Shown here: piece by piece, positions 1-60,635 of the stretch
Layout: each line of letters begins with the position of its first letter
How positions within the stretch are numbered: position 1 is the first letter of the stretch
Assembly (NCBI GenBank): GCA_944325085.1
Contig: CALUYT010000045.1
Coordinates: 1-60,635 of the forward strand
Length of the DNA stretch: 60,635 bases
Origin: Candidatus Gastranaerophilales bacterium
Lineage (GTDB): Bacteria > Cyanobacteriota > Vampirovibrionia > Gastranaerophilales > Gastranaerophilaceae
Reading direction: 5' to 3'
Position numbers and translations under genes: made by a program
Notes under the pieces: model-generated
Seen by the model: the letters and a program-made list of their open reading frames with translations, nothing else
What the model was told of the DNA's origin: nothing
The model's database searches: none

Positions 1-116
1 AAATAATAATACCCAAAAAAAAACAAAAATAATTATAAAAAAATAAAATAAAACATTATAACCCTACAAAACAATATTTAATTTTTTCTCACTTATATTA
101 TAAAAAAAAAAAAAAA
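1..116. other. Low-complexity contig edge
   Basis: This stretch is almost pure A/T with long A runs (about 16 A at 102-117). It has a stop in the ilvC frame at 36-38. From 39 the frame stays open but its translation does not resemble ketol-acid reductoisomerase. Recognisable IlvC sequence begins abruptly at about 117. The simplest reading is low-quality or mis-assembled sequence at a contig end rather than a natural promoter. A real deletion cannot be excluded from the sequence alone. Confidence 0.6.
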
Positions 117-785
117 ATAGTTCCACCAAAAGATATAAATGTTATTATGGTTGCACCAAAAGGACCTGGACACACTGTTAGAAGCCAATATGAAGAAGGC
201 AAAGGTGTTCCATCACTTATTGCTATTTACCAAGATCCAACGGGAGATTCAAAAGAAGTTTCACTATCTTATGCTTCTGCAATTGGTGCAGGCAGAGCAG
301 GAATAATTGAAACAACTTTTAAAGAAGAAACAGAAACAGACTTATTCGGCGAACAAGCTGTAATTTGCGGTGGCGTTTCAGCACTTATGAAAGCCGGATT
401 TGAAGTATTAACCGAAGCTGGCTATTCTCCTTATATGGCTTATTTTGAAGTTCTACATGAAATGAAATTAATTATTGATCTTGTAAATCAAGGTGGTTTA
501 GCAGATATGAGATATTCTATTTCTAACACCGCAGAATACGGGGATATGACAAGAGGTCCAAAAGTTATTGGTGAAGCTTCAAAAAATGCAATGAGAGAAA
601 TCCTAAAAGATATACAATCCGGTAAATTTGCACAAGAATTTACAGAAGAAATGAAATCAGGATGCAAAAACTTTAACAAACTTAGACAAGATAATGCAAA
701 TCACCAAATTGAAAAAATAGGAGAAGAAATCAGATCAACGTTTGTTTGGGGTCAAAATAAAATTATTAATAGAGAAAAGAATTAA
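117..785 (+). CDS. ilvC: Ketol-acid reductoisomerase, 5'-truncated
   Basis: IlvC converts acetolactate or acetohydroxybutyrate to the dihydroxy acid with NADPH and Mg2+, in branched-chain amino acid synthesis. The visible part starts at the family motif IVPPKD and continues with [20 protein letters not shown]. It includes the all-helical knotted domain with the acidic metal-binding stretch [11 protein letters not shown] and the [13 protein letters not shown] helix. About 110 N-terminal residues, the NADPH-binding Rossmann part, are missing because homology stops at the poly-A edge. The ATG at 147 lies inside the conserved region and is not a real start. yhaM follows 17 bases later in the same direction. 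Confidence 0.9.
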
Positions 786-802
786 AATAAGGATAAATAA
801 AA

Positions 803-1639
803 ATGTTTAATACAGAAGACTTATACGAAGTAGTTATATTTTCAATAGGCGACACTAAAGCCGGAACAAAAATGGGAAAATTACAGCTTAAAAATACAAC
901 TGATGATTCAATTCTAAATTGTATTCTTTGGGAAGAAACACTAAATAGATTTGATAACAAAATATTTAGAACCGGTAATTTAGTTAGAATTGTATCTGCA
1001 AGTTTTAATGAAAAATTTAATAACTGCTTAGTTTCAGCCCTTGAACTGGTTAAAGAAGCTAAACTTGGATTAACAGAACAAGAAATAGAAAAATATTATT
1101 CAAAATTACTATATTTTATAAATAAAATTAAAGATGAAAAACTACATAATTTCGTTGCAGAACAATTTGCAAAATATGAAAAAGAATTTAAAATAATGCC
1201 AGCTGCAAAACTTATGCACCATAACTATATTGGCGGATTACTTGTTCATACAGTAGAATGCGCTGAATTTGCAGAACTTAATATGGCTCATTTTACATAT
1301 AAAACAAACGAAGACGAAATATATGCAGCTTGTTTACTACACGATTTTGGCAAAATTTTTGAATACACAATTGATACTGAAACAGGACTAATTGATTACG
1401 CTCCAAATTTTAGAGAAGAATGGATATCTCATTCCCAATACGGTTTTAGTATATGTATGACAGCAGGATTTAAAATGGTTGCCAAAATGATTGCAGCTCA
1501 CCACGGAAGAGCAGAATGGGGTGCTATTATCGATTTAGATCAAAAAGATTTAGAACCAGAACTATATTTAATACATTTTATAGATAATTTATCTGCAAAA
1601 TTTGGAAAAATTAATACAAGATTACTTGACGAAAAATAA
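803..1639 (+). CDS. yhaM: YhaM-like 3'-5' exoribonuclease (OB fold + HD domain)
   Basis: This is a 278-residue protein. The N-terminal part (about 8-85) looks like an OB-fold nucleic-acid-binding domain (GDTKAGTKMGKLQLKNTT..). The C-terminal part is an HD metal phosphohydrolase domain with MHHNYIGGLLVHT near residue 140, LLHDFGK near 178 and AAHHGR near 233. This architecture and length fit YhaM, which trims RNA from the 3' end. The start follows AAGGAT seven bases upstream. It sits just after ilvC and may be cotranscribed with it. A different HD-domain nuclease or phosphodiesterase is possible, but the OB+HD combination favours YhaM. Confidence 0.85.
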   Translation: MFNTEDLYEVVIFSIGDTKAGTKMGKLQLKNTTDDSILNCILWEETLNRFDNKIFRTGNLVRIVSASFNEKFNNCLVSALELVKEAKLGLTEQEIEKYYSKLLYFINKIKDEKLHNFVAEQFAKYEKEFKIMPAAKLMHHNYIGGLLVHTVECAEFAELNMAHFTYKTNEDEIYAACLLHDFGKIFEYTIDTETGLIDYAPNFREEWISHSQYGFSICMTAGFKMVAKMIAAHHGRAEWGAIIDLDQKDLEPELYLIHFIDNLSAKFGKINTRLLDEK

Positions 1640-1739
1640 AGTATATATTGATTTTTCGCTACAACTTTAACAAAAAAAAATCAATGTGTTTTCACAAAAA
1701 TGTAAACATTTTAAATAAAAATTTACGTTATGAAACATT

Positions 1740-1769
1740 TTGAGTCATGGAGCATGTTTTATGATAAAT
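1740..1769 (+). promoter_or_regulatory. Candidate promoter of the winged-helix-like gene
   Basis: TTGAGT at 1740-1745 and GATAAA at 1763-1768 are separated by 17 bases, and a TG lies just upstream of the -10. The 184-base gap before the 1824 gene holds nothing else I recognise. The predicted leader is about 50 bases and ends in the SD AAGGAGAT. Confidence 0.4.
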
Positions 1770-1823
1770 TAAAGGTTGTAAAAGGATGTATTTAAGGAAT
1801 AGTTTTAGTAAGGAGATATTTGA

Positions 1824-2510
1824 ATGTCTGAATACTTGAGCAAGGAAGAGATTAAACAATGGAGAAGTTCACTAGAAAAAATCACTTTAGAAGAGTTTGC
1901 TGCAAGACTAGGTAAAAAAGTTGAAGAAAAAAAAGAAACAAATGACTTAATTGATATAGTTTTACACGGTAAACCTGTAATTTCAGAAGAAGTAGAATGG
2001 TCTGGAAAAGTTGAAAGATTAAGTTCTATAGCTGACAGAGCCTATGAAAAAGAAAAAGAACTTTATATATCACCTTTCTCTGCTCAAAATCTAAAACTTG
2101 ATGATACAAAACCAACTAAAGCTGAAAAACCGGTTAAGAAAACTGAAGTAAAAAAAGAAACAGAAACTAAATCTGTTACTAAAAAAGCTTCATCAAAAGC
2201 TAAAGCTACAACTAAGAAAACCGAAAAAGTAGAAGCTGCAACTAAAAATATTATTTCTAATACAAAAACCGGAGATTCAATTAGAGATGAAGTTAGAGTT
2301 GTATTTAAAAAGGCTTTGACAGATAGAGAACAAAAAGTATTTGACTATTTTGCAGCTCATAAAAATAAAATTGTTTATGCTAAAGACTTAGCTAATCTTC
2401 TTGAATTACCTAGAGATTACGTTTATAAATACATCAAAAATTTAAGAGCAAAAATTGATGGAGAAGCCCTAAAAAATGCAGATAAAGGTGGCTTTATTCT
2501 AACAATATAA
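1824..2510 (+). CDS. Unknown protein, Lys/Ala-rich linker and winged-helix-like C-terminus
   Basis: I do not recognise a named family. The 228 residues split into three parts. The N-terminal segment (1-95) is acidic and helical (KEEIKQWRSSLEKITLEEFAARLG). The linker (about 100-150) is rich in Lys, Ala, Thr and Glu, like histone H1 or DNA-binding tails. The C-terminal domain (about 155-228) reads as a helix-turn-helix or winged helix: LTDREQKVFDYFAAHKNKIV, then AKDLANLLELPRDYVYKYI, then a strand-like end GGFILTI. A DNA-binding regulator or chromatin-like protein is plausible. SD AAGGAGAT precedes the ATG. A bidirectional terminator follows at 2531-2562. Confidence 0.75.
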   Translation: MSEYLSKEEIKQWRSSLEKITLEEFAARLGKKVEEKKETNDLIDIVLHGKPVISEEVEWSGKVERLSSIADRAYEKEKELYISPFSAQNLKLDDTKPTKAEKPVKKTEVKKETETKSVTKKASSKAKATTKKTEKVEAATKNIISNTKTGDSIRDEVRVVFKKALTDREQKVFDYFAAHKNKIVYAKDLANLLELPRDYVYKYIKNLRAKIDGEALKNADKGGFILTI

Positions 2511-2524
2511 TTATTATAATTAGC

Positions 2525-2562
2525 AAAAAAGAACCGAACAATATGTTCGGTTCTTTTTTTTA
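2525..2562. terminator. Bidirectional Rho-independent terminator
   Basis: The 9-bp stem GAACCGAAC / GTTCGGTTC (2531-2539 with 2545-2553) has a 5-base loop. It is flanked by six A on the left and seven T on the right, so it can end both the 1824 gene (+) and the 2576-2974 gene (-). Confidence 0.9.
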
Positions 2563-2575
2563 TTTAAATATAATA

Positions 2576-2974
2576 TTATCTAATTTCAACTTTCGCACCA
2601 ACAAATTCTAATGCTTTTTTAGTTAAATCAGCCTCTTTTTCAGAAACATTAGTCATAAAAACTCCAGGCACAGCATTTACAATATTTTTGGCAGTATTAT
2701 AATCTACTCCTGTTATCTGTCTTAAAGTAGCCATAACTGTAGCTTTATTGGCACCAGTATCAGCTAAATACAAAGACTTCTCTCCAGATGTTCTTTTAAT
2801 AACATTGCCTTCTATATCACTTTTTTTTTCTGGCTTAAACTTTCCTGAAAATAATGCTTTTAACTTTTGCATATTAACATTATCCATATCAAAGCCGTAA
2901 CGTCTTCTTAAAAACTCTCTTAAAAAAACAATTGCCATTATTGCAAGCGCAGCATAGAAAAAGCGCATATCCAT
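2576..2974 (-). CDS. Membrane-anchored protein with ribosomal L7/L12 C-terminal-like domain
   Basis: The protein has 132 residues. Residues 3-19 (MRFFYAALAIMAIVFLREF) form a likely membrane anchor followed by a basic RRR. Residues about 80-132 align with the C-terminal domain of L7/L12. TVMATLRQITGVDYNTAKNIV corresponds to the [20 protein letters not shown] region of the neighbouring rplL product, and both end in a similar GA.VEI. It lacks the L7/L12 N-terminal dimerisation helices that bind L10. SD AAAGGAG lies 9 bases upstream. It is downstream of rplL but separated from it by a hairpin at 3055-3081. Its function is unknown. A role in tethering ribosomes or translation factors to the membrane is only a guess. 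Confidence 0.75.
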   Translation of the reverse strand: MDMRFFYAALAIMAIVFLREFLRRRYGFDMDNVNMQKLKALFSGKFKPEKKSDIEGNVIKRTSGEKSLYLADTGANKATVMATLRQITGVDYNTAKNIVNAVPGVFMTNVSEKEADLTKKALEFVGAKVEIR

Positions 2975-3050
2975 AATTTTTTAGCTCCTTTTACCAGAAA
3001 TAATAACCTACGTAATTATATTAGCATATCGAGTTATAAAATGCAAACAA

Positions 3051-3081
3051 GAAAATCGGATACCCAAACGGATATCCGATT
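3051..3081 (-). terminator. Terminator after rplL
   Basis: The perfect 8-bp inverted repeat ATCGGATA / TATCCGAT (3055-3062 with 3073-3080) is followed on the minus strand by a short TTTTC. It is weaker in its U-run than other terminators here. Confidence 0.65.
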
Positions 3082-3109
3082 TTATAATTAAACAATCTGT
3101 TCAATCAAA

Positions 3110-3481
3110 CTACTTGATTTCAACAACAGCACCAGCTGCTTCAAGAGTTTTCTTAATAGATTCAGCTTCATCTTTTTTGATGTTTTCTTTAACTGCTTTA
3201 GGAGCTGCTTCAACTAAGTCTTTAGCTTCTTTTAAGCCTAAACCTGTTAAAGTTCTAACTTCTTTTAATACAGCGATTTTCTTATCAGCTGGAACAGAAG
3301 CTAAGATAACTGAAACTTCAGCGTCAGCATCTTCAGCTGGAGCTGCTGCTGCAGGAGCTGCTGCAACTGCTACTGGAGCTGCTGCAGATACACCGAATTT
3401 TTCTTCCATAGCTTTTACTAATTCAGCTGCTTCTAATAATGTTAATTTTTCAATTGATTCTAAAATTGATTCTACTCTCAT
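3110..3481 (-). CDS. rplL: 50S ribosomal protein L7/L12
   Basis: This 123-residue stalk protein recruits translation GTPases. The N-terminal dimerisation helices (about 1-35, [20 protein letters not shown]) lead into an Ala/Pro-rich hinge and then the C-terminal factor-binding domain with [21 protein letters not shown]. The length is normal. SD AAAGGAGAAAA precedes the ATG. It is cotranscribed with rplJ 88 bases upstream, as in most bacteria. Confidence 0.98.
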
Positions 3482-3569
3482 TGTTTTTCTCCTTTATTGT
3501 TTTTTTTTATTATTTTACTATGTAACAATTAAGCACAATTGCTTAATAAAATTTGATTGCTGCCTAATC

Positions 3570-4091
3570 CTATGCAGCTTTTTGATCGCGAACTGCTGCC
3601 ATTGCTCTTGTAAGTTGAGACATAACTGCATTGATAGAGTTTGCGATACCAGATGCTGGTGAATTGATAGATCCAAGCATTTTTGCGTAAAGTTCTTCTT
3701 TTGATGGAAGTTCTGCTAATGCTTTTGTTTCTGCTTCTGTTAAGAATTTACCATCTAAAACTGCACCAATAATTGTACCTTTTTTAGATTCTTTAATAAA
3801 TTTAGCAACAGCTTTTGCAGGAGATACAGGATCTTCAAAACCGAAAGCTAAAGCGATTGGTCCTGATAATTTGTCTGCTAACAATTCATATTCAGTACCT
3901 TTTACTGCAATTCTTGCCAAAGTATTTTTGGTAACCATATAGTCACCGCCACCTTTTTGGATTTCACGTCTTAATTTTGTGATATCTTCAACGGTTAAAC
4001 CTTGGTATTCTGTAACAATTGCTACTTGAGCTTTTGCGATTTTTTCTTTAATAGCATCTATTTTTTCAGATTTAAATGCTTTTGTTGCCAT
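3570..4091 (-). CDS. rplJ: 50S ribosomal protein L10
   Basis: L10 anchors the L7/L12 dimers to 23S rRNA and usually represses its own mRNA through the L10 leader. I chose the ATG at 4091 (MATKAFKSEK) because AAAGGAG lies 7 bases upstream. An upstream in-frame ATG at 4133 would add 14 unsupported residues. The 173-residue length and motifs VTEYQGLTVEDITKLRR and NTLARIAVKGTEY fit the family. It is first gene of rplJ-rplL, preceded by a promoter, a structured L10 leader and a terminator-like hairpin. Confidence 0.96.
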   Translation of the reverse strand: MATKAFKSEKIDAIKEKIAKAQVAIVTEYQGLTVEDITKLRREIQKGGGDYMVTKNTLARIAVKGTEYELLADKLSGPIALAFGFEDPVSPAKAVAKFIKESKKGTIIGAVLDGKFLTEAETKALAELPSKEELYAKMLGSINSPASGIANSINAVMSQLTRAMAAVRDQKAA

Positions 4092-4159
4092 TTTTAGCTC
4101 CTTTAATGTTTTCTGTGATTGTGCTATTAACAATCTATTTATTATCGACCTAATAAACT

Positions 4160-4199
4160 AAAAAAGATTTTGCTTTTCTAGTTTTTACCGCAAAATCTT
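4160..4199 (-). terminator. Attenuator hairpin in the rplJ leader
   Basis: On the minus strand AAGATTTTGC and GCAAAATCTT form a perfect 10-bp stem with a 16-base loop, followed by TTTT. It lies downstream of the L10-leader fold and 69 bases before the rplJ ATG. This is the right place for conditional termination of rplJ-rplL. An alternative is an upstream terminator for readthrough, but the promoter at 4309-4337 lies upstream of it. Confidence 0.75.
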
Positions 4200-4214
4200 A
4201 CACTAAGTCAATTT

Positions 4215-4305
4215 AATCTATTTATCTTCAACTGTGTAACCTCGATTAGCTGATTTAATCATTTAACCAAAAACGAATTTTGGACTAATTGTCTGCGGCT
4301 ATATG
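4215..4305 (-). ncRNA. Ribosomal protein L10 leader RNA
   Basis: On the minus strand the leader contains GCCGCAGACAAUUAG and, about 50 bases later, GCUAAUCGAGGUUAC. These match the conserved AGACA ... CGAGGU elements of the L10 leader family, with UUAG pairing to CUAA beside them. The RNA is the site where L10, or the L10-L12 complex, binds to repress rplJ-rplL. The neighbouring promoter and terminator-like hairpin support a regulatory leader. The match is by eye; a covariance-model search would settle it. Confidence 0.75.
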
Positions 4306-4308
4306 CTG

Positions 4309-4337
4309 ATTATATATAAAAGGATTTTAAAAATCAA
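4309..4337 (-). promoter_or_regulatory. rplJ promoter
   Basis: On the minus strand TTGATT (4332-4337) and a consensus TATAAT (4309-4314) are spaced by exactly 17 bases. Transcription would start just before the L10 leader, giving a leader of about 215 bases. The remaining gap up to 4433 shows no gene. Confidence 0.8.
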
Positions 4338-4433
4338 GCACTATAATATTTTTTAGCTACTACATTAATATTTATTTACAAAATAAAAAATAAATACACG
4401 CAATAAAAGTTTCCTTTTTGTTTTTATTTATAT

Positions 4434-4745
4434 ATGGTAGATCAAGTAGATAATATTGCCAACAAGCAAATGCACCACGGTAATAAAACACCTGTTGGTG
4501 TCATACAAGCAGCACCTCAATCTTTACCTAAAAAAGTAATTTATTCGGGTAAGGAAGCTATGGATTTGTATAATAAATTACAATATGATATCTATCAAAG
4601 TGAATTACATACAAAAGCAAAAGATAAAAGAAAATTCCCGACAGTCTTAAAAATTGTATTTGGAACCTTAGCAACAGCTTCTGCAATCATATTCCGAAAA
4701 GATATAGTAAAATTTGTCCAAAATATCTTTAAAAAACCCGTTTAA
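4434..4745 (+). CDS. Small unknown protein with C-terminal membrane segment
   Basis: I do not recognise the family. The 103-residue protein has a hydrophilic N-terminal two thirds and one C-terminal hydrophobic segment (about 70-88, TVLKIVFGTLATASAIIF). That segment is followed by a basic amphipathic end finishing NIFKKPV. There is no SD before the ATG at 4434, and the start could be internal (ATG at codon 13). The stop codon overlaps the stop of the convergent phosphoesterase gene by two bases. Its reading looks genuine because no competing frame is open, but it has no strong independent support. Confidence 0.55.
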   Translation: MVDQVDNIANKQMHHGNKTPVGVIQAAPQSLPKKVIYSGKEAMDLYNKLQYDIYQSELHTKAKDKRKFPTVLKIVFGTLATASAIIFRKDIVKFVQNIFKKPV

Positions 4746-5572
4746 TCTTTTACTTCAAATTCTCTTAATTGAGTATAAATTATTGGAGAAAATTCTTTAG
4801 TTGTCACTATATCTATGATTTTATAAGAATTTGGTAATCCAATAAGTGATGGAGTTGAAATATGATAAACACCATCTTTCATATTTTCGGAATTTACGTG
4901 AAAATGTCCTGAAATAACAGCCAATACATTATGATGTTTTGAAAGTAACTCTTGATATTCTTCTACCTTATAAGTTTTATGTGTTTTTAACCTATTATCA
5001 ACACCCTCTGGATACTCAACCGGAAAATGTTGAAAGATAACAACATCATTATCTTTATACTTGATAAGTTCTTTTTCAAGCCATTCTAAAGTATCTGCTC
5101 TATAGTATCCAACAGCGCCAGGTATTACTTCCTTTGCTCCGTCAACAATTATAAAAACAAAGCCATTCTTTTTGAATACATAATTAGGTTTTCTTTGCGG
5201 ATATAAAAGATTTTTTGCTCTTAGAATTTCATAATATCGAACTTTTGATAAGCCATTAGACTTATAAACATCATGATTTCCTAATACTACATAATATGGC
5301 ACATTTAATTTTCCAACAATATCCACAAATTCTTTTAAATTTTCTTCCCTAGGATTATTAATATTATCACCTGTAAAAACAACAAATGAAATATTACTTT
5401 GCTTATTTATATCTTCAACAGCAGTTTTTAAAACTTTTATAGAATACTCTGAACCAACAGCTAAATGAGCATCAGAAATTTGAGCAAATTTAATATTTTC
5501 AGCAACCGCAGAAGTTGGTAATAACATTAAAAATGCAAATATACTAAATAAAAATAATAAAAACTTTTTCAT
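4742..5572 (-). CDS. Secreted calcineurin-like metallophosphoesterase
   Basis: The protein has 276 residues. A signal peptide at 1-24 (MKKFLLFLFSIFAFLMLLPT, then SAVAEN) points to export. The metallophosphoesterase motifs follow in order: ISDAHL (D-x-H), FTGDNI (GD), LGNHDVY (GNHD), QHFP and ISGHFH (GHxH). These bind two metal ions in phosphodiesterases and phosphatases. The substrate cannot be read from the sequence. The gene is alone, divergent from rqcP and convergent with the 4434 gene. Confidence 0.88.
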   Translation of the reverse strand: MKKFLLFLFSIFAFLMLLPTSAVAENIKFAQISDAHLAVGSEYSIKVLKTAVEDINKQSNISFVVFTGDNINNPREENLKEFVDIVGKLNVPYYVVLGNHDVYKSNGLSKVRYYEILRAKNLLYPQRKPNYVFKKNGFVFIIVDGAKEVIPGAVGYYRADTLEWLEKELIKYKDNDVVIFQHFPVEYPEGVDNRLKTHKTYKVEEYQELLSKHHNVLAVISGHFHVNSENMKDGVYHISTPSLIGLPNSYKIIDIVTTKEFSPIIYTQLREFEVKD

Positions 5573-5649
5573 ATTTAAACAAATTCTCCCTAGCAGGTAT
5601 TATATCATAAAATATAAATTATGTGATATTATAATAAAAAAGGATAATT

Positions 5650-5895
5650 ATGAGACTAGATAAATTTTTAAAAGTATCAAGATTAATAAAAAGAAGAACT
5701 GTTGCTAATGAAGTTTCAGACATGGGTAGAGTTTTATTAAACGGAAATCCGGCAAAACCAGCAAAACAAGTCAAAGAAAATGATATTATTACTATAGAAT
5801 ATGCAAATAGAACCGTCACTGCAAAAATTTTAAAAGTTCCGACAGGTAATGTAAGCATACAAGAAGCACCTTCTTTATATGAACTAATTGATTAA
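5650..5895 (+). CDS. rqcP: S4-domain ribosome quality control protein RqcP
   Basis: This 81-residue protein is nearly a single S4 RNA-binding domain (MRLDKFLKVSRLIKRRTVAN.. RVLLNGNPAKPAKQVKENDI). Length and sequence fit RqcP/YabO, which works with RqcH on stalled 50S subunits to add C-terminal Ala tails. Hsp15-type S4 proteins are similar but usually longer. A TATAAT lies at 5629-5634 and SD AAGGAT just before the ATG. It is a single-gene unit. Confidence 0.85.
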   Translation: MRLDKFLKVSRLIKRRTVANEVSDMGRVLLNGNPAKPAKQVKENDIITIEYANRTVTAKILKVPTGNVSIQEAPSLYELID

Positions 5896-5987
5896 GTTAA
5901 GTTTTGTAACAAACTAATCACTCCTTGAAAATATGACTTTCTAAAATACTTTATTAAAATATAGAGAGAATAATGGAGAGTGATAGT

Positions 5988-6284
5988 ATGACACATAGAA
6001 TTGATGGTCCGGGTAATATTAACAACAATATTAATTTTGGATTAAATAAAGTAAATGAAACTTCTACTCAAAAAATAAACAGTTCATTTGGTGATGGCTT
6101 TGGTAACAGTAACGCTGCTAAAGGAATAAGTATTGAACGTTCTATACCAGGATTAGAAGATTTACTTACAAAATTCAATTTTGAACCACCTAAATACGAA
6201 AAAAATATTGCTCAATTAACAATAAATGATCGGGACTATATTCCTGATAAACCATTTGAAGAAGAAGCATTTTGCGAAGTTTAA
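5988..6284 (+). CDS. Small unknown Asn-rich protein with N-terminal F-motif
   Basis: This is a 98-residue protein of no family I know. I chose the ATG at 5988 because GGAGAG lies 7 bases upstream; an in-frame ATG at 5973 would add five residues. The N-terminus is hydrophilic and Asn-rich (MTHRIDGPGNINNNINFGLN) with the NxNFG motif at residues 14-18, and there is a second SSFGDGFG. The rest is acidic and has no membrane segment. The motif resembles those at the start of several other unknown proteins in the window. A strong terminator follows. Confidence 0.65.
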   Translation: MTHRIDGPGNINNNINFGLNKVNETSTQKINSSFGDGFGNSNAAKGISIERSIPGLEDLLTKFNFEPPKYEKNIAQLTINDRDYIPDKPFEEEAFCEV

Positions 6285-6285
6285 T

Positions 6286-6321
6286 AAAAAAAGAGCCTGA
6301 CTAATGTCAGACTCTTTTTTT
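6286..6321. terminator. Bidirectional terminator
   Basis: AAAAAAGAG-CCTGAC / GTCAG-ACTCTTTTTT form a stem around the loop TAAT. Six A precede the stem and seven T follow it. It serves the 5988 gene (+) and rpmA (-). Confidence 0.9.
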
Positions 6322-6337
6322 ATTTAGTAACTATTTG

Positions 6338-6592
6338 CTACACAGCGTAAACACTAACTTGTTTTCTATCACGTCTGTGTGGTTCAAATTTAACTACACC
6401 GTCAATTAATGCAAATAATGTATCGTCAGAACCAATACCTACATTATTACCTGGGTGAATTTTTGTTCCTCTTTGACGAACAATGATATTACCTGCTTTA
6501 ACAGCTTCGCCACCGAATTTTTTAACGCCTAAACGCTTAGCTTCGGAGTCACGGCCGTTACGGGTAGATCCCATACCTTTCTTATGTGCCAT
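6338..6592 (-). CDS. rpmA: 50S ribosomal protein L27
   Basis: L27 is an 84-residue protein near the peptidyl transferase centre. The N-terminus [20 protein letters not shown] is the classic form with no cleavable N-terminal extension of the Prp-processed Firmicute type. [15 protein letters not shown] is diagnostic. It lies 48 bases downstream of rplU in the usual rplU-rpmA unit, with SD AAAGGAG. Confidence 0.98.
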
Positions 6593-6640
6593 CTTTATTT
6601 CTCCTTTATTACTTTAGTACTTTTAACGATTTTAGACTAC

Positions 6641-6994
6641 TTATTCAGCAGCTGTTTCTTCTGATGCTGCTTTCTTTGCAGCTGAAGTTCTGATTTTTGA
6701 AATCATAACTCTTGTAAAGCCTTGTCTGTGTCCTTGTTTTTTTCTATAACCTTTTTTAGGTCTTTGTTTATAAACAATAATTTTCTTAGCTTTACCATTT
6801 AAAACGATTTTACCTTCAGCTGAAGCACCTGATACATAAGGTTGTCCAACTTTAGATTTTTTACCGTTTACTATCATAACGATTTTGTCAAAAACTACTT
6901 TTGAATCTTTTTCGCCATCTAATAATTCGATATCAACGTAGCGTCCTTCTTCTACTTGATATTGCTTTCCGCCTGTTTCGACTATTGCGTACAT
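6641..6994 (-). CDS. rplU: 50S ribosomal protein L21
   Basis: L21 is 117 residues and binds 23S rRNA. It starts MYAIVETGGKQYQVEEGRYV and has YKQRPKKGYRKKQGHRQGF in the C-terminal half. The extra 15 residues at the C-terminus are Ala/Glu-rich. SD GAAAGGAAG lies just upstream. It is first gene of rplU-rpmA, behind a strong promoter and a foldable leader. Confidence 0.98.
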   Translation of the reverse strand: MYAIVETGGKQYQVEEGRYVDIELLDGEKDSKVVFDKIVMIVNGKKSKVGQPYVSGASAEGKIVLNGKAKKIIVYKQRPKKGYRKKQGHRQGFTRVMISKIRTSAAKKAASEETAAE

Positions 6995-7009
6995 CTTTTC
7001 TTCCTTTCA

Positions 7010-7066
7010 TTATTGGGTTTCGTAACTCTTGAGAGTTTTGTAAACGATTGACCCGAGTACTCACGT
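7010..7066 (-). ncRNA. Candidate structured leader of rplU
   Basis: On the minus strand the roughly 70-base leader can fold as nested helices. GGGT pairs with ACCC, CGT with ACG, and AACTC with GAGTT closes the four-base loop TCAA. Position before rplU is that of L21 leaders in other bacteria. I do not recognise the consensus, so this is a candidate only. Confidence 0.4.
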
Positions 7067-7072
7067 ATAGTC

Positions 7073-7101
7073 ATTATCACCCAGACCGAAAACGATGTCA
7101 A
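7073..7101 (-). promoter_or_regulatory. rplU promoter
   Basis: On the minus strand TTGACA (perfect -35, 7096-7101) and GATAAT (7073-7078) are spaced by 17 bases. This is the best -35 match seen in the window, as expected for a ribosomal protein operon. Confidence 0.85.
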
Positions 7102-7150
7102 GTAGTTTTAATATTTATTAACTTTGTTGTTCAGGATAAATTGTTTGAAG

Positions 7151-7165
7151 TATCATTATTATATG
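7151..7165 (+). promoter_or_regulatory. -10 box six bases before the murF ATG (leaderless candidate)
   Basis: TATCAT (7151-7156) is followed by exactly six bases and then ATG (7163), with no SD sequence. TTGTTC at 7127-7132 could be the -35 (18 spacing). The spacing would put the transcript start on or next to the start codon. Confidence 0.5.
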
Positions 7166-8503
7166 ATGTTTGAATGGGAAGATTTAAAAGAAGCTACAAA
7201 CGCTTCGTTGTTGAAAAATACACTGGATAGTAATAAAAATTTAAATATTTCAACAGATACAAGAACTATTAAAAATGGGGATATTTATTTACCTTTAAAA
7301 GGCGCATCGTTTGATGGCGAAGATTTTATTGATAAAGCCATTGAAGCTGGTGCTTGCGGATACTTTACAACTAAAGATTTGGTATTAGACAATGCTAAAA
7401 TTGTTTTTAAAGTACCAAATACTTTAGATGCGTATCTTAATATAGCAAAGTTTTATAGGGAAAAACTAAATCCTATAACTGTAGCTATCACTGGAAGTTC
7501 AGGGAAAACAACAACTAAAGAAATTGTATATTCTGTACTAAACCAAAAATTTAAAACTCAAAAAACATTTTCAAATCACAATAACGAAATAGGTTTCTGC
7601 CAAACCGTTCTTGGTATGGATAATGATACAGAAGCACTGATAGTAGAAATGGGAATGAGAGGTTTAGGGGAAATAGAACTTATATCAACTCACCTTGAAC
7701 CAAACTATGCAATAATTACAAACTCAGGTTCAGCACACATTGGAAGACTTGGAAGCCTTGATAATATTGCAAAAGCAAAATGCGAAATAACTACCGGATT
7801 AAAACCTAACGGAACTTTTATTGCTTTAAATCAAGATATTATAAAAAAGCATGTTAACTTTAACGGTGAAAAAATTTATTATTCATTAGAAAACGTAGAA
7901 ATAATATCAAAAGCTCCATCTTATTCAAAATTCAAATATAAAAATGAAATTTATGAACTAAATGTGGAAGGAGAATATAATATTGAAAATTCTCTTGCAG
8001 CTATTGAATTAGGTTTAAAACTTGGACTAACTTCTGATGAAATAAAAAAAGGGCTGGCTTCTTATAAACCAATAGAAAAAAGATGGGAAGTTGAACAAAT
8101 AAATAACTACAAATTTATAAATGATAGTTACAATGCGAATCCTGAATCTATGAAAGCTTCTGTAAAAACATTTATAGATTTATATGAAAAACCTGTTGTT
8201 GTACTTGGTAATATGGGAGAACTGGGAGATGATGAAGTTCTTTACCACAAACAGGTTGGACAATACTTAGCAAATTATAATAAAGACGTTAAGTACCTTT
8301 TAGTTGGAAATTTAGCAAAAGAAATAGGTCTGGAACTTGAGAAAAAAGGTTTTGATGTAAATTACTTTAATTCAAACAATGAAGTTTCATGTTACATTCT
8401 TGATAAATTGGATAACAGTTATACAATATTTCTAAAAGCTTCAAGATCTATGAAATTTGAAGAAATTCTTGAATACATAAAAAGAGGGATATGTAAATTA
8501 TGA
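7163..8503 (+). CDS. murF: UDP-MurNAc-tripeptide:D-Ala-D-Ala ligase MurF
   Basis: MurF adds D-Ala-D-Ala to the UDP-MurNAc-tripeptide in the cytoplasm. The 446-residue protein shows the ATP P-loop AITGSSGKTTTKE near residue 114. It also has NHNNEIGFCQTVL, the motif KRWEVEQINNYKFINDSYNANP and a typical C-terminal domain. I place the start at the ATG at 7163 (or 7166); an upstream TTG at 7124 has no support. It opens a tight wall-synthesis operon and overlaps mraY by 4 bases. Confidence 0.95.
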   Translation: MMFEWEDLKEATNASLLKNTLDSNKNLNISTDTRTIKNGDIYLPLKGASFDGEDFIDKAIEAGACGYFTTKDLVLDNAKIVFKVPNTLDAYLNIAKFYREKLNPITVAITGSSGKTTTKEIVYSVLNQKFKTQKTFSNHNNEIGFCQTVLGMDNDTEALIVEMGMRGLGEIELISTHLEPNYAIITNSGSAHIGRLGSLDNIAKAKCEITTGLKPNGTFIALNQDIIKKHVNFNGEKIYYSLENVEIISKAPSYSKFKYKNEIYELNVEGEYNIENSLAAIELGLKLGLTSDEIKKGLASYKPIEKRWEVEQINNYKFINDSYNANPESMKASVKTFIDLYEKPVVVLGNMGELGDDEVLYHKQVGQYLANYNKDVKYLLVGNLAKEIGLELEKKGFDVNYFNSNNEVSCYILDKLDNSYTIFLKASRSMKFEEILEYIKRGICKL

Positions 8504-9480
8504 TAATGGTAACAATTGCATTCTTGCTTGGAATGATATTGTGTATGCTTTTTGGTGTACCTTATATCGACATGTTAAAGAAAAAAATGATTGGACAATA
8601 CATTAAAGATGTTGCACCTGAAAATCACGCAAAAAAACAAGGAACACCTACAACTGGCGGTGTATTTATTATTGCGGCAATAATTATGGCATCAGTAACA
8701 GCTCTACTTTTAGCCCAAAAGATGACAACTATTGCTCTTATAACAATAATTACACTCGTATTTTATACATTTGCAGGATTTCAAGACGATTATATTAAAA
8801 TAAAAGGCAAAGGTAATGATGGTTTAACTGCAAGAGGTAAATTATTCAGACAAATTGCAATTGCTCTTTTACCTACACTATTTTTAATTACTACCAATCC
8901 AAGCGCTACAGACTTTGCAATTGGTAATTTTGTAATTGATTTAAAATGGTTATATCCGTTCTTTTCAGTTTTTGTAATTACTGGAGCATCTAATGCTTAC
9001 AATTTAACTGATGGATTAGATGGATTAGCTGCAGGTTGCGGGGTTCCGGCATTTATTGCATGCGCCATAATTTCTTTAATTATGGGAGAAACAGAACTTG
9101 CTATAATTTCAGCAGCTGTTGCCGGTGCTCTTCTAGGCTTTTTAAAATTCAACAAGCCTAAAGCTGAAGTGTTTATGGGTGACACTGGTTCTCTTGCAAT
9201 TGGAGGATTACTTGGAACTCTTGCTGTACTTGGCAAATTTGAATTTTTACTTATATTCATTGGAGGAGTCTTCGTTATAGAAACTTTATCCGTAATTATT
9301 CAAGTTACAAGTTTCAAAACTACTGGAAAAAGAGTTTTTAAAATGGCTCCAATTCATCACCATTTTGAACTTTTAGGTTGGAATGAAAAAAAGGTTGTAA
9401 TTGTATTTTCTTTAGTATCCTTAGCTTTAGCTATACTTGCTATTGTTTTATTTGAATTATTCAGCAGGGGGATAGTATAA
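8500..9480 (+). CDS. mraY: Phospho-MurNAc-pentapeptide transferase MraY
   Basis: This integral membrane enzyme moves phospho-MurNAc-pentapeptide onto undecaprenyl phosphate to make lipid I. The 326 residues contain about ten hydrophobic segments. The acidic catalytic motifs are FQDDYIK and NAYNLTDGLDGLA, and the family signature APIHHHFELLGWNEKKVV lies near the C-terminus. The ATG overlaps the murF stop (ATGA), implying translational coupling. Confidence 0.97.
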   Translation: MIMVTIAFLLGMILCMLFGVPYIDMLKKKMIGQYIKDVAPENHAKKQGTPTTGGVFIIAAIIMASVTALLLAQKMTTIALITIITLVFYTFAGFQDDYIKIKGKGNDGLTARGKLFRQIAIALLPTLFLITTNPSATDFAIGNFVIDLKWLYPFFSVFVITGASNAYNLTDGLDGLAAGCGVPAFIACAIISLIMGETELAIISAAVAGALLGFLKFNKPKAEVFMGDTGSLAIGGLLGTLAVLGKFEFLLIFIGGVFVIETLSVIIQVTSFKTTGKRVFKMAPIHHHFELLGWNEKKVVIVFSLVSLALAILAIVLFELFSRGIV

Positions 9481-10826
9481 TGAATGAAATAGAACATAAA
9501 ATACTTGTACTTGGACTTTCTAAAAGTGGAATTGCCGCAGCTAAATTAGCAAAAAAAAGAGGTGCTGATGTATTTCTTAGTGAAGGGAAAAATATAAGCG
9601 GAGAAGAAAACTTTTTAAAAATTCAAGAACTCAATAGTCTTGGAATTCACACAGAATACGGTGGTCATACAGAACATTTTATTGAAAACGCAGATTTAGC
9701 AATTACAAGTCCTGGCATACCACCACATAGTGAGATTATACAAAAATTAAAAAGCAAAAATATTCCTGTTATTTCTGAACTGGAATTTGCATACAGACAA
9801 TCTAAAACTCCATTCATTATTATTACAGGAACGAATGGTAAAACTACTACAACAGCCTTAACTCAACACATTTTAAGCAAGAAATTAAAAACTAAAGAAT
9901 GTGGTAATATTGGTTTTCCTCCTTGCAATATGGCAGATGAAAATTTAGATTATTTTGTATGTGAAGCAAGTTCTTTTCAGTTAGAAATGACGGTTGATTT
10001 AAAACCTTACATTTCAGTTTGGACAAACTTTACACCAGATCACATAGACTGGCACCAAGGATTGGATAATTACTTTAAAGCTAAAGCTAAAGTATTCAAA
10101 TCACCTCAAGCTCCAAAATTCAGTGTGCTAAATGCAAAAGATCCAAAGTTACTAGATTTTGCAAAAGAAGCTGAAGGTACAGTATTTATGTTTGCCGGAA
10201 ATATTGGCGAAAACTGTTGCTACGAAGAAAATGGTGAAATAATTTTAAAGAAAAATAATATCAAAGAAAGTATAATAAGTCTTGATGAATGTCCATTAAT
10301 TGGAGAACATAACTATCAAAATATTATGTGCTCAATAATATGTGCTTCTCTTACCGGGATAGACAACAAAACTATAAAAGAAGCTATTATGGAATTTAGA
10401 GCTCCTGAACACAGATTAGAATTCGTTACCGAAAAACAAGGTATCAAATTCTATAATGACTCTAAAGCAACAAACCCAGAAGCAGCAATTGTGGCAATAA
10501 ATTCTTTTAATAACACAAATGTTGCACTAATTGCAGGCGGTAGAGATAAAAATACTGATTTAAAAGAATTTTGCGATTCTATCAATAAACATATAAAAAC
10601 AGTAATTCTCATAGGTGAAGCTACTGATAGATTTGAACAAAATCTTAAAAACAATGGATTTAAAAATATAATCAGAGAAAAAACATTAGAAAGTGCAATT
10701 GATAAAGGCATAGAAATAAAGCCTGATGTTATATTACTTTCACCGGCTTGTGCAAGCTTTGATATGTTCTCAAGTTATGAAAACAGAGGAGAAGTATTTA
10801 AAGAATATGTCTTATCGCGAGTATAA
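9480..10826 (+). CDS. murD: UDP-MurNAc-L-Ala:D-Glu ligase MurD
   Basis: MurD adds D-Glu to UDP-MurNAc-L-Ala. The 448-residue protein has the N-terminal substrate domain (KILVLGLSKSGIAAAKLA), the ATP P-loop TGTNGKTTTTA near residue 120, and the C-terminal signature FYNDSKATNPEA. Its ATG shares one base with the mraY stop (TAATG). Gene order murF-mraY-murD-ftsW-murG is a usual partial dcw cluster. murE, murC, ftsQ and ftsZ are not in this window. Confidence 0.97.
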   Translation: MNEIEHKILVLGLSKSGIAAAKLAKKRGADVFLSEGKNISGEENFLKIQELNSLGIHTEYGGHTEHFIENADLAITSPGIPPHSEIIQKLKSKNIPVISELEFAYRQSKTPFIIITGTNGKTTTTALTQHILSKKLKTKECGNIGFPPCNMADENLDYFVCEASSFQLEMTVDLKPYISVWTNFTPDHIDWHQGLDNYFKAKAKVFKSPQAPKFSVLNAKDPKLLDFAKEAEGTVFMFAGNIGENCCYEENGEIILKKNNIKESIISLDECPLIGEHNYQNIMCSIICASLTGIDNKTIKEAIMEFRAPEHRLEFVTEKQGIKFYNDSKATNPEAAIVAINSFNNTNVALIAGGRDKNTDLKEFCDSINKHIKTVILIGEATDRFEQNLKNNGFKNIIREKTLESAIDKGIEIKPDVILLSPACASFDMFSSYENRGEVFKEYVLSRV

Positions 10827-12015
10827 ATCCCAACAACGCCAAGAACTGGAAAGACAAGAAAGAAGACGCAACAGAAAAAAGAATTCTGATGTTATACTTT
10901 CAGCGCCAGATAAATCATTAATGATTATCGTTACATTTCTTGTTATCATAGGTTTTTTGGCAATTTTTTCAGCAACAGCACCTAAATGTATGAGAGAGGG
11001 TGTTAATCTTGCATCATTTCTTGTTAAACAAATGATTTATGCAGGTATCGGCTTTTTTGCAATGGGATTTTTTGCGCACTTTGATTACAAAAAGCTTGAA
11101 AAATACAATAATAAATTTTTATGGGTTGTAATCATTTTACTAATTATCTTACAATTTACACCTCTTGGGGTTACAATAAATGGTGCTAAAAGATGGATAA
11201 ACCTCGGGTTTATGCAATTACAACCTTCTGAGTTAGCAAAACCTCTATTTTGTATGCTATTAGCTTCCTCTTTCAAAAACAAGGTTGATTTAAAAGATAT
11301 AAATAACTGGACTAGTACATATATTCCAATGATTGTAATTTTAGGATTAATTTTCAAACAACCCAACTTAAGTATGGTTATTATACTTGGAGTTACCGGT
11401 TTTTGGTTATATATAGCTGCAAAAGGATCTTTAAAACTCGTATTTGCATTATTTGGTATTGGTGCTGCAGGATTTTTAACAATGTTACCAAAACTACTGC
11501 ACGGATACCAAATGGATAGAATTACTGTTTGGCTTAATCCGGGTAGCGATCCTTTAGGTAAAGGTTATAATATTATTCAATCTTTAATTGCTTTTGCTTC
11601 CGGAGGTTTTAGCGGTACCGGTTATGGTGGATCGATTCAAAAACTTGCATATTTACCTGAATGTCATACTGACTTTATTTTTGCAATTATTTCCGAAGAA
11701 TTCGGATTTTTAGGTGGCTTATTTATTACAGGATTGTTTATTGCTCTTGTTCATCGAGGCTTGAGAATTTCAAAAAGATGTCCTGATATGTATGGCAAAT
11801 TACTGGCGATCGGAATAACCGTTATATTTGGTTTCCAAGCTTTTCTTAATATGTCAGTTGCAAGTTCTCTTTTACCGGTTACAGGTGTTACACTACCGTT
11901 TATAAGCTATGGCGGAACTTCAATAATCGTATCGTTAGCTATGGTTGGAATTCTACTTAATATATCAAAACAAAGAATTAAAAGAATAAGGGCAGATGAA
12001 AATGGAGAACAATAA
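10807..12015 (+). CDS. ftsW: Lipid II polymerase FtsW (SEDS family)
   Basis: FtsW polymerises lipid II at the division septum with a partner transpeptidase. I chose the ATG at 10807 (MSYREYKSQQRQELERQERR), overlapping murD by 20 bases, with AGAGGAG upstream. The earlier open frame at 10726 lies inside murD. A basic cytosolic N-terminal tail of about 35 residues precedes about ten membrane segments. Signatures are TINGAKRWINLGFMQLQPSE and LPFISYGGTSIIVSL. Confidence 0.95.
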   Translation: MSYREYKSQQRQELERQERRRNRKKNSDVILSAPDKSLMIIVTFLVIIGFLAIFSATAPKCMREGVNLASFLVKQMIYAGIGFFAMGFFAHFDYKKLEKYNNKFLWVVIILLIILQFTPLGVTINGAKRWINLGFMQLQPSELAKPLFCMLLASSFKNKVDLKDINNWTSTYIPMIVILGLIFKQPNLSMVIILGVTGFWLYIAAKGSLKLVFALFGIGAAGFLTMLPKLLHGYQMDRITVWLNPGSDPLGKGYNIIQSLIAFASGGFSGTGYGGSIQKLAYLPECHTDFIFAIISEEFGFLGGLFITGLFIALVHRGLRISKRCPDMYGKLLAIGITVIFGFQAFLNMSVASSLLPVTGVTLPFISYGGTSIIVSLAMVGILLNISKQRIKRIRADENGEQ

Positions 12016-13111
12016 AAGAACTTACTTTATTACAGGTGGAGGAACAGGTGGACATATATATCCTGCTGTAGCCGTTGCTGATGAGTTATTGAGAAATGAA
12101 AATACCGAAAAAATATATTATGTAGGAAACCCAAATAACTTGGAAGCAGGAATTGTTGCTGATAAAAATTACGAATTTTTACCTGTAATTTCTTCAGGTA
12201 TGCCAAGGAAATTAAGTTTTAAACTAATAAGTTGGACATGCCGGATGATTTGTGCCTGGTTAAAATGCTGCCTTTATATAAAAAAATATAAACCTGATGT
12301 AATCTTTGGAACAGGAGGATATGTTTCAGCGCCGGTTTTACTAGCCGGAATGACAATGAAAATACCTTTTGTTATGCACGATTGTGATGCAAATCCGGGA
12401 TTAGTAACCAGAAAACTTGCACCTTATGCCAAAAGTGTATCTATAGCTTTTGAAGAAGCTAAAAATAAATTGAATAATAAAAATTGTTATATTAATGGAA
12501 ATCCTATTCGTAATAAATTTAAAACCTTAACAAAAGACCAAGCTCGTAAGGATTTAAATTTAGAAAATAAACTTACTATATGCATAATGGGAGGTTCTCA
12601 AGGTGCAAAAAAAATAAATGACGCAGCTATTGAAATACTAAAAACATTATCTAAAGATTTTAATACTCAAATAATATTTCAAACAGGTAAAAAGAATTTT
12701 GAAAATGTTATAAATAAACTTTCTGAAATTTACCCAGAATATAAAGATGACAAAAATATAATAATAAAGCCATACTTTGAAGATATGGTAACCGTATTAA
12801 AAGCTTGTGATATTGCTGTGTCACGAGCAGGATCTTTAAGTATCTCAGAATTGTGTGCAAGTTCAATTGCTCCAATATTTATACCATATCCTTATGCTGC
12901 AGCCGACCATCAAAGAAAAAATGCAAAATGTATGGTAAAAAGTGAAGCTGGATTATATCTTGAAGATGCTGATACAAATCCTGAATCTTTACTTAAGATG
13001 ATTAAAGAACTAATACAAAATCCTGAAATGCTAGCAAACATTCAAAAGAATTCACTAAAACTAGCTAAATTTGACGGAGTTGAAAAAATAGTAGAGCAAA
13101 TTAACAACTAA
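12002..13111 (+). CDS. murG: Lipid II synthase MurG (GlcNAc transferase)
   Basis: MurG transfers GlcNAc to lipid I at the inner membrane face. The N-terminal motif FITGGGTGGHIYPAVAVADE, GSQGAKKIN in the middle, and SRAGSLSISELCASSI with PYPYAAADHQ in the UDP-GlcNAc domain are diagnostic of the GT-B fold family. Of two in-frame ATGs (11996, 12002) the second is better spaced (9 bases) from AAGGG. It overlaps the end of ftsW and ends the operon, convergent with the M16 gene 8 bases away. No terminator is visible between them. Confidence 0.96.
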   Translation: MENNKRTYFITGGGTGGHIYPAVAVADELLRNENTEKIYYVGNPNNLEAGIVADKNYEFLPVISSGMPRKLSFKLISWTCRMICAWLKCCLYIKKYKPDVIFGTGGYVSAPVLLAGMTMKIPFVMHDCDANPGLVTRKLAPYAKSVSIAFEEAKNKLNNKNCYINGNPIRNKFKTLTKDQARKDLNLENKLTICIMGGSQGAKKINDAAIEILKTLSKDFNTQIIFQTGKKNFENVINKLSEIYPEYKDDKNIIIKPYFEDMVTVLKACDIAVSRAGSLSISELCASSIAPIFIPYPYAAADHQRKNAKCMVKSEAGLYLEDADTNPESLLKMIKELIQNPEMLANIQKNSLKLAKFDGVEKIVEQINN

Positions 13112-13118
13112 TTTATAA

Positions 13119-15953
13119 TTAACCATTTTTTGTCAAAGAATCTAAATACTCTTTATTAGCATCTAAAGAAGCTTTTGTTGCAGTAATAGAATATACCGGT
13201 TTTTCTTTAAAAATGTGGTTTGCAGTATTATAAATATCATCAGGCGTAATCTGATCAATAAGTTCTATTTGCTTATTTATATAATCAAGTCCATAAGGAG
13301 TATTCAAAGAAAAGAATAAATCTGAAGTCTGTCCATAACTGGACTCAATAGTATTTAATAAGTTTGTTTTTAATACTTTTTTAGCATTTTCTAATTCTTC
13401 TTGTGAAACTTTTTCAGTTTTTAATTTGTATATATTTTCATTAAAACCTTCTATTGATTTTTGAATATTTTCATAAGTATTCAAACCGGTTTCTTTATTT
13501 TCAGTAGTTGTACCTATACTTAAGGTCAAAACGCCCATATCATCATTAAAATCACAATTTGAAGATACTGAATATGCTAAATGTCTTTGTTCTCGCAAAT
13601 CTCCAAACAATCTGGAAGATGGAGAACCTCCTAAAATTTCATTCAACAACTCTATACATGTTCTATCTTTCAAATTTCCGTTTTGTTGGAATTTAAAACC
13701 TTGTATAATTTTTGCCTGATTTTTCTTATTCTCAGTTGTTAACACTTGAGTTTTATCAACTGGCTTATATACATTTACTAATGATGTATCTTTTTCTTGT
13801 ACTTTTGGATACTGTCCAAAAGAATTAAAAACAGATTGTTTTAACTCAGGATGAGTAGAAAAAGGAGCCGTAATAACAACTTGACCTTGGCTTTTTTCAA
13901 ATATTTCTTTATAAAAATCTTTGATATCATCAATAGTTATATCATTCAATGATTGCAATTTTTCTTCAGGAGTAAATGCCATAGGTGTACCATCATAAAT
14001 CACTTTGTCAAATTTGAAATAAGGTGATGGTTCTATAGTGTCAAAACGTTCTTTTAATAAAGCTTTTGTATTATTAAAATTATCTTCTGATAAATCAACT
14101 TTTTGAATTTTCTCAGCTAACAAAGCCAAAGACTTATCAACAGTATCAACTGGAAAATCTGCAATTGCATGAAGTCCATAAGGATTAGCAAAAACGCCTA
14201 AATCTAGAGCTAATAAATCAGTTGATTTTGAATATTCTTCTATTGATTTATCTTGAGTACCGCTATTATCTAGCATAAGAGCCAATACATCAGAAATTGC
14301 AGCTTTCTTAGGAGTCCAATGTTTTTCTTCTATTGAAAACTTTAAATTCACATTATCAGATGTTCCATCCTTCAATACCACTTGCATATTATTTGGTAAT
14401 TTATATTCTTTTACAGAATTTATATCTATTGGCTGTTTTTTATTTACTCCTGTAAAAGGAATTTGTGAAACTATATCATAAGTATTTAAAATATCGTCTT
14501 TTTTAGCTTGATTAGGATGAACAACTGTTAAGGCTGCTTTTTTTAAATCTAAATATTTTTTTGCAGTATTCAATATATCTTCTGCAGTCATTTCATCAAC
14601 AATTTTGTTAAAATCTTTTACTGATTCTATATTATTATTTAATAAAGACTGTCCCAGAGTTTGATTTAGTGCATACGAACTTTCAAAAATTCTATTATGT
14701 GCTTTTTTTAAGCTGTTCTTAATTGCGGTCATTTCATCTTCTGTTGGAGGATATTTTGACAATTTATCAAGAGTTGAATACAAATCTTTCAATAATATTT
14801 CAGATTTTCCATTTGATACATCAACAGAAACCATATAAAGCGATTTTTCTCCCGCTCTTGAGCTTAATCTTTCTGGTGAAAAGTTTATATAAGCACCATA
14901 TTTATTTTCAAGACCTGTAGTTCTTGAATTTGCTAAACCACCAGCCAAAACTGACAAGGCGCGCATATAAATTTTATCTTTCGTATTATTATTTTCAGGA
15001 CCAACAAAACCCAAAAATATAGAAGCTCTACCTCCTGAGTTTTTAGGAGATATTATATCCTGTCTGATAGTTTTTGTAATTGGCTCTAATTTTTCGTATT
15101 TTCTTTCATTAACAGGATTATTTTTAGCTGTAAAATATTTAGCCACAAGTTTCATGGTTTCATCAGTATCAACTTCTCCTGTAATAACTGTAACCATATT
15201 TGCAGGATAATAATTACTCTTATAATAATTAACTACATCATCTCTTGTTAAATTATCTATATTATTGGTTGTACCTGCAACCAAATCTAGAGAATCAGAT
15301 TTTATATTAAATAAATTTTTTATAGTCTGATTATACCCAAGACTTTCGTCTTCTGACATATACATATTAATTTCAGAATTTACAATGGATTTTTCTTTAT
15401 TTAATTTATCTAATAAAAATTTTGGTGACTGAAGTTGACCTGCTTGTAATTTTATCTGATTTTCCAAATCATTTTCTTCTAACAAGTTAGATTGAATATA
15501 ATAATCAGTTACAGAAAATGATGTTGAAGCATTTGTATCTGCTCCCATTTTGTTTACTTCATCAAAAAAGACTTTTTCACCAAGAGTTTCAGAACCATTA
15601 AATAAATTATGCTCAATATAATGACTAATCCCGCGAAGATTATCCGGTTCATTAAAAGATCCTGTGTTAACATAAGTTTTGACAACAGTTGGACCCTCTT
15701 TTGGTACAATTACAACCTTCTGACCGTTTGCCAATTTATAACACTTTGCGGTTAAACTATCATTTATTTTAATGTCTTCGATATGATTATATGCTATAGG
15801 AACATTAACATCATAATCCGGACTAACTGCAGGCAAAGTAACTCTGCCTTTTGGTTTGTTTTCCGATTCATTCACAGAAGATGTAAATGACTGGTTATTC
15901 AAAGACATAGAAACCTTGGTATTTTCTGTATAATAATTTGGAATAATCTTCAT
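13119..15953 (-). CDS. M16-family zinc metalloprotease, two-half form
   Basis: This is a 944-residue protein with two M16 halves. The first half carries the inverted zinc motif H-Y-I-E-H (His111, Glu114, His115) and the downstream Glu helix KEKSIVNSEINMYMSEDE. The second half (about 510-944) lacks the motif and includes the family's R/Y region (GSPSSRLFGDLREQRHLAYS). Such proteins resemble pitrilysin or processing peptidases that degrade peptides in a closed chamber. There is no signal peptide. The N-terminus is a hydrophilic 30-40-residue leader with NNQSFTSS at 19-26, like other F-motif proteins in the window. A TATAAT lies 18 bases upstream of the ATG. Confidence 0.92.
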   Translation of the reverse strand: MKIIPNYYTENTKVSMSLNNQSFTSSVNESENKPKGRVTLPAVSPDYDVNVPIAYNHIEDIKINDSLTAKCYKLANGQKVVIVPKEGPTVVKTYVNTGSFNEPDNLRGISHYIEHNLFNGSETLGEKVFFDEVNKMGADTNASTSFSVTDYYIQSNLLEENDLENQIKLQAGQLQSPKFLLDKLNKEKSIVNSEINMYMSEDESLGYNQTIKNLFNIKSDSLDLVAGTTNNIDNLTRDDVVNYYKSNYYPANMVTVITGEVDTDETMKLVAKYFTAKNNPVNERKYEKLEPITKTIRQDIISPKNSGGRASIFLGFVGPENNNTKDKIYMRALSVLAGGLANSRTTGLENKYGAYINFSPERLSSRAGEKSLYMVSVDVSNGKSEILLKDLYSTLDKLSKYPPTEDEMTAIKNSLKKAHNRIFESSYALNQTLGQSLLNNNIESVKDFNKIVDEMTAEDILNTAKKYLDLKKAALTVVHPNQAKKDDILNTYDIVSQIPFTGVNKKQPIDINSVKEYKLPNNMQVVLKDGTSDNVNLKFSIEEKHWTPKKAAISDVLALMLDNSGTQDKSIEEYSKSTDLLALDLGVFANPYGLHAIADFPVDTVDKSLALLAEKIQKVDLSEDNFNNTKALLKERFDTIEPSPYFKFDKVIYDGTPMAFTPEEKLQSLNDITIDDIKDFYKEIFEKSQGQVVITAPFSTHPELKQSVFNSFGQYPKVQEKDTSLVNVYKPVDKTQVLTTENKKNQAKIIQGFKFQQNGNLKDRTCIELLNEILGGSPSSRLFGDLREQRHLAYSVSSNCDFNDDMGVLTLSIGTTTENKETGLNTYENIQKSIEGFNENIYKLKTEKVSQEELENAKKVLKTNLLNTIESSYGQTSDLFFSLNTPYGLDYINKQIELIDQITPDDIYNTANHIFKEKPVYSITATKASLDANKEYLDSLTKNG

Positions 15954-16025
15954 ATAAAAATCTACCTATATATTATAGAAAACACGTAACTGTATAAATT
16001 TGTCTATTTATTTAAGAAATATTAA

Positions 16026-17309
16026 CTATACTCTAAAAATAGTCTGTTCTCTATCCGGACCTACTGAAACTATAGAAATAGGAGTTTCTAATATTTCTTC
16101 TAATCTTTCTAAATATTTACGACAGTTTTGTGGTAAATCTTCGTATTTTTTTATACCTGTAATATCTTGTTTCCAACCTTCATGAGTTTCATATACAGGT
16201 TCTAAATACTTGTGAATATATACATCTGTTGGATAAGAAGTATAAATTTCACCATTTCTTGTATCTTTATAAGCGGTACAAACCTTTATTTCATCAAAGC
16301 TATCAAAAACATCAATCTTAGTTAAAGCTATTGATGTTAAACCTCCAACTAAACAAGAATACTTCATTGTTACAGCATCAAACCAACCACAACGTCTTGG
16401 TCTTCCTGTAGTAACTCCGAATTCATGTCCTATATCTTGAATTTTCTTACCTGTTTCATCAGTTAATTCACTAACAAACGGACCTTCTCCTACTCTTGTA
16501 CAATAAGCTTTTGCAACACCTATAACTTCATCAATAACAGTAGGACCATAACCAGAACCTGTTGAAGCTCCGCCACCTATAGGATTTGAACTTGTTACAA
16601 ACGGATATGTTCCAAAATCAACGTCCAACATAACACCTTGTGCACCTTCAAATAAAATAGTTTTGCCAGCTCTTTTTGCATCACGCAACATTTCTTGCCA
16701 ATCAAAACATACATAAGGTCTAAATATTTCTGCATATTTTTTACACAAAGCTAAAACTTCATCTTTGGTATATGTTTTTAAGCCATAAACTTCTTTTAAT
16801 TGTTTATTTTTTATAGGTAAAATTACATCTAATTTTTCAGATAAAGCTTCAGGAGAATATAAATCTTCTATTTTCAAACCAATTCTTTGCATTTTATCTG
16901 TATAAGTTGGTCCAATACCTTTTTTAGTTGTACCGATTTTTCCTTTAGAAGCATTATCTTCAGAATATCCGTCAACTTCTGTATGCCAAGGCATTGTTAT
17001 TGAAGCTAAAGGACTGATTTTCAAGCCTGAAACATCTATATTTTCAGCTTTTAATCCATTTAATTCTTTTTCAAAATACTCAGGTAATACAACAGTACCA
17101 TTACCAATTAAACAAACTTTTCCTTTATATAAAATTCCTGATGGTATCAAATGGAATTTGAAAGTTTTATCATCAACAACTACTGTATGACCAGCATTAC
17201 AACCACCTTGATATCTAATAATCAAATCAGCATTTTGTGCCAATAAATCAGTAATTTTTGCCTTACCTTCATCGCCCCATTGAGCACCAACAACAACTTT
17301 ATTTGTCAT
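16026..17309 (-). CDS. purA: Adenylosuccinate synthetase
   Basis: PurA joins IMP and aspartate using GTP in the first step from IMP to AMP. The 427 residues cover the whole family: GAQWGDEGKAKITDLLA at the N-terminus, CNAGHTVV, IGTTKKGIGPTYTDK, DVDFGTYPFVTSSNP and TGRPRRCGWFD. One oddity is that the phosphate-loop motif GDEGKGK reads GDEGKAK here (Gly to Ala). SD AAAGGGGAT lies before the ATG. It is 78 bases downstream of etfA, same direction, so possibly cotranscribed. Confidence 0.96.
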   Translation of the reverse strand: MTNKVVVGAQWGDEGKAKITDLLAQNADLIIRYQGGCNAGHTVVVDDKTFKFHLIPSGILYKGKVCLIGNGTVVLPEYFEKELNGLKAENIDVSGLKISPLASITMPWHTEVDGYSEDNASKGKIGTTKKGIGPTYTDKMQRIGLKIEDLYSPEALSEKLDVILPIKNKQLKEVYGLKTYTKDEVLALCKKYAEIFRPYVCFDWQEMLRDAKRAGKTILFEGAQGVMLDVDFGTYPFVTSSNPIGGGASTGSGYGPTVIDEVIGVAKAYCTRVGEGPFVSELTDETGKKIQDIGHEFGVTTGRPRRCGWFDAVTMKYSCLVGGLTSIALTKIDVFDSFDEIKVCTAYKDTRNGEIYTSYPTDVYIHKYLEPVYETHEGWKQDITGIKKYEDLPQNCRKYLERLEEILETPISIVSVGPDREQTIFRV

Positions 17310-17387
17310 TTTTATATCCCCTTTTATTAAGTTTACCGCATCTATTATATTAGCATAAAAAGGTTGAAATCAAAACTTTATCTAAAA

Positions 17388-18383
17388 TTATTTTTTTATA
17401 AATTCGGGCAAAATTTCAAACACATCACCAACAATACCACAATCAGCAATGTCAAAAATAGGTGCATTTTCATCATTATTAATTGCAATAATATAATCAG
17501 AATTTTCCATTCCAACAGTATGTTGAATAGCTCCTGAAACCCCGCAAGCTATATAAACTTTTGGATGAACTGTCTTTCCTGTTTGACCTACCTGAATACA
17601 AGATGGTGCCAAACCCATTTCAACAGCCCCTCTTGTCGCTCCCACACTTGCTCCAATTGAAGAAGCAAAACGTCTTAACAGCTCAAAACCTTTTTCATTT
17701 TTTAAACCTTTTCCACCAGTTACAATAACTTCAGCAGAATCTAAATCATTTATGATTGAATCAACAGTTTTCTTAAATTCCAAAAGTCTTACATGGTTTT
17801 TCATACCTACCAAATTGACAGGACAAGAAACAAATTCCGTTTCAACAAAACTATCTTCTTGATTTATTTTAAAAACATTAGGTCTTACTGTTGCCATTTG
17901 TGGATAAGTTTTACATAGAATTGTTGCCATTAATTGTCCACCAAAGGTTGGACGAGTTGCGGCTAATTGCCCTTTTTCATTTATATCAAGATCTATACAA
18001 TCTGCAGTTAAACCTGTAGCCAACGCACTAGACACTCTTGGAGCTAAATCTCGGCCTTGATTTGTTGCTCCAATTAACAAAATTTCAGGTTTTATTACCC
18101 CAACCAAATCTACCATCAATTTTGAATAATATTCAGTAGAATAATCTTTTAATTTATTATCTTCAAAATAGAAAACCTTATTAACACCTTTATTTTTAAA
18201 CGATTCTTTGTATTCATCAATCAATCCGGGAGTCGTAAAAATTACAGCATTTACATCAACAGATCCTAATTTTTTAGCTAATTCTTTTGCTTTATCTAAT
18301 AACTCAAAAAATACTGTATGAATATAATTTTCACGAGTTAATTGTGCATAAATTAAAATTCCTGAATTATCTAAATTAGGCAT
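17388..18383 (-). CDS. etfA: Electron transfer flavoprotein alpha subunit
   Basis: EtfA binds FAD and passes electrons between dehydrogenases and quinone or ferredoxin partners. The 331-residue protein has the N-terminal alpha/beta domain (GATNQGRDLAPRVSSALATG). The C-terminal FAD-binding domain contains VTGGKGLKN, GATRGAVEMGLAP, QVGQTGKTVHPKVYIACGVSG and AINNDENAPIFDIADCGIVG. It overlaps etfB by 8 bases. No acyl-CoA dehydrogenase or FixC/FixX gene lies nearby, so the electron partner is not obvious. Confidence 0.95.
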   Translation of the reverse strand: MPNLDNSGILIYAQLTRENYIHTVFFELLDKAKELAKKLGSVDVNAVIFTTPGLIDEYKESFKNKGVNKVFYFEDNKLKDYSTEYYSKLMVDLVGVIKPEILLIGATNQGRDLAPRVSSALATGLTADCIDLDINEKGQLAATRPTFGGQLMATILCKTYPQMATVRPNVFKINQEDSFVETEFVSCPVNLVGMKNHVRLLEFKKTVDSIINDLDSAEVIVTGGKGLKNEKGFELLRRFASSIGASVGATRGAVEMGLAPSCIQVGQTGKTVHPKVYIACGVSGAIQHTVGMENSDYIIAINNDENAPIFDIADCGIVGDVFEILPEFIKK

Positions 18384-19173
18384 TTTTTAAAACTCCTAAA
18401 TTTTCTAATTTTTCTTTTAACAAATTTACACTTTCATCTTTTGTTAATACAAATTTTTCAGCATTATGAGCTGAGATATTTCTAAAAGCTTTGCTTACAT
18501 ACGTAGGAGAACCTCTTAGACCGGCTTTTTCTACAGGTAAAGACAATTTATCCAATCCACATACTCTTACTTGTTTACGAGATGCAGAAATAATACCATT
18601 TATATATGGTCGTCTTGGTTCATAATCATGTGTCAATACACAAACTAAAGAAGGTAATGAGGTTTCTACAGTTTCAATACCATCTTCTAACTCTCTTGTT
18701 AAAATCAATTTATTATCTTTAAATTCTTTAAAATCTTTTACGTAGGTAACTTGAGGTATATTCAAGAAATTTGCAATGTTTGGACCTGTTTGAGCAGTAT
18801 CTCCATCTACAGCAAACTGTCCGCAAACAATCAAATCAAAATCAGGTAATTCTGTTCTTATTGCTCTTGATAGAGTTAAACCTGTAGCATAAGTATCTGC
18901 ACCAGCAAATTTCTTATCAGAAACTAAAACAGCTTCGTCACAACCCAATGCCAAAACTTTCCGCAACATGCCCTCAGCTTGTGCAGGCCCCATTGTAAAT
19001 GCAGTAATTTGAACATTACCTAATTCAGATTTTAAATTTAGCGCAAATTCTGTAGCAAAAACATCATATGGATTAATAATACTTTCAACGCCTTCTCTTT
19101 GTATAGTATTATTTTCAGTCCATCTGATGTCTGTTGTATCAGGAACTTGCTTGATACATAATGCTATTTTCAT
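18376..19173 (-). CDS. etfB: Electron transfer flavoprotein beta subunit
   Basis: EtfB is the partner of EtfA. The 265 residues start MKIALCIKQVPDTTDIRW. They contain the nucleotide-binding signature DLIVCGQFAVDGDTAQTGPN, which in bifurcating Etf proteins binds a second FAD and in others AMP. I cannot tell by eye whether this Etf bifurcates. It follows the small Cys4 gene by 22 bases in an operon headed by the NfnA-like gene. Confidence 0.94.
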   Translation of the reverse strand: MKIALCIKQVPDTTDIRWTENNTIQREGVESIINPYDVFATEFALNLKSELGNVQITAFTMGPAQAEGMLRKVLALGCDEAVLVSDKKFAGADTYATGLTLSRAIRTELPDFDLIVCGQFAVDGDTAQTGPNIANFLNIPQVTYVKDFKEFKDNKLILTRELEDGIETVETSLPSLVCVLTHDYEPRRPYINGIISASRKQVRVCGLDKLSLPVEKAGLRGSPTYVSKAFRNISAHNAEKFVLTKDESVNLLKEKLENLGVLKNA

Positions 19174-19195
19174 AATAATATCTTACTTAATATAA

Positions 19196-19384
19196 TTATT
19201 GATGTGGTTGTTGTTTAGCTCTTTGTTTTTGATTTGCTTCTAATAAAGCATTATATGCAAGTAAATACATAGAACATTTTTGTACACTAGGTACATACCA
19301 AGCACATTTAGTTTGGCTGCAAACCATATCAATACCTGAACCGATACTAATCAATGGACATACTGGTATATCATTTTTACCCAT
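19196..19384 (-). CDS. Small four-cysteine protein
   Basis: This 62-residue protein has cysteines at 9, 22, 27 and 37 (spacing C-x12-C-x4-C-x9-C) within VCPLISIGSGIDMVCS and TKCAWYVPSVQKCSMY. The C-terminus is a polar Gln/Lys-rich helix. Four conserved-looking cysteines in a redox operon suggest an Fe-S cluster or zinc site. I do not know a named family. It is wedged between the NfnA-like gene (11 bases) and etfB (22 bases), with SD GGAGAG, so it is surely cotranslated with them. Confidence 0.8.
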   Translation of the reverse strand: MGKNDIPVCPLISIGSGIDMVCSQTKCAWYVPSVQKCSMYLLAYNALLEANQKQRAKQQPHQ

Positions 19385-19395
19385 TAAACACTCTC

Positions 19396-20238
19396 CTATA
19401 CTTTTTCTGCCTGCTTCAATAAATTACAATTTTCACTACGTTTACGTTCTTGATCTTTATAGATTCTAGTTCTGTTAATTACTTCATCAAAATCTATCTT
19501 ATGAGCATCAAAATCAGGGCCGTCAACACAAGCAAACTTAGTTTCTCCACCAACAGTAACACGGCAAGCTCCACACATACCGGTTCCATCTACCATAATA
19601 GGATTCATACTTGCTTCTGTATAAATACCCTTATCTCTAGTCATTTCTGCTACAGCTCTCATCATTGGCATTGGTCCAACTGCTATTACATAATCTACAG
19701 GTTCTCTATCAATAATATCTTTTAATACTGCAGTACCAAAACCTTTTATTCCATATGAACCATCATCTGTTGTTAAATACAATTCAGTACAAGCTTCTTT
19801 CATTTTGTCTTCCCAGAATAGCAAATCTTTAGTTCTTGCACCTGCAATCATATATACTTTGTTACCAGCTTCTTTTAAAGCTTTTGAAATTAAATAACAA
19901 GGAGCTGCACCATAACCTCCAGCTACACAAACAGCTGTACCATATTTTTTTATATGAGTAGGTTTGCCTAAAGGTCCAACTAAATCAACAAGTTCATCAC
20001 CAACTTCCAATGTTGCCAATTTTTTTGTTGAATATCCAACTGCCATAAATACCAAAGTTAACAAACCTTTTTCTTTATCAACATCAGCAATTGTTAATGG
20101 AACTCTTTCGCCTTCTTCTTCTACTCTAAATATAATAAATTGTCCTGCTTGAGCATTTCTTACAACATAAGGTGCTTCTATGGTTATTTCATATTGATTA
20201 GGACAAATTTCTTTTTTTGATAATATTTTATATCCCAT
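19396..20238 (-). CDS. NfnA/SudB-like FAD, [2Fe-2S], NAD(P)-binding oxidoreductase subunit
   Basis: The 280-residue protein has an N-terminal FAD-binding barrel (about 1-95, QAGQFIIFRV.. ERVPLTIAD). An NAD(P)-binding domain follows (CVAGGYGAAPCYLISKAL), then a C-terminal [2Fe-2S] site made of the motif GTGMCGACRVTVGG and a nearby FACVDGPDFD. This is the pattern of the alpha subunit of NADH-dependent ferredoxin:NADP oxidoreductase (NfnA), sulfide dehydrogenase SudB and dihydroorotate dehydrogenase PyrK. The usual NfnB/GltA-type partner is not next to it. Instead the Cys4 protein and EtfBA follow. SD AGGAGAG precedes the ATG. Confidence 0.85.
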   Translation of the reverse strand: MGYKILSKKEICPNQYEITIEAPYVVRNAQAGQFIIFRVEEEGERVPLTIADVDKEKGLLTLVFMAVGYSTKKLATLEVGDELVDLVGPLGKPTHIKKYGTAVCVAGGYGAAPCYLISKALKEAGNKVYMIAGARTKDLLFWEDKMKEACTELYLTTDDGSYGIKGFGTAVLKDIIDREPVDYVIAVGPMPMMRAVAEMTRDKGIYTEASMNPIMVDGTGMCGACRVTVGGETKFACVDGPDFDAHKIDFDEVINRTRIYKDQERKRSENCNLLKQAEKV

Positions 20239-20323
20239 GGTTCTCTCCTTATATACTTAATCTTAAGAAGATTATACAACAAATAGTATATTTTTGTATA
20301 TAGTGTGACAATCTATTAATAAA

Positions 20324-21772
20324 TCAACCCAAAACATTTCGTATTATATTTTTTACATCACCGTAGCCAATATTACCGTCTTTTCGTTGACCTTTTAACA
20401 AGGTAGCTTGCTCAAAATTCATTGTACTTATTAAATAAGATACAAATTTATCTTTTTCATCAATTTTTACAGGCTTTTCAAAATATAATGTTTTAATATT
20501 TGAATTATTTTTTACATATTCATATATTGATGTTATCTCAGAACCTACGCAAATTAATTCATCTATTGGCAATTTTGAAATATACCTTGCAATTTTTAAA
20601 TAAGTCTGAGCTTCATATATACCTAAGGCTTTTATTCTTGTAATTACTAACCTTTTATACGGTGCATCTTTATATAATTTTATAAAACTTTCTATATTAG
20701 CTATCAAAGTATCATAACTCGGATTATTCGGACAATCAGTTATTAAAATTGCACCATTAAAATCATCAACAACCCAACGATTTCCAACAGCTTCATAAGA
20801 CATCAAACCACACCTGATATCATCAACACTAATTCCTAAATTTAAAGCCGCCTCAATAACTTTTATAGCATTGTTAATCTGATGAATTCCTGATACCGGA
20901 ATATAATATTTTTCATTTTTATATACAAATTCTGAACCTTCTTTATCGGTTTTTAGTAAAGTATAGCTACCATCTTCTATAAAATATTTTTGGCAGATGT
21001 AATTTTCAGAAGCTTCTTTTAATAATGGATCAGCATTTATAACTGCAACAGAATCTTTACTCATAGCAGATAACAATGTTATTTTTTCATTTGCTAAATT
21101 TTTTAATGTTAAATACTCACCAAGATTTTCGTTAGAAATTTTAGTTATAATCGCTAAATCAGGCATTATAAGTTCTGAAAAATATTTTAAATAGCCTCTA
21201 CCTTGACCGCTGCACTCAAACAAAAAATAATCAACATCAGAATCTACTTCTAAAAACTTATGAGCAATTCTAAATTTTACATTTGCTCCGGCTTCGCCTC
21301 TATAAACTTTGCTATTTTGTTTTAATATTCCATATAACATTTCTGTCGTTGAAGTTTTCCCGATAGAACCTGTAACTGAAATATATTTCGTGTTAGATGA
21401 CATTTTATTTATTCTGGTATAATTTGCCATATCAAACACGGCTTTTACTGTGTCTTGAACCATTATAATTAAATCAATATCATTTTTATATTTATTTATT
21501 AACTCAAGTAATTTATTATCCTTAAAAAAATGAGTTTCATCAAAAATAAAAAACCTAACGCCTGCTTTTATATAATTTTCAAGAACTGAGAATGTATCAA
21601 CAGGCGAAGCATTAATAACTAAATATATCGGAATAAAAATAGTATTATCATAATTATTTAAACGACTTGTAACACCACAAAGCTCATATAATTTATCAGA
21701 ATCAAATTTTGGACTTTGATAAAAAATATATCCTGCAGTATTTTCTAATATTTCTTTAACCGAATATTTCAC
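20324..21772 (-). CDS. Mur-ligase-like ATP-dependent ligase, intact P-loop
   Basis: This 482-residue protein resembles MurF over its length but is clearly a paralogue. It has the ATP P-loop SVTGSIGKTSTTEML near residue 137, ECSGQGRGYLKYF in the place of the metal region, and a C-terminal domain with GNRWVVDDF. Where MurF has NDSYNANP this protein has TDCPNNPSYD. Wall MurF is already encoded at 7163, so a different substrate is likely. The start is GTG at 21772 with GGAGG six bases upstream, inside the end of the preceding gene (17-base overlap). It ends the operon capA - degenerate ligase - this gene. Polyglutamate-type or peptide-modification chemistry is an inference from the CapA neighbour. 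Confidence 0.8.
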   Translation of the reverse strand: MKYSVKEILENTAGYIFYQSPKFDSDKLYELCGVTSRLNNYDNTIFIPIYLVINASPVDTFSVLENYIKAGVRFFIFDETHFFKDNKLLELINKYKNDIDLIIMVQDTVKAVFDMANYTRINKMSSNTKYISVTGSIGKTSTTEMLYGILKQNSKVYRGEAGANVKFRIAHKFLEVDSDVDYFLFECSGQGRGYLKYFSELIMPDLAIITKISNENLGEYLTLKNLANEKITLLSAMSKDSVAVINADPLLKEASENYICQKYFIEDGSYTLLKTDKEGSEFVYKNEKYYIPVSGIHQINNAIKVIEAALNLGISVDDIRCGLMSYEAVGNRWVVDDFNGAILITDCPNNPSYDTLIANIESFIKLYKDAPYKRLVITRIKALGIYEAQTYLKIARYISKLPIDELICVGSEITSIYEYVKNNSNIKTLYFEKPVKIDEKDKFVSYLISTMNFEQATLLKGQRKDGNIGYGDVKNIIRNVLG

Positions 21773-23096
21773 AGTCGTCCTCCGACAATAAGTTTATAGT
21801 ATTTTCATTTAACCTAGCGTAAATAACAGAATTATTTTTATCTCGCAAAGTTTTTAAATAATATTTCATCTGTTCAATTGAAGATTTGTTATCCAATGTA
21901 TATTTAATATTTTGAATATAAGTTGTTTTATTTATCCTGCGATACAAATGATTATAATTATTGATATTTATTAAAATCAAATTAGATGGGTTTAATTTTG
22001 CAATTTTTGTAAAAATTTCATCATAAACATTTGACTTAAAATTTCCCAAATTTTTAATATATTCAAACACAATAATTTTATTTTCATCAGAATACAAAGC
22101 TTCGAATTCATCTAAAGATTTCAATACTGAAGAAACTGATAAATCTTCATTATTCACTACAAAAATTTCATTATTACCATTTTTTGATAAACTATATAAA
22201 TTCAAACCAGATTCAAAATTACTAAAATCACAACTTGGCAAATTTTTATAATGTAAAAATGTATTAACTAAAGAAATATAAGGTGCTAAACATTTACTAT
22301 TATCGTCAGATAAAATTTCTGTAGCCCAATGAATTTTATCTTGATACTCATAAGAAATATAATCTGATATCAAATCATTATCTTGATTTAATATAATTGA
22401 TTTAACAAATTTTGGTTTTGCAAGAACCTTTAACAATTCATTTGATAAAGCTTCCATATCTTCATATAGATTCATATTGTAAATAGAAGATTTTGTAAAA
22501 ATAATATGATTATTAGAAAAATTTTGAACTATTGGCAATAATCCGACCTTTTCTGGTACCGCTTCCAACAATACAATTTCAGTATTCTCATCAGAAATCA
22601 ATATCGGCTCAAAAAGTTTTTGCCAACAAGTCCAACCTAATTCTGTCCCAACAACATTATATTTACCCTCTAAAGAATATTTTAAAAGTTCTGCAACCTT
22701 ATATGTCCCATTTGTTCCAACTACTGTAACAACTTCGCCACTATAATAAATAAATTTTTCTAAAATTATAGACAATGTTAAATTATAAATATTAGGAACA
22801 AATGCTAAAAATTCAATTTTGGAACTATTTTCCTTCATAAATGAATTAAACCAAACTTTATAAGCCTCAACTTTTAAGAGTTTTTCATTAAAAATTATAC
22901 CTTTACAATTTGGATTTTTAAAAACATTTTTCAAAGTTTCTTCAAATTTATCAGTTGGAACCAATGGAATAAAAATAAAATCTTTATCCATAGTCATAGA
23001 AGTTTCTGCCGTACATGAGAATTTATACTCTTTATCCTCATACAACATCTTAAATATTTGCATCTTAAATTTACTGATTATATTAGATATATTCAT
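21756..23096 (-). CDS. Degenerate Mur-ligase-like protein
   Basis: The 446 residues have the layout of a Mur ligase: an N-terminal domain, a central domain near 140, and a C-terminal half. The P-loop reads VVGTNGTYKVAELL, so the GKT/S of the ATP site is replaced by GTYK. This suggests loss of ATP binding or a rearranged loop. Similarity to known families is weak; I infer the fold from GTNG, TELGWTCWQ (compare the substrate region) and pairing with the intact paralogue downstream. It may be a structural partner of that protein. The ATG abuts the capA stop (TAAATG). Confidence 0.65.
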   Translation of the reverse strand: MNISNIISKFKMQIFKMLYEDKEYKFSCTAETSMTMDKDFIFIPLVPTDKFEETLKNVFKNPNCKGIIFNEKLLKVEAYKVWFNSFMKENSSKIEFLAFVPNIYNLTLSIILEKFIYYSGEVVTVVGTNGTYKVAELLKYSLEGKYNVVGTELGWTCWQKLFEPILISDENTEIVLLEAVPEKVGLLPIVQNFSNNHIIFTKSSIYNMNLYEDMEALSNELLKVLAKPKFVKSIILNQDNDLISDYISYEYQDKIHWATEILSDDNSKCLAPYISLVNTFLHYKNLPSCDFSNFESGLNLYSLSKNGNNEIFVVNNEDLSVSSVLKSLDEFEALYSDENKIIVFEYIKNLGNFKSNVYDEIFTKIAKLNPSNLILININNYNHLYRRINKTTYIQNIKYTLDNKSSIEQMKYYLKTLRDKNNSVIYARLNENTINLLSEDDCEIFG

Positions 23097-24152
23097 TTAT
23101 AAAATTCCAACACTAATAATATTGTCACTATTATTTATTATAGATTTTTCTCTAAGCTCTTGAGCATCCTCAAATAACAAATCTAAAAATTCATCAAGCT
23201 CAGAATCTAATATTGGTCTTGTCTGCGGTGAATATGATTGATTATCCATATAAATAGGATAAATATTCACTTTTGGAATAATATTACCTGAAATATTTTC
23301 AAACCTTAATTCAGCACCCATATTATAAGGAAAAACTTTTCCGCCAAAATTAGCCGGAAATACAAAATTTCCAAGACCATATATAATAAGTTTACCGTTA
23401 TATATTTCTACAGAATTCATCATATGAGGACCATGTCCAAAAACATAATCTGCACCGGCATCAATAAAACTATGTGCATAATCTATCTGAAGTTGAGTTT
23501 TTTTCATCAAATCAAAACCAAAATGAGGAAACACTACAACAACAGATTCTTTATCAGAATCCTTAATAGCACGTATCGATTCATTTAAAGTATCAGGAGT
23601 TAATAAAAATACTCCTTCTTTATTTTGAGACGCGTAAAACTTAAAATCTTCATCATAATCTTTTCTATATTTATATCCACCAAAGACATACAAATTAAGT
23701 TTTTTATCACCAACAACTATCTGCCTTAATAAAGGTAAACTTGCATTTCTAAGATTTAATCCGGCCCCAAATGTACAAATATTTGCGCAAGATAAAGAAG
23801 TTATAGTATCTTCTAACCCTTTTTTATCATAATCCATTATATGATTGTTACCTAAAGACACTGCTTTAATATTATTCTTTTGTAACAAGTCAATAAGCTT
23901 ATCCGCATCTGACCAATGCAAAACTGTTTTCTTATGCGCCAAAGTTGATGTATTTTTTAATGCCAAAGTTGTTTCTAAATTGACAATATTAAAATCAAAA
24001 GATTTTAATATTGGAGAAACTTTTTCTAACAAATAATCATAACCTTTTTGTCTTAATACATTTATATGTTCGGTTACATCATATTTTGCCTGGTAATTTT
24101 CACCACTCGTAAAATCACCCCAAAAACCAATACTATAACTGTTACTCATCAT
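23097..24152 (-). CDS. CapA-family metallophosphoesterase-like protein
   Basis: This 351-residue protein matches the PGA_cap/CapA family. Motifs in order are GFWGDFTSGE, FNIVNLETTLA, VSLGNNHIMDYDKKGLEDTI, TFGAGLNLRNA, VVFPHFGFD and GHGPHMMNSVEIYNGKLIIY. CapA/PgsA proteins take part in poly-gamma-glutamate synthesis or export in Bacillus; other members have no known role. Unlike PgsA it has no N-terminal membrane anchor or signal peptide. It is first gene of a three-gene operon with two Mur-ligase-like proteins, which recalls the PgsB (Mur-ligase-like) / PgsA pair. A promoter lies at 24181-24209. Confidence 0.85.
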   Translation of the reverse strand: MMSNSYSIGFWGDFTSGENYQAKYDVTEHINVLRQKGYDYLLEKVSPILKSFDFNIVNLETTLALKNTSTLAHKKTVLHWSDADKLIDLLQKNNIKAVSLGNNHIMDYDKKGLEDTITSLSCANICTFGAGLNLRNASLPLLRQIVVGDKKLNLYVFGGYKYRKDYDEDFKFYASQNKEGVFLLTPDTLNESIRAIKDSDKESVVVVFPHFGFDLMKKTQLQIDYAHSFIDAGADYVFGHGPHMMNSVEIYNGKLIIYGLGNFVFPANFGGKVFPYNMGAELRFENISGNIIPKVNIYPIYMDNQSYSPQTRPILDSELDEFLDLLFEDAQELREKSIINNSDNIISVGIL

Positions 24153-24180
24153 ACTCTCTCAAATAATATACAACACACAT

Positions 24181-24209
24181 ATTTTACTCTATATTCCGAT
24201 CAAAATCAA
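24181..24209 (-). promoter_or_regulatory. capA operon promoter
   Basis: On the minus strand TTGATT (24204-24209), 17 bases and TAAAAT (24181-24186) lie 28 bases upstream of the capA ATG, just after the floT terminator. Confidence 0.65.
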
Positions 24210-24220
24210 TAACAATAATA

Positions 24221-24251
24221 AAAAAAGACTGAATTAAAAATTCAGTCTTTT
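24221..24251. terminator. Terminator between floT and capA
   Basis: GACTGAA / TTCAGTC (24227-24233 with 24241-24247) extends by A/T pairs. On the minus strand it is followed by six T, ending rel-nfeD-floT. It has T on both sides and could act in either direction. Confidence 0.85.
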
Positions 24252-24273
24252 CATTTTAAATTATATAACCCTA

Positions 24274-25719
24274 TTATTTATCAGCTTGTTTATCTGCGTT
24301 AGGCTTAGCTTCTTTAACAGGTTCTGCTGCAACTTTGATTGGTTCGTCAAAGCCATTATCAACTTTACCTAAGATTTGAGGAAGTTCAATTCCTGCTTGA
24401 TTTGCCAAATCATGCATTGCAGGTAAAGCTTTTATTAAATCTTTCATAAAATTAGCAGTTGTAGAACCGTTAGCTGAACCAGATCCACCGTCCCATACAG
24501 TAATTTTATCAAATTTAATATTTTTAATTGCATCAACTTGTTTTTCAACAATTTTTTCAATTTTTTCAATCATCAAGAAGCTTGTTGCAATTTCAGGTCT
24601 ATTTTGAGAAATTTTAACAAGTTCATCATAACCTCTTGCTTTAGCTTCCAATACAGCTTTTACACCTTCTGCTTCTGCAAAATATTTTGCTTTTATAGCA
24701 TCAGCCTGACCAAGAGCTATACGTCTTACTCTTTCTGCTTCAGCATCTGCTTCTACTTGAACTTTCAATTTTTCAACTTCTTGACGTGCAAGTTCTTCTT
24801 TTTTCAATTTTGCTTCTTCTTGCTCTTTTTGAGCCATCAATACATCTCTTTGAGCGTTTGCTTTTGCAACTTCACCTTCTCTGTACGCATCTGCTTGTTT
24901 TACTGATAATGTTGCATTGTATTCTGCAATATTTGCTTTTGCAATGTTTTCACCTTCAACTGCTTGAGCTTCCAATTCAGCTGTTTTAATACGTTGCTCT
25001 TTATCTGCGTTTGTTTTACCAATTGAAGTTTGTGCTGCTTGCTCTGCTACTTGAACTTCTTTTTCTTTATTTGCTGAAGCTTCACCAACTGCACCTAATT
25101 TTTCTTGTTGTGCAACTTCTACTTTTGCTTTGTTTATTGCTTCTGCAGCAGCCTTTTTACCAATTGCATCAATATAACCTGATTCATCTGTTATATCTTT
25201 TATGTTTACGTTTATTATTTCTAAACCAATTTTATTAAGCTCTGTATTAACATTAGCGTTAATTTGTTCTAAGAATTTTTCTCTATCTTGGTTTATTTCT
25301 TCAATTGTCAAAGTTGCAATAGCCAAACGTAATTGACCTAAAATTATATCACTTGCTTGAGTAATAACTTCAGGTTTTGAAAGTCCTAACAAACGTTCTG
25401 CTGCATTTATCATAATTGTAGGATTTGTTGAAATACCAAATGTAAATGTTGAAGGTACAGCTACACGAATATTTCCTTTTGATAATGCACCTTTCAAATC
25501 AATATCAGTTGTCATAGGTTCTAAAGACAAGACACCATAATCTTGAATTAACGGGATTATGAATGTACCACCACCATGAACACATTTTGCAGTTTTTTCT
25601 CCACCTGTTTTACCATAAACTACAATAATTTTATTTGACGGACATCTTTTATACTGATTAGCTATAAACATAAATACAGAAATCAGCACTAAAGCTCCTG
25701 CAATCATTAAACCAAACAT
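24274..25719 (-). CDS. floT: Flotillin-like membrane scaffold protein
   Basis: The 481-residue protein has one N-terminal membrane segment (2-20), an SPFH/band 7 domain (about 25-200) and a long Ala/Glu/Lys coiled coil with EA repeats (about 195-370). This is the flotillin layout of YuaG/FloT, which organises membrane microdomains. The C-terminus is acidic and disordered. It follows an NfeD-like gene by 41 bases, the conserved NfeD-flotillin pairing. SD AAAGGAG precedes the ATG. Confidence 0.93.
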   Translation of the reverse strand: MFGLMIAGALVLISVFMFIANQYKRCPSNKIIVVYGKTGGEKTAKCVHGGGTFIIPLIQDYGVLSLEPMTTDIDLKGALSKGNIRVAVPSTFTFGISTNPTIMINAAERLLGLSKPEVITQASDIILGQLRLAIATLTIEEINQDREKFLEQINANVNTELNKIGLEIINVNIKDITDESGYIDAIGKKAAAEAINKAKVEVAQQEKLGAVGEASANKEKEVQVAEQAAQTSIGKTNADKEQRIKTAELEAQAVEGENIAKANIAEYNATLSVKQADAYREGEVAKANAQRDVLMAQKEQEEAKLKKEELARQEVEKLKVQVEADAEAERVRRIALGQADAIKAKYFAEAEGVKAVLEAKARGYDELVKISQNRPEIATSFLMIEKIEKIVEKQVDAIKNIKFDKITVWDGGSGSANGSTTANFMKDLIKALPAMHDLANQAGIELPQILGKVDNGFDEPIKVAAEPVKEAKPNADKQADK

Positions 25720-25760
25720 TTTACTCTCCTTTTCTTATTTATATTCTAAACGTTGTCTTT

Positions 25761-26324
25761 TTAAACTTTTTCTATATAAAATAAATCATTTTCTACTTTT
25801 ATAACTTTTATCTGATCAAAAGCATTAATTTTTTGATCTGTCATATTTACGGCATTCACAACTGAAAGCTGTCCACTAATTTCTATTTCAATTTGCCCTG
25901 TTGAATTTGATTCAAATGAAGTATAAGCTTTTCCTACTTTGTTTATTGCTGAAGAGTTATCCTTTTGCACATTCTTTTCAAGTTTTTTGGCAAGAAACAT
26001 TAAATATGCTGATACAAACATAAAAATAAAACCAACAACAAATGCAACCAAAAGATTTACTAAATGAGAAAACTCAAATTGTTGTAAACCAGCATAACCC
26101 ATCCAGCCAAAACCCATAAAAAATGCGATTACACTCTGAACAGATATAAAATTGAACGAAACATCAGTATCCGTTTCTGTATTAAAATCAGCGGAAACTT
26201 CACTATCGCCACCAACTAATGTGAAAATAATCAGTTTTAATACAAATACTACAGTTGAGAAAACAGCAATATAAAAATAAATTTTCCATATATTATCAGA
26301 TAGTAACAACGAAGATAAACTCAT
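25761..26324 (-). CDS. NfeD/YuaF-like membrane protein
   Basis: This 187-residue protein has membrane segments at about 14-38, 58-75 and 88-112 (LVNLLVAFVVGFIFMFVSAY). A soluble OB-fold-like C-terminal domain follows (about 128-187, GKAYTSFESNSTGQIEIEI). This is the layout of NfeD1b/YuaF, the partner of flotillin. It begins 11 bases after rel, with SD AAGGAG, and precedes floT, so rel, this gene and floT are probably one unit. Confidence 0.82.
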   Translation of the reverse strand: MSLSSLLLSDNIWKIYFYIAVFSTVVFVLKLIIFTLVGGDSEVSADFNTETDTDVSFNFISVQSVIAFFMGFGWMGYAGLQQFEFSHLVNLLVAFVVGFIFMFVSAYLMFLAKKLEKNVQKDNSSAINKVGKAYTSFESNSTGQIEIEISGQLSVVNAVNMTDQKINAFDQIKVIKVENDLFYIEKV

Positions 26325-26335
26325 ATTAAACTCCT

Positions 26336-28552
26336 TTATTTTTCCTTTCGCTTTTCTGTTCGTTTTTGCCTGAAACCTTTTGATGTTTTTTGTGGAGAAG
26401 ATTTTTTCAACATACTAGAAGAAGTTTGAATTCTTTTTACACTATAAACATCAGGTAATGATTGAATACAAGCAATAACTTTTTTTAATGTATCAATATT
26501 ATCCAATTCTAGACCGATTTCAATAATACCTACGTGATTTTTAGTTTTAATATTTGCATTAACAATATTTGCATTATTATCAGAAACAGCAGAAATAACA
26601 TCTTTTAATAGACCTAATTTTTCAGCAGTTTCAATTCTTATTGTCGTATTGTATGTTTTATTTGTATTAACTCCCGCCCATTTTATATTCATCAATCTTT
26701 CGTGAGGGATAGTTTCAAGAGTTTTACAATCAATTCTATGTACCGAAACACCTTTTGAACGAGTAACTACACCTACAATAGGCTCTCCTGGAATAGGAGA
26801 ACAACACATTGCAAACGAATACATCAAACCTTCCAACCCTTCAATATCGCGTTTTGAAGCTTTTTTAGAAGGACCATGGAAAGTTTCTTCAGGCAACTTT
26901 TCTTGTGGCTTTTTAAGTTTATTAGTTACTTTATTAATTGTTGTTTCGCCATACCCTAAAGCTGCAAATAAATCTTCAGCAGACTGATAATTCATAACTT
27001 TTGCAACTTTATCAAACTCGCCTTGTTTTACATAATCATCAAAAACAGCCTTTGTTAATTCATGTTCAAGATTTGCTTTTCCAAGCTTAACATGTTCTTC
27101 TCTATTATTTTTCTTAAACCATTGTCTAATTTTTTGAGCAGCTTGCTTTGTCACAACAAAAGTTAACCAATCAAGACGTGGAGCAGGAGTTTTTGATGTT
27201 AAAATCTCTACTATATCACCATTTTTTATCTTAGTATTTAATGGAACAATTCTTCCATTTATCAATGCACCAACAGTTTTGTGGCCAACATCTGAGTGAA
27301 TACGATATGAAAAATCTACAGGAGTAGCATTTTTAGGCAAATCCAAAACATCGCCATCAGGAGTAAAGGCAAAAACCTGATCTGAGAACAAGTCCAATTT
27401 AACACTTTTAACATAATCCTCAGCATTAGACATCTCTTTATCATATTCAACAAGCTTATGCATCCAAGAAAATTTTAAATCTGAAGCATTATCAGCTTTT
27501 TGAGAACCTTTTTCTTTATATCTCCAGTGAGCTGCAACACCATATTCTGCTACTTGATGCATTTGCCAAGTTCTAATCTGAACCTCTAACGGTTTTGAAC
27601 GAGGCCCTATCACTGAAGTATGCAATGACTGGTACATATTGCCTTTTGGCATTGCAATATAATCTTTAAAACGTCCCGGAATAGGTTTAAATTGAGAATG
27701 TATCAACCCCAAAACTTCATAACATTCTCTAACTGTATCTACAATCACACGAACGGCTGTAATATCATACAAGTCATCAAATGCAATATTCTGACGTTTC
27801 ATTTTTGCATATATACTATAATAATGCTTAGCTCTACCTGTTATTTGTGCATTTATTCCGTTTTTTTTAACATCTTGCGAAATTTTATCAATTAACATAT
27901 TTACTGTTAATTCTCTATCTGCTTTTGTTTGAGCAACAAGTTGTACTATTTCATAATATTTATCAGGATCTAAATATCTTATTGATAAATCTTCTAATTC
28001 GGCTTTTATTTTATAAATACCTAATCTATTAGCCAAAGGTGCAAATATATCTAAAGTTTCTTGGGCAATTTTCTTTTGCTTAGCTTCATCCATAAAATTC
28101 AGAGTTCGCATATTATGAAGTCTGTCGGCAAGCTTTAAAAAAATCACTCTTATATCATTTGCCATTGCAATAAATAATCGTCTAAAGTTCTCTGCTTGAC
28201 GCTCTTCTTTTGATTTAAATTGCAACTTCCCAAGCTTAGTAACACCTTGAACTAATGACAATACATCTGAACCAAATTTTTGTTCTATGATTTCCGGTTT
28301 TGTATCTGTATCTTCTAAAACATCATGTAAAAATGCGGCAATTAAAGTATGAGTATCTACTTCCAATCCCGCTAGAATTTTTGCAACTTCAACAGGATGA
28401 ATAATATAAGGTTCACCTGAAACTCTGAACTGACCTTCATGAAGTTTTTTTGCAAATTTATAAGCTTCCTCAACAAGTGCTATATCTTCTGCTGAATGCT
28501 TCTGTGTAACTAATAATTCTTTAATTTCTTTGAATGTTTCTATGTCTGACAT
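26336..28552 (-). CDS. rel: Bifunctional (p)ppGpp synthetase/hydrolase Rel
   Basis: This 738-residue long Rel/SpoT homologue makes and degrades (p)ppGpp, the stringent-response alarmone. The HD hydrolase site is intact (HPVEVAKIL, FLHDVLEDT). The synthetase domain has DLYDITAVRVIV and GNMYQSLHTSVIG. TGS (VFAFTPDGDVLDLPKNATP), helical and zinc-finger-type (MCCSPIPGEPIVG) domains and a C-terminal ACT domain follow. It is the only long RSH in the window. The ATG has no clear SD; a TATCAT lies nine bases upstream. Confidence 0.96.
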   Translation of the reverse strand: MSDIETFKEIKELLVTQKHSAEDIALVEEAYKFAKKLHEGQFRVSGEPYIIHPVEVAKILAGLEVDTHTLIAAFLHDVLEDTDTKPEIIEQKFGSDVLSLVQGVTKLGKLQFKSKEERQAENFRRLFIAMANDIRVIFLKLADRLHNMRTLNFMDEAKQKKIAQETLDIFAPLANRLGIYKIKAELEDLSIRYLDPDKYYEIVQLVAQTKADRELTVNMLIDKISQDVKKNGINAQITGRAKHYYSIYAKMKRQNIAFDDLYDITAVRVIVDTVRECYEVLGLIHSQFKPIPGRFKDYIAMPKGNMYQSLHTSVIGPRSKPLEVQIRTWQMHQVAEYGVAAHWRYKEKGSQKADNASDLKFSWMHKLVEYDKEMSNAEDYVKSVKLDLFSDQVFAFTPDGDVLDLPKNATPVDFSYRIHSDVGHKTVGALINGRIVPLNTKIKNGDIVEILTSKTPAPRLDWLTFVVTKQAAQKIRQWFKKNNREEHVKLGKANLEHELTKAVFDDYVKQGEFDKVAKVMNYQSAEDLFAALGYGETTINKVTNKLKKPQEKLPEETFHGPSKKASKRDIEGLEGLMYSFAMCCSPIPGEPIVGVVTRSKGVSVHRIDCKTLETIPHERLMNIKWAGVNTNKTYNTTIRIETAEKLGLLKDVISAVSDNNANIVNANIKTKNHVGIIEIGLELDNIDTLKKVIACIQSLPDVYSVKRIQTSSSMLKKSSPQKTSKGFRQKRTEKRKEK

Positions 28553-28647
28553 AATAGACTTATGATATAAATTATAATTATTATTTTCAAGAAAAATCGA
28601 TAAATTTCATACAAAAATACTAGAATCTATTAAATATATATTTATGC

Positions 28648-28662
28648 TAAAATAAACATATG
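28648..28662 (+). promoter_or_regulatory. Extended -10 box six bases before ATG (leaderless candidate)
   Basis: TGC-TAAAAT (hexamer 28648-28653) is followed by six bases and the ATG at 28660. There is no SD. Confidence 0.6.
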
Positions 28663-28947
28663 CTAAAACAAACAGAAAACGGCGTAATTATCAATATAAA
28701 AATATCACCAAATTCATCAAAAAATGAAATAATAAAAGATGGAGAAATTTTCAAAATAAAAATAACATCTCCACCAGTTGATGGCAAAGCAAATAAATCA
28801 CTAATAGAATTTTTATCAAAAACTTTTAAAATACCAAAAACATCAATAAAAATTTTAAAAGGAGAAACTTCAAAAGAAAAAACTATACTTTTTCAAACAG
28901 ATAACACCGAAAAAATAAATTTACTTAACAAAACTTTCAACAACTAG
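28660..28947 (+). CDS. DUF167/YggU-family protein
   Basis: The 95 residues match the DUF167 (YggU) family: VIINIKISPNSSKNEIIKDG at the start, then KIKITSPPVDGKANKSLIEF, then ILKGETSKEKTI. The family is small, widespread and of unknown function. The gene stands alone, divergent from rel by about 107 bases, and appears to be leaderless. Confidence 0.9.
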   Translation: MLKQTENGVIINIKISPNSSKNEIIKDGEIFKIKITSPPVDGKANKSLIEFLSKTFKIPKTSIKILKGETSKEKTILFQTDNTEKINLLNKTFNN

Positions 28948-28999
28948 CAAAAATTTTTAATTACAGTTTTAAAAAAGAAAAACAAAGGCGTTTTATACA

Positions 29000-29347
29000 A
29001 TGAATATACAGAAGTTAAATCCAATAGGATATGAAGCTAAAACAGAAAACGGAAATACTTACAAAAGATCAAACATCGGAAAATATTGTTCAGTAGCAGC
29101 TTTCGCAGCTATGGACGCAAGTCCTTATATATTTAAAAAAAGCCTAACAGCTAAATTTATTGCAGGTGGAGACTGGGTAACATGGCTTGCTGAAATGTGC
29201 AAAATTAAAATCCCTGAAAAATATAAAGGGTTTTTAACAGCATGCGGTATTGCAATAGATTTAGCAATAGCATATTGCGGAGGCAAAATGATTGATGAAT
29301 CTATCAACAGAAAAAGAATAGCTAAAGCAGATTCTGTAGAAAAATAA
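29000..29347 (+). CDS. Small unknown membrane protein
   Basis: I do not recognise this 115-residue protein. The N-terminus is hydrophilic (MNIQKLNPIGYEAKTENGNT). Two hydrophobic stretches follow (about 33-58 and 74-95, FLTACGIAIDLAIAYCGG) and a basic tail. Like its downstream neighbour it contains no histidine. AAAGG lies 11 bases before the ATG. It could share origin with the other lineage-type membrane proteins here. Confidence 0.65.
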   Translation: MNIQKLNPIGYEAKTENGNTYKRSNIGKYCSVAAFAAMDASPYIFKKSLTAKFIAGGDWVTWLAEMCKIKIPEKYKGFLTACGIAIDLAIAYCGGKMIDESINRKRIAKADSVEK

Positions 29348-29349
29348 AC

Positions 29350-29377
29350 TTTACTTTTATTATATTTTTTGTATAAT
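29350..29377 (+). promoter_or_regulatory. Promoter of the His-leader transcript
   Basis: TATAAT (29372-29377) has TTTACT 16 bases upstream (29350-29355). Transcription would begin near 29384, just before the leader-peptide SD AAAGGG. Confidence 0.7.
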
Positions 29378-29400
29378 GAAGGAAACAAAAAGGGAATAAA

Positions 29401-29460
29401 ATGATTATAAATATTTTACAAAAACATCATAACCATCATATCAACCTGAAGGGGTTGTAG
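29401..29460 (+). CDS. Histidine-rich attenuator leader peptide
   Basis: A 19-codon reading frame encodes MIINILQKHHNHHINLKGL. It has a good SD (AAAGGG, six bases from the ATG) and four His codons among five consecutive codons (29425-29439). It is too short for a normal gene call but is placed exactly as a leader peptide: promoter upstream, antiterminator and terminator downstream. Its final codons (29445-29458) form the RNA strand that pairs with the 5' arm of the terminator. In known his operon leaders, ribosome stalling at His codons when charged tRNA-His is low frees this strand. Confidence 0.85.
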   Translation: MIINILQKHHNHHINLKGL

Positions 29461-29554
29461 GATTGATGATGCGCTTGTAAAAATAATAAATTCAATTCTT
29501 TTAACAACTTCTTCAGGATAAAAAGCGAGAAGTTGTTTTTTAGTAAAGAATTGA
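29434..29554 (+). promoter_or_regulatory. Histidine-type transcription attenuator
   Basis: Three mutually exclusive pairings are visible. (a) The His-codon segment 29434-29446 pairs with 29460-29471 (CATCAT with ATGATG, CAA with TTG). (b) 29445-29458 (CCTGAAGGGGTTGT) pairs over 14 bp, two of them G-U, with 29504-29517 (ACAACTTCTTCAGG); this is the antiterminator. (c) 29503-29512 (AACAACTTCT) pairs perfectly with 29528-29537 (AGAAGTTGTT), followed by a T run to 29541; this is the terminator. A further helix TCAATTCTTT / AAAGAATTGA (29492-29501 with 29545-29554) would cover the start of the downstream SD. Confidence 0.88.
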
Positions 29555-29565
29555 GGTTAAAGATT

Positions 29566-30891
29566 ATGACAATAACAAATATAATTTCGGCAATTGGAAA
29601 TAATAGCAGCATTTACCCATTAATGGTAAGGGATTTATGTATTGAAGCCCCTTCAAAAATACTTATTGCCAGAAAAGAAAACTTAAAAGAATCAAGAGAA
29701 ATTGCAAATGATGCAACAAGAGAAAAAACTATTGATGAATACGCAACATCTGCAATTTGGTTAGGCGGAATTCCTGCAACAGAATACGTTGTTGATAAAT
29801 TCATATCCAAAAAAGGGTATAACCCTAATGTTAATTTAAAATTATTTAAAGAAGAAGAATCATTAAAAAATACTCCGAAAGAGATCTACCAAGGTTTAGA
29901 ATATAATATTAAAAAATTCGGCAAAAACACAACAAAAGAAGTTCAAGATGCAGTAGCTGATTTAATAAAAGTTAGAGATAACAAATCTGTATTTGAAGGA
30001 TTACTTACTAAAAAATTTATAGCAGCAACTGTTATACCTACAGTAATTATGGGTTTTGTATTACCAAAATTAAACTTTGCTCTTACTAGAAAAATTAGAG
30101 AACAAAAAGCTCAAAATAAACGTTCACAAAATTCACAAGAACAAATAAAACAAACCTCATTTACATCTTTTGACAGAAAAATTTTCTCTGACTTTTCAAA
30201 TAATCAAAAAAATAAAAATATCAACTTTACAGGTAGTTTAGTTTCAACAATCGCCAATTTGCGAACAGTTGATAAAATGGCAATTTCAGACGGAGGTTTA
30301 ACTGTAGGCAGAGTTTCAACTTCCAGAAACAAAGAAGAAGGCTATATGAATGCTTTCAGAATGATTGGTTCAATGATTTTGAACTTTGTAACTCCTATTT
30401 ACATTGCAAAAGGTTTAGATAAACTTGCGAATAAAATATTTAAAGTAAATGTTAATCTTGATCCATTAATTTTAGAAAACAAAGAATTTATTGAAGCTAT
30501 AAAAAATAATAAAATAGAATTACCAAAATCAAATTCAGCAAAAGATTTATTTGAATTTATAGACACAAAACCTAATTCATTATTTGCAAAATTTGCTCAA
30601 CAAGCAGGAGAAGTATCATACTTAGAATGCGGAATAAGAGATCCTAGAAAATATGTTGATGTCAAAAAATTAGGCAAATTTAAAGACGAATTTGAAAGAT
30701 TTATAAAATCTGCACAAAACTCTAAAAACATAGAAAAATTTGCTAAAAAAGCTAAATTTATAAAATGTGGAAACATATTGGCAAACGTAGGTATTTCAAG
30801 TTTCTTATTAGCAGGAGTTTTACCGGTTGCAACATACAAATTTGTAAAACTTACAACAGGATCTTATTCAGACCCAGGCTTAAGAAAATAA
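29566..30891 (+). CDS. Unknown membrane protein under His attenuator
   Basis: This is a 441-residue protein of no family I know. I place the start at the ATG at 29566, nine bases after GAGG; a TTG at 29533 lies in the terminator stem. Hydrophobic segments lie near residues 162-182 (FIAATVIPTVIMGFVLPKL), 268-292 and 412-432. The middle is Lys/Asn/Gln-rich and carries QTSFTSF and NINFTGSL (about 205-230), the F-motif seen at the N-terminus of other unknown proteins. By eye it contains no histidine residue at all. It is convergent with the calpain-like gene and directly abuts it. Confidence 0.8.
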   Translation: MTITNIISAIGNNSSIYPLMVRDLCIEAPSKILIARKENLKESREIANDATREKTIDEYATSAIWLGGIPATEYVVDKFISKKGYNPNVNLKLFKEEESLKNTPKEIYQGLEYNIKKFGKNTTKEVQDAVADLIKVRDNKSVFEGLLTKKFIAATVIPTVIMGFVLPKLNFALTRKIREQKAQNKRSQNSQEQIKQTSFTSFDRKIFSDFSNNQKNKNINFTGSLVSTIANLRTVDKMAISDGGLTVGRVSTSRNKEEGYMNAFRMIGSMILNFVTPIYIAKGLDKLANKIFKVNVNLDPLILENKEFIEAIKNNKIELPKSNSAKDLFEFIDTKPNSLFAKFAQQAGEVSYLECGIRDPRKYVDVKKLGKFKDEFERFIKSAQNSKNIEKFAKKAKFIKCGNILANVGISSFLLAGVLPVATYKFVKLTTGSYSDPGLRK

Positions 30892-33144
30892 TTATGCCAT
30901 CATTGGATATTCATAGCATTCAATACCTGCGCCCAACTTTTCAAAATTTTCTCTTGTTATAGTTATTTTATCTGTTGAATCCCAAGGATTTAACAGATAA
31001 ATATTATTTTTATCACTTCCGATAATAGAATATGCATGTCTAGAAATAATAGAATAATTATCTTCTTTTTCGCTTTTTGCAAGACCATTAATCGAAATTT
31101 TATCAGCAGCCTTTAAATGCATTTCATAAACACGATTAGGATTATTAAAATCTTCATCTTTAGGATCTACATGTATTCTTCTATTCTGGGAATTAATTCC
31201 AAATAAACATTCCCATAAAAACGAAGAAAAATTACCATCTATCGTTACATTATTAATAAACTCAAAATTATCATCTATAAAAAAGAGGTTTTCTCTTCCT
31301 TCATAACTTTCATCTCTTATTAATTTATCCATAGCAATCTCAACAGCATTAACCTTCTCACTACCTGTTGATAATGCAGTATATTCTTTTAAATCTGTTT
31401 GAGTAATACGATAAGTTTTTTTAATACCCTTTAAATTAACAATATAATCACCTGATTTAGAATCAAATGTTACCAACTTTTCAAGTCTTTTTCTCATTTC
31501 AGGTTTTGCAATAATTGAATTTAACCCCGCAAGAAGCCAACAATCACCAGTCCTACCTTGCTTAATTTGACCTGAAAAAGTTTTATTATTTTGGGTATCT
31601 AATTTTTCTTTTTCTGATTCAGGAGTTCTAAAATCACCACTTCTTGAATTTTCAGCACGATATATATCAACTTCGATTTTATGATTATCATCCGGATGAG
31701 ATGCTATATCTCTTCTAATTCTACTTTGAACTTCAGGAGATTTTTCATTTAGTGATGCATTAACAATTTGCTTTATAAGATTTTTTCTAACACTTTCTTT
31801 TAAGCCTGTTTCATTTGATATTGCAGTTAACAAACCCTCTATCGGATACAATTTATCTGAAATCTCGCCAAGGTCACAATCTATAGAAGAAACTTGATAT
31901 AAAATATTGGACAAGTTTATTGCATCAACTCTCATATCTCCTTGCTTTTCGTGTGATAATCTTTTATATTGAGCAAGTACATATTTAATATTATTAGAAT
32001 CAATCATTTGAACATGTTGAGAAAGCTTCCCGCTACCAGGCCCATAAATATCATCAAAAAGTTTTTGAGCAAGATATTCACCACTTTCTTTTGCTGGAGC
32101 TTTTTTACAATACAAAGCTTCAATATGATTAATCAATTTATTACGCAAACTTGGAGGTAAACCTATTTCATCTTCAATATCTTGCATTAAATCTCTATCT
32201 GTTTGTTTTTTATAATTCTCAAGAATTTCATCAATATTATCATAATTAATTCTTTTCAAAACATTTTCGGAAATAGAAGAACGAGTTGTAGGTAGCCCTA
32301 AAGCATTTTTCGCAGTAATATCTGCGTCTAAATCATTTACAAGCGGATATTCTGTTTTTCCATTAAATTCTTTTTTATAAGGCTTGCCATTTGAATATTC
32401 AACTATCCATTCGGCCATGCATCCACCTTTTTTCCAATAATTTTGAAATTTTATTTGTCCTGTTTTTTCATCATAATTGGTATTTTTTGAGTCTCCGTTT
32501 GGATAATCTTCACGTACTGATCTTGGGAAATAGGAATCTTTATTATATAATTTCGTAATTTTAGTTCCATCTTTCATTGTTACCAATTGATAACCATCAA
32601 TTTCATTTTTTCTATTTATTTCAATGCGACTTTCATTTTTTCCATCATGAAAAACTATCATTGAACCAAAATAATTTGAAAAAATTTTAAATACAGGTTG
32701 ACCTTTTTTATCTGTAACAATTATTCCATTATTAGAATTTTTTACAACATTATATTTATCTTTATTATACTTATTTTGTAAATTTTCAAAAGAATAAGCT
32801 GACATATTAACAGTCTTATTATCTTTCATTTCAAGTTCCGTAAACTTTGGATGATATTTTTTAGGAACTTCAACATAATTTGCAGGTTTTTGTTTATTTT
32901 TATTTTGATCAGAACCGATATAAAGTCCCATATTTTCATAACCTTTGAGACTCCAACTTTTATTATCAAAATCCTGTTTAAAATCAAATAAAGGCTTTTT
33001 TAACTCAGCCAATTCAGCTTCATTGATAATCTTTTCCTTCAACATAATAGAATAAACTTGTTTCATACTCATATTCTTATATTGAGGATGAGTATGGCAA
33101 AATTGTTCATATTTTTGCTGCGGAGACATTTCCGGAATTGGCAT
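30892..33144 (-). CDS. Calpain-like (C2 family) cysteine protease
   Basis: The 750-residue protein has a C-terminal papain-like domain with the calpain signature. Q-x-R-x-GDCWLL places the catalytic Cys at 535, RHAYSIIG gives His703, and LLNPWDST gives Asn719. The N-terminal 500 residues are unknown: a short helical start (PQQKYEQFCHTHPQYKNM), then a region with repeated short strands (FKIFSNYFGSMIVFHDGKNE, DGYQLVTMKDGTKIT). No signal peptide and no calcium EF-hand are evident. Calpains are mainly eukaryotic and patchy in bacteria. The gene is alone, convergent with the His-attenuated gene. Confidence 0.85.
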   Translation of the reverse strand: MPIPEMSPQQKYEQFCHTHPQYKNMSMKQVYSIMLKEKIINEAELAELKKPLFDFKQDFDNKSWSLKGYENMGLYIGSDQNKNKQKPANYVEVPKKYHPKFTELEMKDNKTVNMSAYSFENLQNKYNKDKYNVVKNSNNGIIVTDKKGQPVFKIFSNYFGSMIVFHDGKNESRIEINRKNEIDGYQLVTMKDGTKITKLYNKDSYFPRSVREDYPNGDSKNTNYDEKTGQIKFQNYWKKGGCMAEWIVEYSNGKPYKKEFNGKTEYPLVNDLDADITAKNALGLPTTRSSISENVLKRINYDNIDEILENYKKQTDRDLMQDIEDEIGLPPSLRNKLINHIEALYCKKAPAKESGEYLAQKLFDDIYGPGSGKLSQHVQMIDSNNIKYVLAQYKRLSHEKQGDMRVDAINLSNILYQVSSIDCDLGEISDKLYPIEGLLTAISNETGLKESVRKNLIKQIVNASLNEKSPEVQSRIRRDIASHPDDNHKIEVDIYRAENSRSGDFRTPESEKEKLDTQNNKTFSGQIKQGRTGDCWLLAGLNSIIAKPEMRKRLEKLVTFDSKSGDYIVNLKGIKKTYRITQTDLKEYTALSTGSEKVNAVEIAMDKLIRDESYEGRENLFFIDDNFEFINNVTIDGNFSSFLWECLFGINSQNRRIHVDPKDEDFNNPNRVYEMHLKAADKISINGLAKSEKEDNYSIISRHAYSIIGSDKNNIYLLNPWDSTDKITITRENFEKLGAGIECYEYPMMA

Positions 33145-33434
33145 AAATCTACCTTCTAAAATTTCTTACAAAAAAATATCGAAAAATTTTGAAAATACTT
33201 TATACCTAAATCAAAAAAATTTACAAAAAATAACAAAATAAAATATTGAAAGCCCCCTATGCAAAAATATATTTATATGATATCATATAGACAGATGTAG
33301 TAGGAAATATTTTTTGAAAATATATGCAATGAATTTTATTTAAATAAAAAACTAAATAAACGCTCGGGTAGGATATATGTACCCGACATTGCGTGTATTA
33401 TAAAAAAATAGAAAAGGATAAGGTAACTAACTTT
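33145..33434 (+). promoter_or_regulatory. rny upstream region with leader hairpin
   Basis: This 290-base AT-rich gap holds no gene. A 7-bp perfect hairpin TCGGGTA / TACCCGA (33364-33370 with 33380-33386, 9-base loop) stands out as the only GC-rich element. It has no T run. It lies about 50 bases before the chosen rny ATG. A palindrome ATGATATCAT lies near 33278. I could not choose a convincing promoter. Confidence 0.45.
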
Positions 33435-34964
33435 ATGGAAGCAAAAACCTTGCTATTAGTTATCGCGATTATTTCAGTAATAGTCTTAGTTGCGATGCTA
33501 ATTATTCAAAAAAACAAAGTTAAAAGTGCCCTGGAATCTGTAGAAAAAGATAAAAAGGCACTTGAAGAAAAAGAGAAAATTCTCTACAAAGAAGCAAAAA
33601 TTAAAGCCGTAGAAGAATTACAAGAAGACAGAGAACAACTTAACGAAGAAGAAAGAGAAAGAAGACAAGAGCTTGCAAGACAAGAACAAAAATTAGCAAA
33701 AAGAGAGGATATGCTTGAAGATAAAATTCAAGAATATACCGAAAAAGACATCCAAGTTCAAAGAAAAATGGATCAACTTTTAGAAAAAGAAGATTACCTT
33801 GCAGAACTTGTACAAAAGCAAACAGAAGAACTTGAAAGAATTTCAGGAATGTCTTGCGAAGATGCTAAAAGAACATTATTAGAACAACTAAAAAATGATT
33901 TAGCACAAGAACAAATGCAACTAATAAGAGAAAATGAAGCAAAAATAAAAGAAATCTCTTTAGAAAAATCAAAAGAAATTCTATCAACAACAATGCAAAG
34001 ATGTATGATAGAACAAGTTGTGGAAACAACAGTATCAGTAGTTGGCCTTCCAAATGATGAAATGAAAGGTAGAATTATTGGTAGAGAAGGTAGAAATATC
34101 AGAGCATTAGAAACATTAACAGGTGTAGATTTAATCATTGATGATACTCCGGAAGCTGTTGTTCTATCAAGTTTTGATCCTGTAAGAAGAGAAATTGCAA
34201 AATTAGCACTTGAAAAACTTATAGTAGATGGACGTATTCACCCTGTAAGAATTGAAGAAATGGTTGAAAAAGCCAGAGAAGAAATCGATAAAAAGATTTG
34301 GTCAGAAGGTGAAAATGCAGCGTTAGAAATGGGAGTTATGGGTTTAAATAAAGAACTTATAAAAACCCTTGGACGCTTATATTACAGAACAAGTTATGGT
34401 CAAAATGTTTTAAAACACTCACTTGAAGTAGGTCATATTGCCGGAATGTTAGCAGCTGAACTTGGAGCAAATGAAAAAATTGCAAAACGTGCAGGTTTAT
34501 TACATGACATAGGTAAAGCTGTTGACCAAACTCAAGAAGGTACACATATCCAATTAGGTGTTGAATTAGCATCAAGATTTGGAGAAAAACCAGAAGTTAT
34601 CCATGCAATAGAAGCTCACCACGATGATGTTGTTGCAAACACAATAGAAGCAGTATTGGTAAAAGTTGCAGACGCTATATCAGCAGGCAGACCAGGTGCA
34701 AGACGTGATACCCTAGAAATTTACATTAAACGTTTACAAAAAATCGAGGAAATCGTAAACAGTTACGAAGGTATCAAACAATCATTTGCAGTACAAGCAG
34801 GTAGAGAAGTTAGAATAATAGTTCAAGCTGAAATGTTTGATGACTTAGCATCAGGAAAACTTGCAAGAGATGTTGCAAAACGTATAGAAAATGAACTTGA
34901 TTATCCTGGTCAAATAAGAGTTACAGTAGTTAGAGAATTCAGAACTACAGAAATTGCAAAATAG
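33435..34964 (+). CDS. rny: Ribonuclease Y
   Basis: RNase Y is the membrane-anchored endoribonuclease that starts mRNA decay in many bacteria. I start at the ATG at 33435 ([18 protein letters not shown]), which puts the membrane segment at the N-terminus; an ATG at 33393 would add 14 residues. A long Glu/Lys/Arg-rich coiled coil (about 30-190) follows, then a KH domain ([11 protein letters not shown]) and an HD domain ([23 protein letters not shown]). The total of 509 residues is typical. ymdB follows, a conserved pairing. Confidence 0.96.
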
Positions 34965-34973
34965 AAATATAAT

Positions 34974-35010
34974 ATTAGACAAGAAGTTAATAATTAACTT
35001 CTTGTCTAAT
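34974..35010. repeat. 17-bp perfect hairpin between rny and ymdB
   Basis: ATTAGACAAGAAGTTAA and its exact complement (34974-34990 with 34994-35010) enclose only three bases. No T run follows on either strand, so a normal intrinsic terminator is doubtful. A processing or stabilising hairpin is possible. Confidence 0.75.
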
Positions 35011-35034
35011 TAAATAATAAAAACGAGTTGCAAA

Positions 35035-35868
35035 ATGGAAAAAGAAACAATAAAAATCATATTTTTTGGAGATATTGTAGGTAAACCGGGTAGATATGCG
35101 GTAAGAGACTTTTTGTCTAATAATGATACCTTCAAAAATTATGATTTTATTATCGCAAATGTTGAAAATGCATCTCACGGTTTTGGGTTAACTGAAAAAA
35201 ATTATAACGAATTTAAAGAGTATGGTATAAATTGCATGACATGCGGAAACCATATTTGGGATAAAAGAGATATATACAACTACATCGATAATTCTGACTG
35301 CCTAATTAGACCTATAAATTACCCAAAAGGAACAAAAGGTGTAGGCAGCAGAATATTTGATCTTAATGGTTTTAAAATTGGGGTAATAAATGTTTTAGGG
35401 CGAGTATTTATGAATCTTGTAGATTCACAATGGGAAATGGTCGCTGAAGAAATAAAAAAGATAAAAGAAATTACTCCGATTGTAATTTTAGATTTTCACG
35501 CAGAAGCAACTGCAGAAAAAATTTGTTTTGGTAAATATTGTTCAGAACTTGGATTAAGTGCATTTTTTGGCACACATACACACGTACAAACAGCCGACGA
35601 AAGTATAATTGATGGTATGGCTTATATTACAGATGCAGGCTTTTGTGGCGCATCTGATGGCGTAATTGGAATGGAATATTCAACTTCCTTATCAAGATTT
35701 CTCACAGGTATCCCTGAACGATATGAAGTAGCTAAAGGCAAGACGACCCAAATTAATGCTGTCGAAGTAGAAATTAATATATCTACCGGAAAAGCCTTAG
35801 CTGTAAAAAGGATTTTTTGTAGTAGAAAGAATATAGAAGAGGAAGGGAAAAGTGAAAAAGAAGGCTGA
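35035..35868 (+). CDS. ymdB: YmdB-family metallophosphoesterase
   Basis: This 277-residue protein matches the YmdB/TIGR00282 family. Motifs are KIIFFGDIVGKPGRYAVRDF, NVENASHGFGLTEK, MTCGNHIWDK, NYPKGTKGVGSRIF, LDFHAEATAEK and FGTHTHVQTAD. In Bacillus, YmdB hydrolyses 2',3'-cyclic nucleotides and affects biofilm and RNA decay genes. It lies downstream of rny as in Bacillus, and overlaps the following PHP gene by 17 bases. Confidence 0.93.
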   Translation: MEKETIKIIFFGDIVGKPGRYAVRDFLSNNDTFKNYDFIIANVENASHGFGLTEKNYNEFKEYGINCMTCGNHIWDKRDIYNYIDNSDCLIRPINYPKGTKGVGSRIFDLNGFKIGVINVLGRVFMNLVDSQWEMVAEEIKKIKEITPIVILDFHAEATAEKICFGKYCSELGLSAFFGTHTHVQTADESIIDGMAYITDAGFCGASDGVIGMEYSTSLSRFLTGIPERYEVAKGKTTQINAVEVEINISTGKALAVKRIFCSRKNIEEEGKSEKEG

Positions 35869-36718
35869 TTTACATATTCACACATATTTCTCGGACGGAG
35901 TTTTTTCGCCTGAAAAAATTGTGGATACTGCAATTGATGTCGGATTAGAAGCAATTGCAATTACCGATCACGATAATATTTTAGCCTATGATGTTGCTCA
36001 AAAGCATATAAAAGAAAACGGGCTTGAAGACAAAATTGAAATAATAAGGGGTATTGAAGTAAATACCTTATATAAAAATTATGAAGTTCACATTCTTGGT
36101 TATTTTATGAATACTCAAGATAAAAATTTCCTTGAACTTATAAAAAATCAACAACAAGCGAGAATTAAACAAACTAAAGAAATTATAACCTTATTATCAA
36201 AAAAAGAAGGTATAAAAATAAAATTTGAGGACATAAAAAAACTTGTTGCAGAAGGTGGAAGTATCGGTCGTCCACATATTGCAAAAGCAATAACTAATGC
36301 CGGCGGAACAAACAACATTATGGACGCATATGCCAAATATATCCATGATGATTCGCCTGTTTATGTCCAAAGAAAAACTGTATCACCACACGATGCAGTA
36401 GAAATCATTTATGATGCAGGTGGAATTCCAGTAATTGCACACCCTCATGATTTAGATATTGCAGAAAAATTAATAAAAGAACTTATGAATTATGGTTTAA
36501 GAGGAATTGAAGCTTACCACAGAAAACATTCTCCAGCTTGTGTTGAATATTTTTCATCAATGGCTGAAGAATTAGGTTTGATAGTTACAGGAGGTTCAGA
36601 TTTTCACACTCCAAACATCATGAACGGTCAAATTATCTTAGGCAAAAACTTTGTACCAGAATGGGTATATGAAAAATTACTTACAGAAAAAAAACGTATT
36701 GATATGGCTCAAGCATAG
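35852..36718 (+). CDS. PHP-domain phosphoesterase (RNase AM/TrpH-like)
   Basis: The 288 residues form a PHP metal-dependent phosphoesterase. Motifs are DLHIHTYFSDG, AITDHDN, RGIEVNTLY, GRPHIAKAI, IPVIAHPHD and VTGGSDFHTPN. The family includes E. coli RNase AM (YciV/TrpH), a 5'-3' exoribonuclease and 3',5'-bisphosphate phosphatase. Its place after rny and ymdB fits RNA turnover. The start is GTG at 35852, following GGAAGGGAAAA, inside the end of ymdB. Confidence 0.88.
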   Translation: MKKKADLHIHTYFSDGVFSPEKIVDTAIDVGLEAIAITDHDNILAYDVAQKHIKENGLEDKIEIIRGIEVNTLYKNYEVHILGYFMNTQDKNFLELIKNQQQARIKQTKEIITLLSKKEGIKIKFEDIKKLVAEGGSIGRPHIAKAITNAGGTNNIMDAYAKYIHDDSPVYVQRKTVSPHDAVEIIYDAGGIPVIAHPHDLDIAEKLIKELMNYGLRGIEAYHRKHSPACVEYFSSMAEELGLIVTGGSDFHTPNIMNGQIILGKNFVPEWVYEKLLTEKKRIDMAQA

Positions 36719-36726
36719 AGAGGCTT

Positions 36727-37365
36727 ATGAAGAAACGCTTTTGGAAAATTGAATATTCAATTACAATATTTGTAATTTTTGGAATTATATTACTACTTCT
36801 TCCATCAAATTTTATTGCTTCAAAAGAAGCTACCTACATTTCAAAATGGAATGAAACATTTAATAAAATGGAATATATTTTCACAGCAATGAATGCGCAA
36901 GCAGATGCAAATATTGTAAAAAGCTTTAAACGAGCTAAAAACAATGAAGAACGAGAAAACCTTATGATAAATCTTGTAAAACCATACTTACGAATTGGTG
37001 CTCAAGATGAATTATCAAAAAAATACACCCCGTATTATATGAACGGGAAAAAAGTAACAAAGGGTGATGAATATTATTTTGAAAACTTATATTATACAAA
37101 AAATAATATAATCGTTGGTATCAAAGATATAAAAGATTCAGATATTTATCATCCCGGGTTTCTTATGGTATTTGATATGAATGGTACAAAAGGTCCAAAT
37201 ACTTGGGGCAAAGACATTTATGGCATAAATATCTTTGCAGACGGTAAAATTACCCCGATAGGTACAGGATGGGACTTGGATAAATTAAAAACAGATTGTT
37301 CTGCAACAGGAACAGGTGTTGCTTGTTCTTATTACTATAGAATTGGCGGAGAATTTAATGAATAA
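36727..37365 (+). CDS. Pilin-like membrane protein
   Basis: This 212-residue protein has a short basic start (MKKRFWKIEYS) and one N-terminal membrane segment (about 11-28). A soluble domain follows that ends with FDMNGTKGPNTWGKD and DGKITPIGTG. That D-x-NG-x-KGPN pattern is typical of the C-terminal part of type II/IV pseudopilin-like proteins I associate with this lineage. The canonical prepilin cleavage motif G-F-[ST]-L-x-E is absent, so it may be an unprocessed relative. It begins 9 bases after the PHP gene, with GAGAGG as SD. Confidence 0.65.
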   Translation: MKKRFWKIEYSITIFVIFGIILLLLPSNFIASKEATYISKWNETFNKMEYIFTAMNAQADANIVKSFKRAKNNEERENLMINLVKPYLRIGAQDELSKKYTPYYMNGKKVTKGDEYYFENLYYTKNNIIVGIKDIKDSDIYHPGFLMVFDMNGTKGPNTWGKDIYGINIFADGKITPIGTGWDLDKLKTDCSATGTGVACSYYYRIGGEFNE

Positions 37366-37954
37366 AAAAATAAAAAACGTATGTGTCTTTTCATCTTCCA
37401 GTAATTATTTAGATGATAAATACTATGAAGATGCAAAAGAGCTTGGAAAACTTCTTGCAGAAAACGGTTACGACATAGTGTATGGTGGGAGCACACTAGG
37501 AATGATGTGGGCTTGTGCTTCTAAAGTTCAAGAATACGGAGGCAAAGTTATTGGAGTAATGCCTCAAAGACTTGCTGATATGGGATGTAAGACTGATAAT
37601 TGTGATGAATTTTATATGGCAGAAGGTATGCGAGACAGAAAAGGGAAAATGGACGAAATATCTGATGCTGTAATATCTCTAGCCGGAGGCTTTGGAACAT
37701 TAGAAGAACTTGCCGAAATGATTGTTCAAAAACAATTAGGCTACAATAAAAAACCTATTGTTATACTAAATACTAAAGGTTTTTATAATAAATTATTAGA
37801 ATTTTTTGATTCCATCATTGATGAAAAATTTGCAAATAAAATAACAAGAGATCTTATTTTTATAGCAAATACGCCAATAGAAGCTATTGAATACATAAAT
37901 AATTATAAAGAACCGGAAACAATTCCATCTAAACACGAAATTTATTCAAGATAA
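37358..37954 (+). CDS. LOG-family (Lonely Guy) nucleotide phosphoribohydrolase
   Basis: The 198-residue protein has the Rossmann-type LOG fold: CVFSSSSNYLDDKYYEDA, VYGGSTLGMMWACA, EGMRDRKGKM and SLAGGFGTLEELAEM. LOG proteins cleave ribose 5-phosphate from nucleotides. The usual P-G-G-x-G-T motif reads AGGFGT here, a Pro to Ala change. I place the start at the ATG at 37358 (MNKKIKNVCVF), overlapping the previous gene by 8 bases. It ends the rny-ymdB-PHP-pilin-like-LOG run before a strong terminator. Confidence 0.9.
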   Translation: MNKKIKNVCVFSSSSNYLDDKYYEDAKELGKLLAENGYDIVYGGSTLGMMWACASKVQEYGGKVIGVMPQRLADMGCKTDNCDEFYMAEGMRDRKGKMDEISDAVISLAGGFGTLEELAEMIVQKQLGYNKKPIVILNTKGFYNKLLEFFDSIIDEKFANKITRDLIFIANTPIEAIEYINNYKEPETIPSKHEIYSR

Positions 37955-37962
37955 AATAATTC

Positions 37963-38004
37963 AAAAAAGAGGCGGTTGATTTAATAATCAACCGCCTCTT
38001 TTTT
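37963..38004. terminator. Bidirectional terminator
   Basis: The perfect 12-bp stem GAGGCGGTTGAT / ATCAACCGCCTC (37969-37980 with 37987-37998) is flanked by six A and six T. Confidence 0.95.
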
Positions 38005-38006
38005 AG

Positions 38007-38627
38007 TTACTGACCATTATCTATAAGATCATTTATTGAATCTTGTAATTTTGAAGTATCAGATTCTAATTTTGATTTTGCATTTTTAGCTTCTGCTATT
38101 TTACTTTCCACTGCCATTTGCTTTTTAGCTTTTTGTTCTAATATTTTTTCCATTCTTTCTTCAGCAGAAGCTAAATGCGAATCTAACAATCCTCCGCGAT
38201 AACCATCTAAAACTTTTCTTTCAGGAGAAATTGCATCAACCAAATCTGCTGTACTATCTTCTAAACTATGAGCAAGTGAATATTTATTTCCCCAAGCATG
38301 AAGAGTAACATTATCATCACTTCCGCCAACTAATTTTTCAAAAAACTTTCTAAATTTTGATTTAGAAATATTATCAAAGAAAATATGTACAGAACTTTCT
38401 ACTGAATCATGCATTTGTTTCACTGCATAAAATACAATATCAACATCATACTTTTTACAAAAATCCATTGCTTTAGGATTATTTCTAAACGCATCAACCA
38501 AATCATTTGCTAAATCTGGGTATTTTTTATATAAACCTTCGCACTTAATACTTTTAATTGAAGTAAAATTTGGATTTGATTTTTGTGAATAATTATTTTG
38601 ATATAAACCTACATTTGCTACTTGCAT
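38007..38627 (-). CDS. Unknown protein with N-terminal F-motif and coiled-coil end
   Basis: I do not recognise this 206-residue protein. It begins with a hydrophilic leader MQVANVGLYQNNYSQKSNPN followed by FTS (Phe21). A globular middle follows (KYPDLANDLVDAFRNNPKAM; VTLHAWGNKYSLAHSLEDST) and a charged coiled-coil C-terminus (about 145-206). No signal peptide or membrane segment is present. SD AAAGGAGAAG precedes the ATG. The leader resembles those of the M16, 41376 and 44625 gene products. Confidence 0.75.
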   Translation of the reverse strand: MQVANVGLYQNNYSQKSNPNFTSIKSIKCEGLYKKYPDLANDLVDAFRNNPKAMDFCKKYDVDIVFYAVKQMHDSVESSVHIFFDNISKSKFRKFFEKLVGGSDDNVTLHAWGNKYSLAHSLEDSTADLVDAISPERKVLDGYRGGLLDSHLASAEERMEKILEQKAKKQMAVESKIAEAKNAKSKLESDTSKLQDSINDLIDNGQ

Positions 38628-38778
38628 TACACTTCTCCTTTATTACATTCTGATATTATAAAACTTGTAAAAATTAAATTTGTTATTTATCTACTCAAAA
38701 CATAATATATCAATTAAATTTATTAGCAATATTTACCCCTTTGTGATAAAATAAAGTCAAATAAGGAGAAATTTATAA

Positions 38779-40224
38779 ATGGATAAAGAATTAAGAGACA
38801 AATACGAAGTAGTAATTGGGCTTGAAGTTCACGCTCAATTAAAAACAAAATCTAAAATATTTGCACCTGATAAAAATGAATTCGGTCAAGAACCAAACAC
38901 CCTAACAAGCCCAATTACATTGGGTATGCCAGGGGTTTTACCTGTATTAAATAAAGAAGCTGTTAATATGGGTATTTTAACAGGTTTAGCATTAAATTGT
39001 GAAATTCCTGCACGTTGTAAATTTGATAGAAAACAATATTTTTATCCTGACCTTCCAAAAGGATATCAAATTTCACAATATGATGAACCTATTTGCGTAA
39101 ACGGATATTTAGAAGTTAATGGCAAGAAAATAGGTATTACAAGAGCTCACTTAGAAGAAGATGCAGGCAAATTAGTTCACGCTGGTGCTGATGGTTTAGC
39201 AGGATCAAGCTATTCTCTAGTTGACTTAAACAGAGCAGGAACTCCATTACTAGAAATCGTATCAGAACCTGATATGAGAAGTTCTGAAGAAGCTCGTAAT
39301 TATATGGAAGAACTTCGTAATATTGTTAGATACATCGGCGTTTGCGACGGTAACCTAGAAGAAGGTTCTATGAGATGCGATGCTAATATTTCAATTATGC
39401 CAAAAGGTTCTAAAGAATTTGGAACTCGTGCAGAAATCAAAAACGTTAACTCATTCTCAGCATTGCAAAGAGCTATTGAATATGAAATTGACAGACAAAT
39501 AGAAATTGTAGAAGAAGGCGGTAAAGTTGTTCAAGAAACAAGACTATGGGACGATAACGCAAGAGAAACAAAATCTATGAGAGGAAAAGAAGATGCTCAT
39601 GATTACAGATACTTCCCAGAACCAGATTTAATGCCTTTAGAAATATCAAGAGAATGGGTACAAAGAATTAAAGATTCAATGCCAGAGCTTCCAAGTCAAA
39701 AAAGGGAACGTTATAAAGGTCTTGGTTTAAGCGAATATGATGCAAATGTAATCGTTGAACAAATGGGACTTGCATTATTCTTTGATAAAGTATTAGAACT
39801 TGGAGCTACTCCAAAAATTGCAGTAAACTTCATTATGGGTGAAATTGCAGCATACTTAAAAGAAGATCACATCGAAATTACAGATACTAAATTAACTCCT
39901 GAAAATTTAGCAGAATTAATTGCCTTAATAGAAAAAGGTACTATTTCAAATAATATTGGTAAACAAATTATTATAGAAATGCTAAAAGATGGAACTAAAG
40001 CATCTGAAATTGTTGAGAAAAAAGGATTAAGCCAAATTTCAGACGAAGGTGCAATTAAAGAACTTGTACAAAAAGTTGTTGATGCACATCCTGCTGAAGT
40101 TGAAGCTTACAAGAACGGAAAAACAAATCTTTTAGGATTCTTTGTTGGTCAAGTTATGAAAGAAACTAAAGGTAGAGCTAATCCAAAAACTGTTAATGAA
40201 TTATTAAGAGGAATTATTGGTTAG
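38779..40224 (+). CDS. gatB: Aspartyl/glutamyl-tRNA amidotransferase subunit B
   Basis: GatB works with GatA and GatC to amidate Glu-tRNA(Gln) or Asp-tRNA(Asn). The 481 residues start YEVVIGLEVHAQLKTKSKIF and contain LALNCEIPARCKFDRKQYFY, YPDLPKGYQISQYDEPI, EEGSMRCDANIS and the C-terminal YqeY-type tail (ANPKTVNELLRGII). SD AAGGAGAAA lies upstream. GatA and GatC are not in the window. Confidence 0.97.
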   Translation: MDKELRDKYEVVIGLEVHAQLKTKSKIFAPDKNEFGQEPNTLTSPITLGMPGVLPVLNKEAVNMGILTGLALNCEIPARCKFDRKQYFYPDLPKGYQISQYDEPICVNGYLEVNGKKIGITRAHLEEDAGKLVHAGADGLAGSSYSLVDLNRAGTPLLEIVSEPDMRSSEEARNYMEELRNIVRYIGVCDGNLEEGSMRCDANISIMPKGSKEFGTRAEIKNVNSFSALQRAIEYEIDRQIEIVEEGGKVVQETRLWDDNARETKSMRGKEDAHDYRYFPEPDLMPLEISREWVQRIKDSMPELPSQKRERYKGLGLSEYDANVIVEQMGLALFFDKVLELGATPKIAVNFIMGEIAAYLKEDHIEITDTKLTPENLAELIALIEKGTISNNIGKQIIIEMLKDGTKASEIVEKKGLSQISDEGAIKELVQKVVDAHPAEVEAYKNGKTNLLGFFVGQVMKETKGRANPKTVNELLRGIIG

Positions 40225-40237
40225 TACAAAACTATTG

Positions 40238-40271
40238 AAAAGGTCATAGTTTATTTAACTATGGCCTTTTT
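40238..40271 (+). terminator. gatB terminator
   Basis: AAAAGGTCATAGTT / AACTATGGCCTTTT (40238-40251 with 40257-40270, one G-U) is followed by a further T. Confidence 0.85.
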
Positions 40272-40291
40272 AAAATTATAAGGGCATAAAA

Positions 40292-41362
40292 ATGATATTG
40301 GATTTATTTAAGAAGAGAGCAAAAACTTGTATGGAAACTGAAATTTTAGAACAATCTGAAATTTCACAGACAATTCTTGATTCATATTTAACAAAAGATT
40401 GTGATATAAATATAGAAATCCCTAAAGACATAACCAGAATAATATTAGTTGCTAGCGGATCTTCATATCACTGCGCAAGATATGCTGCGGATTTATTTGG
40501 ATCTATTGCTAAAATAGAAGCCCACGCTGTTTATTCTAGTGAATTTTTGTTAGAAGAAACTATTGCTCACGATGAAAAAATCTTATATATATTTATCACC
40601 CAATCAGGAGAAACTACAGACACAAATAGTGCTTTAGAAAAAGCAAAAACTTTTGGTGTAAAAACACTTTGCATAACAAACAAAGAAAATTCTACTATTT
40701 GGAATGCATCAGATTACAGAATAGCTTGCCATGCTGGAGAAGAAAAAAGTATTGCAGCTACAAAATCATTTATTTCTCAATTGTTGTGCTCTACTTTATT
40801 AGTCTTAAAATTTGCACAACAAAAAAATATTGATATTTATGATTATATATTGGATTTAAAAACAGTTCCTAATTTTATAAACCAAACATTCAATTTGCAA
40901 CCAAAAATAAAACAACTTGCAAAATTCATTTCTAAATATAAAAATATTGTTATAACAGCTGATGGTAAATCATATGCTTTAGCAAAAGAAGCTTCTTTAA
41001 AAATAAAAGAAACTTCTTATATACAAACAACTTCATCTATATTAGGCGAATTTATGCATGGACATGTTGCGATATTAAATAATAAAGGTTCTGTCCTTAT
41101 ATATATTCTTAACGACAATTTAACTTATACCGCAATCAAAAACATTAACAAAATAAAAGAAAGTTATAATCCTCCAATTTGCCTTATTGGAAATAGATCA
41201 AATCAGGTCAAATCGACATACAATGTTAACATTGAATGTGATAAGCCTATTGTTAAAACTTTTTGTATTGCAGTAATTATTCAGCTATTAGCACTTGAAA
41301 CTGCACTGAAACTTCATAGAAATGTTGATAAACCACACGGCTTAAATAAAGTCGTTAAGTAA
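40292..41362 (+). CDS. SIS-domain sugar isomerase (GlmS C-terminal-like, no glutaminase)
   Basis: The 356-residue protein has two SIS domains like the isomerase half of glucosamine-6-phosphate synthase. An N-terminal TCMETEILEQ resembles the GlmS linker. ILVASGSSYHCARYAADLF, FITQSGETTDTNSAL, KSIAATKSFISQL, GEFMHGHVAIL and the C-terminal DKPHGLNKVVK follow. The N-terminal glutaminase domain is absent. It may act like AgaS or FrlB deglycases, or as a GlmS isomerase with separate ammonia supply. SD AAGGG lies 7 bases upstream. Confidence 0.85.
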   Translation: MILDLFKKRAKTCMETEILEQSEISQTILDSYLTKDCDINIEIPKDITRIILVASGSSYHCARYAADLFGSIAKIEAHAVYSSEFLLEETIAHDEKILYIFITQSGETTDTNSALEKAKTFGVKTLCITNKENSTIWNASDYRIACHAGEEKSIAATKSFISQLLCSTLLVLKFAQQKNIDIYDYILDLKTVPNFINQTFNLQPKIKQLAKFISKYKNIVITADGKSYALAKEASLKIKETSYIQTTSSILGEFMHGHVAILNNKGSVLIYILNDNLTYTAIKNINKIKESYNPPICLIGNRSNQVKSTYNVNIECDKPIVKTFCIAVIIQLLALETALKLHRNVDKPHGLNKVVK

Positions 41363-41375
41363 TCTCATTTTAACT

Positions 41376-42005
41376 TTATTTAAACTCAGGAGAGTTAAAA
41401 AAGTCTGGAACATAACCTAATGAAGGTTCATTTTCAGCAATTTTTGTCATATCGCCAATCAACTGAGCTCTATCTTTATCTTTTTGAAGAACTACAGAAT
41501 CAAGTTTTTTCTGAATATTCCTTGCTAAAGCATTATATCTATCAGCCATAGCAGTGTTTCCAGAAACTAAGCATCTATCTGCGGTGAATTCATTTTTTTC
41601 TTTTAAAAGATCTAAATGTTGAATTTTTTTATTAGCAGTATCCATACACTTATCAAAAGCTTCTTCTTTTTTCAACATTTTAAAATAATTAACTAACTTT
41701 TTAACAATTTGATTATCACTCATTGTTTCCATTAAATCATCTAAAGGCTCAATGATATGAGAAAATTTATAATCATCAACACCTAATTTGTTAGTATTAG
41801 TTGTAACAACAGGATAATTTTGAAAAATAGGATCCTTGCTCATTGTTAATGTCAAAGTATCATTAGCATAATGCTGAGTTTTTGCTGCAAATATTTTTTG
41901 TATATTTGCCAATCTTTTCACATCACTAACAGAAATATCAGTTTTAAATGCAGCTTTAAAAGCCGGTTGATTAGATTGAGTAGTGTAATTATTATTTAAT
42001 ATCAT
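41376..42005 (-). CDS. Unknown protein with N-terminal F-motif
   Basis: This is a 209-residue protein of no family I know. I start at the ATG at 42005, with GGAGGT six bases upstream, rather than at 42023. The leader MILNNNYTTQSNQPAFKAAF has the F-motif at Phe16 and a second at Phe20. The rest is helical and charged (DDLMETMSDNQIVKKLVNYF; CMDTANKKIQHLDLLKEKNE), with no membrane segment or signal peptide. It is convergent with the SIS gene 14 bases away. Confidence 0.75.
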   Translation of the reverse strand: MILNNNYTTQSNQPAFKAAFKTDISVSDVKRLANIQKIFAAKTQHYANDTLTLTMSKDPIFQNYPVVTTNTNKLGVDDYKFSHIIEPLDDLMETMSDNQIVKKLVNYFKMLKKEEAFDKCMDTANKKIQHLDLLKEKNEFTADRCLVSGNTAMADRYNALARNIQKKLDSVVLQKDKDRAQLIGDMTKIAENEPSLGYVPDFFNSPEFK

Positions 42006-42066
42006 AAATATACCTCCGCTCATATCAAAACGAGTAAAAAATTTATTTGCTAGTAATATACAAAAT

Positions 42067-42106
42067 AAAAAAAGAGCAAAACTAAAAATAAGTTTTGCCC
42101 TTTTTT
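42067..42106. terminator. gapA terminator
   Basis: GAGCAAAACT / AGTTTTGCCC (42074-42083 with 42091-42100, one mismatch) is flanked by seven A and six T. On the minus strand it ends gapA. Confidence 0.88.
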
Positions 42107-42124
42107 ATTTTAGCTATCTAAAAA

Positions 42125-43129
42125 TTATAATTTAGAAGCAACCATATAAGTAGTTTCAGCTAATCTTGTAGAATAACCCATTTCGTTATCATACCAAGAA
42201 ATAACTTTAACTTGGTTTCCACCCATTACACGAGTTAACAATGCATCAACTGTAGATGATTGAGAAGTTCCAATGTAATCAGAAGAAACTAATGGTTCTT
42301 CAGTGTAGCATAGAACGTGTCCGTCAGCACCAGCTTTTAATGCTGCGTTAACTTCTTCAACTGTAACGTCTTTAGCAACTTCGAATACAACGTCAACTAA
42401 AGATACGTCTGGAGTAGGAACTCTCATAGCGAAACCATCCAATTTACCTTTTAATTGAGGTAATACAAGAGCAACAGCTTTAGCAGCACCAGTTTTTGTA
42501 GGAACGATGTTTAAAGCACCAGCTCTAGCACGACGAGGATCTTTGTGTCCAGCGTCTAAGATTCTTTGGTCACCAGTATATGAGTGAACAGTTGTCATTA
42601 AACCTTTAACAATACCGAATTTTTCATCGATAACTTTAGCTACAGGAGCTAAGCAGTTAGTTGTACAAGAAGCCATAGAAATTACATTGTGTTTAGCTGG
42701 ATCATATTCTTTATCGTTAACACCTAAAACAATTGTAATATCTTCGTTTGTAGCTGGAGCAGAAATAATAACTTTTTTAGCACCAGCATCGATGTGTGCA
42801 TGAGCTTTTGTAGCATCTGTAAAGAAACCTGTAGATTCAACAACTACATCTACGTTTAATTCTTTCCAAGGTAATTGAGCTGGATCTTTTTCAGCGAAGA
42901 ATTTAATTTTCTTACCGTTTACGATAATACCTTCTTCATAAGCTTCAACAGTACCGTCGAATTTACCCATAACTGAATCATATTTGAAGATTCTTGCAGC
43001 ATCTTCTGGTTTTAAACCAGGATCGTTGATAGCTACATAATTAATTTTGTCAAAAATACCTTCTCTGATAGCGGCTCTTAAAGTATTACGGCCGATTCTA
43101 CCAAAACCGTTAATTGCTACGTTTACCAT
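42125..43129 (-). CDS. gapA: Glyceraldehyde-3-phosphate dehydrogenase
   Basis: This 334-residue glycolytic enzyme oxidises glyceraldehyde-3-phosphate with NAD. The N-terminal Rossmann motif is NVAINGFGRIGRNTLRAA. The catalytic Cys lies in SMASCTTNCLAP, followed by TTVHSYTGDQRILDAGHKDP and the C-terminal SWYDNEMGYS. SD AGAAGGAG precedes the ATG. Codon use looks like that of a highly expressed gene, for example frequent CCA and GGT. Confidence 0.98.
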   Translation of the reverse strand: MVNVAINGFGRIGRNTLRAAIREGIFDKINYVAINDPGLKPEDAARIFKYDSVMGKFDGTVEAYEEGIIVNGKKIKFFAEKDPAQLPWKELNVDVVVESTGFFTDATKAHAHIDAGAKKVIISAPATNEDITIVLGVNDKEYDPAKHNVISMASCTTNCLAPVAKVIDEKFGIVKGLMTTVHSYTGDQRILDAGHKDPRRARAGALNIVPTKTGAAKAVALVLPQLKGKLDGFAMRVPTPDVSLVDVVFEVAKDVTVEEVNAALKAGADGHVLCYTEEPLVSSDYIGTSQSSTVDALLTRVMGGNQVKVISWYDNEMGYSTRLAETTYMVASKL

Positions 43130-43588
43130 AAGTTTTACTCCTTCTTATTGTGTAACATTTTACTACTATAACATGTGGAATAGTAACATTAACAAAAAAA
43201 CTAATCAAGTAGATATATACAGAAGATAATAAGTAAAACTCTCAATACAAAAGCTTTTCAAATAGATAATTAAGAAATAATTAAGATTTATAAATTTCAA
43301 AACCTAAGCAAATCAACGCAAAAAAAAACCCTTTCTTTTGGAAAGAGTTCGGAATCTTTTTCAATTCCTCGTGTGTAGAAGGTTAGTGTGTAGTAGGTAG
43401 TGTATAATTTATGTCTCGTGTTTATTTAATCTAATTTATTTATTGCTTATCGCTTACATATTAATAAAGTATTTTTAGAGTATATAATTGCTATATCTAT
43501 TTCATATATTTACAAATCTTAATATATTAATATTGAAATTTATTTTTGCTTATTAGTAATATTTTCCTCTTTGTAGTATTATTGAAAT
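43130..43588. other. 459-base gap between gapA and tsaD
   Basis: This is the longest gene-free stretch. It holds the gapA upstream region (a possible -10 TATAGT on the minus strand near 43163), a hairpin-plus-T-run element read on the minus strand (43318-43405), and about 150 bases of very AT-rich sequence before tsaD. No protein-coding frame with an SD is evident. Confidence 0.6.
43318..43394 (-). ncRNA. Candidate small RNA ending at an intrinsic terminator
   Basis: Read on the minus strand there is first a C-rich, unstructured run with repeated CTACACAC / CTAACCTTCTACAC (about 43372-43395). A hairpin GGAAT / ATTCC (43364-43368 with 43351-43355) follows, then a terminator AACTCTTTC / GAAAGGGTT (43341-43349 with 43327-43335) ending in nine T. 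A weak promoter is possible (TATACA at 43401-43406, TTAAAT 17 bases before it). The terminator lies about 190 bases before gapA, so it is unlikely to belong to gapA itself. Size would be about 75-80 bases. Confidence 0.45.
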
Positions 43589-43591
43589 ATG
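43577..43591 (+). promoter_or_regulatory. -10 box six bases before the tsaD ATG (leaderless candidate)
   Basis: TATTAT (43577-43582), six bases, then ATG at 43589. No SD is present. Confidence 0.5.
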
Positions 43592-44623
43592 GAAAGAGAA
43601 ACATTATTTAGCGGGAAAAAAGTACTAGTAGGTCCGGATAGCGGATACGACAATTATATTATGGCAATTGAATCAAGCTGCGATGAAACGGCTTGCGCTA
43701 TTGTTAAAAACGGTAGAGAAGTTATTGCAAATATAGTAGCTTCTCAGATTAAAACTCACGAAAAATTCGGTGGAGTAATCCCTGAAATTGCAGCAAGAGA
43801 ACACTTAGATTCAATAAATATCGTTGTACAAGAAGCATTTGATCAATCCGGATTAAAACCTGAAGATATAACAGCATTTGCAGGTACTGTAGGACCAGGA
43901 CTTGTCGGTTGTTTATTAGTTGGACTTAATGCTACAAAAACATTAGCACTTGTTCACGATAAACCATTCATTGGCGTAAATCACTTAAATGCTCACCTTT
44001 GTGCAAATTACATAGACACAGATTTAAAACCTCCATTTATGGCACTTTTGGTTAGTGGTGGACACACTCAAATTATTGATGTTGAATCTTATTCTAAACA
44101 AACAATACTTGGAGAAACTATAGACGATGCAGTTGGTGAAGCTTATGATAAGGTAGCAAGATTGATTGGACTACCATATCCTGGCGGACCTAGACTTGAT
44201 AAACTGGCTCAAGAAGGTAATCCTCATGCTTTTGAACTTCCGGAAGGTAAAGTTGACGGATATAACTTTAGCTTTAGCGGTTTAAAAACAGCAGTTTTGA
44301 GACTTGTAAAATCTTTTGACGGGCAAGAATTACCGGTAAAAGATATATGTGCAAGTTTCCAAGAATGTGTTTCTAAAACTCTTGTTAAAAAATTAAAAAA
44401 AGCAGTTGAAGAAAAAGGTTATAAGCAAGTAGTAATAGCTGGTGGTGTTGCTGCAAATTCTGAAATTCGTAAAAAAGTATTTGAATTGGAAAAATATGGC
44501 TATAAAGTTAATGCCCCTGCTATGAAATATTGCACAGATAATGCTTCTATGGTCGCATCTTGTGCATATTTTAATACTAATACTTTTGATGATGTTGATG
44601 TTGAAGTATTTTCAAGAGCATAG
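43589..44623 (+). CDS. tsaD: tRNA N6-adenosine threonylcarbamoyltransferase TsaD
   Basis: TsaD transfers threonylcarbamoyl to A37 of ANN-decoding tRNAs. The 344-residue protein has IMAIESSCDETACAIVK, the metal motif GVNHLNAHLCANYI, LLVSGGHTQII and VVIAGGVAANSEIRKK. The start at 43589 gives about 24 extra residues before the usual start (MAIESSCDET at codon 25). Neither ATG has an SD, but the -10 box fits the first. The stop lies one base from the end of the convergent kinase-fold gene. Confidence 0.95.
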   Translation: MERETLFSGKKVLVGPDSGYDNYIMAIESSCDETACAIVKNGREVIANIVASQIKTHEKFGGVIPEIAAREHLDSINIVVQEAFDQSGLKPEDITAFAGTVGPGLVGCLLVGLNATKTLALVHDKPFIGVNHLNAHLCANYIDTDLKPPFMALLVSGGHTQIIDVESYSKQTILGETIDDAVGEAYDKVARLIGLPYPGGPRLDKLAQEGNPHAFELPEGKVDGYNFSFSGLKTAVLRLVKSFDGQELPVKDICASFQECVSKTLVKKLKKAVEEKGYKQVVIAGGVAANSEIRKKVFELEKYGYKVNAPAMKYCTDNASMVASCAYFNTNTFDDVDVEVFSRA

Positions 44624-44624
44624 G

Positions 44625-45554
44625 TTAAAACAATTGTTTTACTAAAGCTTTAGCCATTTTTATACGTCCATATAATTCTGTGGCGACATTTTTTCCTCGC
44701 AGCTCTTCAAGTTTAAGCTTTTGTATATCTGCGCAAATATTTTTTAATAAGTTATAGTATTTGTCATTTGGGAATAAACCTTCAAGTTTTAGATTATATA
44801 ACAGTCTTGAAAAATCAAAATTCCCAATTGGCAAACAAATTTCATTTGGTTTTGAAATTTCTTGAATACCAGCGTTCAAAACTTTATTTGCACAAACTTT
44901 TCGATATTCAACATCATCAAAACTTGTAACAAGCGCTGAATATATAGCACTCAATGGTCTTACAACCTCTGTAAATTCAGGAGTATTTTTATAAAAATCA
45001 ATTGCTGTAATTTCTTTTGTCTTAGGGTTAATAATAACATTTGCTCCACAACAATCAAAAATCATATCTTTATTTGCAGCATAGGCAATTTGCGCTAAAA
45101 GCTTTTGAAAAGAAGATATCGGCGCAGATTTAACCGATTCTTTTATTATTGAACTGGTTACTACATCTTCTTCTTTTGCAAATACAGGTATTCCTTCAAT
45201 ATATTTTAAAATTGTTGCGTCATCACCTAATTTTGCAACAATGTGATTTATTTTATCCTCTTCCGAAATATCAAAACTAAGATGTTTTCTGTAATCTGAA
45301 CGAAAATCAGAGTTTAATCTTATACAATAATCGCTATCCACAATTTTATAAACACTAGCTTCTCTACCTTCTCCTAAAAAATTTTTCTCATTAATTGATT
45401 TATCAATTCGATCAAAAATTTTCTCTTTTGGCAAACTCAAAAAACTTCTATTACCAAAGCTCACAGCACTACTTTGCTTTTGTACTGAAAAAGGTCTTTG
45501 ATAAAAATTTTTATTAGGATAAATGTATGTATTATAGTTTAAACCAATTTGCAT
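44625..45554 (-). CDS. Kinase-fold-like protein with N-terminal F-motif
   Basis: The 309-residue protein starts with a hydrophilic leader containing PFSVQKQ and AVSFGNRSF (Phe33). It then shows a degenerate protein-kinase-like layout. GEGREASVYK at 61-70 looks like a glycine loop, YCIRLN may replace the lysine strand, and FDCCGANVIINPKTKEITAI with DFY (about 166-188) resembles the catalytic and DFG segments (Asn172, Asp186). The usual HxD is not clear. I infer a kinase or pseudokinase; the substrate is unknown. No SD precedes the ATG. It follows the GshB-like gene by 13 bases. Confidence 0.7.
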   Translation of the reverse strand: MQIGLNYNTYIYPNKNFYQRPFSVQKQSSAVSFGNRSFLSLPKEKIFDRIDKSINEKNFLGEGREASVYKIVDSDYCIRLNSDFRSDYRKHLSFDISEEDKINHIVAKLGDDATILKYIEGIPVFAKEEDVVTSSIIKESVKSAPISSFQKLLAQIAYAANKDMIFDCCGANVIINPKTKEITAIDFYKNTPEFTEVVRPLSAIYSALVTSFDDVEYRKVCANKVLNAGIQEISKPNEICLPIGNFDFSRLLYNLKLEGLFPNDKYYNLLKNICADIQKLKLEELRGKNVATELYGRIKMAKALVKQLF

Positions 45555-45567
45555 ACCAAATTAAAAT

Positions 45568-46557
45568 CTAAACAGATAAAATTTTGCTATCCAAATTTTC
45601 AAAATACTCAACAGTTTTATTTAGTATGTAATCAGCAATAATATCTTCAAAATGACAACCGAAATGAGAATTAATTTCTCGTATAAAATAACAAGGGCTA
45701 GTGACATTAATTTCTATAATTTGCCCATCAATAACATCTAACCCAGCCATATATAACCCATTAGAAGCTAATATTTCTGCAACAATTGAATAATTACCAA
45801 GTTCAGAATCTGTTAAAACAGCTTTTTTAATATTTTTATCAGCGTGCTCACAAAATTTGAAATCATTATTGCTTGAAACCTTTTGGACACAATAATCCAA
45901 AACTTTATCGCCTAAAATCAGCACTCGTTTATCACCGTAAACAGCTTTTGAAATATATTTTTGAACCATTATCAACTTTTTGCCATCTTCGGTCATAGAA
46001 TTTATTATTACTGCAGTATTTTTATCTCCTTTTTTCAAATACATAACCCCGCCACCAAAACATTGATTTAATGGCTTCAAAATAATTTCCTCATTTTTAT
46101 CTAAAAATTCGAGAATATCATTTTTTGATGAAGTCACGATATTATCAGGCATAAATTCATTAAAATACAGAGCATGTAATTTTTCATTGAAATTTCGTAT
46201 AGATTTAGTATCGTTCAATATAAAAGTCTTTGCTCTATCTACGAAATCAAAAACGTACGTTGCATTTATATAATCCAAATCAACCGGCGGATCAGGACGG
46301 AATAAAACCAATTTAAAACTTTCTATTTTATCCTCATGCAATGATGCTTTTTCATAAAAAATATTGTTATCTTTAAGAAAAGTATCGTAGCAATCAGCAT
46401 ATGCAATAGAAGATTTGAGTTTAAGCATATCAATAGTTGTTATACAAACCTTGCAACCTCTTTCTAACAGACTTTTGATAATCCAAAAATTAGTTACTAA
46501 ATCATTAAACTCGAAATACTTTAACTCAATTCTATCTATTACAAATAAAACTTTCAT
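45568..46557 (-). CDS. GshB-like ATP-grasp ligase
   Basis: The 329-residue protein resembles bacterial glutathione synthetase. Matches are LVLFRPDPPVDLDYINATYV, EIILKPLNQCFGGGVMYL (glycine loop), IMVQKYISKAVYGDKRVLIL and GLDVIDGQIIEINVTSP (metal-binding Glu/Asn). No gshA is nearby, so it may join another pair of substrates. The ATG has GAGG upstream. It lies between the UPF0173 hydrolase and the kinase-fold gene, all on the minus strand. Confidence 0.82.
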   Translation of the reverse strand: MKVLFVIDRIELKYFEFNDLVTNFWIIKSLLERGCKVCITTIDMLKLKSSIAYADCYDTFLKDNNIFYEKASLHEDKIESFKLVLFRPDPPVDLDYINATYVFDFVDRAKTFILNDTKSIRNFNEKLHALYFNEFMPDNIVTSSKNDILEFLDKNEEIILKPLNQCFGGGVMYLKKGDKNTAVIINSMTEDGKKLIMVQKYISKAVYGDKRVLILGDKVLDYCVQKVSSNNDFKFCEHADKNIKKAVLTDSELGNYSIVAEILASNGLYMAGLDVIDGQIIEINVTSPCYFIREINSHFGCHFEDIIADYILNKTVEYFENLDSKILSV

Positions 46558-46574
46558 AATGCCTCTATTATATA

Positions 46575-47240
46575 TTATTTAATTTCTGCAGGATTTAAAA
46601 TTTGGCAAGCAGTATTACTAAAAGCAATAAGCTTTGCAAATTTTTCTAAATCAGCTTGAATTTCTGGGAATGTACCATAATGCATAGGTATAGCAGTTCT
46701 AACACCTAACCATTTTGCAGCCATAGCAGCGTGTTCAACATCCATAGTATAATTTCCACCAATTGGAAGCATTGCTATTTGTGGAGCATACAATTCACGT
46801 ATAGTTTTCATTTCTCCAGTCAAGCAAGTATCTCCTGCATGATAAATTCTAACCCCATCAATGTCTAGTAAAATACTAGCTGCACAACCGCCATAACGAC
46901 CGTCAGGCAATGAACTTGAATGATAAGCAGGCAAAAATACTGCTCTTCCCCAAGAGTAATTTATCCAAGCACCTAAACCTACAGCTTTAGCCTTTACTCC
47001 CTGTTCTTTACAATAATTAGCCAATTCAAAAACTGCAGTAATTTCAATATCCTTTTCTTTTGCAATTTCTAAAGCTTGTCCTAAATGATCTCCATGAGCG
47101 TGAGTTAACAAAATATCTGTAATTGGAGCTTCATGCCAATTATATTTTTCATTTACAGAAACTAACGGATCAATTAACACAGCTTTATCATCTTTTTTAA
47201 TTTCAAAAGCGCTATGACCAATATATTTTAAATCTACCAT
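46575..47240 (-). CDS. UPF0173 metal-dependent hydrolase (beta-lactamase fold)
   Basis: The 221-residue protein belongs to the UPF0173 (YtkL-type) group. It starts VDLKYIGHSAFEIKKDDKAV and has the metal motif LLTHAHGDHLGQ, HAGDTCLTGEM, MLPIGGNYTMDVEHAAMAAK and a final PMHYGTFPEI. The fold hydrolyses varied substrates and this family's is not settled. A strong SD (AAGGAGAGAGG) lies upstream. It is divergent from ribD. Confidence 0.9.
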   Translation of the reverse strand: MVDLKYIGHSAFEIKKDDKAVLIDPLVSVNEKYNWHEAPITDILLTHAHGDHLGQALEIAKEKDIEITAVFELANYCKEQGVKAKAVGLGAWINYSWGRAVFLPAYHSSSLPDGRYGGCAASILLDIDGVRIYHAGDTCLTGEMKTIRELYAPQIAMLPIGGNYTMDVEHAAMAAKWLGVRTAIPMHYGTFPEIQADLEKFAKLIAFSNTACQILNPAEIK

Positions 47241-47296
47241 AATTACCTCTCTCCTTTTATCTACCTTCAGCTATTTCAATTTAGCATAATTTAATA

Positions 47297-47311
47297 TAAA
47301 ATACAAATATG
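47297..47311 (+). promoter_or_regulatory. -10 box six bases before the ribD ATG (leaderless candidate)
   Basis: TAAAAT (47297-47302), six bases, then ATG at 47309. No SD is present. Confidence 0.6.
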
Positions 47312-48352
47312 AAACAATACATTACACTGATGAATAAATGTATAGAATTAGCAAACCAAGCACAAGGGGAGACTTCACCTAACCCAATGGTCGGTTGCAT
47401 TATACTAAATCCTCAAGGCGAAATAATTTCTACAGGTTATCACAAAAAATACGGTGAAAACCACGCTGAAAGAGATGCCCTGCTAAAGCTTGATAACGCT
47501 AAAGATTGCACACTTATTGTAAACCTTGAACCGTGTTCTCACTACGGGAAAACTCCACCTTGCGCCGATTTAATCATTGAAAAAGGAATAAAAACCGTTG
47601 TATATGGAATGAAAGATCCAAACCCTATTGTTTCTGGTAGAGGATTAGAAAAACTAAAAAATGCGGGTATAGAAATTATTGGACCAGTTTTAGAAAATGA
47701 TTGCCGCAAGTTGAATGAAGTATTTATAAAAAACCATACTGAACATAAGACTTTTGTAGCCATAAAAACAGCAACTACAATTGATGGAAAAATAGCTACC
47801 CATAACGGAGATTCCAAATGGATAACTGCCGATAACGCAAGAAACGAAGTTCGAAACATTAGAAAAAAATATGATGCAATTTTAACATCTTCATCTACCG
47901 TTATTGCAGATAATCCGACTATGGAACATAAAAAGAAAATTATTTTAGACAGGAATTTAATAACGGATTACAAAAACTCAACAATATATAAACAAGGCGA
48001 AATTTACGTATTTTATGATGAAAATTTAACTCCGCCTGATATCCCTAACATAAACTTTATTCCAACACCTGTAGTTAGCAAAAAACTCGATATCAAATAC
48101 ATATTAACAACATTATTTGAATACAGAATAATGAGTATTTTAGTAGAAGCAGGAGGAACCTTAAATGCAGGTTTCTTACCTTATTGTGATAAATTATACC
48201 ATTTTATTGCACCTAAAATTTTAGGCGATAATAATGGGAAATCTTGTTTTGACGGAGATTCAGTAGATAAAATTGCAAATTGCAAAAATTTCAAACTTGA
48301 TGAAATTATAACCTACCCTCCGGACATTTTAGCAATATACTCAAAAAATTAA
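47309..48352 (+). CDS. ribD: Riboflavin biosynthesis deaminase/reductase RibD
   Basis: RibD deaminates the pyrimidine intermediate and then reduces its ribosyl group. The N-terminal deaminase domain has SPNPMVGCII, the zinc motif NHAERDAL and NLEPCSHYGKTPPC. The C-terminal reductase (about 145-347) has AIKTATTIDGKIATHNGDSK and ILVEAGGTLNAGFL. The 347 residues are slightly shorter than usual, mainly in the reductase. No other rib gene adjoins it and no FMN riboswitch is visible upstream. Confidence 0.95.
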   Translation: MKQYITLMNKCIELANQAQGETSPNPMVGCIILNPQGEIISTGYHKKYGENHAERDALLKLDNAKDCTLIVNLEPCSHYGKTPPCADLIIEKGIKTVVYGMKDPNPIVSGRGLEKLKNAGIEIIGPVLENDCRKLNEVFIKNHTEHKTFVAIKTATTIDGKIATHNGDSKWITADNARNEVRNIRKKYDAILTSSSTVIADNPTMEHKKKIILDRNLITDYKNSTIYKQGEIYVFYDENLTPPDIPNINFIPTPVVSKKLDIKYILTTLFEYRIMSILVEAGGTLNAGFLPYCDKLYHFIAPKILGDNNGKSCFDGDSVDKIANCKNFKLDEIITYPPDILAIYSKN

Positions 48353-48389
48353 AAAAAAAGAAGCCTCAAAATCTGAGACTTCTTTTTTT
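48352..48389. terminator. Bidirectional terminator between ribD and tsf
   Basis: GAAGCCTCA / TGAGACTTC (48360-48368 with 48374-48382, one mismatch) is flanked by eight A and seven T. Confidence 0.88.
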
Positions 48390-48405
48390 ATTTATAATTA
48401 AAGAA

Positions 48406-49269
48406 TTAACCTTTAACTTGAGCCATAACTTCTTCAGCAAAGTTATCTTGACGTTTTTCAAGACCTTCACCTAATTCATATCTAGTGAATGCTTTAATTG
48501 ATAATTTACCTTCAATTAATTGAGCAATTGTTTGGTTAGGATCTTTAACAAATGGTTGTTCTAATAAGCATCTTTCAGCCATAAGTTTATTTACACGACC
48601 TTCAACAATTTTTGCTCTGATATTTTCAGGTTTTTTCAATAAATCTTCTTTACCCATTTCGATTTCAGTTTCATGGTCTATAACTGATTGAGGAATTTCT
48701 TCTCTTGAAACAAATTCAGGAGCGCTAGATGCGATATGTAAACAAATATCGTTCATCAACTCATCTTCTTTCTTATCAGTTAATAACAATACACCGATTT
48801 TTCCGTTGTGAATATAAGAAGCTACAGGTCCTTCATATCTTACAAATCTTCTTACTGTGATTTTTTCGCCAATTGAAGCGATTTTTTCTTTTAATGCATC
48901 TTCAATAACTTTGTCACATTTTACACATTTTGAAGCTAAGAAAGCTTCTACATCAGCAGGTTTTAAAACTTCAACATTTTCAGCTAAACCTTTTACTAAA
49001 GCTTTGAATTCTTCATTTTTTGCAACGAAGTCTGTTTCACAGTTAACTTCAATCATAGCACCGCCGTTTGCATCAACGAAAGATTCAACTCTACCTTCTG
49101 CTGCAATTCTGCCCATTTTTTTATCTGCAGAAGCAATACCTTTTTGACGTAATACTTCAGCAGCTTTTTCCATATCACCATCAACTTCAACTAATGCTTT
49201 TTTGGCATCCATCATACCAGCACCAGTTTTATCACGAAGTTCTTTTACCATTTGAGCTGTAATATTCAT
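48406..49269 (-). CDS. tsf: Elongation factor Ts
   Basis: EF-Ts recycles EF-Tu by releasing GDP. The 287-residue protein starts MNITAQMVKELRDKTGAGMM, then DAKKALVEVDGDMEKA, the UBA-like N-terminal domain. It continues with the core signature EVNCETDFVAKNEEF and a second core domain. It follows rpsB after a 120-base spacer with a long inverted repeat. SD AAGGAG precedes the ATG. Confidence 0.98.
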   Translation of the reverse strand: MNITAQMVKELRDKTGAGMMDAKKALVEVDGDMEKAAEVLRQKGIASADKKMGRIAAEGRVESFVDANGGAMIEVNCETDFVAKNEEFKALVKGLAENVEVLKPADVEAFLASKCVKCDKVIEDALKEKIASIGEKITVRRFVRYEGPVASYIHNGKIGVLLLTDKKEDELMNDICLHIASSAPEFVSREEIPQSVIDHETEIEMGKEDLLKKPENIRAKIVEGRVNKLMAERCLLEQPFVKDPNQTIAQLIEGKLSIKAFTRYELGEGLEKRQDNFAEEVMAQVKG

Positions 49270-49291
49270 TTGTTCTCCTTTATCTTCTTAC

Positions 49292-49377
49292 GTGATATTT
49301 GAAAAGGTGAGTCATAAACACTAGTCCTAACTATTCTTAGCCTTACTAATCTTTTACAATTCACCTTTTCTTATCAC
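49292..49377 (-). ncRNA. Structured rpsB-tsf spacer
   Basis: The spacer can close on itself. GAAAAGGTGA (49301-49310) is the exact complement of TCACCTTTTC (49361-49370), and just outside them GTGATA (49292-49297) matches TATCAC (49372-49377). The stem therefore has 16 bp with a small internal loop. Inside it a smaller CTAA / TTAG hairpin lies near 49328-49340. There is no T run, so this looks like an RNA processing or translational element rather than a terminator. Confidence 0.6.
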
Positions 49378-49389
49378 AAAACTAAATAA

Positions 49390-50163
49390 TTATTCTGCTT
49401 TTTGAGCATCTGCTTCTGAAACTCCAGCATCTGCTGCTGTAATTTTTTCAATTTTTTTAGATTCATTAGCTTTATTTTCTCTTAATTGTTTTCCTTCCAA
49501 AACTGCATCAGCTAATTTTGAAGTGATTAATTTGATAGATCTGATAGCATCATCATTACCAGGAATGATATAGTTAATACCATCTGGGTTTGCATTTGTA
49601 TCAGCTAAACAAATTATAGGAATACCCAATTTATTTGCTTCTTTTATAGCAATTTCTTCTTTAGCTTGGTCAACGATAAAGATTACATCTGGTAATCCTC
49701 TCATATCTTTAATACCACCTAAAGTTTTTGATAATTTAGCTATTTGTCTGTTTATTTGAGCAACTTCTTTTTTAGGAAGTTTATCAACATAACCGTTATT
49801 AACAAATTCTTCTAATTCTTTTAATTTGTTAACTCTACCTCTGATTGTTTCAAAGTTAGTAAGCATACCGCCTAACCATCTTCTGTTGATATAGTAAGCA
49901 CCAGAACGGATAGCTTCTTCTGCTACAACTTCAGCAGCTTGTTTTTTAGTACCAACAAAAAGAACATTTTTTCCTTTTGCTGCATAATCTCTTACTAAAG
50001 CATAAGCTTCATCTAACAAATCAGTTGTTTTTCTTAAATCAATTACATAGATCCCATTTCTAGCGCCATAAATATATGGTTTCATTTTTGGGTTCCATCT
50101 TTGTGTTTGGTGACCGAAATGTACACCTGCTTCTAAAAGTTCAATCATAGATGCTGTTGGCAT
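49390..50163 (-). CDS. rpsB: 30S ribosomal protein S2
   Basis: S2 is a 257-residue protein of the small subunit. It starts with [20 protein letters not shown] and has [35 protein letters not shown] and [20 protein letters not shown]. The C-terminus carries a short Lys/Ala/Glu-rich tail. SD AAGGAG precedes the ATG. tsf follows, the usual pairing. Confidence 0.98.
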
Positions 50164-50307
50164 CGTTTTTCTCCTTATCTTGTATGTATTGTACTACGGG
50201 CTATACCGTCCCATCGGGGTATTAAATATTTATACCGCCAGACTAGGGCAAAACCTATCGGACTGGTGTAACCGATACTATAATAGTATAAACATGACAA
50301 TATGCAA
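50164..50307 (-). promoter_or_regulatory. rpsB promoter and foldable leader
   Basis: On the minus strand TTGCAT (50302-50307), 16 bases and TATTAT (50280-50285) form a promoter. The roughly 110-base leader contains CCAG/CTGG with an inner TAGG/CCTA, then GGTAT/ATACC, then ACGG/CCGT-type helices. It is much more GC-rich than its surroundings. Position suggests autoregulation by S2, but I do not recognise the family consensus. Confidence 0.5.
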
Positions 50308-50356
50308 ATATTTTAGCAATAATTCTTAAAAAATCTCGTCTGGATTATTAATTTCC

Positions 50357-50433
50357 TTGCAAATTTTTTTTTATTTGGTATTAATATTAGTACTCACATC
50401 CTCAAAGAGTACGTGCAAAGTCATTAATTGCAC
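50357..50433 (+). promoter_or_regulatory. rpsT promoter and two-hairpin leader
   Basis: TTGCAA (50357-50362) and TATTAA (50379-50384) are spaced by 16. The leader then has two perfect 6-bp hairpins: GTACTC / GAGTAC (50390-50395 with 50407-50412), immediately followed by GTGCAA / TTGCAC (50413-50418 with 50428-50433). S20 controls its own translation in E. coli, so a role is plausible. Confidence 0.5.
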
Positions 50434-50460
50434 AAAGTAAGATGAAAGGTAAACTAAATT

Positions 50461-50733
50461 ATGGCAAATATTAAATCTGCTAAAAAAAGAGTATTAATAG
50501 CTGAAGCTAACAGACAAAGAAACGTAGCTTTCAAAACTTCTATCAAAACTGCTGTTAAAAAAGCATTAGAATTAGCATCTAGCGAAGATAAAGAAGCTTT
50601 AAATTCTGCTGTTTCTAAAGTATATCAATTATGCGATAAAGCTGTTGTTAAAGGTATTTTACACAAAAATACTGCAGCTAGAAAAAAATCAAGATTAACT
50701 CTTGCTGTTAAAAAATTAGCAGCTAAAGCTTAG
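50461..50733 (+). CDS. rpsT: 30S ribosomal protein S20
   Basis: The 90-residue basic protein starts MANIKSAKKRVLIAEANRQR and consists of Lys-rich helices, ending HKNTAARKKSRLTLAVKKL. Length and motif are typical. SD AAAGGT lies 10 bases upstream. A strong terminator at 50755-50789 makes it monocistronic. Confidence 0.97.
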   Translation: MANIKSAKKRVLIAEANRQRNVAFKTSIKTAVKKALELASSEDKEALNSAVSKVYQLCDKAVVKGILHKNTAARKKSRLTLAVKKLAAKA

Positions 50734-50754
50734 TTAAAAATCTTATTTAGAGGT

Positions 50755-50789
50755 AAAAACAGTGGCAATTTATTTGTCACTGTTTTTTT
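50755..50789 (+). terminator. rpsT terminator
   Basis: CAGTGGCAA / TTGTCACTG (50760-50768 with 50774-50782, one G-U) is preceded by five A and followed by seven T. Confidence 0.93.
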
Positions 50790-50808
50790 GTAGATATTTT
50801 ATTAATGT

Positions 50809-50823
50809 TATAATTTGACTATG
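50809..50823 (+). promoter_or_regulatory. Consensus -10 six bases before the tatD ATG (leaderless candidate)
   Basis: A perfect TATAAT (50809-50814) is followed by six bases and ATG (50821). No SD exists. The upstream -35 would overlap the T run of the rpsT terminator. Confidence 0.7.
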
Positions 50824-51600
50824 GAAAATACATATATTATTAATACACATTCACACGTTAATATGCTTAAAGACACTGATATAGATACTGCTATCAGTAA
50901 CGCTCAAAAAGCTAATATCATAACAATTGTTCCTTCAAGTACTGCTGATGATATTTTTGAAGTCGATAAATTTATCCAAAAATACGATGATGTATATGGT
51001 TATGTTGGAGTTTTCCCTGAAGAAGCAAAAACTTTTACGGATAAAACTCTAAATAATATGGAAAATATAATCAAAAACAACAAAAAAATTATAGGTATTG
51101 GTGAAATAGGACTTGATTATTACTGGGACAAATCTTTTAAAGAATTACAAAAAGAAGTTTTTATTAAACAAATTAAATTCGCCAATGAAATGAATCTTCC
51201 ATTAAATATACACTCAAGAGAAGCTCATCTTGATACATTGGAAATTCTAAAAAAATACAACAAAAATTCTATAGCTATTCTTCACTGTTTTTCCGGAAGT
51301 TTAGAATTTGCAAAAGAATGCATAAAAGAAGGAATTTATATAGCTCTAGGCGGCGTTGTTACATTTAAAAACGCAATAAAAGCAAAAGAAGTTGCATCAA
51401 ATATTCCTCTTGAATATCTTTTATTAGAAACCGATGATCCTTATTTAGCTCCGGTACCATATAGAGGAAAAGAAAACCAACCACTATATGTAACATACGT
51501 TGCAAGTGAAATTGCTAAATTAAGAAATACAACAACTGAAGAAATTGCTAAAATAACAACAATAAATGCTGAAAGGATATTCAACTTCAATGCAAAATAA
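50821..51600 (+). CDS. tatD: TatD-family metal-dependent DNase
   Basis: The 259-residue protein fits TatD. Motifs are INTHSHVNM (metal HxH), GIGEIGLDYYW (metal Glu), LNIHSREAH, AILHCFSGS and LLLETDDPYLAP. TatD enzymes are 3'-5' exonucleases acting on single-stranded DNA or RNA. The TTG at 50815 is not a credible start. It overlaps tlyA by 11 bases. INTHSH replaces the more usual D-x-H at the first site (Asp to Asn/Thr context), a small deviation. Confidence 0.92.
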   Translation: MENTYIINTHSHVNMLKDTDIDTAISNAQKANIITIVPSSTADDIFEVDKFIQKYDDVYGYVGVFPEEAKTFTDKTLNNMENIIKNNKKIIGIGEIGLDYYWDKSFKELQKEVFIKQIKFANEMNLPLNIHSREAHLDTLEILKKYNKNSIAILHCFSGSLEFAKECIKEGIYIALGGVVTFKNAIKAKEVASNIPLEYLLLETDDPYLAPVPYRGKENQPLYVTYVASEIAKLRNTTTEEIAKITTINAERIFNFNAK

Positions 51601-52405
51601 AGAAAGACTTGATAAATACCTTACTGATCTTGGATATTTTGAAACAAAAAGCAAAGCTGCTGCTGCAATTTTAGCCGGAAATGTAAAAATTAATGATGAA
51701 TACATTACAAAAGCAGGGTTTCAAATTAATTTAACCAAAGAATACGATATTCAAGTAAAATCTATGCCATTTGTATCAAGAGGCGGATTTAAACTAAAAA
51801 AAGCTATAGATACGTTTAATCCAAATATAAAAGACCGTATTTGCTTTGACGCAGGAGCATCTACCGGAGGTTTTACAGATTGTCTTTTGCAAAATGATGC
51901 AAAATTTGTTTATGCAGTTGACGTAGGATATGGTCAATTAGATTGGAAAATCAGATCAGATAAACGAGTTAAAACAATTGAAAAAACAAATCTAAAAATA
52001 TGCTTACCTACAGACATTTATTCTGAGAATGAACCTTACGCTGATTTATTGGTTAGCGATTTATCATTTATATCTTTAACAAAAGTCTTAGGAAATTTAA
52101 AAACACTATTAGCTCCAGACTTTCATGAAATGATTTGTCTTATAAAACCACAATTTGAAGCAGGGAAAGAAAAAGTTGAAAAAGGTGGAGTTGTAAGAGA
52201 TAAAACAACCCACAAAGAAGTTATTGAAAATGTTATAAATTGCGCTACAGAACTTAATTATTCAATAAAAGGTCTAACTTATTCTTCTATAAAAGGACCT
52301 GCAGGCAATATTGAATACCTTATTTGGCTTACAACAGAAGATATAAAAAATGACTACAACATAAATAAAATAGTCAATTCTGCTTTTGAAAACCTTAACA
52401 ATTAA
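51590..52405 (+). CDS. tlyA: TlyA-family rRNA methyltransferase / hemolysin A-like
   Basis: The 271-residue protein has an N-terminal S4 RNA-binding domain (RLDKYLTDLGYFETKSKAAA). A FtsJ-like methyltransferase domain follows with FDAGASTGGFTDCLLQ (SAM binding), AVDVGYGQLDWKIR, VSDLSFISL and LIKPQFEAGKEKVEKGGVVR. Mycobacterial TlyA 2'-O-methylates 16S and 23S rRNA. I start at the ATG at 51590, inside the end of tatD; AAAGGAT lies upstream. The pair is transcribed together. Confidence 0.92.
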   Translation: MQNKERLDKYLTDLGYFETKSKAAAAILAGNVKINDEYITKAGFQINLTKEYDIQVKSMPFVSRGGFKLKKAIDTFNPNIKDRICFDAGASTGGFTDCLLQNDAKFVYAVDVGYGQLDWKIRSDKRVKTIEKTNLKICLPTDIYSENEPYADLLVSDLSFISLTKVLGNLKTLLAPDFHEMICLIKPQFEAGKEKVEKGGVVRDKTTHKEVIENVINCATELNYSIKGLTYSSIKGPAGNIEYLIWLTTEDIKNDYNINKIVNSAFENLNN

Positions 52406-52824
52406 TATAAACTAATATTTTCAGGTTTTTTATCCAAATTCAATTCTATATATTTAAATACATTCAAAACGATTCCAGGCTGAAAGAAATAATTATTATC
52501 CGCCGGTGTAATTCTTAGCATACCTTGATTAGTATTAACATTAGAAATCATTGCCAAGAATTTTTTATTAACAGCTGTAAATAAGATATACCCGGATTTT
52601 GATTGAATTTCATCAATAGTAAATCTGTTTGCGTTCAATGCCGCAATGGTTAAATAAAACAAACTTACATTATCAGTATTAAAAACTTTTGTACAAGTTT
52701 CGTAACCCACATTTTGAGATGTAATCAACGTACTCAAACTAAGCTGCTCACCTGCTGTATATCCAGGTAAATTGATACATAGTAATAATAAAATTCCTAA
52801 AAATATTTTTATGATTCTTTCCAT
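52402..52824 (-). CDS. Small secreted unknown protein
   Basis: The 140-residue protein has a signal peptide (MERIIKIFLGILLLLCINLP, then GYTAGEQ). A mature domain of about 115 residues with mixed strands follows (GYILFTAVNKKFLAMISNVN; GMLRITPADNNYFFQPGIV). The Cys in LLLCINLP could mark a lipobox-like site but does not fit well. I know no family. It overlaps the polA end by 16 bases and follows it, so it is probably cotranscribed. Its stop overlaps the tlyA stop region. Confidence 0.7.
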   Translation of the reverse strand: MERIIKIFLGILLLLCINLPGYTAGEQLSLSTLITSQNVGYETCTKVFNTDNVSLFYLTIAALNANRFTIDEIQSKSGYILFTAVNKKFLAMISNVNTNQGMLRITPADNNYFFQPGIVLNVFKYIELNLDKKPENISLY

Positions 52825-55676
52825 GATTCACCTATATTAATATCAACCAACAAAGGAACCTTTAATGGTTGATCTAATTCCATAGCACTTAAAACTAAAC
52901 GTTTTACATCTTCCAATTCTTCTTTTACAACTTCAACCACAAGTTCATCGTGTACTTGCATAATCAATTTTGATTTCAACTTGTTAACTTTCAAAGCTTT
53001 TGAAAAATCAATCATTGCCAATTTTATCAAATCAGAAGCTGAACCCTGCATTGGATGATTTATCGCAGCTCTTTTCGCAAACTCTCTAACCATTGCATTT
53101 GAATTATTTATTTCATTTTTCAAATATCTTCTGCGACCAAATATAGTTTCAACATACCCTTGTTCTTCAACTAATTGAACCATATTATTCATATAATCTT
53201 TTATTCTAGGATATGTCTCAAAATATTTTTCAATAAATGATTCTGCCTCATCAGCTTTAATACCTAAAGCTTTTGCTAAACCATATTTACTCTGTCCATA
53301 TACAATTCCAAAATTTACAGCTTTTGATTTGTAACGCATATCCTTAGTTACTTCGTCTATAGGCACTTCAAATACTTTTGATGCTGTAAGAGTATGAACA
53401 TCTGTACCTGATTTAAAAGCATTTATCAAATTAGCATCACCAGAAACATGTGCTAATAAACGTAATTCTATTTGAGAATAATCAGCTGACAAAATTAATG
53501 CATTTTGTCTATCTTGAGGAACAAAAGCTTGTCTGATTTTATTACCTTCTTCAGTTCTAACCGGAATATTTTGTAAATTTGGATTGGAGGAAGATAATCT
53601 ACCTGTTGTTGTAACTGTTTGATTATATGTTGTATGAATTCTGCCATCTTTTGAATCAATCAATTCCGGTAAGGCTTCTGTATATGTAGATTTTAATTTT
53701 GCATATTTTCTATATTCTAATATTTGACGTGCGATATCATATTCTTCTGCCAAAGCATTTAAAACTTCTGCACTTGTTGAATTTTTAGTTTTGCCTCGTT
53801 TTTTAGAGGATTTTAATTCTAATTTTTCAAATAAGATATGCGCAACCTGTTTTGGCGAATTTATATTAAAACTTTCTCCAGCCAATTCAAATATTGACTT
53901 TTCGATTTGCGAAATCTTTAAATCTAATTCTTTTGTTAAATTATTCAAATATTCAACATCAACACAAACTCCATTATATTCCATTTCTGATAAAACATGA
54001 GCTAATGGAATCTCTATTTCTGTTAGGATTTTCATTTCTTTTTCATCAAGATGAGTAAGCCAATATTCACACAATGCAAACATACTTGCTATAACATCAC
54101 CGGAGTAACTTTTTATACTGTCTATATCATTATCTATAATTGAAGATTTTTTTGATTCTGAAACAATCGTAGGCAATATATGATTAATTTGCTCCATACA
54201 TTGAATGTCAAAAGATGAATTTGCATTTGAATTTTTGATATAACAAGCAAGCATTGTATCGAAAACTACGCCATCTAAAATAATTCCTAAATTTTTTAAT
54301 ATACTATCTTCAACTTTTACATCATGAGTAATTTTCTTTATCTCTGAGTTTTCAAAAATTGGTTTTATATTTTCTACTACAAAATCTAAACTTAACTGAG
54401 CCTCTATATTATGTTTTAAAGGAATATAATACGAATGAGTTTGAGATTTATTTAAATTTAAATCTATACCTGTAGTATAAGCAAAATCATCATTATACCC
54501 CAAAGCTATACCATAAACTACTGAATTGACAGCATTTTTAACATCTGCAAATATTCTAAGAGAAATCAAAGAATGGTTAGACAAATCTTTTACCATATCT
54601 TCAAAATCCTGCGTATCAGTTATTATTTTAGATACAAAATTAATCTCTTCTTTATTAACCTCAGACTGAACAGCTTGAGCAAACAAACCTAATTGTCCGG
54701 AATTATCTGATTGTTGGTTATTAGAATTAAATAAAGGAGCATCTAAAATTTTAGCTTCAACAGGTACTTGTGCATCTTTATTAAAAGACTTTAAAATATA
54801 TTCTATATTTTTCAAAAAGCTATAAAATTGCATTGCTCTCAAAAACTCTGTTACTTGAGAAATTTCAGGCAACTCAATTTTTGTTTTTTCGAAATCAAAA
54901 GGAACATCTACATCTCTTACAATTGTAGCTAAATATTTGCTCAACTTTGCATCTTCAATACCATTTTTTATCTTTTCTTGAACAGCTTTTCCTGATATTT
55001 TATCAACATTTGCCAAAACATTATCTACAGTCTTAAATTCATCTAAAAGTTTAACTGCAGTTTTTTCTCCAATCCCCTTAATTCCAGGAATATTATCAGA
55101 TGTATCTCCTCTTAAAGCCTTATAATCGATTACTTGATCAGGATAAACTCCCAATTTTTGATAAACTTTATCCCAATCATATTCAACCAATTCACCTTTT
55201 GATGGAATAATAACTTTTACACAACCATTTTTTTCAACCAACTGAAAAGAATCTTGGTCACCTGTTAAAATATAAACTTTATGACCTAATTCACAAGCTC
55301 TTTTTGAAATTGTACCAATTACATCATCAGCCTCAAAACCTTCCTTCGTATATATCGGAATATTAAAAGCATTTAAACCTTCATAGATTAAACCCATTTG
55401 AATTCGCATAGGGTCAGGCATTGCTTCTCTATTAGCTTTATAATCCTCATATTTTTCGGTTCTAAAAGTATGATGAGAAACATCAAACGCAACCCCTATT
55501 GCATCTGGTTTCAAATCTTCATTTTTTAATAAATCAAAAATAGCTTTAAAAAAACCATATACAGCCCAAGTAGGAGTTCCGTCTTTTGTCTGCATATTTG
55601 TACGTTCCAATGCATAATATTGACGAAAAGCCAATGCATGACCATCTATTAATATTAAAGTTTTAGACTCTCCCAT
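52809..55676 (-). CDS. polA: DNA polymerase I
   Basis: The 955-residue protein carries a 5'-3' exonuclease (LILIDGHALAFRQYYAL, GFEADDVIGTI, LTGDQDSFQLV). A middle exonuclease-like domain follows, then the polymerase (LSADYSQIELRLLAHVSGD, MRYKSKAVNFGIVYGQSKYG, IMQVHDELVVEV). In the middle domain the usual acidic D-x-E reads SLISLRIFADV, so proofreading is probably lost, while the later segment KKITHDVKVED is partly kept. SD AAGGA lies 12 bases before the ATG. Confidence 0.96.
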   Translation of the reverse strand: MGESKTLILIDGHALAFRQYYALERTNMQTKDGTPTWAVYGFFKAIFDLLKNEDLKPDAIGVAFDVSHHTFRTEKYEDYKANREAMPDPMRIQMGLIYEGLNAFNIPIYTKEGFEADDVIGTISKRACELGHKVYILTGDQDSFQLVEKNGCVKVIIPSKGELVEYDWDKVYQKLGVYPDQVIDYKALRGDTSDNIPGIKGIGEKTAVKLLDEFKTVDNVLANVDKISGKAVQEKIKNGIEDAKLSKYLATIVRDVDVPFDFEKTKIELPEISQVTEFLRAMQFYSFLKNIEYILKSFNKDAQVPVEAKILDAPLFNSNNQQSDNSGQLGLFAQAVQSEVNKEEINFVSKIITDTQDFEDMVKDLSNHSLISLRIFADVKNAVNSVVYGIALGYNDDFAYTTGIDLNLNKSQTHSYYIPLKHNIEAQLSLDFVVENIKPIFENSEIKKITHDVKVEDSILKNLGIILDGVVFDTMLACYIKNSNANSSFDIQCMEQINHILPTIVSESKKSSIIDNDIDSIKSYSGDVIASMFALCEYWLTHLDEKEMKILTEIEIPLAHVLSEMEYNGVCVDVEYLNNLTKELDLKISQIEKSIFELAGESFNINSPKQVAHILFEKLELKSSKKRGKTKNSTSAEVLNALAEEYDIARQILEYRKYAKLKSTYTEALPELIDSKDGRIHTTYNQTVTTTGRLSSSNPNLQNIPVRTEEGNKIRQAFVPQDRQNALILSADYSQIELRLLAHVSGDANLINAFKSGTDVHTLTASKVFEVPIDEVTKDMRYKSKAVNFGIVYGQSKYGLAKALGIKADEAESFIEKYFETYPRIKDYMNNMVQLVEEQGYVETIFGRRRYLKNEINNSNAMVREFAKRAAINHPMQGSASDLIKLAMIDFSKALKVNKLKSKLIMQVHDELVVEVVKEELEDVKRLVLSAMELDQPLKVPLLVDINIGESWKES

Positions 55677-55803
55677 GGCTATTATTTCCTTATAATAATT
55701 GTCACATAAAAAACTATATTTGGCAATTTTTAAATATTTATTATATTATATCTTGCAAGAAAAAAAGAGAGTGATATCATATAATCATAAAAAGGAGAGA
55801 ATC

Positions 55804-56535
55804 ATGAATTTAGAACAATCATTCACTTATCCGTTTAAAAACAAAAAATGGTATATTAATATTTTAATTGGTTCACTTATATGTTTACCTTTGGCTTTTG
55901 CCAATTACATAATAACTATTGCTGATAAAAAACTTATTGTTTTTTATGCTTTTTTATTTTGTATATACATAATTTGTCAGTTAGTTACTTCTATATTCAT
56001 AGACGGTTACTTATGTGTTAACGCAAATTATAGAATTATTACAGGTGAGAAAAATCCGATAAAATGGAATGAACACATTGATAATATCATATTTTCAGGA
56101 TTTAAAGCTTTATGTGGAACTTTAATATATAAAATTCCTATTTGTATATTTGGAATGTTAGCATTCTTGGCTTACGTACCTAAGCTTTATGAAAACCTTA
56201 TCAAACCTCAGTTTCATTTTCCTCCGGACATATTTTTAACCATTTGTACTCTTTTATTTTTTGTAGATATTATTTTACTACCTGCATTTATAACTAATCT
56301 TAAATTTAAATCATTTTTTAATTTTAAATTAATTAAGAATATAATAAAAAATAATACTATAGGATTTATACTCATTGTCATAATGTTTCTTGTAATCGCA
56401 TTAATATATAAATCTATCCAAACAATATTAGCTATACCAAACTTTTTATTTATTCTAATAAATGCATTTTTATTATTCTATATAACTTTAATAAAAAGCG
56501 ATTTATTCACACAGTTTATAAAAGAAAAACTTTAA
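55804..56535 (+). CDS. DUF4013-like integral membrane protein
   Basis: The 243-residue protein starts MNLEQSFTYPFKNKKWYINI, a pattern typical of DUF4013 proteins, and has about five to six membrane segments. I choose the ATG at 55804 because AAAGGAGAG lies five bases upstream; the open frame begins earlier at 55699 without support. The function is unknown. It is a single-gene unit between the divergent polA and a terminator. Confidence 0.72.
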   Translation: MNLEQSFTYPFKNKKWYINILIGSLICLPLAFANYIITIADKKLIVFYAFLFCIYIICQLVTSIFIDGYLCVNANYRIITGEKNPIKWNEHIDNIIFSGFKALCGTLIYKIPICIFGMLAFLAYVPKLYENLIKPQFHFPPDIFLTICTLLFFVDIILLPAFITNLKFKSFFNFKLIKNIIKNNTIGFILIVIMFLVIALIYKSIQTILAIPNFLFILINAFLLFYITLIKSDLFTQFIKEKL

Positions 56536-56550
56536 AAAGGAATTCAAATA

Positions 56551-56586
56551 AAAAAAATAAGCTCTTTTTTAAGAGCTTATTTTTTT
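56551..56586. terminator. Bidirectional terminator
   Basis: The perfect 10-bp stem ATAAGCTCTT / AAGAGCTTAT (56557-56566 with 56571-56580) is flanked by seven A and six T. It ends the 55804 gene and clpX. Confidence 0.93.
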
Positions 56587-56602
56587 ATCTTATAAAATTT
56601 AC

Positions 56603-57907
56603 TTAAGCGATTTCACTAGCTTCGCTGTCCTTAGTCGGAAGCTTTACCACTTCAGCATTTTTTCTATTTTTTACCATATCTGCAGTAACAACAAATTTTG
56701 TAATATTTTCTTTTGTTGGTACATCATACATTACATCTAACATAATTTCTTCAACTATAGAACGTAATGCTCTGGCACCTGTTTTACGCTTGATAGCCTC
56801 TTTAGCAATCAAATCTACAGCTTCCGGTTCAAATTCTAAATCAACACCATCCATTTTTAATAATGCTTGATATTGTTTTAGAACAGCATTTTTTGGTTCA
56901 GTTAAAATCATTTTTAATGTTTTTTCATTTAATTGATCCAAAACTGCATAAACAGGAACCCTACCAATAAATTCAGGAATTAGACCGAATTTTAGCAAAT
57001 CTTCAGGTTGTAATTTTTTCAACAACTTAACAGCATTTGCTTCTTTTTCTGCTTGTGACATAGGAGCTTTCGCACCAAAACCAACAGAATTACCTTCTCC
57101 GGCGCGTCTGTCAACGATTTTTTCCAAACCAACAAAAGCACCACCGACAATAAACAAGATATTACTTGTATCGATTTCGATATATTCTTGATGAGGTTGT
57201 TTTCTACCACCTTGAGGCGGAACATGAGCAACAGTACCTTCTATCATTTTTAATAAAGCTTGTTGTACACCTTCACCTGAAACATCTCTTGTGATTGATG
57301 TATTTTCAGATTTTCTTGAAATTTTATCAATTTCATCGATATAAATAATGCCTCGTTCAGCCTTAGCAGAATCAAACTCAGCATTTTGATATAAGCGCAA
57401 AAGAATGTTCTCAACATCATCGCCTACATAACCAGCTTCAGTTAGAGTTGTAGCATCTGCTACAGCAAATGGTACATCTAACATTTTTGCCAAAGTCTGA
57501 GCTAATAAAGTCTTACCTGAACCTGTTGGTCCAACTAACAAAATATTTGACTTTTGAATTTCTACATTATCACCAGAATGATCTTTATTATGTTTCAATC
57601 TCTTATAGTGATTATATACTGCTACTGATAATACTTTTTTAGCATCATCTTGCCCTACAATGTATTGATCCAAATATTCCTTAATTTCATGAGGTTTTGG
57701 GATTGGCTTTTCTGATTTTTCTAAAGTTTCACCTTCAGCACCGCCTTCTTTATCCTTTGCTTCAAAGAATTCTTCATCAAGAATTTCATTACAAAGTTCC
57801 ACACACTCATCGCATATGTAAACTTCAGGACCGGCTATCAATTTTTTTACCTGGTCTTGAGTTTTTCCGCAAAAGGAACATTTTAATTTATCATCATTTT
57901 TTGGCAT
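56603..57907 (-). CDS. clpX: ATP-dependent Clp protease ATP-binding subunit ClpX
   Basis: ClpX unfolds substrates and feeds them to ClpP. The 434 residues have the N-terminal zinc-binding domain ([20 protein letters not shown], then ICDECVELC). The AAA+ core has Walker [19 protein letters not shown], Walker [11 protein letters not shown], and the family signatures [11 protein letters not shown] and RPEFIGRVP-like [13 protein letters not shown]. It lies 19 bases after clpP. Confidence 0.98.
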
Positions 57908-57926
57908 TTAATTTATCTCCAAATTA

Positions 57927-58517
57927 TTATTTAACAATATCACGAGAAATAACTTTATCAATCATACCATACTCTAAAGCTTCCTGTGGAGTCATAATAT
58001 AATCTCTATCAGTATCTTTTTCAATTTTCTTGATTGATTGACCAGTATTGCTTGCCAAGATTTCATTCAATGATTTTTTAATTCTAATAATTTCAGCAGC
58101 TTGAATTTCAATATCAGTTGCTTGACCTTGAGCACCACCTAATGGTTGGTGAATTAAAACTCTTGAATGAGGCAAAGCCATTCTCTTTCCTTTTGTTCCT
58201 GAAGAAAGTAGGAATGCACCCATAGAAGCAGCTTGACCTAAACAAATTGTAGAAACATCTGCTCTAATATGTTGCATTGTATCATAAATTGCAAACCCTG
58301 CAGTTACACTACCACCAGGACTGTTAATGTATAACATAATATCTTTTTCCGGGTTTTCACTATCTAACAATAGTAATTGCGCAACTACCAAATTGGCAAC
58401 CATATCATCAATAGCTGTTCCTAAAAAGATAATTCTTTCTCTTAACAATCTTGAGAAAATATCAAATGATCTTTCTCCTCTGCTAGATTGCTCAATAACT
58501 ACAGGTACAAAACTCAT
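57927..58517 (-). CDS. clpP: ATP-dependent Clp protease proteolytic subunit ClpP
   Basis: The 196-residue serine protease has the catalytic Ser in [14 protein letters not shown], His in [14 protein letters not shown] and Asp in [15 protein letters not shown]. The N-terminus [20 protein letters not shown] is typical. It lies in the conserved tig-clpP-clpX order, with SD AAAGGGAAT upstream. Confidence 0.98.
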
Positions 58518-58559
58518 GATTAATTCCCTTTCTTATTTTTACATTATAACTATTATTTA

Positions 58560-59888
58560 TTAAGCTTCAACTGCCTGTTTTTCTGATTTCACTTCTACAT
58601 ACTCAACAGTGTTATTAGAAATTAAATATTCTCTAACTTTATCATTTACGATTTGTTGAGATAATGTTGATAAGAAATCAGGATTTTGACCAAATTGTTT
58701 CAACATATCTTGTGGAGCTAAGCCATAAGCTGATGATAATTGAGAAATTTTTGTTTGGAAATCTGCTTGTTCAACTTTTACATCAACTTCTTTTGAGATT
58801 TTATCAATAATCAAAGAATTTTTAATTCTTACTTTTGCATCTTCAACTAATGTTTGGTTGAATGAAGAATCATCACCTTGAGATTTAATAAATGAATCCC
58901 AATCTATACCTTGATATGATAATCTTTGTTGATAATCAGCTTTTAAAGATTCAACTTCTCTATCAATCATTCCTTGAGGAATATCTACAGAAGAAGATTC
59001 AACTACTTGTTTAAATACAGCATTTTCAGCATTTACTTTTTTAATATTTTCTCTTTGTTTTTCAAGATAATCCTTGATATCAGCTTTTAATTCATCAACA
59101 GTTGCAAACTGACTTACCTTTTTAACAAATTCGTCTGTTAATTCAGGTAATACTCTTTGCTTAATTTCATTGATTTTAATAGCAAATGTTGCAGGTTGAC
59201 CTTTTAATTTTTCATCATGATATTCTTCAGGGAATGTAACTTGAATATCAAATTCATCTTTAATATTGTGACCAACTAATTGTTCTGCAAAGCCAGGAAT
59301 GAAATTAGAATGAGCTAAATCTAAAGCATAACCCTTAGCAGAACCGCCTTGAATAGGTTCACCGTTGCAAGTTCCGTCAAAATCAAATACTACTGTATCT
59401 GTTTCATTTGATGGTCTGTCTAAAACTAATTCCATAGAAGAATGTTGAGTTAAAAATGTATTTAAAGCCTTATCAAAAGCTTCAGGATCTTCAGCCGGAA
59501 TTTCTACTTTAACATCTAAACCTTTAAATTCACCTAATTTTACTTCAGGTCTTGTTTCAACTTCAAATGTAACTTCTACATCTTTACCAGCTTCAAATTT
59601 ATAATTTGTAATTGCAGGTTGGCTGATAACATCTAATTTATTATCATAAATTGCTTGACCTAAATACTTAGGAACCAATATTTCTAAAGCTTCTTGTTGT
59701 ATTCTATCAACACCAACGTGTCTTTCAACTACAGCTTTTGGAGCTTTTCCTTTTCTAAAACCATCGATATTAATATACTGAGCTATACGACTTACAGCTT
59801 GATTGTATGCAGTGTTAGCTTCTGCTGCAGGTATAACCATATTAATGTTTACTAAATTTTCTTTTCCTTGTGTTAATGTTGTTTTCAT
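58560..59888 (-). CDS. tig: Trigger factor
   Basis: This 442-residue ribosome-bound chaperone and peptidyl-prolyl isomerase has the N-terminal ribosome-binding domain with the signature GFRKGKAPKAVVER. An FKBP-like domain (about 150-235, VVFDFDGTCNGEPIQGGSAK) and a helical C-terminal chaperone domain follow. It is first of tig-clpP-clpX. SD AAGGATAT precedes the ATG. Confidence 0.96.
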   Translation of the reverse strand: MKTTLTQGKENLVNINMVIPAAEANTAYNQAVSRIAQYINIDGFRKGKAPKAVVERHVGVDRIQQEALEILVPKYLGQAIYDNKLDVISQPAITNYKFEAGKDVEVTFEVETRPEVKLGEFKGLDVKVEIPAEDPEAFDKALNTFLTQHSSMELVLDRPSNETDTVVFDFDGTCNGEPIQGGSAKGYALDLAHSNFIPGFAEQLVGHNIKDEFDIQVTFPEEYHDEKLKGQPATFAIKINEIKQRVLPELTDEFVKKVSQFATVDELKADIKDYLEKQRENIKKVNAENAVFKQVVESSSVDIPQGMIDREVESLKADYQQRLSYQGIDWDSFIKSQGDDSSFNQTLVEDAKVRIKNSLIIDKISKEVDVKVEQADFQTKISQLSSAYGLAPQDMLKQFGQNPDFLSTLSQQIVNDKVREYLISNNTVEYVEVKSEKQAVEA

Positions 59889-60014
59889 TTTCCATATCCT
59901 TTTTTATTTTACATGTATCTTGTTAAATATTACCGCAAAAAAGAATAAAATCAACTCGTATAAAAGGATTACATCTTAAAAAGAAACCTTAATCTACACA
60001 AATTTAACAAATGG

Positions 60015-60145
60015 TTGCAAGAAAAATATATTTATGGTTAAATCAAATCAGAATCAGGAGATTCCTCTTTATCCTGGTTCAGGTAATCTAACAAGCGGCG
60101 GTTAGTTTACTGAATACAATACAAGTAATAAAGAAGGAAATTAAA
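60015..60145 (+). promoter_or_regulatory. rpsP promoter and structured leader
   Basis: TTGCAA (60015-60020), 17 bases and TTAAAT (60038-60043) with an upstream TG form a good extended promoter. The roughly 95-base leader contains AATCAGGA / TCCTGGTT (60052-60059 with 60072-60079) and CTAAC / GTTAG (60088-60092 with 60101-60105, loop AAGCGGCG), both GC-richer than the surroundings. The upstream half of the tig-rpsP gap (59889-60010) shows nothing further. Confidence 0.5.
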
Positions 60146-60517
60146 ATGTTAAAAATCAGATTAAAAAGATTAGGTGCTAAGAAAAACCCTACATACAGAG
60201 TTATCGTTATTAATTCAACTACAAAAAGAGAAGGAAGACCAATCCAAGAATTAGGTCATTACAATCCTAAAACAAAAGTTATGAAATTAGATAAAGCTGC
60301 AGCTTTAGAATGGATTTCTAAAGGTGCTCAACCAACTGAAACTGTTGCTTATTTAATTAAAAACTGCAATGAAGATGGCACTTTGAACTATGTTAAAAAA
60401 GATACAGTAAAACTTTCTAAAAAAGCTTTAGCAAAAAAACAAGCTGAAGAAGAAGCTGCAAAAGCTGCTGCTGAAGCTGCTGCTGCCGAAGCTCAAGAAG
60501 CTCCTGCTGAAGCATAG
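60146..60517 (+). CDS. rpsP: 30S ribosomal protein S16
   Basis: The 123-residue protein starts MLKIRLKRLGAKKNPTYRVI and has REGRPIQELGHYNPKTKVM and LEWISKGAQPTETVAYLI. The C-terminus has a Lys-then-Ala/Glu-rich extension (about 90-123) beyond the usual 80-90 residues. SD AGAAGGA precedes the ATG. A terminator follows at once, so the usual rpsP-rimM-trmD order is not kept here. Confidence 0.97.
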   Translation: MLKIRLKRLGAKKNPTYRVIVINSTTKREGRPIQELGHYNPKTKVMKLDKAAALEWISKGAQPTETVAYLIKNCNEDGTLNYVKKDTVKLSKKALAKKQAEEEAAKAAAEAAAAEAQEAPAEA

Positions 60518-60539
60518 TTTGTACTATAAAAAATTAAGA

Positions 60540-60572
60540 AAGAGTTTTCCATTCAAGGGGAACTCTTTTTTT
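60540..60572 (+). terminator. rpsP terminator
   Basis: AAGAGTTTTCC / GGGGAACTCTT (60540-60550 with 60557-60567, two G-U) is followed by T to 60572. The last 60 bases of the window show no feature. Confidence 0.88.
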
Positions 60573-60635
60573 ATTAAAATTATTGCCATTTTGAAAGTTT
60601 ATTAGATTTTGTTCTTTTTAATGCTGAGAATGCAT

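Follow-up and report, generated by a model that had tools for sequence, protein, structure and literature searches.

The question raised by this locus is what a bacterium does with an operon that joins a CapA protein to two Mur-ligase-like proteins, only one of which has a recognizable P-loop. The locus lies in a stretch of 60,635 nucleotides from Candidatus Gastranaerophilales bacterium, a gut relative of cyanobacteria; the whole of this stretch is called the window here. The genes for the CapA protein (24152-23097, 351 aa), a middle protein which we call the pseudo-ligase (23096-21756, 446 aa), and a third protein which we call the ligase (21772-20324, 482 aa, GTG start) are arranged head to tail (minus strand), spaced 0 bp and then -17 bp apart. 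The ATG of the pseudo-ligase directly abuts the capA stop codon, and the 17-base overlap between the pseudo-ligase and ligase genes (21756-21772, minus strand) likely reflects translational coupling. These ORF coordinates bear out the tight three-gene coupling described in a first-pass annotation, which had also placed a normal murF elsewhere in the window; this genuine murF was found apart from the operon at 7124-8503 on the plus strand. A terminator-like hairpin of 14 pairs (24222-24252, minus strand), recognized by consensus scan only, separates capA from the flotillin-like gene upstream, so that the three genes are probably on a transcript of their own.

The middle protein matches no Pfam family, nor does it match the MurF model TIGR01143 (cut-off 288.6). 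Its AF2 model (mean pLDDT 82.1) has the full fold of MurF, the UDP-MurNAc-tripeptide--D-Ala-D-Ala ligase, with a VIA Z of 23.8 over 405 residues against MurF 4qf5, as expected of the Mur-ligase fold that had been proposed for it. The broken P-loop GTNGTYK reported earlier is present (residues 127-133; 22698-22718, minus strand), but the loss is wider than was then recognized, with every ligase motif gone in a motif census; unlike MurF, the protein has no working motif set. None of the nine pseudo-ligases examined has GKT in its P-loop, the GKT string of the G181 copy being located outside of it, and the pseudo-ligase carries conserved motifs of its own, WQxxx[DE]P and CKG. Weak matches (15 rows), in which the pseudo-ligase hits residues 57-136 of proteins some 660-700 aa long, were taken as chance; one of these proteins (L010) appears BamA-like by eye.

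The third protein belongs to PF08245 (E 1.1e-23), and its AF2 model (mean pLDDT 85.5) likewise has the MurF fold, with a VIA Z of 35.9 to MurF 4qf5. It resembles MurF in its P-loop, its Mg-binding Glu, and its carbamoyl-lysine position, and an alignment with the MurF of the same genome shows that Lys139 of the P-loop, Glu186, Lys230, Arg332, and Asp346 are retained. The first-pass annotation had described an intact P-loop, GSIGKTST (residues 135-142; 21347-21370, minus strand), and an altered signature, TDCPNNPSYD, both of which are present; "intact" nevertheless overstates the condition of the protein, as the Mg-binding His is lost. At that site the same alignment places Asn216 (21125-21127, minus strand), and across eight ligases the second-Mg2+ His of the AHxxxxGS loop is Asn in six, Cys in one, and His in one. 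The role of this His in Mur ligases is treated in PMC6085368. The ligase also differs from MurF in its score against TIGR01143 (166.8, under the cut-off of 288.6) and in having DCPNNP (residues 346-351; 20720-20737, minus strand) in place of NDSYNANP; a similar DCPSNPS is present in the ligase of a planctomycete locus, L055. The MurF N-domain motif TDxR, present in the genome's own MurF, is missing from the ligase, and at the level of sequence this suggests an acceptor other than that of MurF. We consider the ligase to be probably an active MurF-like amide ligase, an activity that is not certain because the Mg-binding His is absent from seven of the eight.

A strong match to the pseudo-ligase was found in 9 of 383 genomes of the bacterial family. 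The genus sizes behind a genus-stratified figure are lower bounds, apart from that of the window's genus (45, a complete count), and this figure treats the members of a genus as unrelated. CapA precedes the pseudo-ligase in all nine, and a ligase with an intact P-loop comes next in eight; in the ninth, G177, CapA and the pseudo-ligase are kept, and of the ligase there remains a piece of 257 aa that lacks the P-loop. The spacing between the pseudo-ligase and ligase genes is -17 at four of the nine loci, -16 at two, -1 at two, and +7 at one. The recurring gene order is more than chance, and the catalytic/pseudo-ligase pair with CapA that had been read from the sequence is thus real and conserved in other genomes. 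In phylogenetic trees, the pseudo-ligases (support 100/100) and the ligases (99/96) form separate clades with matching branching, and therefore the pair is old. The first tree was built without the G177 ligase, FolC, and one Oscillospiraceae ligase (L096_ligB), and the second additionally without MurC, MurD, MurT, and the G177 pseudo-ligase.

The CapA protein carries a PGA_cap domain (PF09587, E 1.7e-50, 172 bits), in which Asp13, Glu60, Asn103, His104, Asp107, His210, His240, and His243 are invariant across nine of nine aligned sequences. The absence of a membrane anchor noted previously holds, as no strongly hydrophobic stretch was found (highest 19-residue hydropathy mean 1.07). We infer a cytoplasmic calcineurin-fold metalloenzyme that would act as an epimerase or hydrolase. 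By sequence, its sole solved relative is the lasso-peptide epimerase MslH, of CapA/calcineurin fold, whose catalytic dyads are D11/H295 and H88/D91 according to PMC10406935; D13/H243 and H104/D107 of CapA would correspond to both. Of the dyad and Ca-ligand residues compared, CapA has D13, E60, N103, H104, D107, H210, and H243, which are probably family-wide, and the counterpart of MslH H261 is ambiguous. CapA differs from MslH in scoring far below the cut-off of its NCBIfam model (57.3 bits against 700), in standing alongside ligases, and in having no lasso genes seen in its operon.

Relatives in a planctomycete and in Oscillospiraceae adjoin Ddl, alanine racemase, or D,D-carboxypeptidases. 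The planctomycete cluster L195 reads Ddl+Alr-CapA-Mur-toroid, the Oscillospiraceae locus L096 has Ddl and VanY, a second Oscillospiraceae locus (L093) encodes a MurF-like ligase to which a peptidase S11 is fused, and L157 has VanY. In total, D-Ala enzymes are present in four of eight informative contexts and absent from L055, L031, L032, and L033. In L195, L093, and L096, CapA adjoins one or two Mur-type ligases, as it does here, but these ligases retain the P-loop and the clusters have added D-Ala, toroid, ATP-grasp, or LRR parts. The contexts point to D-Ala-D-Ala-type chemistry over polyglutamate. That the ligase following CapA in L195, which looks active, is a pseudo-ligase orthologue was considered and not supported: profile A1 misses it, and the two share position only.

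Each of the 14 genomes of the family that have this CapA also encodes an alpha/alpha-toroid enzyme, versus 117 of 383 overall; in 103 of the family's genomes the toroid occurs and this CapA does not. In L055, which holds the best foreign match to the ligase, the toroid and the ligase are fused. Within the stretches fetched, neither CapA nor a Mur ligase was found near the toroid at any of nine further loci in the phylum of the planctomycete (that of G406), at only five of which the toroid gave a blastp match at 1e-3. A search for a solved structural relative of the toroid found none. By eye, the planctomycete CapA seemed to have the toroid N-domain as its C-terminal part; BLAST gave no support to this idea, which was dropped.

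We tentatively favour a three-gene cytoplasmic amide-ligation module. The ligase would be a MurF-derived ATP-dependent carboxylate-amine ligase, and the pseudo-ligase a non-catalytic MurF-fold partner, most likely an obligate subunit of a putative complex, in which it would either hold the acceptor or make the ligase complete. CapA may epimerise or hydrolyse the acceptor or the product. The acceptor would be something other than UDP-MurNAc-peptide, outside of murein, and the group added would most likely be D-Ala-D-Ala or another D-residue; the stand-alone toroid, encoded elsewhere in the genome, may work in the same pathway. A bolder version, which we regard as doubtful, makes this the first obligate live/dead Mur ligase heteromer. 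It would be central to a pathway that ligates D-amino acids outside of murein and comprises CapA, both MurF-like proteins, the alpha/alpha-toroid enzyme, and D-Ala-D-Ala supply; this pathway would recur in gut Cyanobacteriota, in a planctomycete, and in Oscillospiraceae, with partners that differ among them, and would yield an undescribed D-amino-acid conjugate. In the literature searched, we found no description of the operon, nor of any dead Mur ligase that is conserved under selection and coupled to a live partner. The Mur ligases are textbook drug targets. The pair, if it works as a complex, shows the re-tooling of a cell-wall ligase for a new acceptor; the CapA-Mur-Ddl-Alr-toroid neighbourhood is a testable lead, in bacteria of the gut and of the environment, to a D-amino-acid product.

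It is very improbable, and already largely refuted, that the middle gene is a functionless duplicate in decay. Its protein changes faster than its neighbours (56% versus 74-77% identity between G000 and G017), and the third gene has itself decayed in the G177 lineage, but a frame of 390-477 codons is open in nine of nine genomes, dN/dS values of 0.30 and 0.11 indicate purifying selection, and the gene keeps its own invariant motifs, its monophyly, and its overlap with the ligase gene. Synthesis of poly-gamma-glutamate of the PgsBCA/CapBCA type, in which a CapA domain and a Mur-type ligase also share one operon, is scarcely credible: PgsC/CapC (PF14102) was not found in the genome, which is 96% complete, while the B. 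subtilis control was detected, and the operon further departs from that system in its anchor-less CapA, its MurF-derived ligase, and its additional pseudo-ligase. The first-pass annotation had likewise set this operon apart from the Bacillus system, proposing a different polymer or peptide-tagging pathway, either of which would be speculative.

A CapA-centred maturation of a peptide or small molecule, with an MslH-like epimerase core and a lineage-dependent partner (here the two Mur-like proteins; in sister species, a protein with radical-SAM and hexapeptide-acyltransferase parts), is possible but on the unlikely side. CapA is followed by such a protein in L031 and L032 and fused to one in L033, and the MslH dyads seem to be matched as above, but we take the matching residues to be common to CapA and metallophosphoesterase families in general, and the MslH model score is low. 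Distinctly less probable is that the ligase forms an acyl phosphate onto which an amine from elsewhere (e.g., ammonia or an amino sugar) is transferred, with the pseudo-ligase in the place of a GatD-like partner. The MurT/GatD lipid II amidotransferase offers a precedent, in that MurT, per PMC6085368, is likewise without the conserved Mg-binding His and still works with a partner protein. The ligase, however, scores 34.4 bits against the MurT model NF045635 (cut-off 800), the genome has a MurT of its own, no glutaminase-like or GatD-like gene was found among the operon ORFs, and the partner here is a pseudo-Mur ligase rather than a glutaminase.

PADLOC retrieved no defence families for CapA, either Mur-like protein, or the toroid, and for the radical-SAM protein only viperin models, across the radical-SAM region. 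No ligase relatives were found in viral contigs, and MurT-, MurC-, and FolC-like matches were set aside on reading. In a further set of 80 loci, gene neighbourhoods cover nine, and six of the 80 are Gastranaerophilales loci already known; the rest, mostly Bifidobacterium, were taken as MurF. A weak CapA match was also observed in genome G044 (L034).

The operon is real and conserved, and it is not a poly-gamma-glutamate operon, which upholds the contrast with that pathway drawn in the first-pass annotation; what is new is an unusual, conserved pseudo-ligase within a CapA/Mur-ligase kind of system. On the minus strand of the window, which is contig C45 of a genome of 1.89 Mb and 65 contigs, capA (24152-23097; Pfam PGA_cap, 1.7e-50) abuts the gene for a 446 aa middle protein lacking any Pfam match (23096-21756), which shares 17 overlapping bases with the gene for a 482 aa ligase (21772-20324; Mur_ligase_M, 1.1e-23). 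A terminator-like hairpin, recognized by consensus only, lies between an upstream flotillin-like gene and capA (24252-24222). A single CapA domain is encoded in this genome, alongside seven Mur-ligase middle domains that score above cut-off and were named by reading as MurC, MurD, MurE, MurF, MurT, FolC, and the operon ligase. With touching or overlapping genes in an order kept in relatives, CapA and the Mur-ligase-like pair do form one operon, as first proposed.

A pseudo-ligase search of 59 relatives retrieved, apart from the window's protein itself, a single true homologue (in G017), and a search of 286 genomes of the order retrieved seven, the window included. Across 383 genomes of the family, the profile gave nine strong matches (below 1e-30) besides the partner ligases; operon carriers among relatives include Candidatus Gastranaerophilales. 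The three-gene order thus recurs elsewhere: CapA comes first at all nine loci and a ligase with an intact P-loop last at eight, with consistently tight spacing (-32 to +18 for capA/pseudo-ligase, -17 to +7 for pseudo-ligase/ligase). At the ninth, in G177, the following gene is a 257 aa remnant without a P-loop (L158:8162-8935), CapA and the pseudo-ligase being retained although the third gene decayed. Another Mur-like protein (G181:C4:14561-15673) matches the pseudo-ligase profile at 4.6e-18. In the tree the pseudo-ligases group as one clade (100/100) and the ligases as another (99/96); the internal order of the two matches, and jointly they are split from MurF (96/91). The pair therefore predates the four genera of the order-wide search. 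A second tree, built from other rows, did not pair the two clades.

The middle protein is predicted to adopt a full-length MurF fold, in line with the Mur-ligase-like character first ascribed to the product ending at 21756: a model built from seven homologues (pLDDT 82.1) superposes on Acinetobacter baumannii MurF 4qf5 (VIA Z 23.8, rmsd 5.4, 405 residues). The best ten Foldseek matches are all MurF (rank 1 carries a different title and was identified as MurF by separate check), and the profile reaches MurF in the PDB from sequence alone (2.9e-11). Aligned with the host's own Mur ligases, the pseudo-ligases lack the P-loop Lys, Mg-loop His, carbamoyl-Lys, HNxxN, and C-domain R/D, and some also lack the Mg-binding Glu. 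Their own conserved residues include WQxxx[DE]P and CKG (each 9/9), and their dN/dS (NG86) comes to 0.30 between G000 and G017 and 0.11 between G219 and G261, rough values because dS exceeds 1. Fold, motif loss, private conservation, and low dN/dS together identify a maintained pseudo-ligase.

The ligase model also has a MurF fold (pLDDT 85.5; 4qf5, Z 35.9, rmsd 2.7, 441 residues), and its score of 166.8 does not reach the MurF family cut-off of 288.6. The TDxR motif of the MurF N-domain, which binds uridine, is not conserved among operon ligases in the alignment. The P-loop Lys139, Glu186, Lys230, Asn301, Arg332, and Asp346 are retained, and Asn216 aligns with the Mur-ligase histidine that binds Mg at the acceptor carboxylate (PMC6085368); eight operon ligases have Asn (6), Cys (1), or His (1) there. 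MurT, described in the same paper as active with GatD, likewise lacks this histidine, as do seven of the eight. The first-pass description of this ligase as intact holds for the P-loop and fails at the histidine and TDxR, so that "intact" here should be taken to mean probably active, on an acceptor other than MurF's.

Relatives occur in other contexts. In two sister species (G001, G035) a CapA 56-57% identical is directly followed by a radical-SAM and hexapeptide-acyltransferase protein (L031:7546-9423, L032:4568-6466), which in G005 is fused to CapA (L033:8113-11094), a putative modification pathway. G327 encodes, in order, a cytoplasmic alpha/alpha-toroid protein, CapA, pseudo-ligase, ligase (canonical signature NEAFNAN), and VanY-type D,D-carboxypeptidase. 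The best foreign ligase match (Planctomycetota locus L055; 28% identity, 239 bits to ligase profile A2, signature DCPSNPS) is fused to a toroid 29% identical over 672 columns, and another contig of that genome carries Ddl, Alr, CapA, a Mur ligase (P-loop GTQGKT), and a toroid in line (L195:1132-9379). In Oscillospiraceae, L093 encodes a fusion protein that combines a MurF-like ligase with peptidase S11 and with hexapeptide repeats, followed by a CapA/MurF-like ligase fusion; L096 encodes ATPgrasp_ST, octopine dehydrogenase, TupA-like ATP-grasp, and a UDP-sugar-dehydrogenase-like protein (named by reading), then CapA, a MurF-like ligase, Ddl, and VanY. Both look like clusters for an amino-acid-decorated surface polymer; LRR_5 is also among the parts that the two carry between them. 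D-Ala-D-Ala enzymes are present in four of eight informative contexts (L157, L195, L093, L096) and absent from the other four (L055, L031, L032, L033).

The toroid, with weak C5-epim_C/LANC_like matches and no solved structural relative found, occurs in 117 of the 383 family genomes. The host's own copy (C47:45708-47576; L183:9703-11577) has no relevant neighbours. Chosen for testing after being seen beside CapA in G327, it accompanies operon-type CapA in all 14 family genomes having that CapA (chance 3.5e-8 overall, or 2.4e-5 when genera are treated as strata whose sizes come from listed rows). Against a tight link count 103 family genomes with the toroid and no operon-type CapA, and nine further toroid loci in the planctomycete's phylum with neither CapA nor Mur ligase nearby.

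Most likely, the ligase would use ATP to activate a carboxylate, and the amine that it attaches to a non-UDP acceptor would probably be a D-Ala-type residue; its substrate and product, like a complex with the pseudo-ligase as coupled, non-catalytic partner, are what we infer. Both models match 8r6s_Q, a Mur-type chain of plastid RNA polymerase that we take to be MurE-like, which fits non-enzymatic uses of the Mur fold. A possible parallel is trypanosomatid deoxyhypusine synthase, reported in PMC3663545 to be a catalytically impaired enzyme needing its dead paralogue. CapA would, in this reading, epimerise or hydrolyse the acceptor or product; in the alignment it retains residues where the lasso-peptide epimerase MslH has its two catalytic dyads (PMC10406935).

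Follow-up and report, generated by a model that had tools for sequence, protein, structure and literature searches.

Why is the gene for a membrane protein that contains no histidine preceded by a leader with a run of histidine codons? The question is raised by a locus in the 1.89 Mb genome of a Candidatus Gastranaerophilales bacterium (gut Melainabacteria). The window, that is the whole stretch of DNA that was analysed, is contig C45 with a length of 60,635 nucleotides, and all positions are counted along it. The original prediction had read the locus as a histidine-type attenuator in front of a gene for a protein of 441 residues. The named relatives that match this protein are Candidatus Gastranaerophilales or Melainabacteria from animal guts.

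Elements of the locus

The elements of the locus are as follows.

29350-29377, + strand: sigma-70-like promoter TTTACT-16-TATAAT (-35 TTTACT at 29350-29355, -10 TATAAT at 29372-29377)
29401-29460, + strand: leader peptide ORF of 19 codons, MIINILQKHHNHHINLKGL (ATG at 29401-29403, stop TAG at 29458-29460)
29425-29430 and 29434-29439, + strand: regulatory His codons of the leader; the HHNHH run CATCATAACCATCAT occupies 29425-29439
29414-29482, + strand: pause, or anti-antiterminator, hairpin (29414-29421 with 29475-29482; His codons 29425-29430 with 29466-29471)
29445-29458, + strand: antiterminator 5' arm CCTGAAGGGGTTGT (covariation; arm swap and shuffle controls)
29504-29517, + strand: antiterminator 3' arm ACAACTTCTTCAGG, which shares positions with the terminator 5' arm (covariation; swap and shuffle controls)
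29503-29541, + strand: intrinsic terminator with a 10-bp stem, AACAACTTCT at 29503-29512 and AGAAGTTGTT at 29528-29537, and a T run to 29541 (covariation and constrained folding)
29493-29553, + strand: outer helix, CAATTCTTT at 29493-29501 with AAAGAATTG at 29545-29553, around the terminator and reaching the SD GAGG at 29553-29556
29566-30891, + strand: His-free predicted membrane protein of 441 residues from a Gastranaerophilales-specific family (ATG at 29566, stop at 30889-30891; hydropathy and AF2)

The leader ATG is preceded by the SD AAGGG. The promoter has 10 of 12 consensus matches; alone it is weak evidence, because the region contains 4 hits this good against 2.7 expected. Several orthologous leaders have a similar TTTACA..TATAAT upstream. 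The antiterminator is 14 bp long, with two G-U pairs, and the terminator escaped a simple scan because its 15-nt loop is long. Every coordinate originally given for the promoter, SD, leader, antiterminator and terminator was confirmed on the sequence, and the absence of His, originally judged by eye, was confirmed on the translation. The earlier account of the RNA anatomy was right in all of its elements but lacked the pause hairpin and the outer helix over the SD. No family, including His_leader, reached its gathering score when the window was scanned with Rfam.

Just 5' of the promoter and leader, an ORF of 115 residues without a Pfam match occupies 29000-29347 on the + strand; similar proteins are situated directly 5' of the leader in 12 named loci. 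The convergent neighbour on the other side (30892-33144, - strand) encodes 750 residues with a match to a calpain-type cysteine protease (PF00648, E = 3e-6, above the cut-off).

Conservation and predicted folding of the leader RNA

Most genomes of the genus, and many of the family, encode an orthologue of the 441-residue protein. The search for His-rich short ORFs upstream of homologues, suggested with the original prediction, located such ORFs before the gene in 43 loci and in 49 further loci. The leaders at these 92 loci have 14-30 codons, with 3-7 His each. All orthologues examined but one have a His leader of this kind. The exception is an incomplete locus (L044, G025:C23) that has no ATG and keeps the His run and the antiterminator; its His codons are in frame behind the stop of an upstream DUF167 gene. 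The arrangement of the histidines varies (HHNHH, HHHTHH, HHKHNH, HLHHHI and HHHHH), and the other leader residues are variable. Looking for homologues without the His cluster or the complementarity left the attenuator interpretation standing.

A covariance model search for more His leaders never returned more than one strong match per genome. About 340 kb of the bacterium's own genome contains no second SD-bearing His leader with a terminator, and none was found in stretches of 16-17 kb around hisG in six relatives. There are 19 CAYCAYNNNCAYCAY sites in the own genome, among which the leader at 29401-29460 is the sole plausible one.

The leader RNA fold lies 4.1 standard deviations below dinucleotide shuffles. 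When 40 leaders are aligned, 95% of the antiterminator cells are paired; 8 of the 14 pairs show compensatory change, and doubly changed cells number 29, compared with 5.8 in shuffles. The terminator stem is 94% paired, with compensatory changes at 8 of 10 pairs. In the pause hairpin the His codons pair with a downstream ATGATG; here 92% of cells are paired and there are 8 compensatory pairs against 1.4 in shuffles. Each of the three pairings is destroyed when the partner is slid by 1-3 columns. The antiterminator arm energy in ten divergent representatives is -22.8 kcal/mol for a species' own arms, compared with -15.8 kcal/mol when arms are swapped between species; for all 43 leaders it is -21.4 kcal/mol, compared with -9.8 kcal/mol after shuffling. 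The conservation of the antiterminator and terminator in homologues is thus upheld by compensatory changes.

The outer helix (CAATTCTT paired with AAGAATTG) surrounds the terminator and borders on the SD. Its first 8 bp are 99% paired, a near invariance that precludes a covariation test, and it persists in L025 and L026 despite inserts between terminator and SD. This conserved helix may sequester the SD of the gene. A segment 3' of the leader stop could mimic the SD segment and free the SD in the antiterminator state, a release that folding supports in some species. The two segments were compared with this idea in mind: 87% of cells pair, without covariation because the partner is nearly invariant.

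Constrained folding was carried out by imposing ribosome footprints on 41 leaders. The median probability of the terminator is 0.97 in the free RNA, 0.02 with the ribosomal A site at the first His codon and 0.97 with the ribosome at the stop. The proposed switch between competing strands, set by a stall at the His codons or arrival at the stop codon, therefore behaves as expected, and the predicted folding is that of a textbook attenuator, including termination without translation of the leader. The folding switch is unclean in L028 and L041 and partly so in L006, L034 and L035.

Among the family-level members, no terminator is recognisable in L038 and L040 and that of L036 is weak, so that control in these three loci, which lack a canonical terminator, may be translational. 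In some attenuators the terminator is replaced by sequestration of the ribosome binding site (PMC9413887). With a stalled ribosome, folding raises the probability that the SD is unpaired from 0.20 to 0.79 in L001; the mean over 42 loci goes from 0.23 to about 0.36. Translational control is at most plausible, because the release of the SD is clear only in some loci such as L001.

The histidine-poor protein and its relatives

The count of His across homologues agrees with that of the 441-residue protein. His is absent from 82 of the 92 orthologues; nine contain a single His and one contains two, which makes 11 His in 38,793 residues (0.03%). Five of the residual His occupy one shared site in related sequences. 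The His content is 1.43% in the sampled genome, for which about 340 kb (18% of the total) served as the baseline, and 1.48% in the sister paralogues; His is thus depleted relative to both the genome and homologues, the pattern of low cognate amino-acid bias. At the genome's 1.43%, the probability of zero His in 441 residues is about 0.0017. The His count of a single gene is nevertheless weak evidence, because 3 of the 97 proteins of at least 350 residues in the sampled genome are likewise His-free. The conserved leader, the pairings and the His-lessness in about 90 loci settle that the observation is real.

In a maximum-likelihood tree all proteins with the His leader form one clade (100/99), and the sister proteins form a second (99/95), which has a normal His content and is spread over several families of the order. 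Gains of His on the trees make up 8 of 4,846 changes (0.17%) in the His-leader clade, compared with 32 of 1,817 (1.76%) in the sister clade. Gains of Q, N, Y and M are similar in the two clades, and their Lys contents are nearly equal (12.5% against 12.9%). Phylogeny does not explain away the His depletion, as His gains are ten times rarer than in the sister clade. His has probably been purged by selection, which would let the protein be made when His-tRNA is uncharged.

The protein has no significant match to Pfam, NCBIfam, PHROGs or PDB sequences; matches such as those to EMC4, OPT and eIF2B are below threshold and due to chance. Hydropathy indicates two clear membrane helices and one possible one. 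The AF2 model is helical, with a mean pLDDT of 81, and Foldseek and VIA-align found no convincing structural relative of it. Rows of ABC transporters and helical proteins are scattered, and comparison with transporter folds gives at best a Foldseek E of 0.65 and a VIA Z of 6.4, with the helical matches again scattered. An FTG-like motif in the disordered loop shows only mild enrichment in the sampled proteome (7, compared with 2.6 in shuffles, which reach 8). That the target is not a histidine-biosynthesis gene, as originally stated, is borne out by the lack of any Pfam or NCBIfam family for the protein and by the varying downstream neighbours. The next gene in the window is on the opposite strand, as are 43 of the neighbours at the 74 loci that have one downstream. 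The target is therefore likely to be a single gene.

Most sister-clade members examined have a different conserved leader upstream, RRN(S/T)...MNLxWGL-stop (L045-L052, L054-L058, L060, L065, L066 and L068-L070; L060 is G000:C61:112800-115114, with the gene near 114300). This ORF has one match per genome in the four genomes searched, and its leader codons CTCAA are complementary to a TTGAG segment near the start of the sister gene. Its sequence suggests a leader or arrest peptide that has not been described. L053 (G034) and L059 (G045) have no WGL leader; they have another Arg-containing ORF, ...RRN...RLVLN-stop, followed by a terminator-like hairpin. The sister gene of the own genome is apparently split by an assembly break between the end of G000:C61 and the start of G000:C46 (L060 and L061).

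None of the 36 genus genomes tested encodes HisG, but all 23 order- or class-level genomes do. HisD is likewise missing from the own genome and from the 8 other genus genomes tested. The homologues in the 23 HisG-bearing relatives have no His leader, and the six that were read contain 2-5 His. Among the family genomes with a His leader, five lack HisG, whereas G050 and G056 keep both HisG and HisD. A strict link between leader and auxotrophy was rejected on account of these two genomes; histidine auxotrophy is usual for the leader but not required.

Interpretation and related systems

Anatomy, covariation, fold switching and His depletion are together best explained by histidine attenuation. 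Judged from sequence, the locus is very probably a ribosome-mediated His attenuator that acts on one gene, the product of which is a lineage-specific membrane protein purged of His. The signal of the switch would be His-tRNA. When charged tRNA-His is ample, the ribosome would reach the leader stop and cover the 5' arm of the antiterminator, allowing the terminator to form; in the same state the outer helix would also mask the SD of the gene. When charged tRNA-His is scarce, the ribosome would stall within HHNHH, opening the pause hairpin and leaving the antiterminator arm free, so that the polymerase would read through and the gene would be expressed. If the leader is not translated, the pause hairpin would hold the antiterminator arm and termination would win again. 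The His-free product could be made while His-tRNA is uncharged, as expected from low cognate amino-acid bias. Of the original histidine-attenuation interpretation, the His leader, the complementarity and the His-free product are conserved, while we infer the responsiveness to histidine and the need for a His-free product.

The attenuator could be real and the His-lessness incidental, a result of the composition of a helical, Lys-rich family or of shared ancestry. The 3 His-free proteins among 97 large ones and the common ancestry of the orthologues agree with such an origin. However, the orthologues have diverged to about 46% identity, the sister clade has 1.48% His at a nearly equal composition, and the tenfold rarity of His gains per change is not accompanied by any such difference for Q, N, Y or M. 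This explanation is disfavoured, and we consider it improbable.

Somewhat less probable still is that the His run stalls ribosomes through metal binding or general translation stress, with the protein avoiding His against metal binding. His-rich peptides do bind metals, and the other short ORF of the sister subfamily hints at a broader control by translation stress. The spacing and number of the His residues vary freely, however, which fits the counting of codons and not a fixed peptide motif. The stall geometry in constrained folding fits attenuation by starvation, the loss of his genes agrees with a histidine signal, and the controlled protein retains Cys, another metal ligand. The short ORF, which is conserved and has an SD, might also encode a working His-rich micropeptide, the RNA helices being incidental. 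This is disfavoured and very improbable: conservation is low outside the His run, the C-terminal part follows from the antiterminator arm, and there is covariation in three mutually exclusive helices.

Histidine attenuation of this kind has known counterparts. The his operon attenuator comprises a leader peptide, pause hairpin, antiterminator and terminator (PMC9413887). The present locus has a His-codon leader, an exclusive antiterminator and terminator (except in L036, L038 and L040) and a pause hairpin that holds the regulatory codons, which place it in this mechanistic class. We do not place it in the his-operon leader family: the Rfam model does not fit, and nor does the target gene. Like gammaproteobacterial hisL (Rfam His_leader), it has tandem His codons, a pause hairpin and an antiterminator and terminator that share strands; it differs in its lineage, in the lack of an Rfam match, in its target, here an unknown membrane protein, and in the extra helix over the SD. 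His-leader attenuators in the Bacillus cereus group, Peptostreptococcaceae and Erysipelotrichales control his genes or a His transporter; they are likewise short, with a terminator and antiterminator, and have three to five consecutive His codons (PMC9413887). In contrast, the locus described here belongs to Gastranaerophilales, and its His-free target is no recognised his enzyme or His transporter.

A protein that is needed when an amino acid is short tends to avoid that amino acid, a low cognate bias (Fasani & Savageau 2014, PMC4209129). There it is a statistical bias of biosynthetic enzymes, whereas here the loss of His is nearly total, the protein is no recognised enzyme, and a cis switch responds in all likelihood to the same amino acid. 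In Chlamydiaceae, down-Trp selection has depleted Trp from the starvation-phase proteins of auxotrophs (PMC3937554). The two cases resemble each other in that auxotrophic bacteria deplete the missing amino acid, but the chlamydial depletion is pathway-wide, with no dedicated leader before each depleted protein. The open-access literature searched yielded no paper in which a His attenuator controls a His-free protein outside biosynthesis, and none on a His attenuator in Melainabacteria. The original suggestion that the arrangement is undescribed holds for this literature; an earlier account elsewhere is possible.

There is about an even chance, as far as sequence can tell, that the locus encodes a dedicated effector of histidine starvation: a lineage-specific, His-stripped membrane protein made only when charged tRNA-His is scarce, with one leader RNA controlling both transcription and translation. 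The protein might conceivably aid histidine scavenging or survival of histidine shortage; sequence and fold searches gave no homology ties between the protein and histidine. As the sister subfamily is situated behind a different leader peptide, the whole family may form a system by which gut Melainabacteria respond to translation stress.

The locus would offer a clear example from nature of an exact match between what a cis switch senses and the amino-acid composition of its product, and would make the idea of cognate bias testable at the level of a gene. It would also extend ribosome-mediated His attenuation to the non-photosynthetic gut relatives of cyanobacteria. Histidine shortage would provide the first functional handle on a protein family without a known domain, and, because these bacteria lack HisG and HisD, the locus points to the way in which a histidine auxotroph may cope with shortage in the gut.
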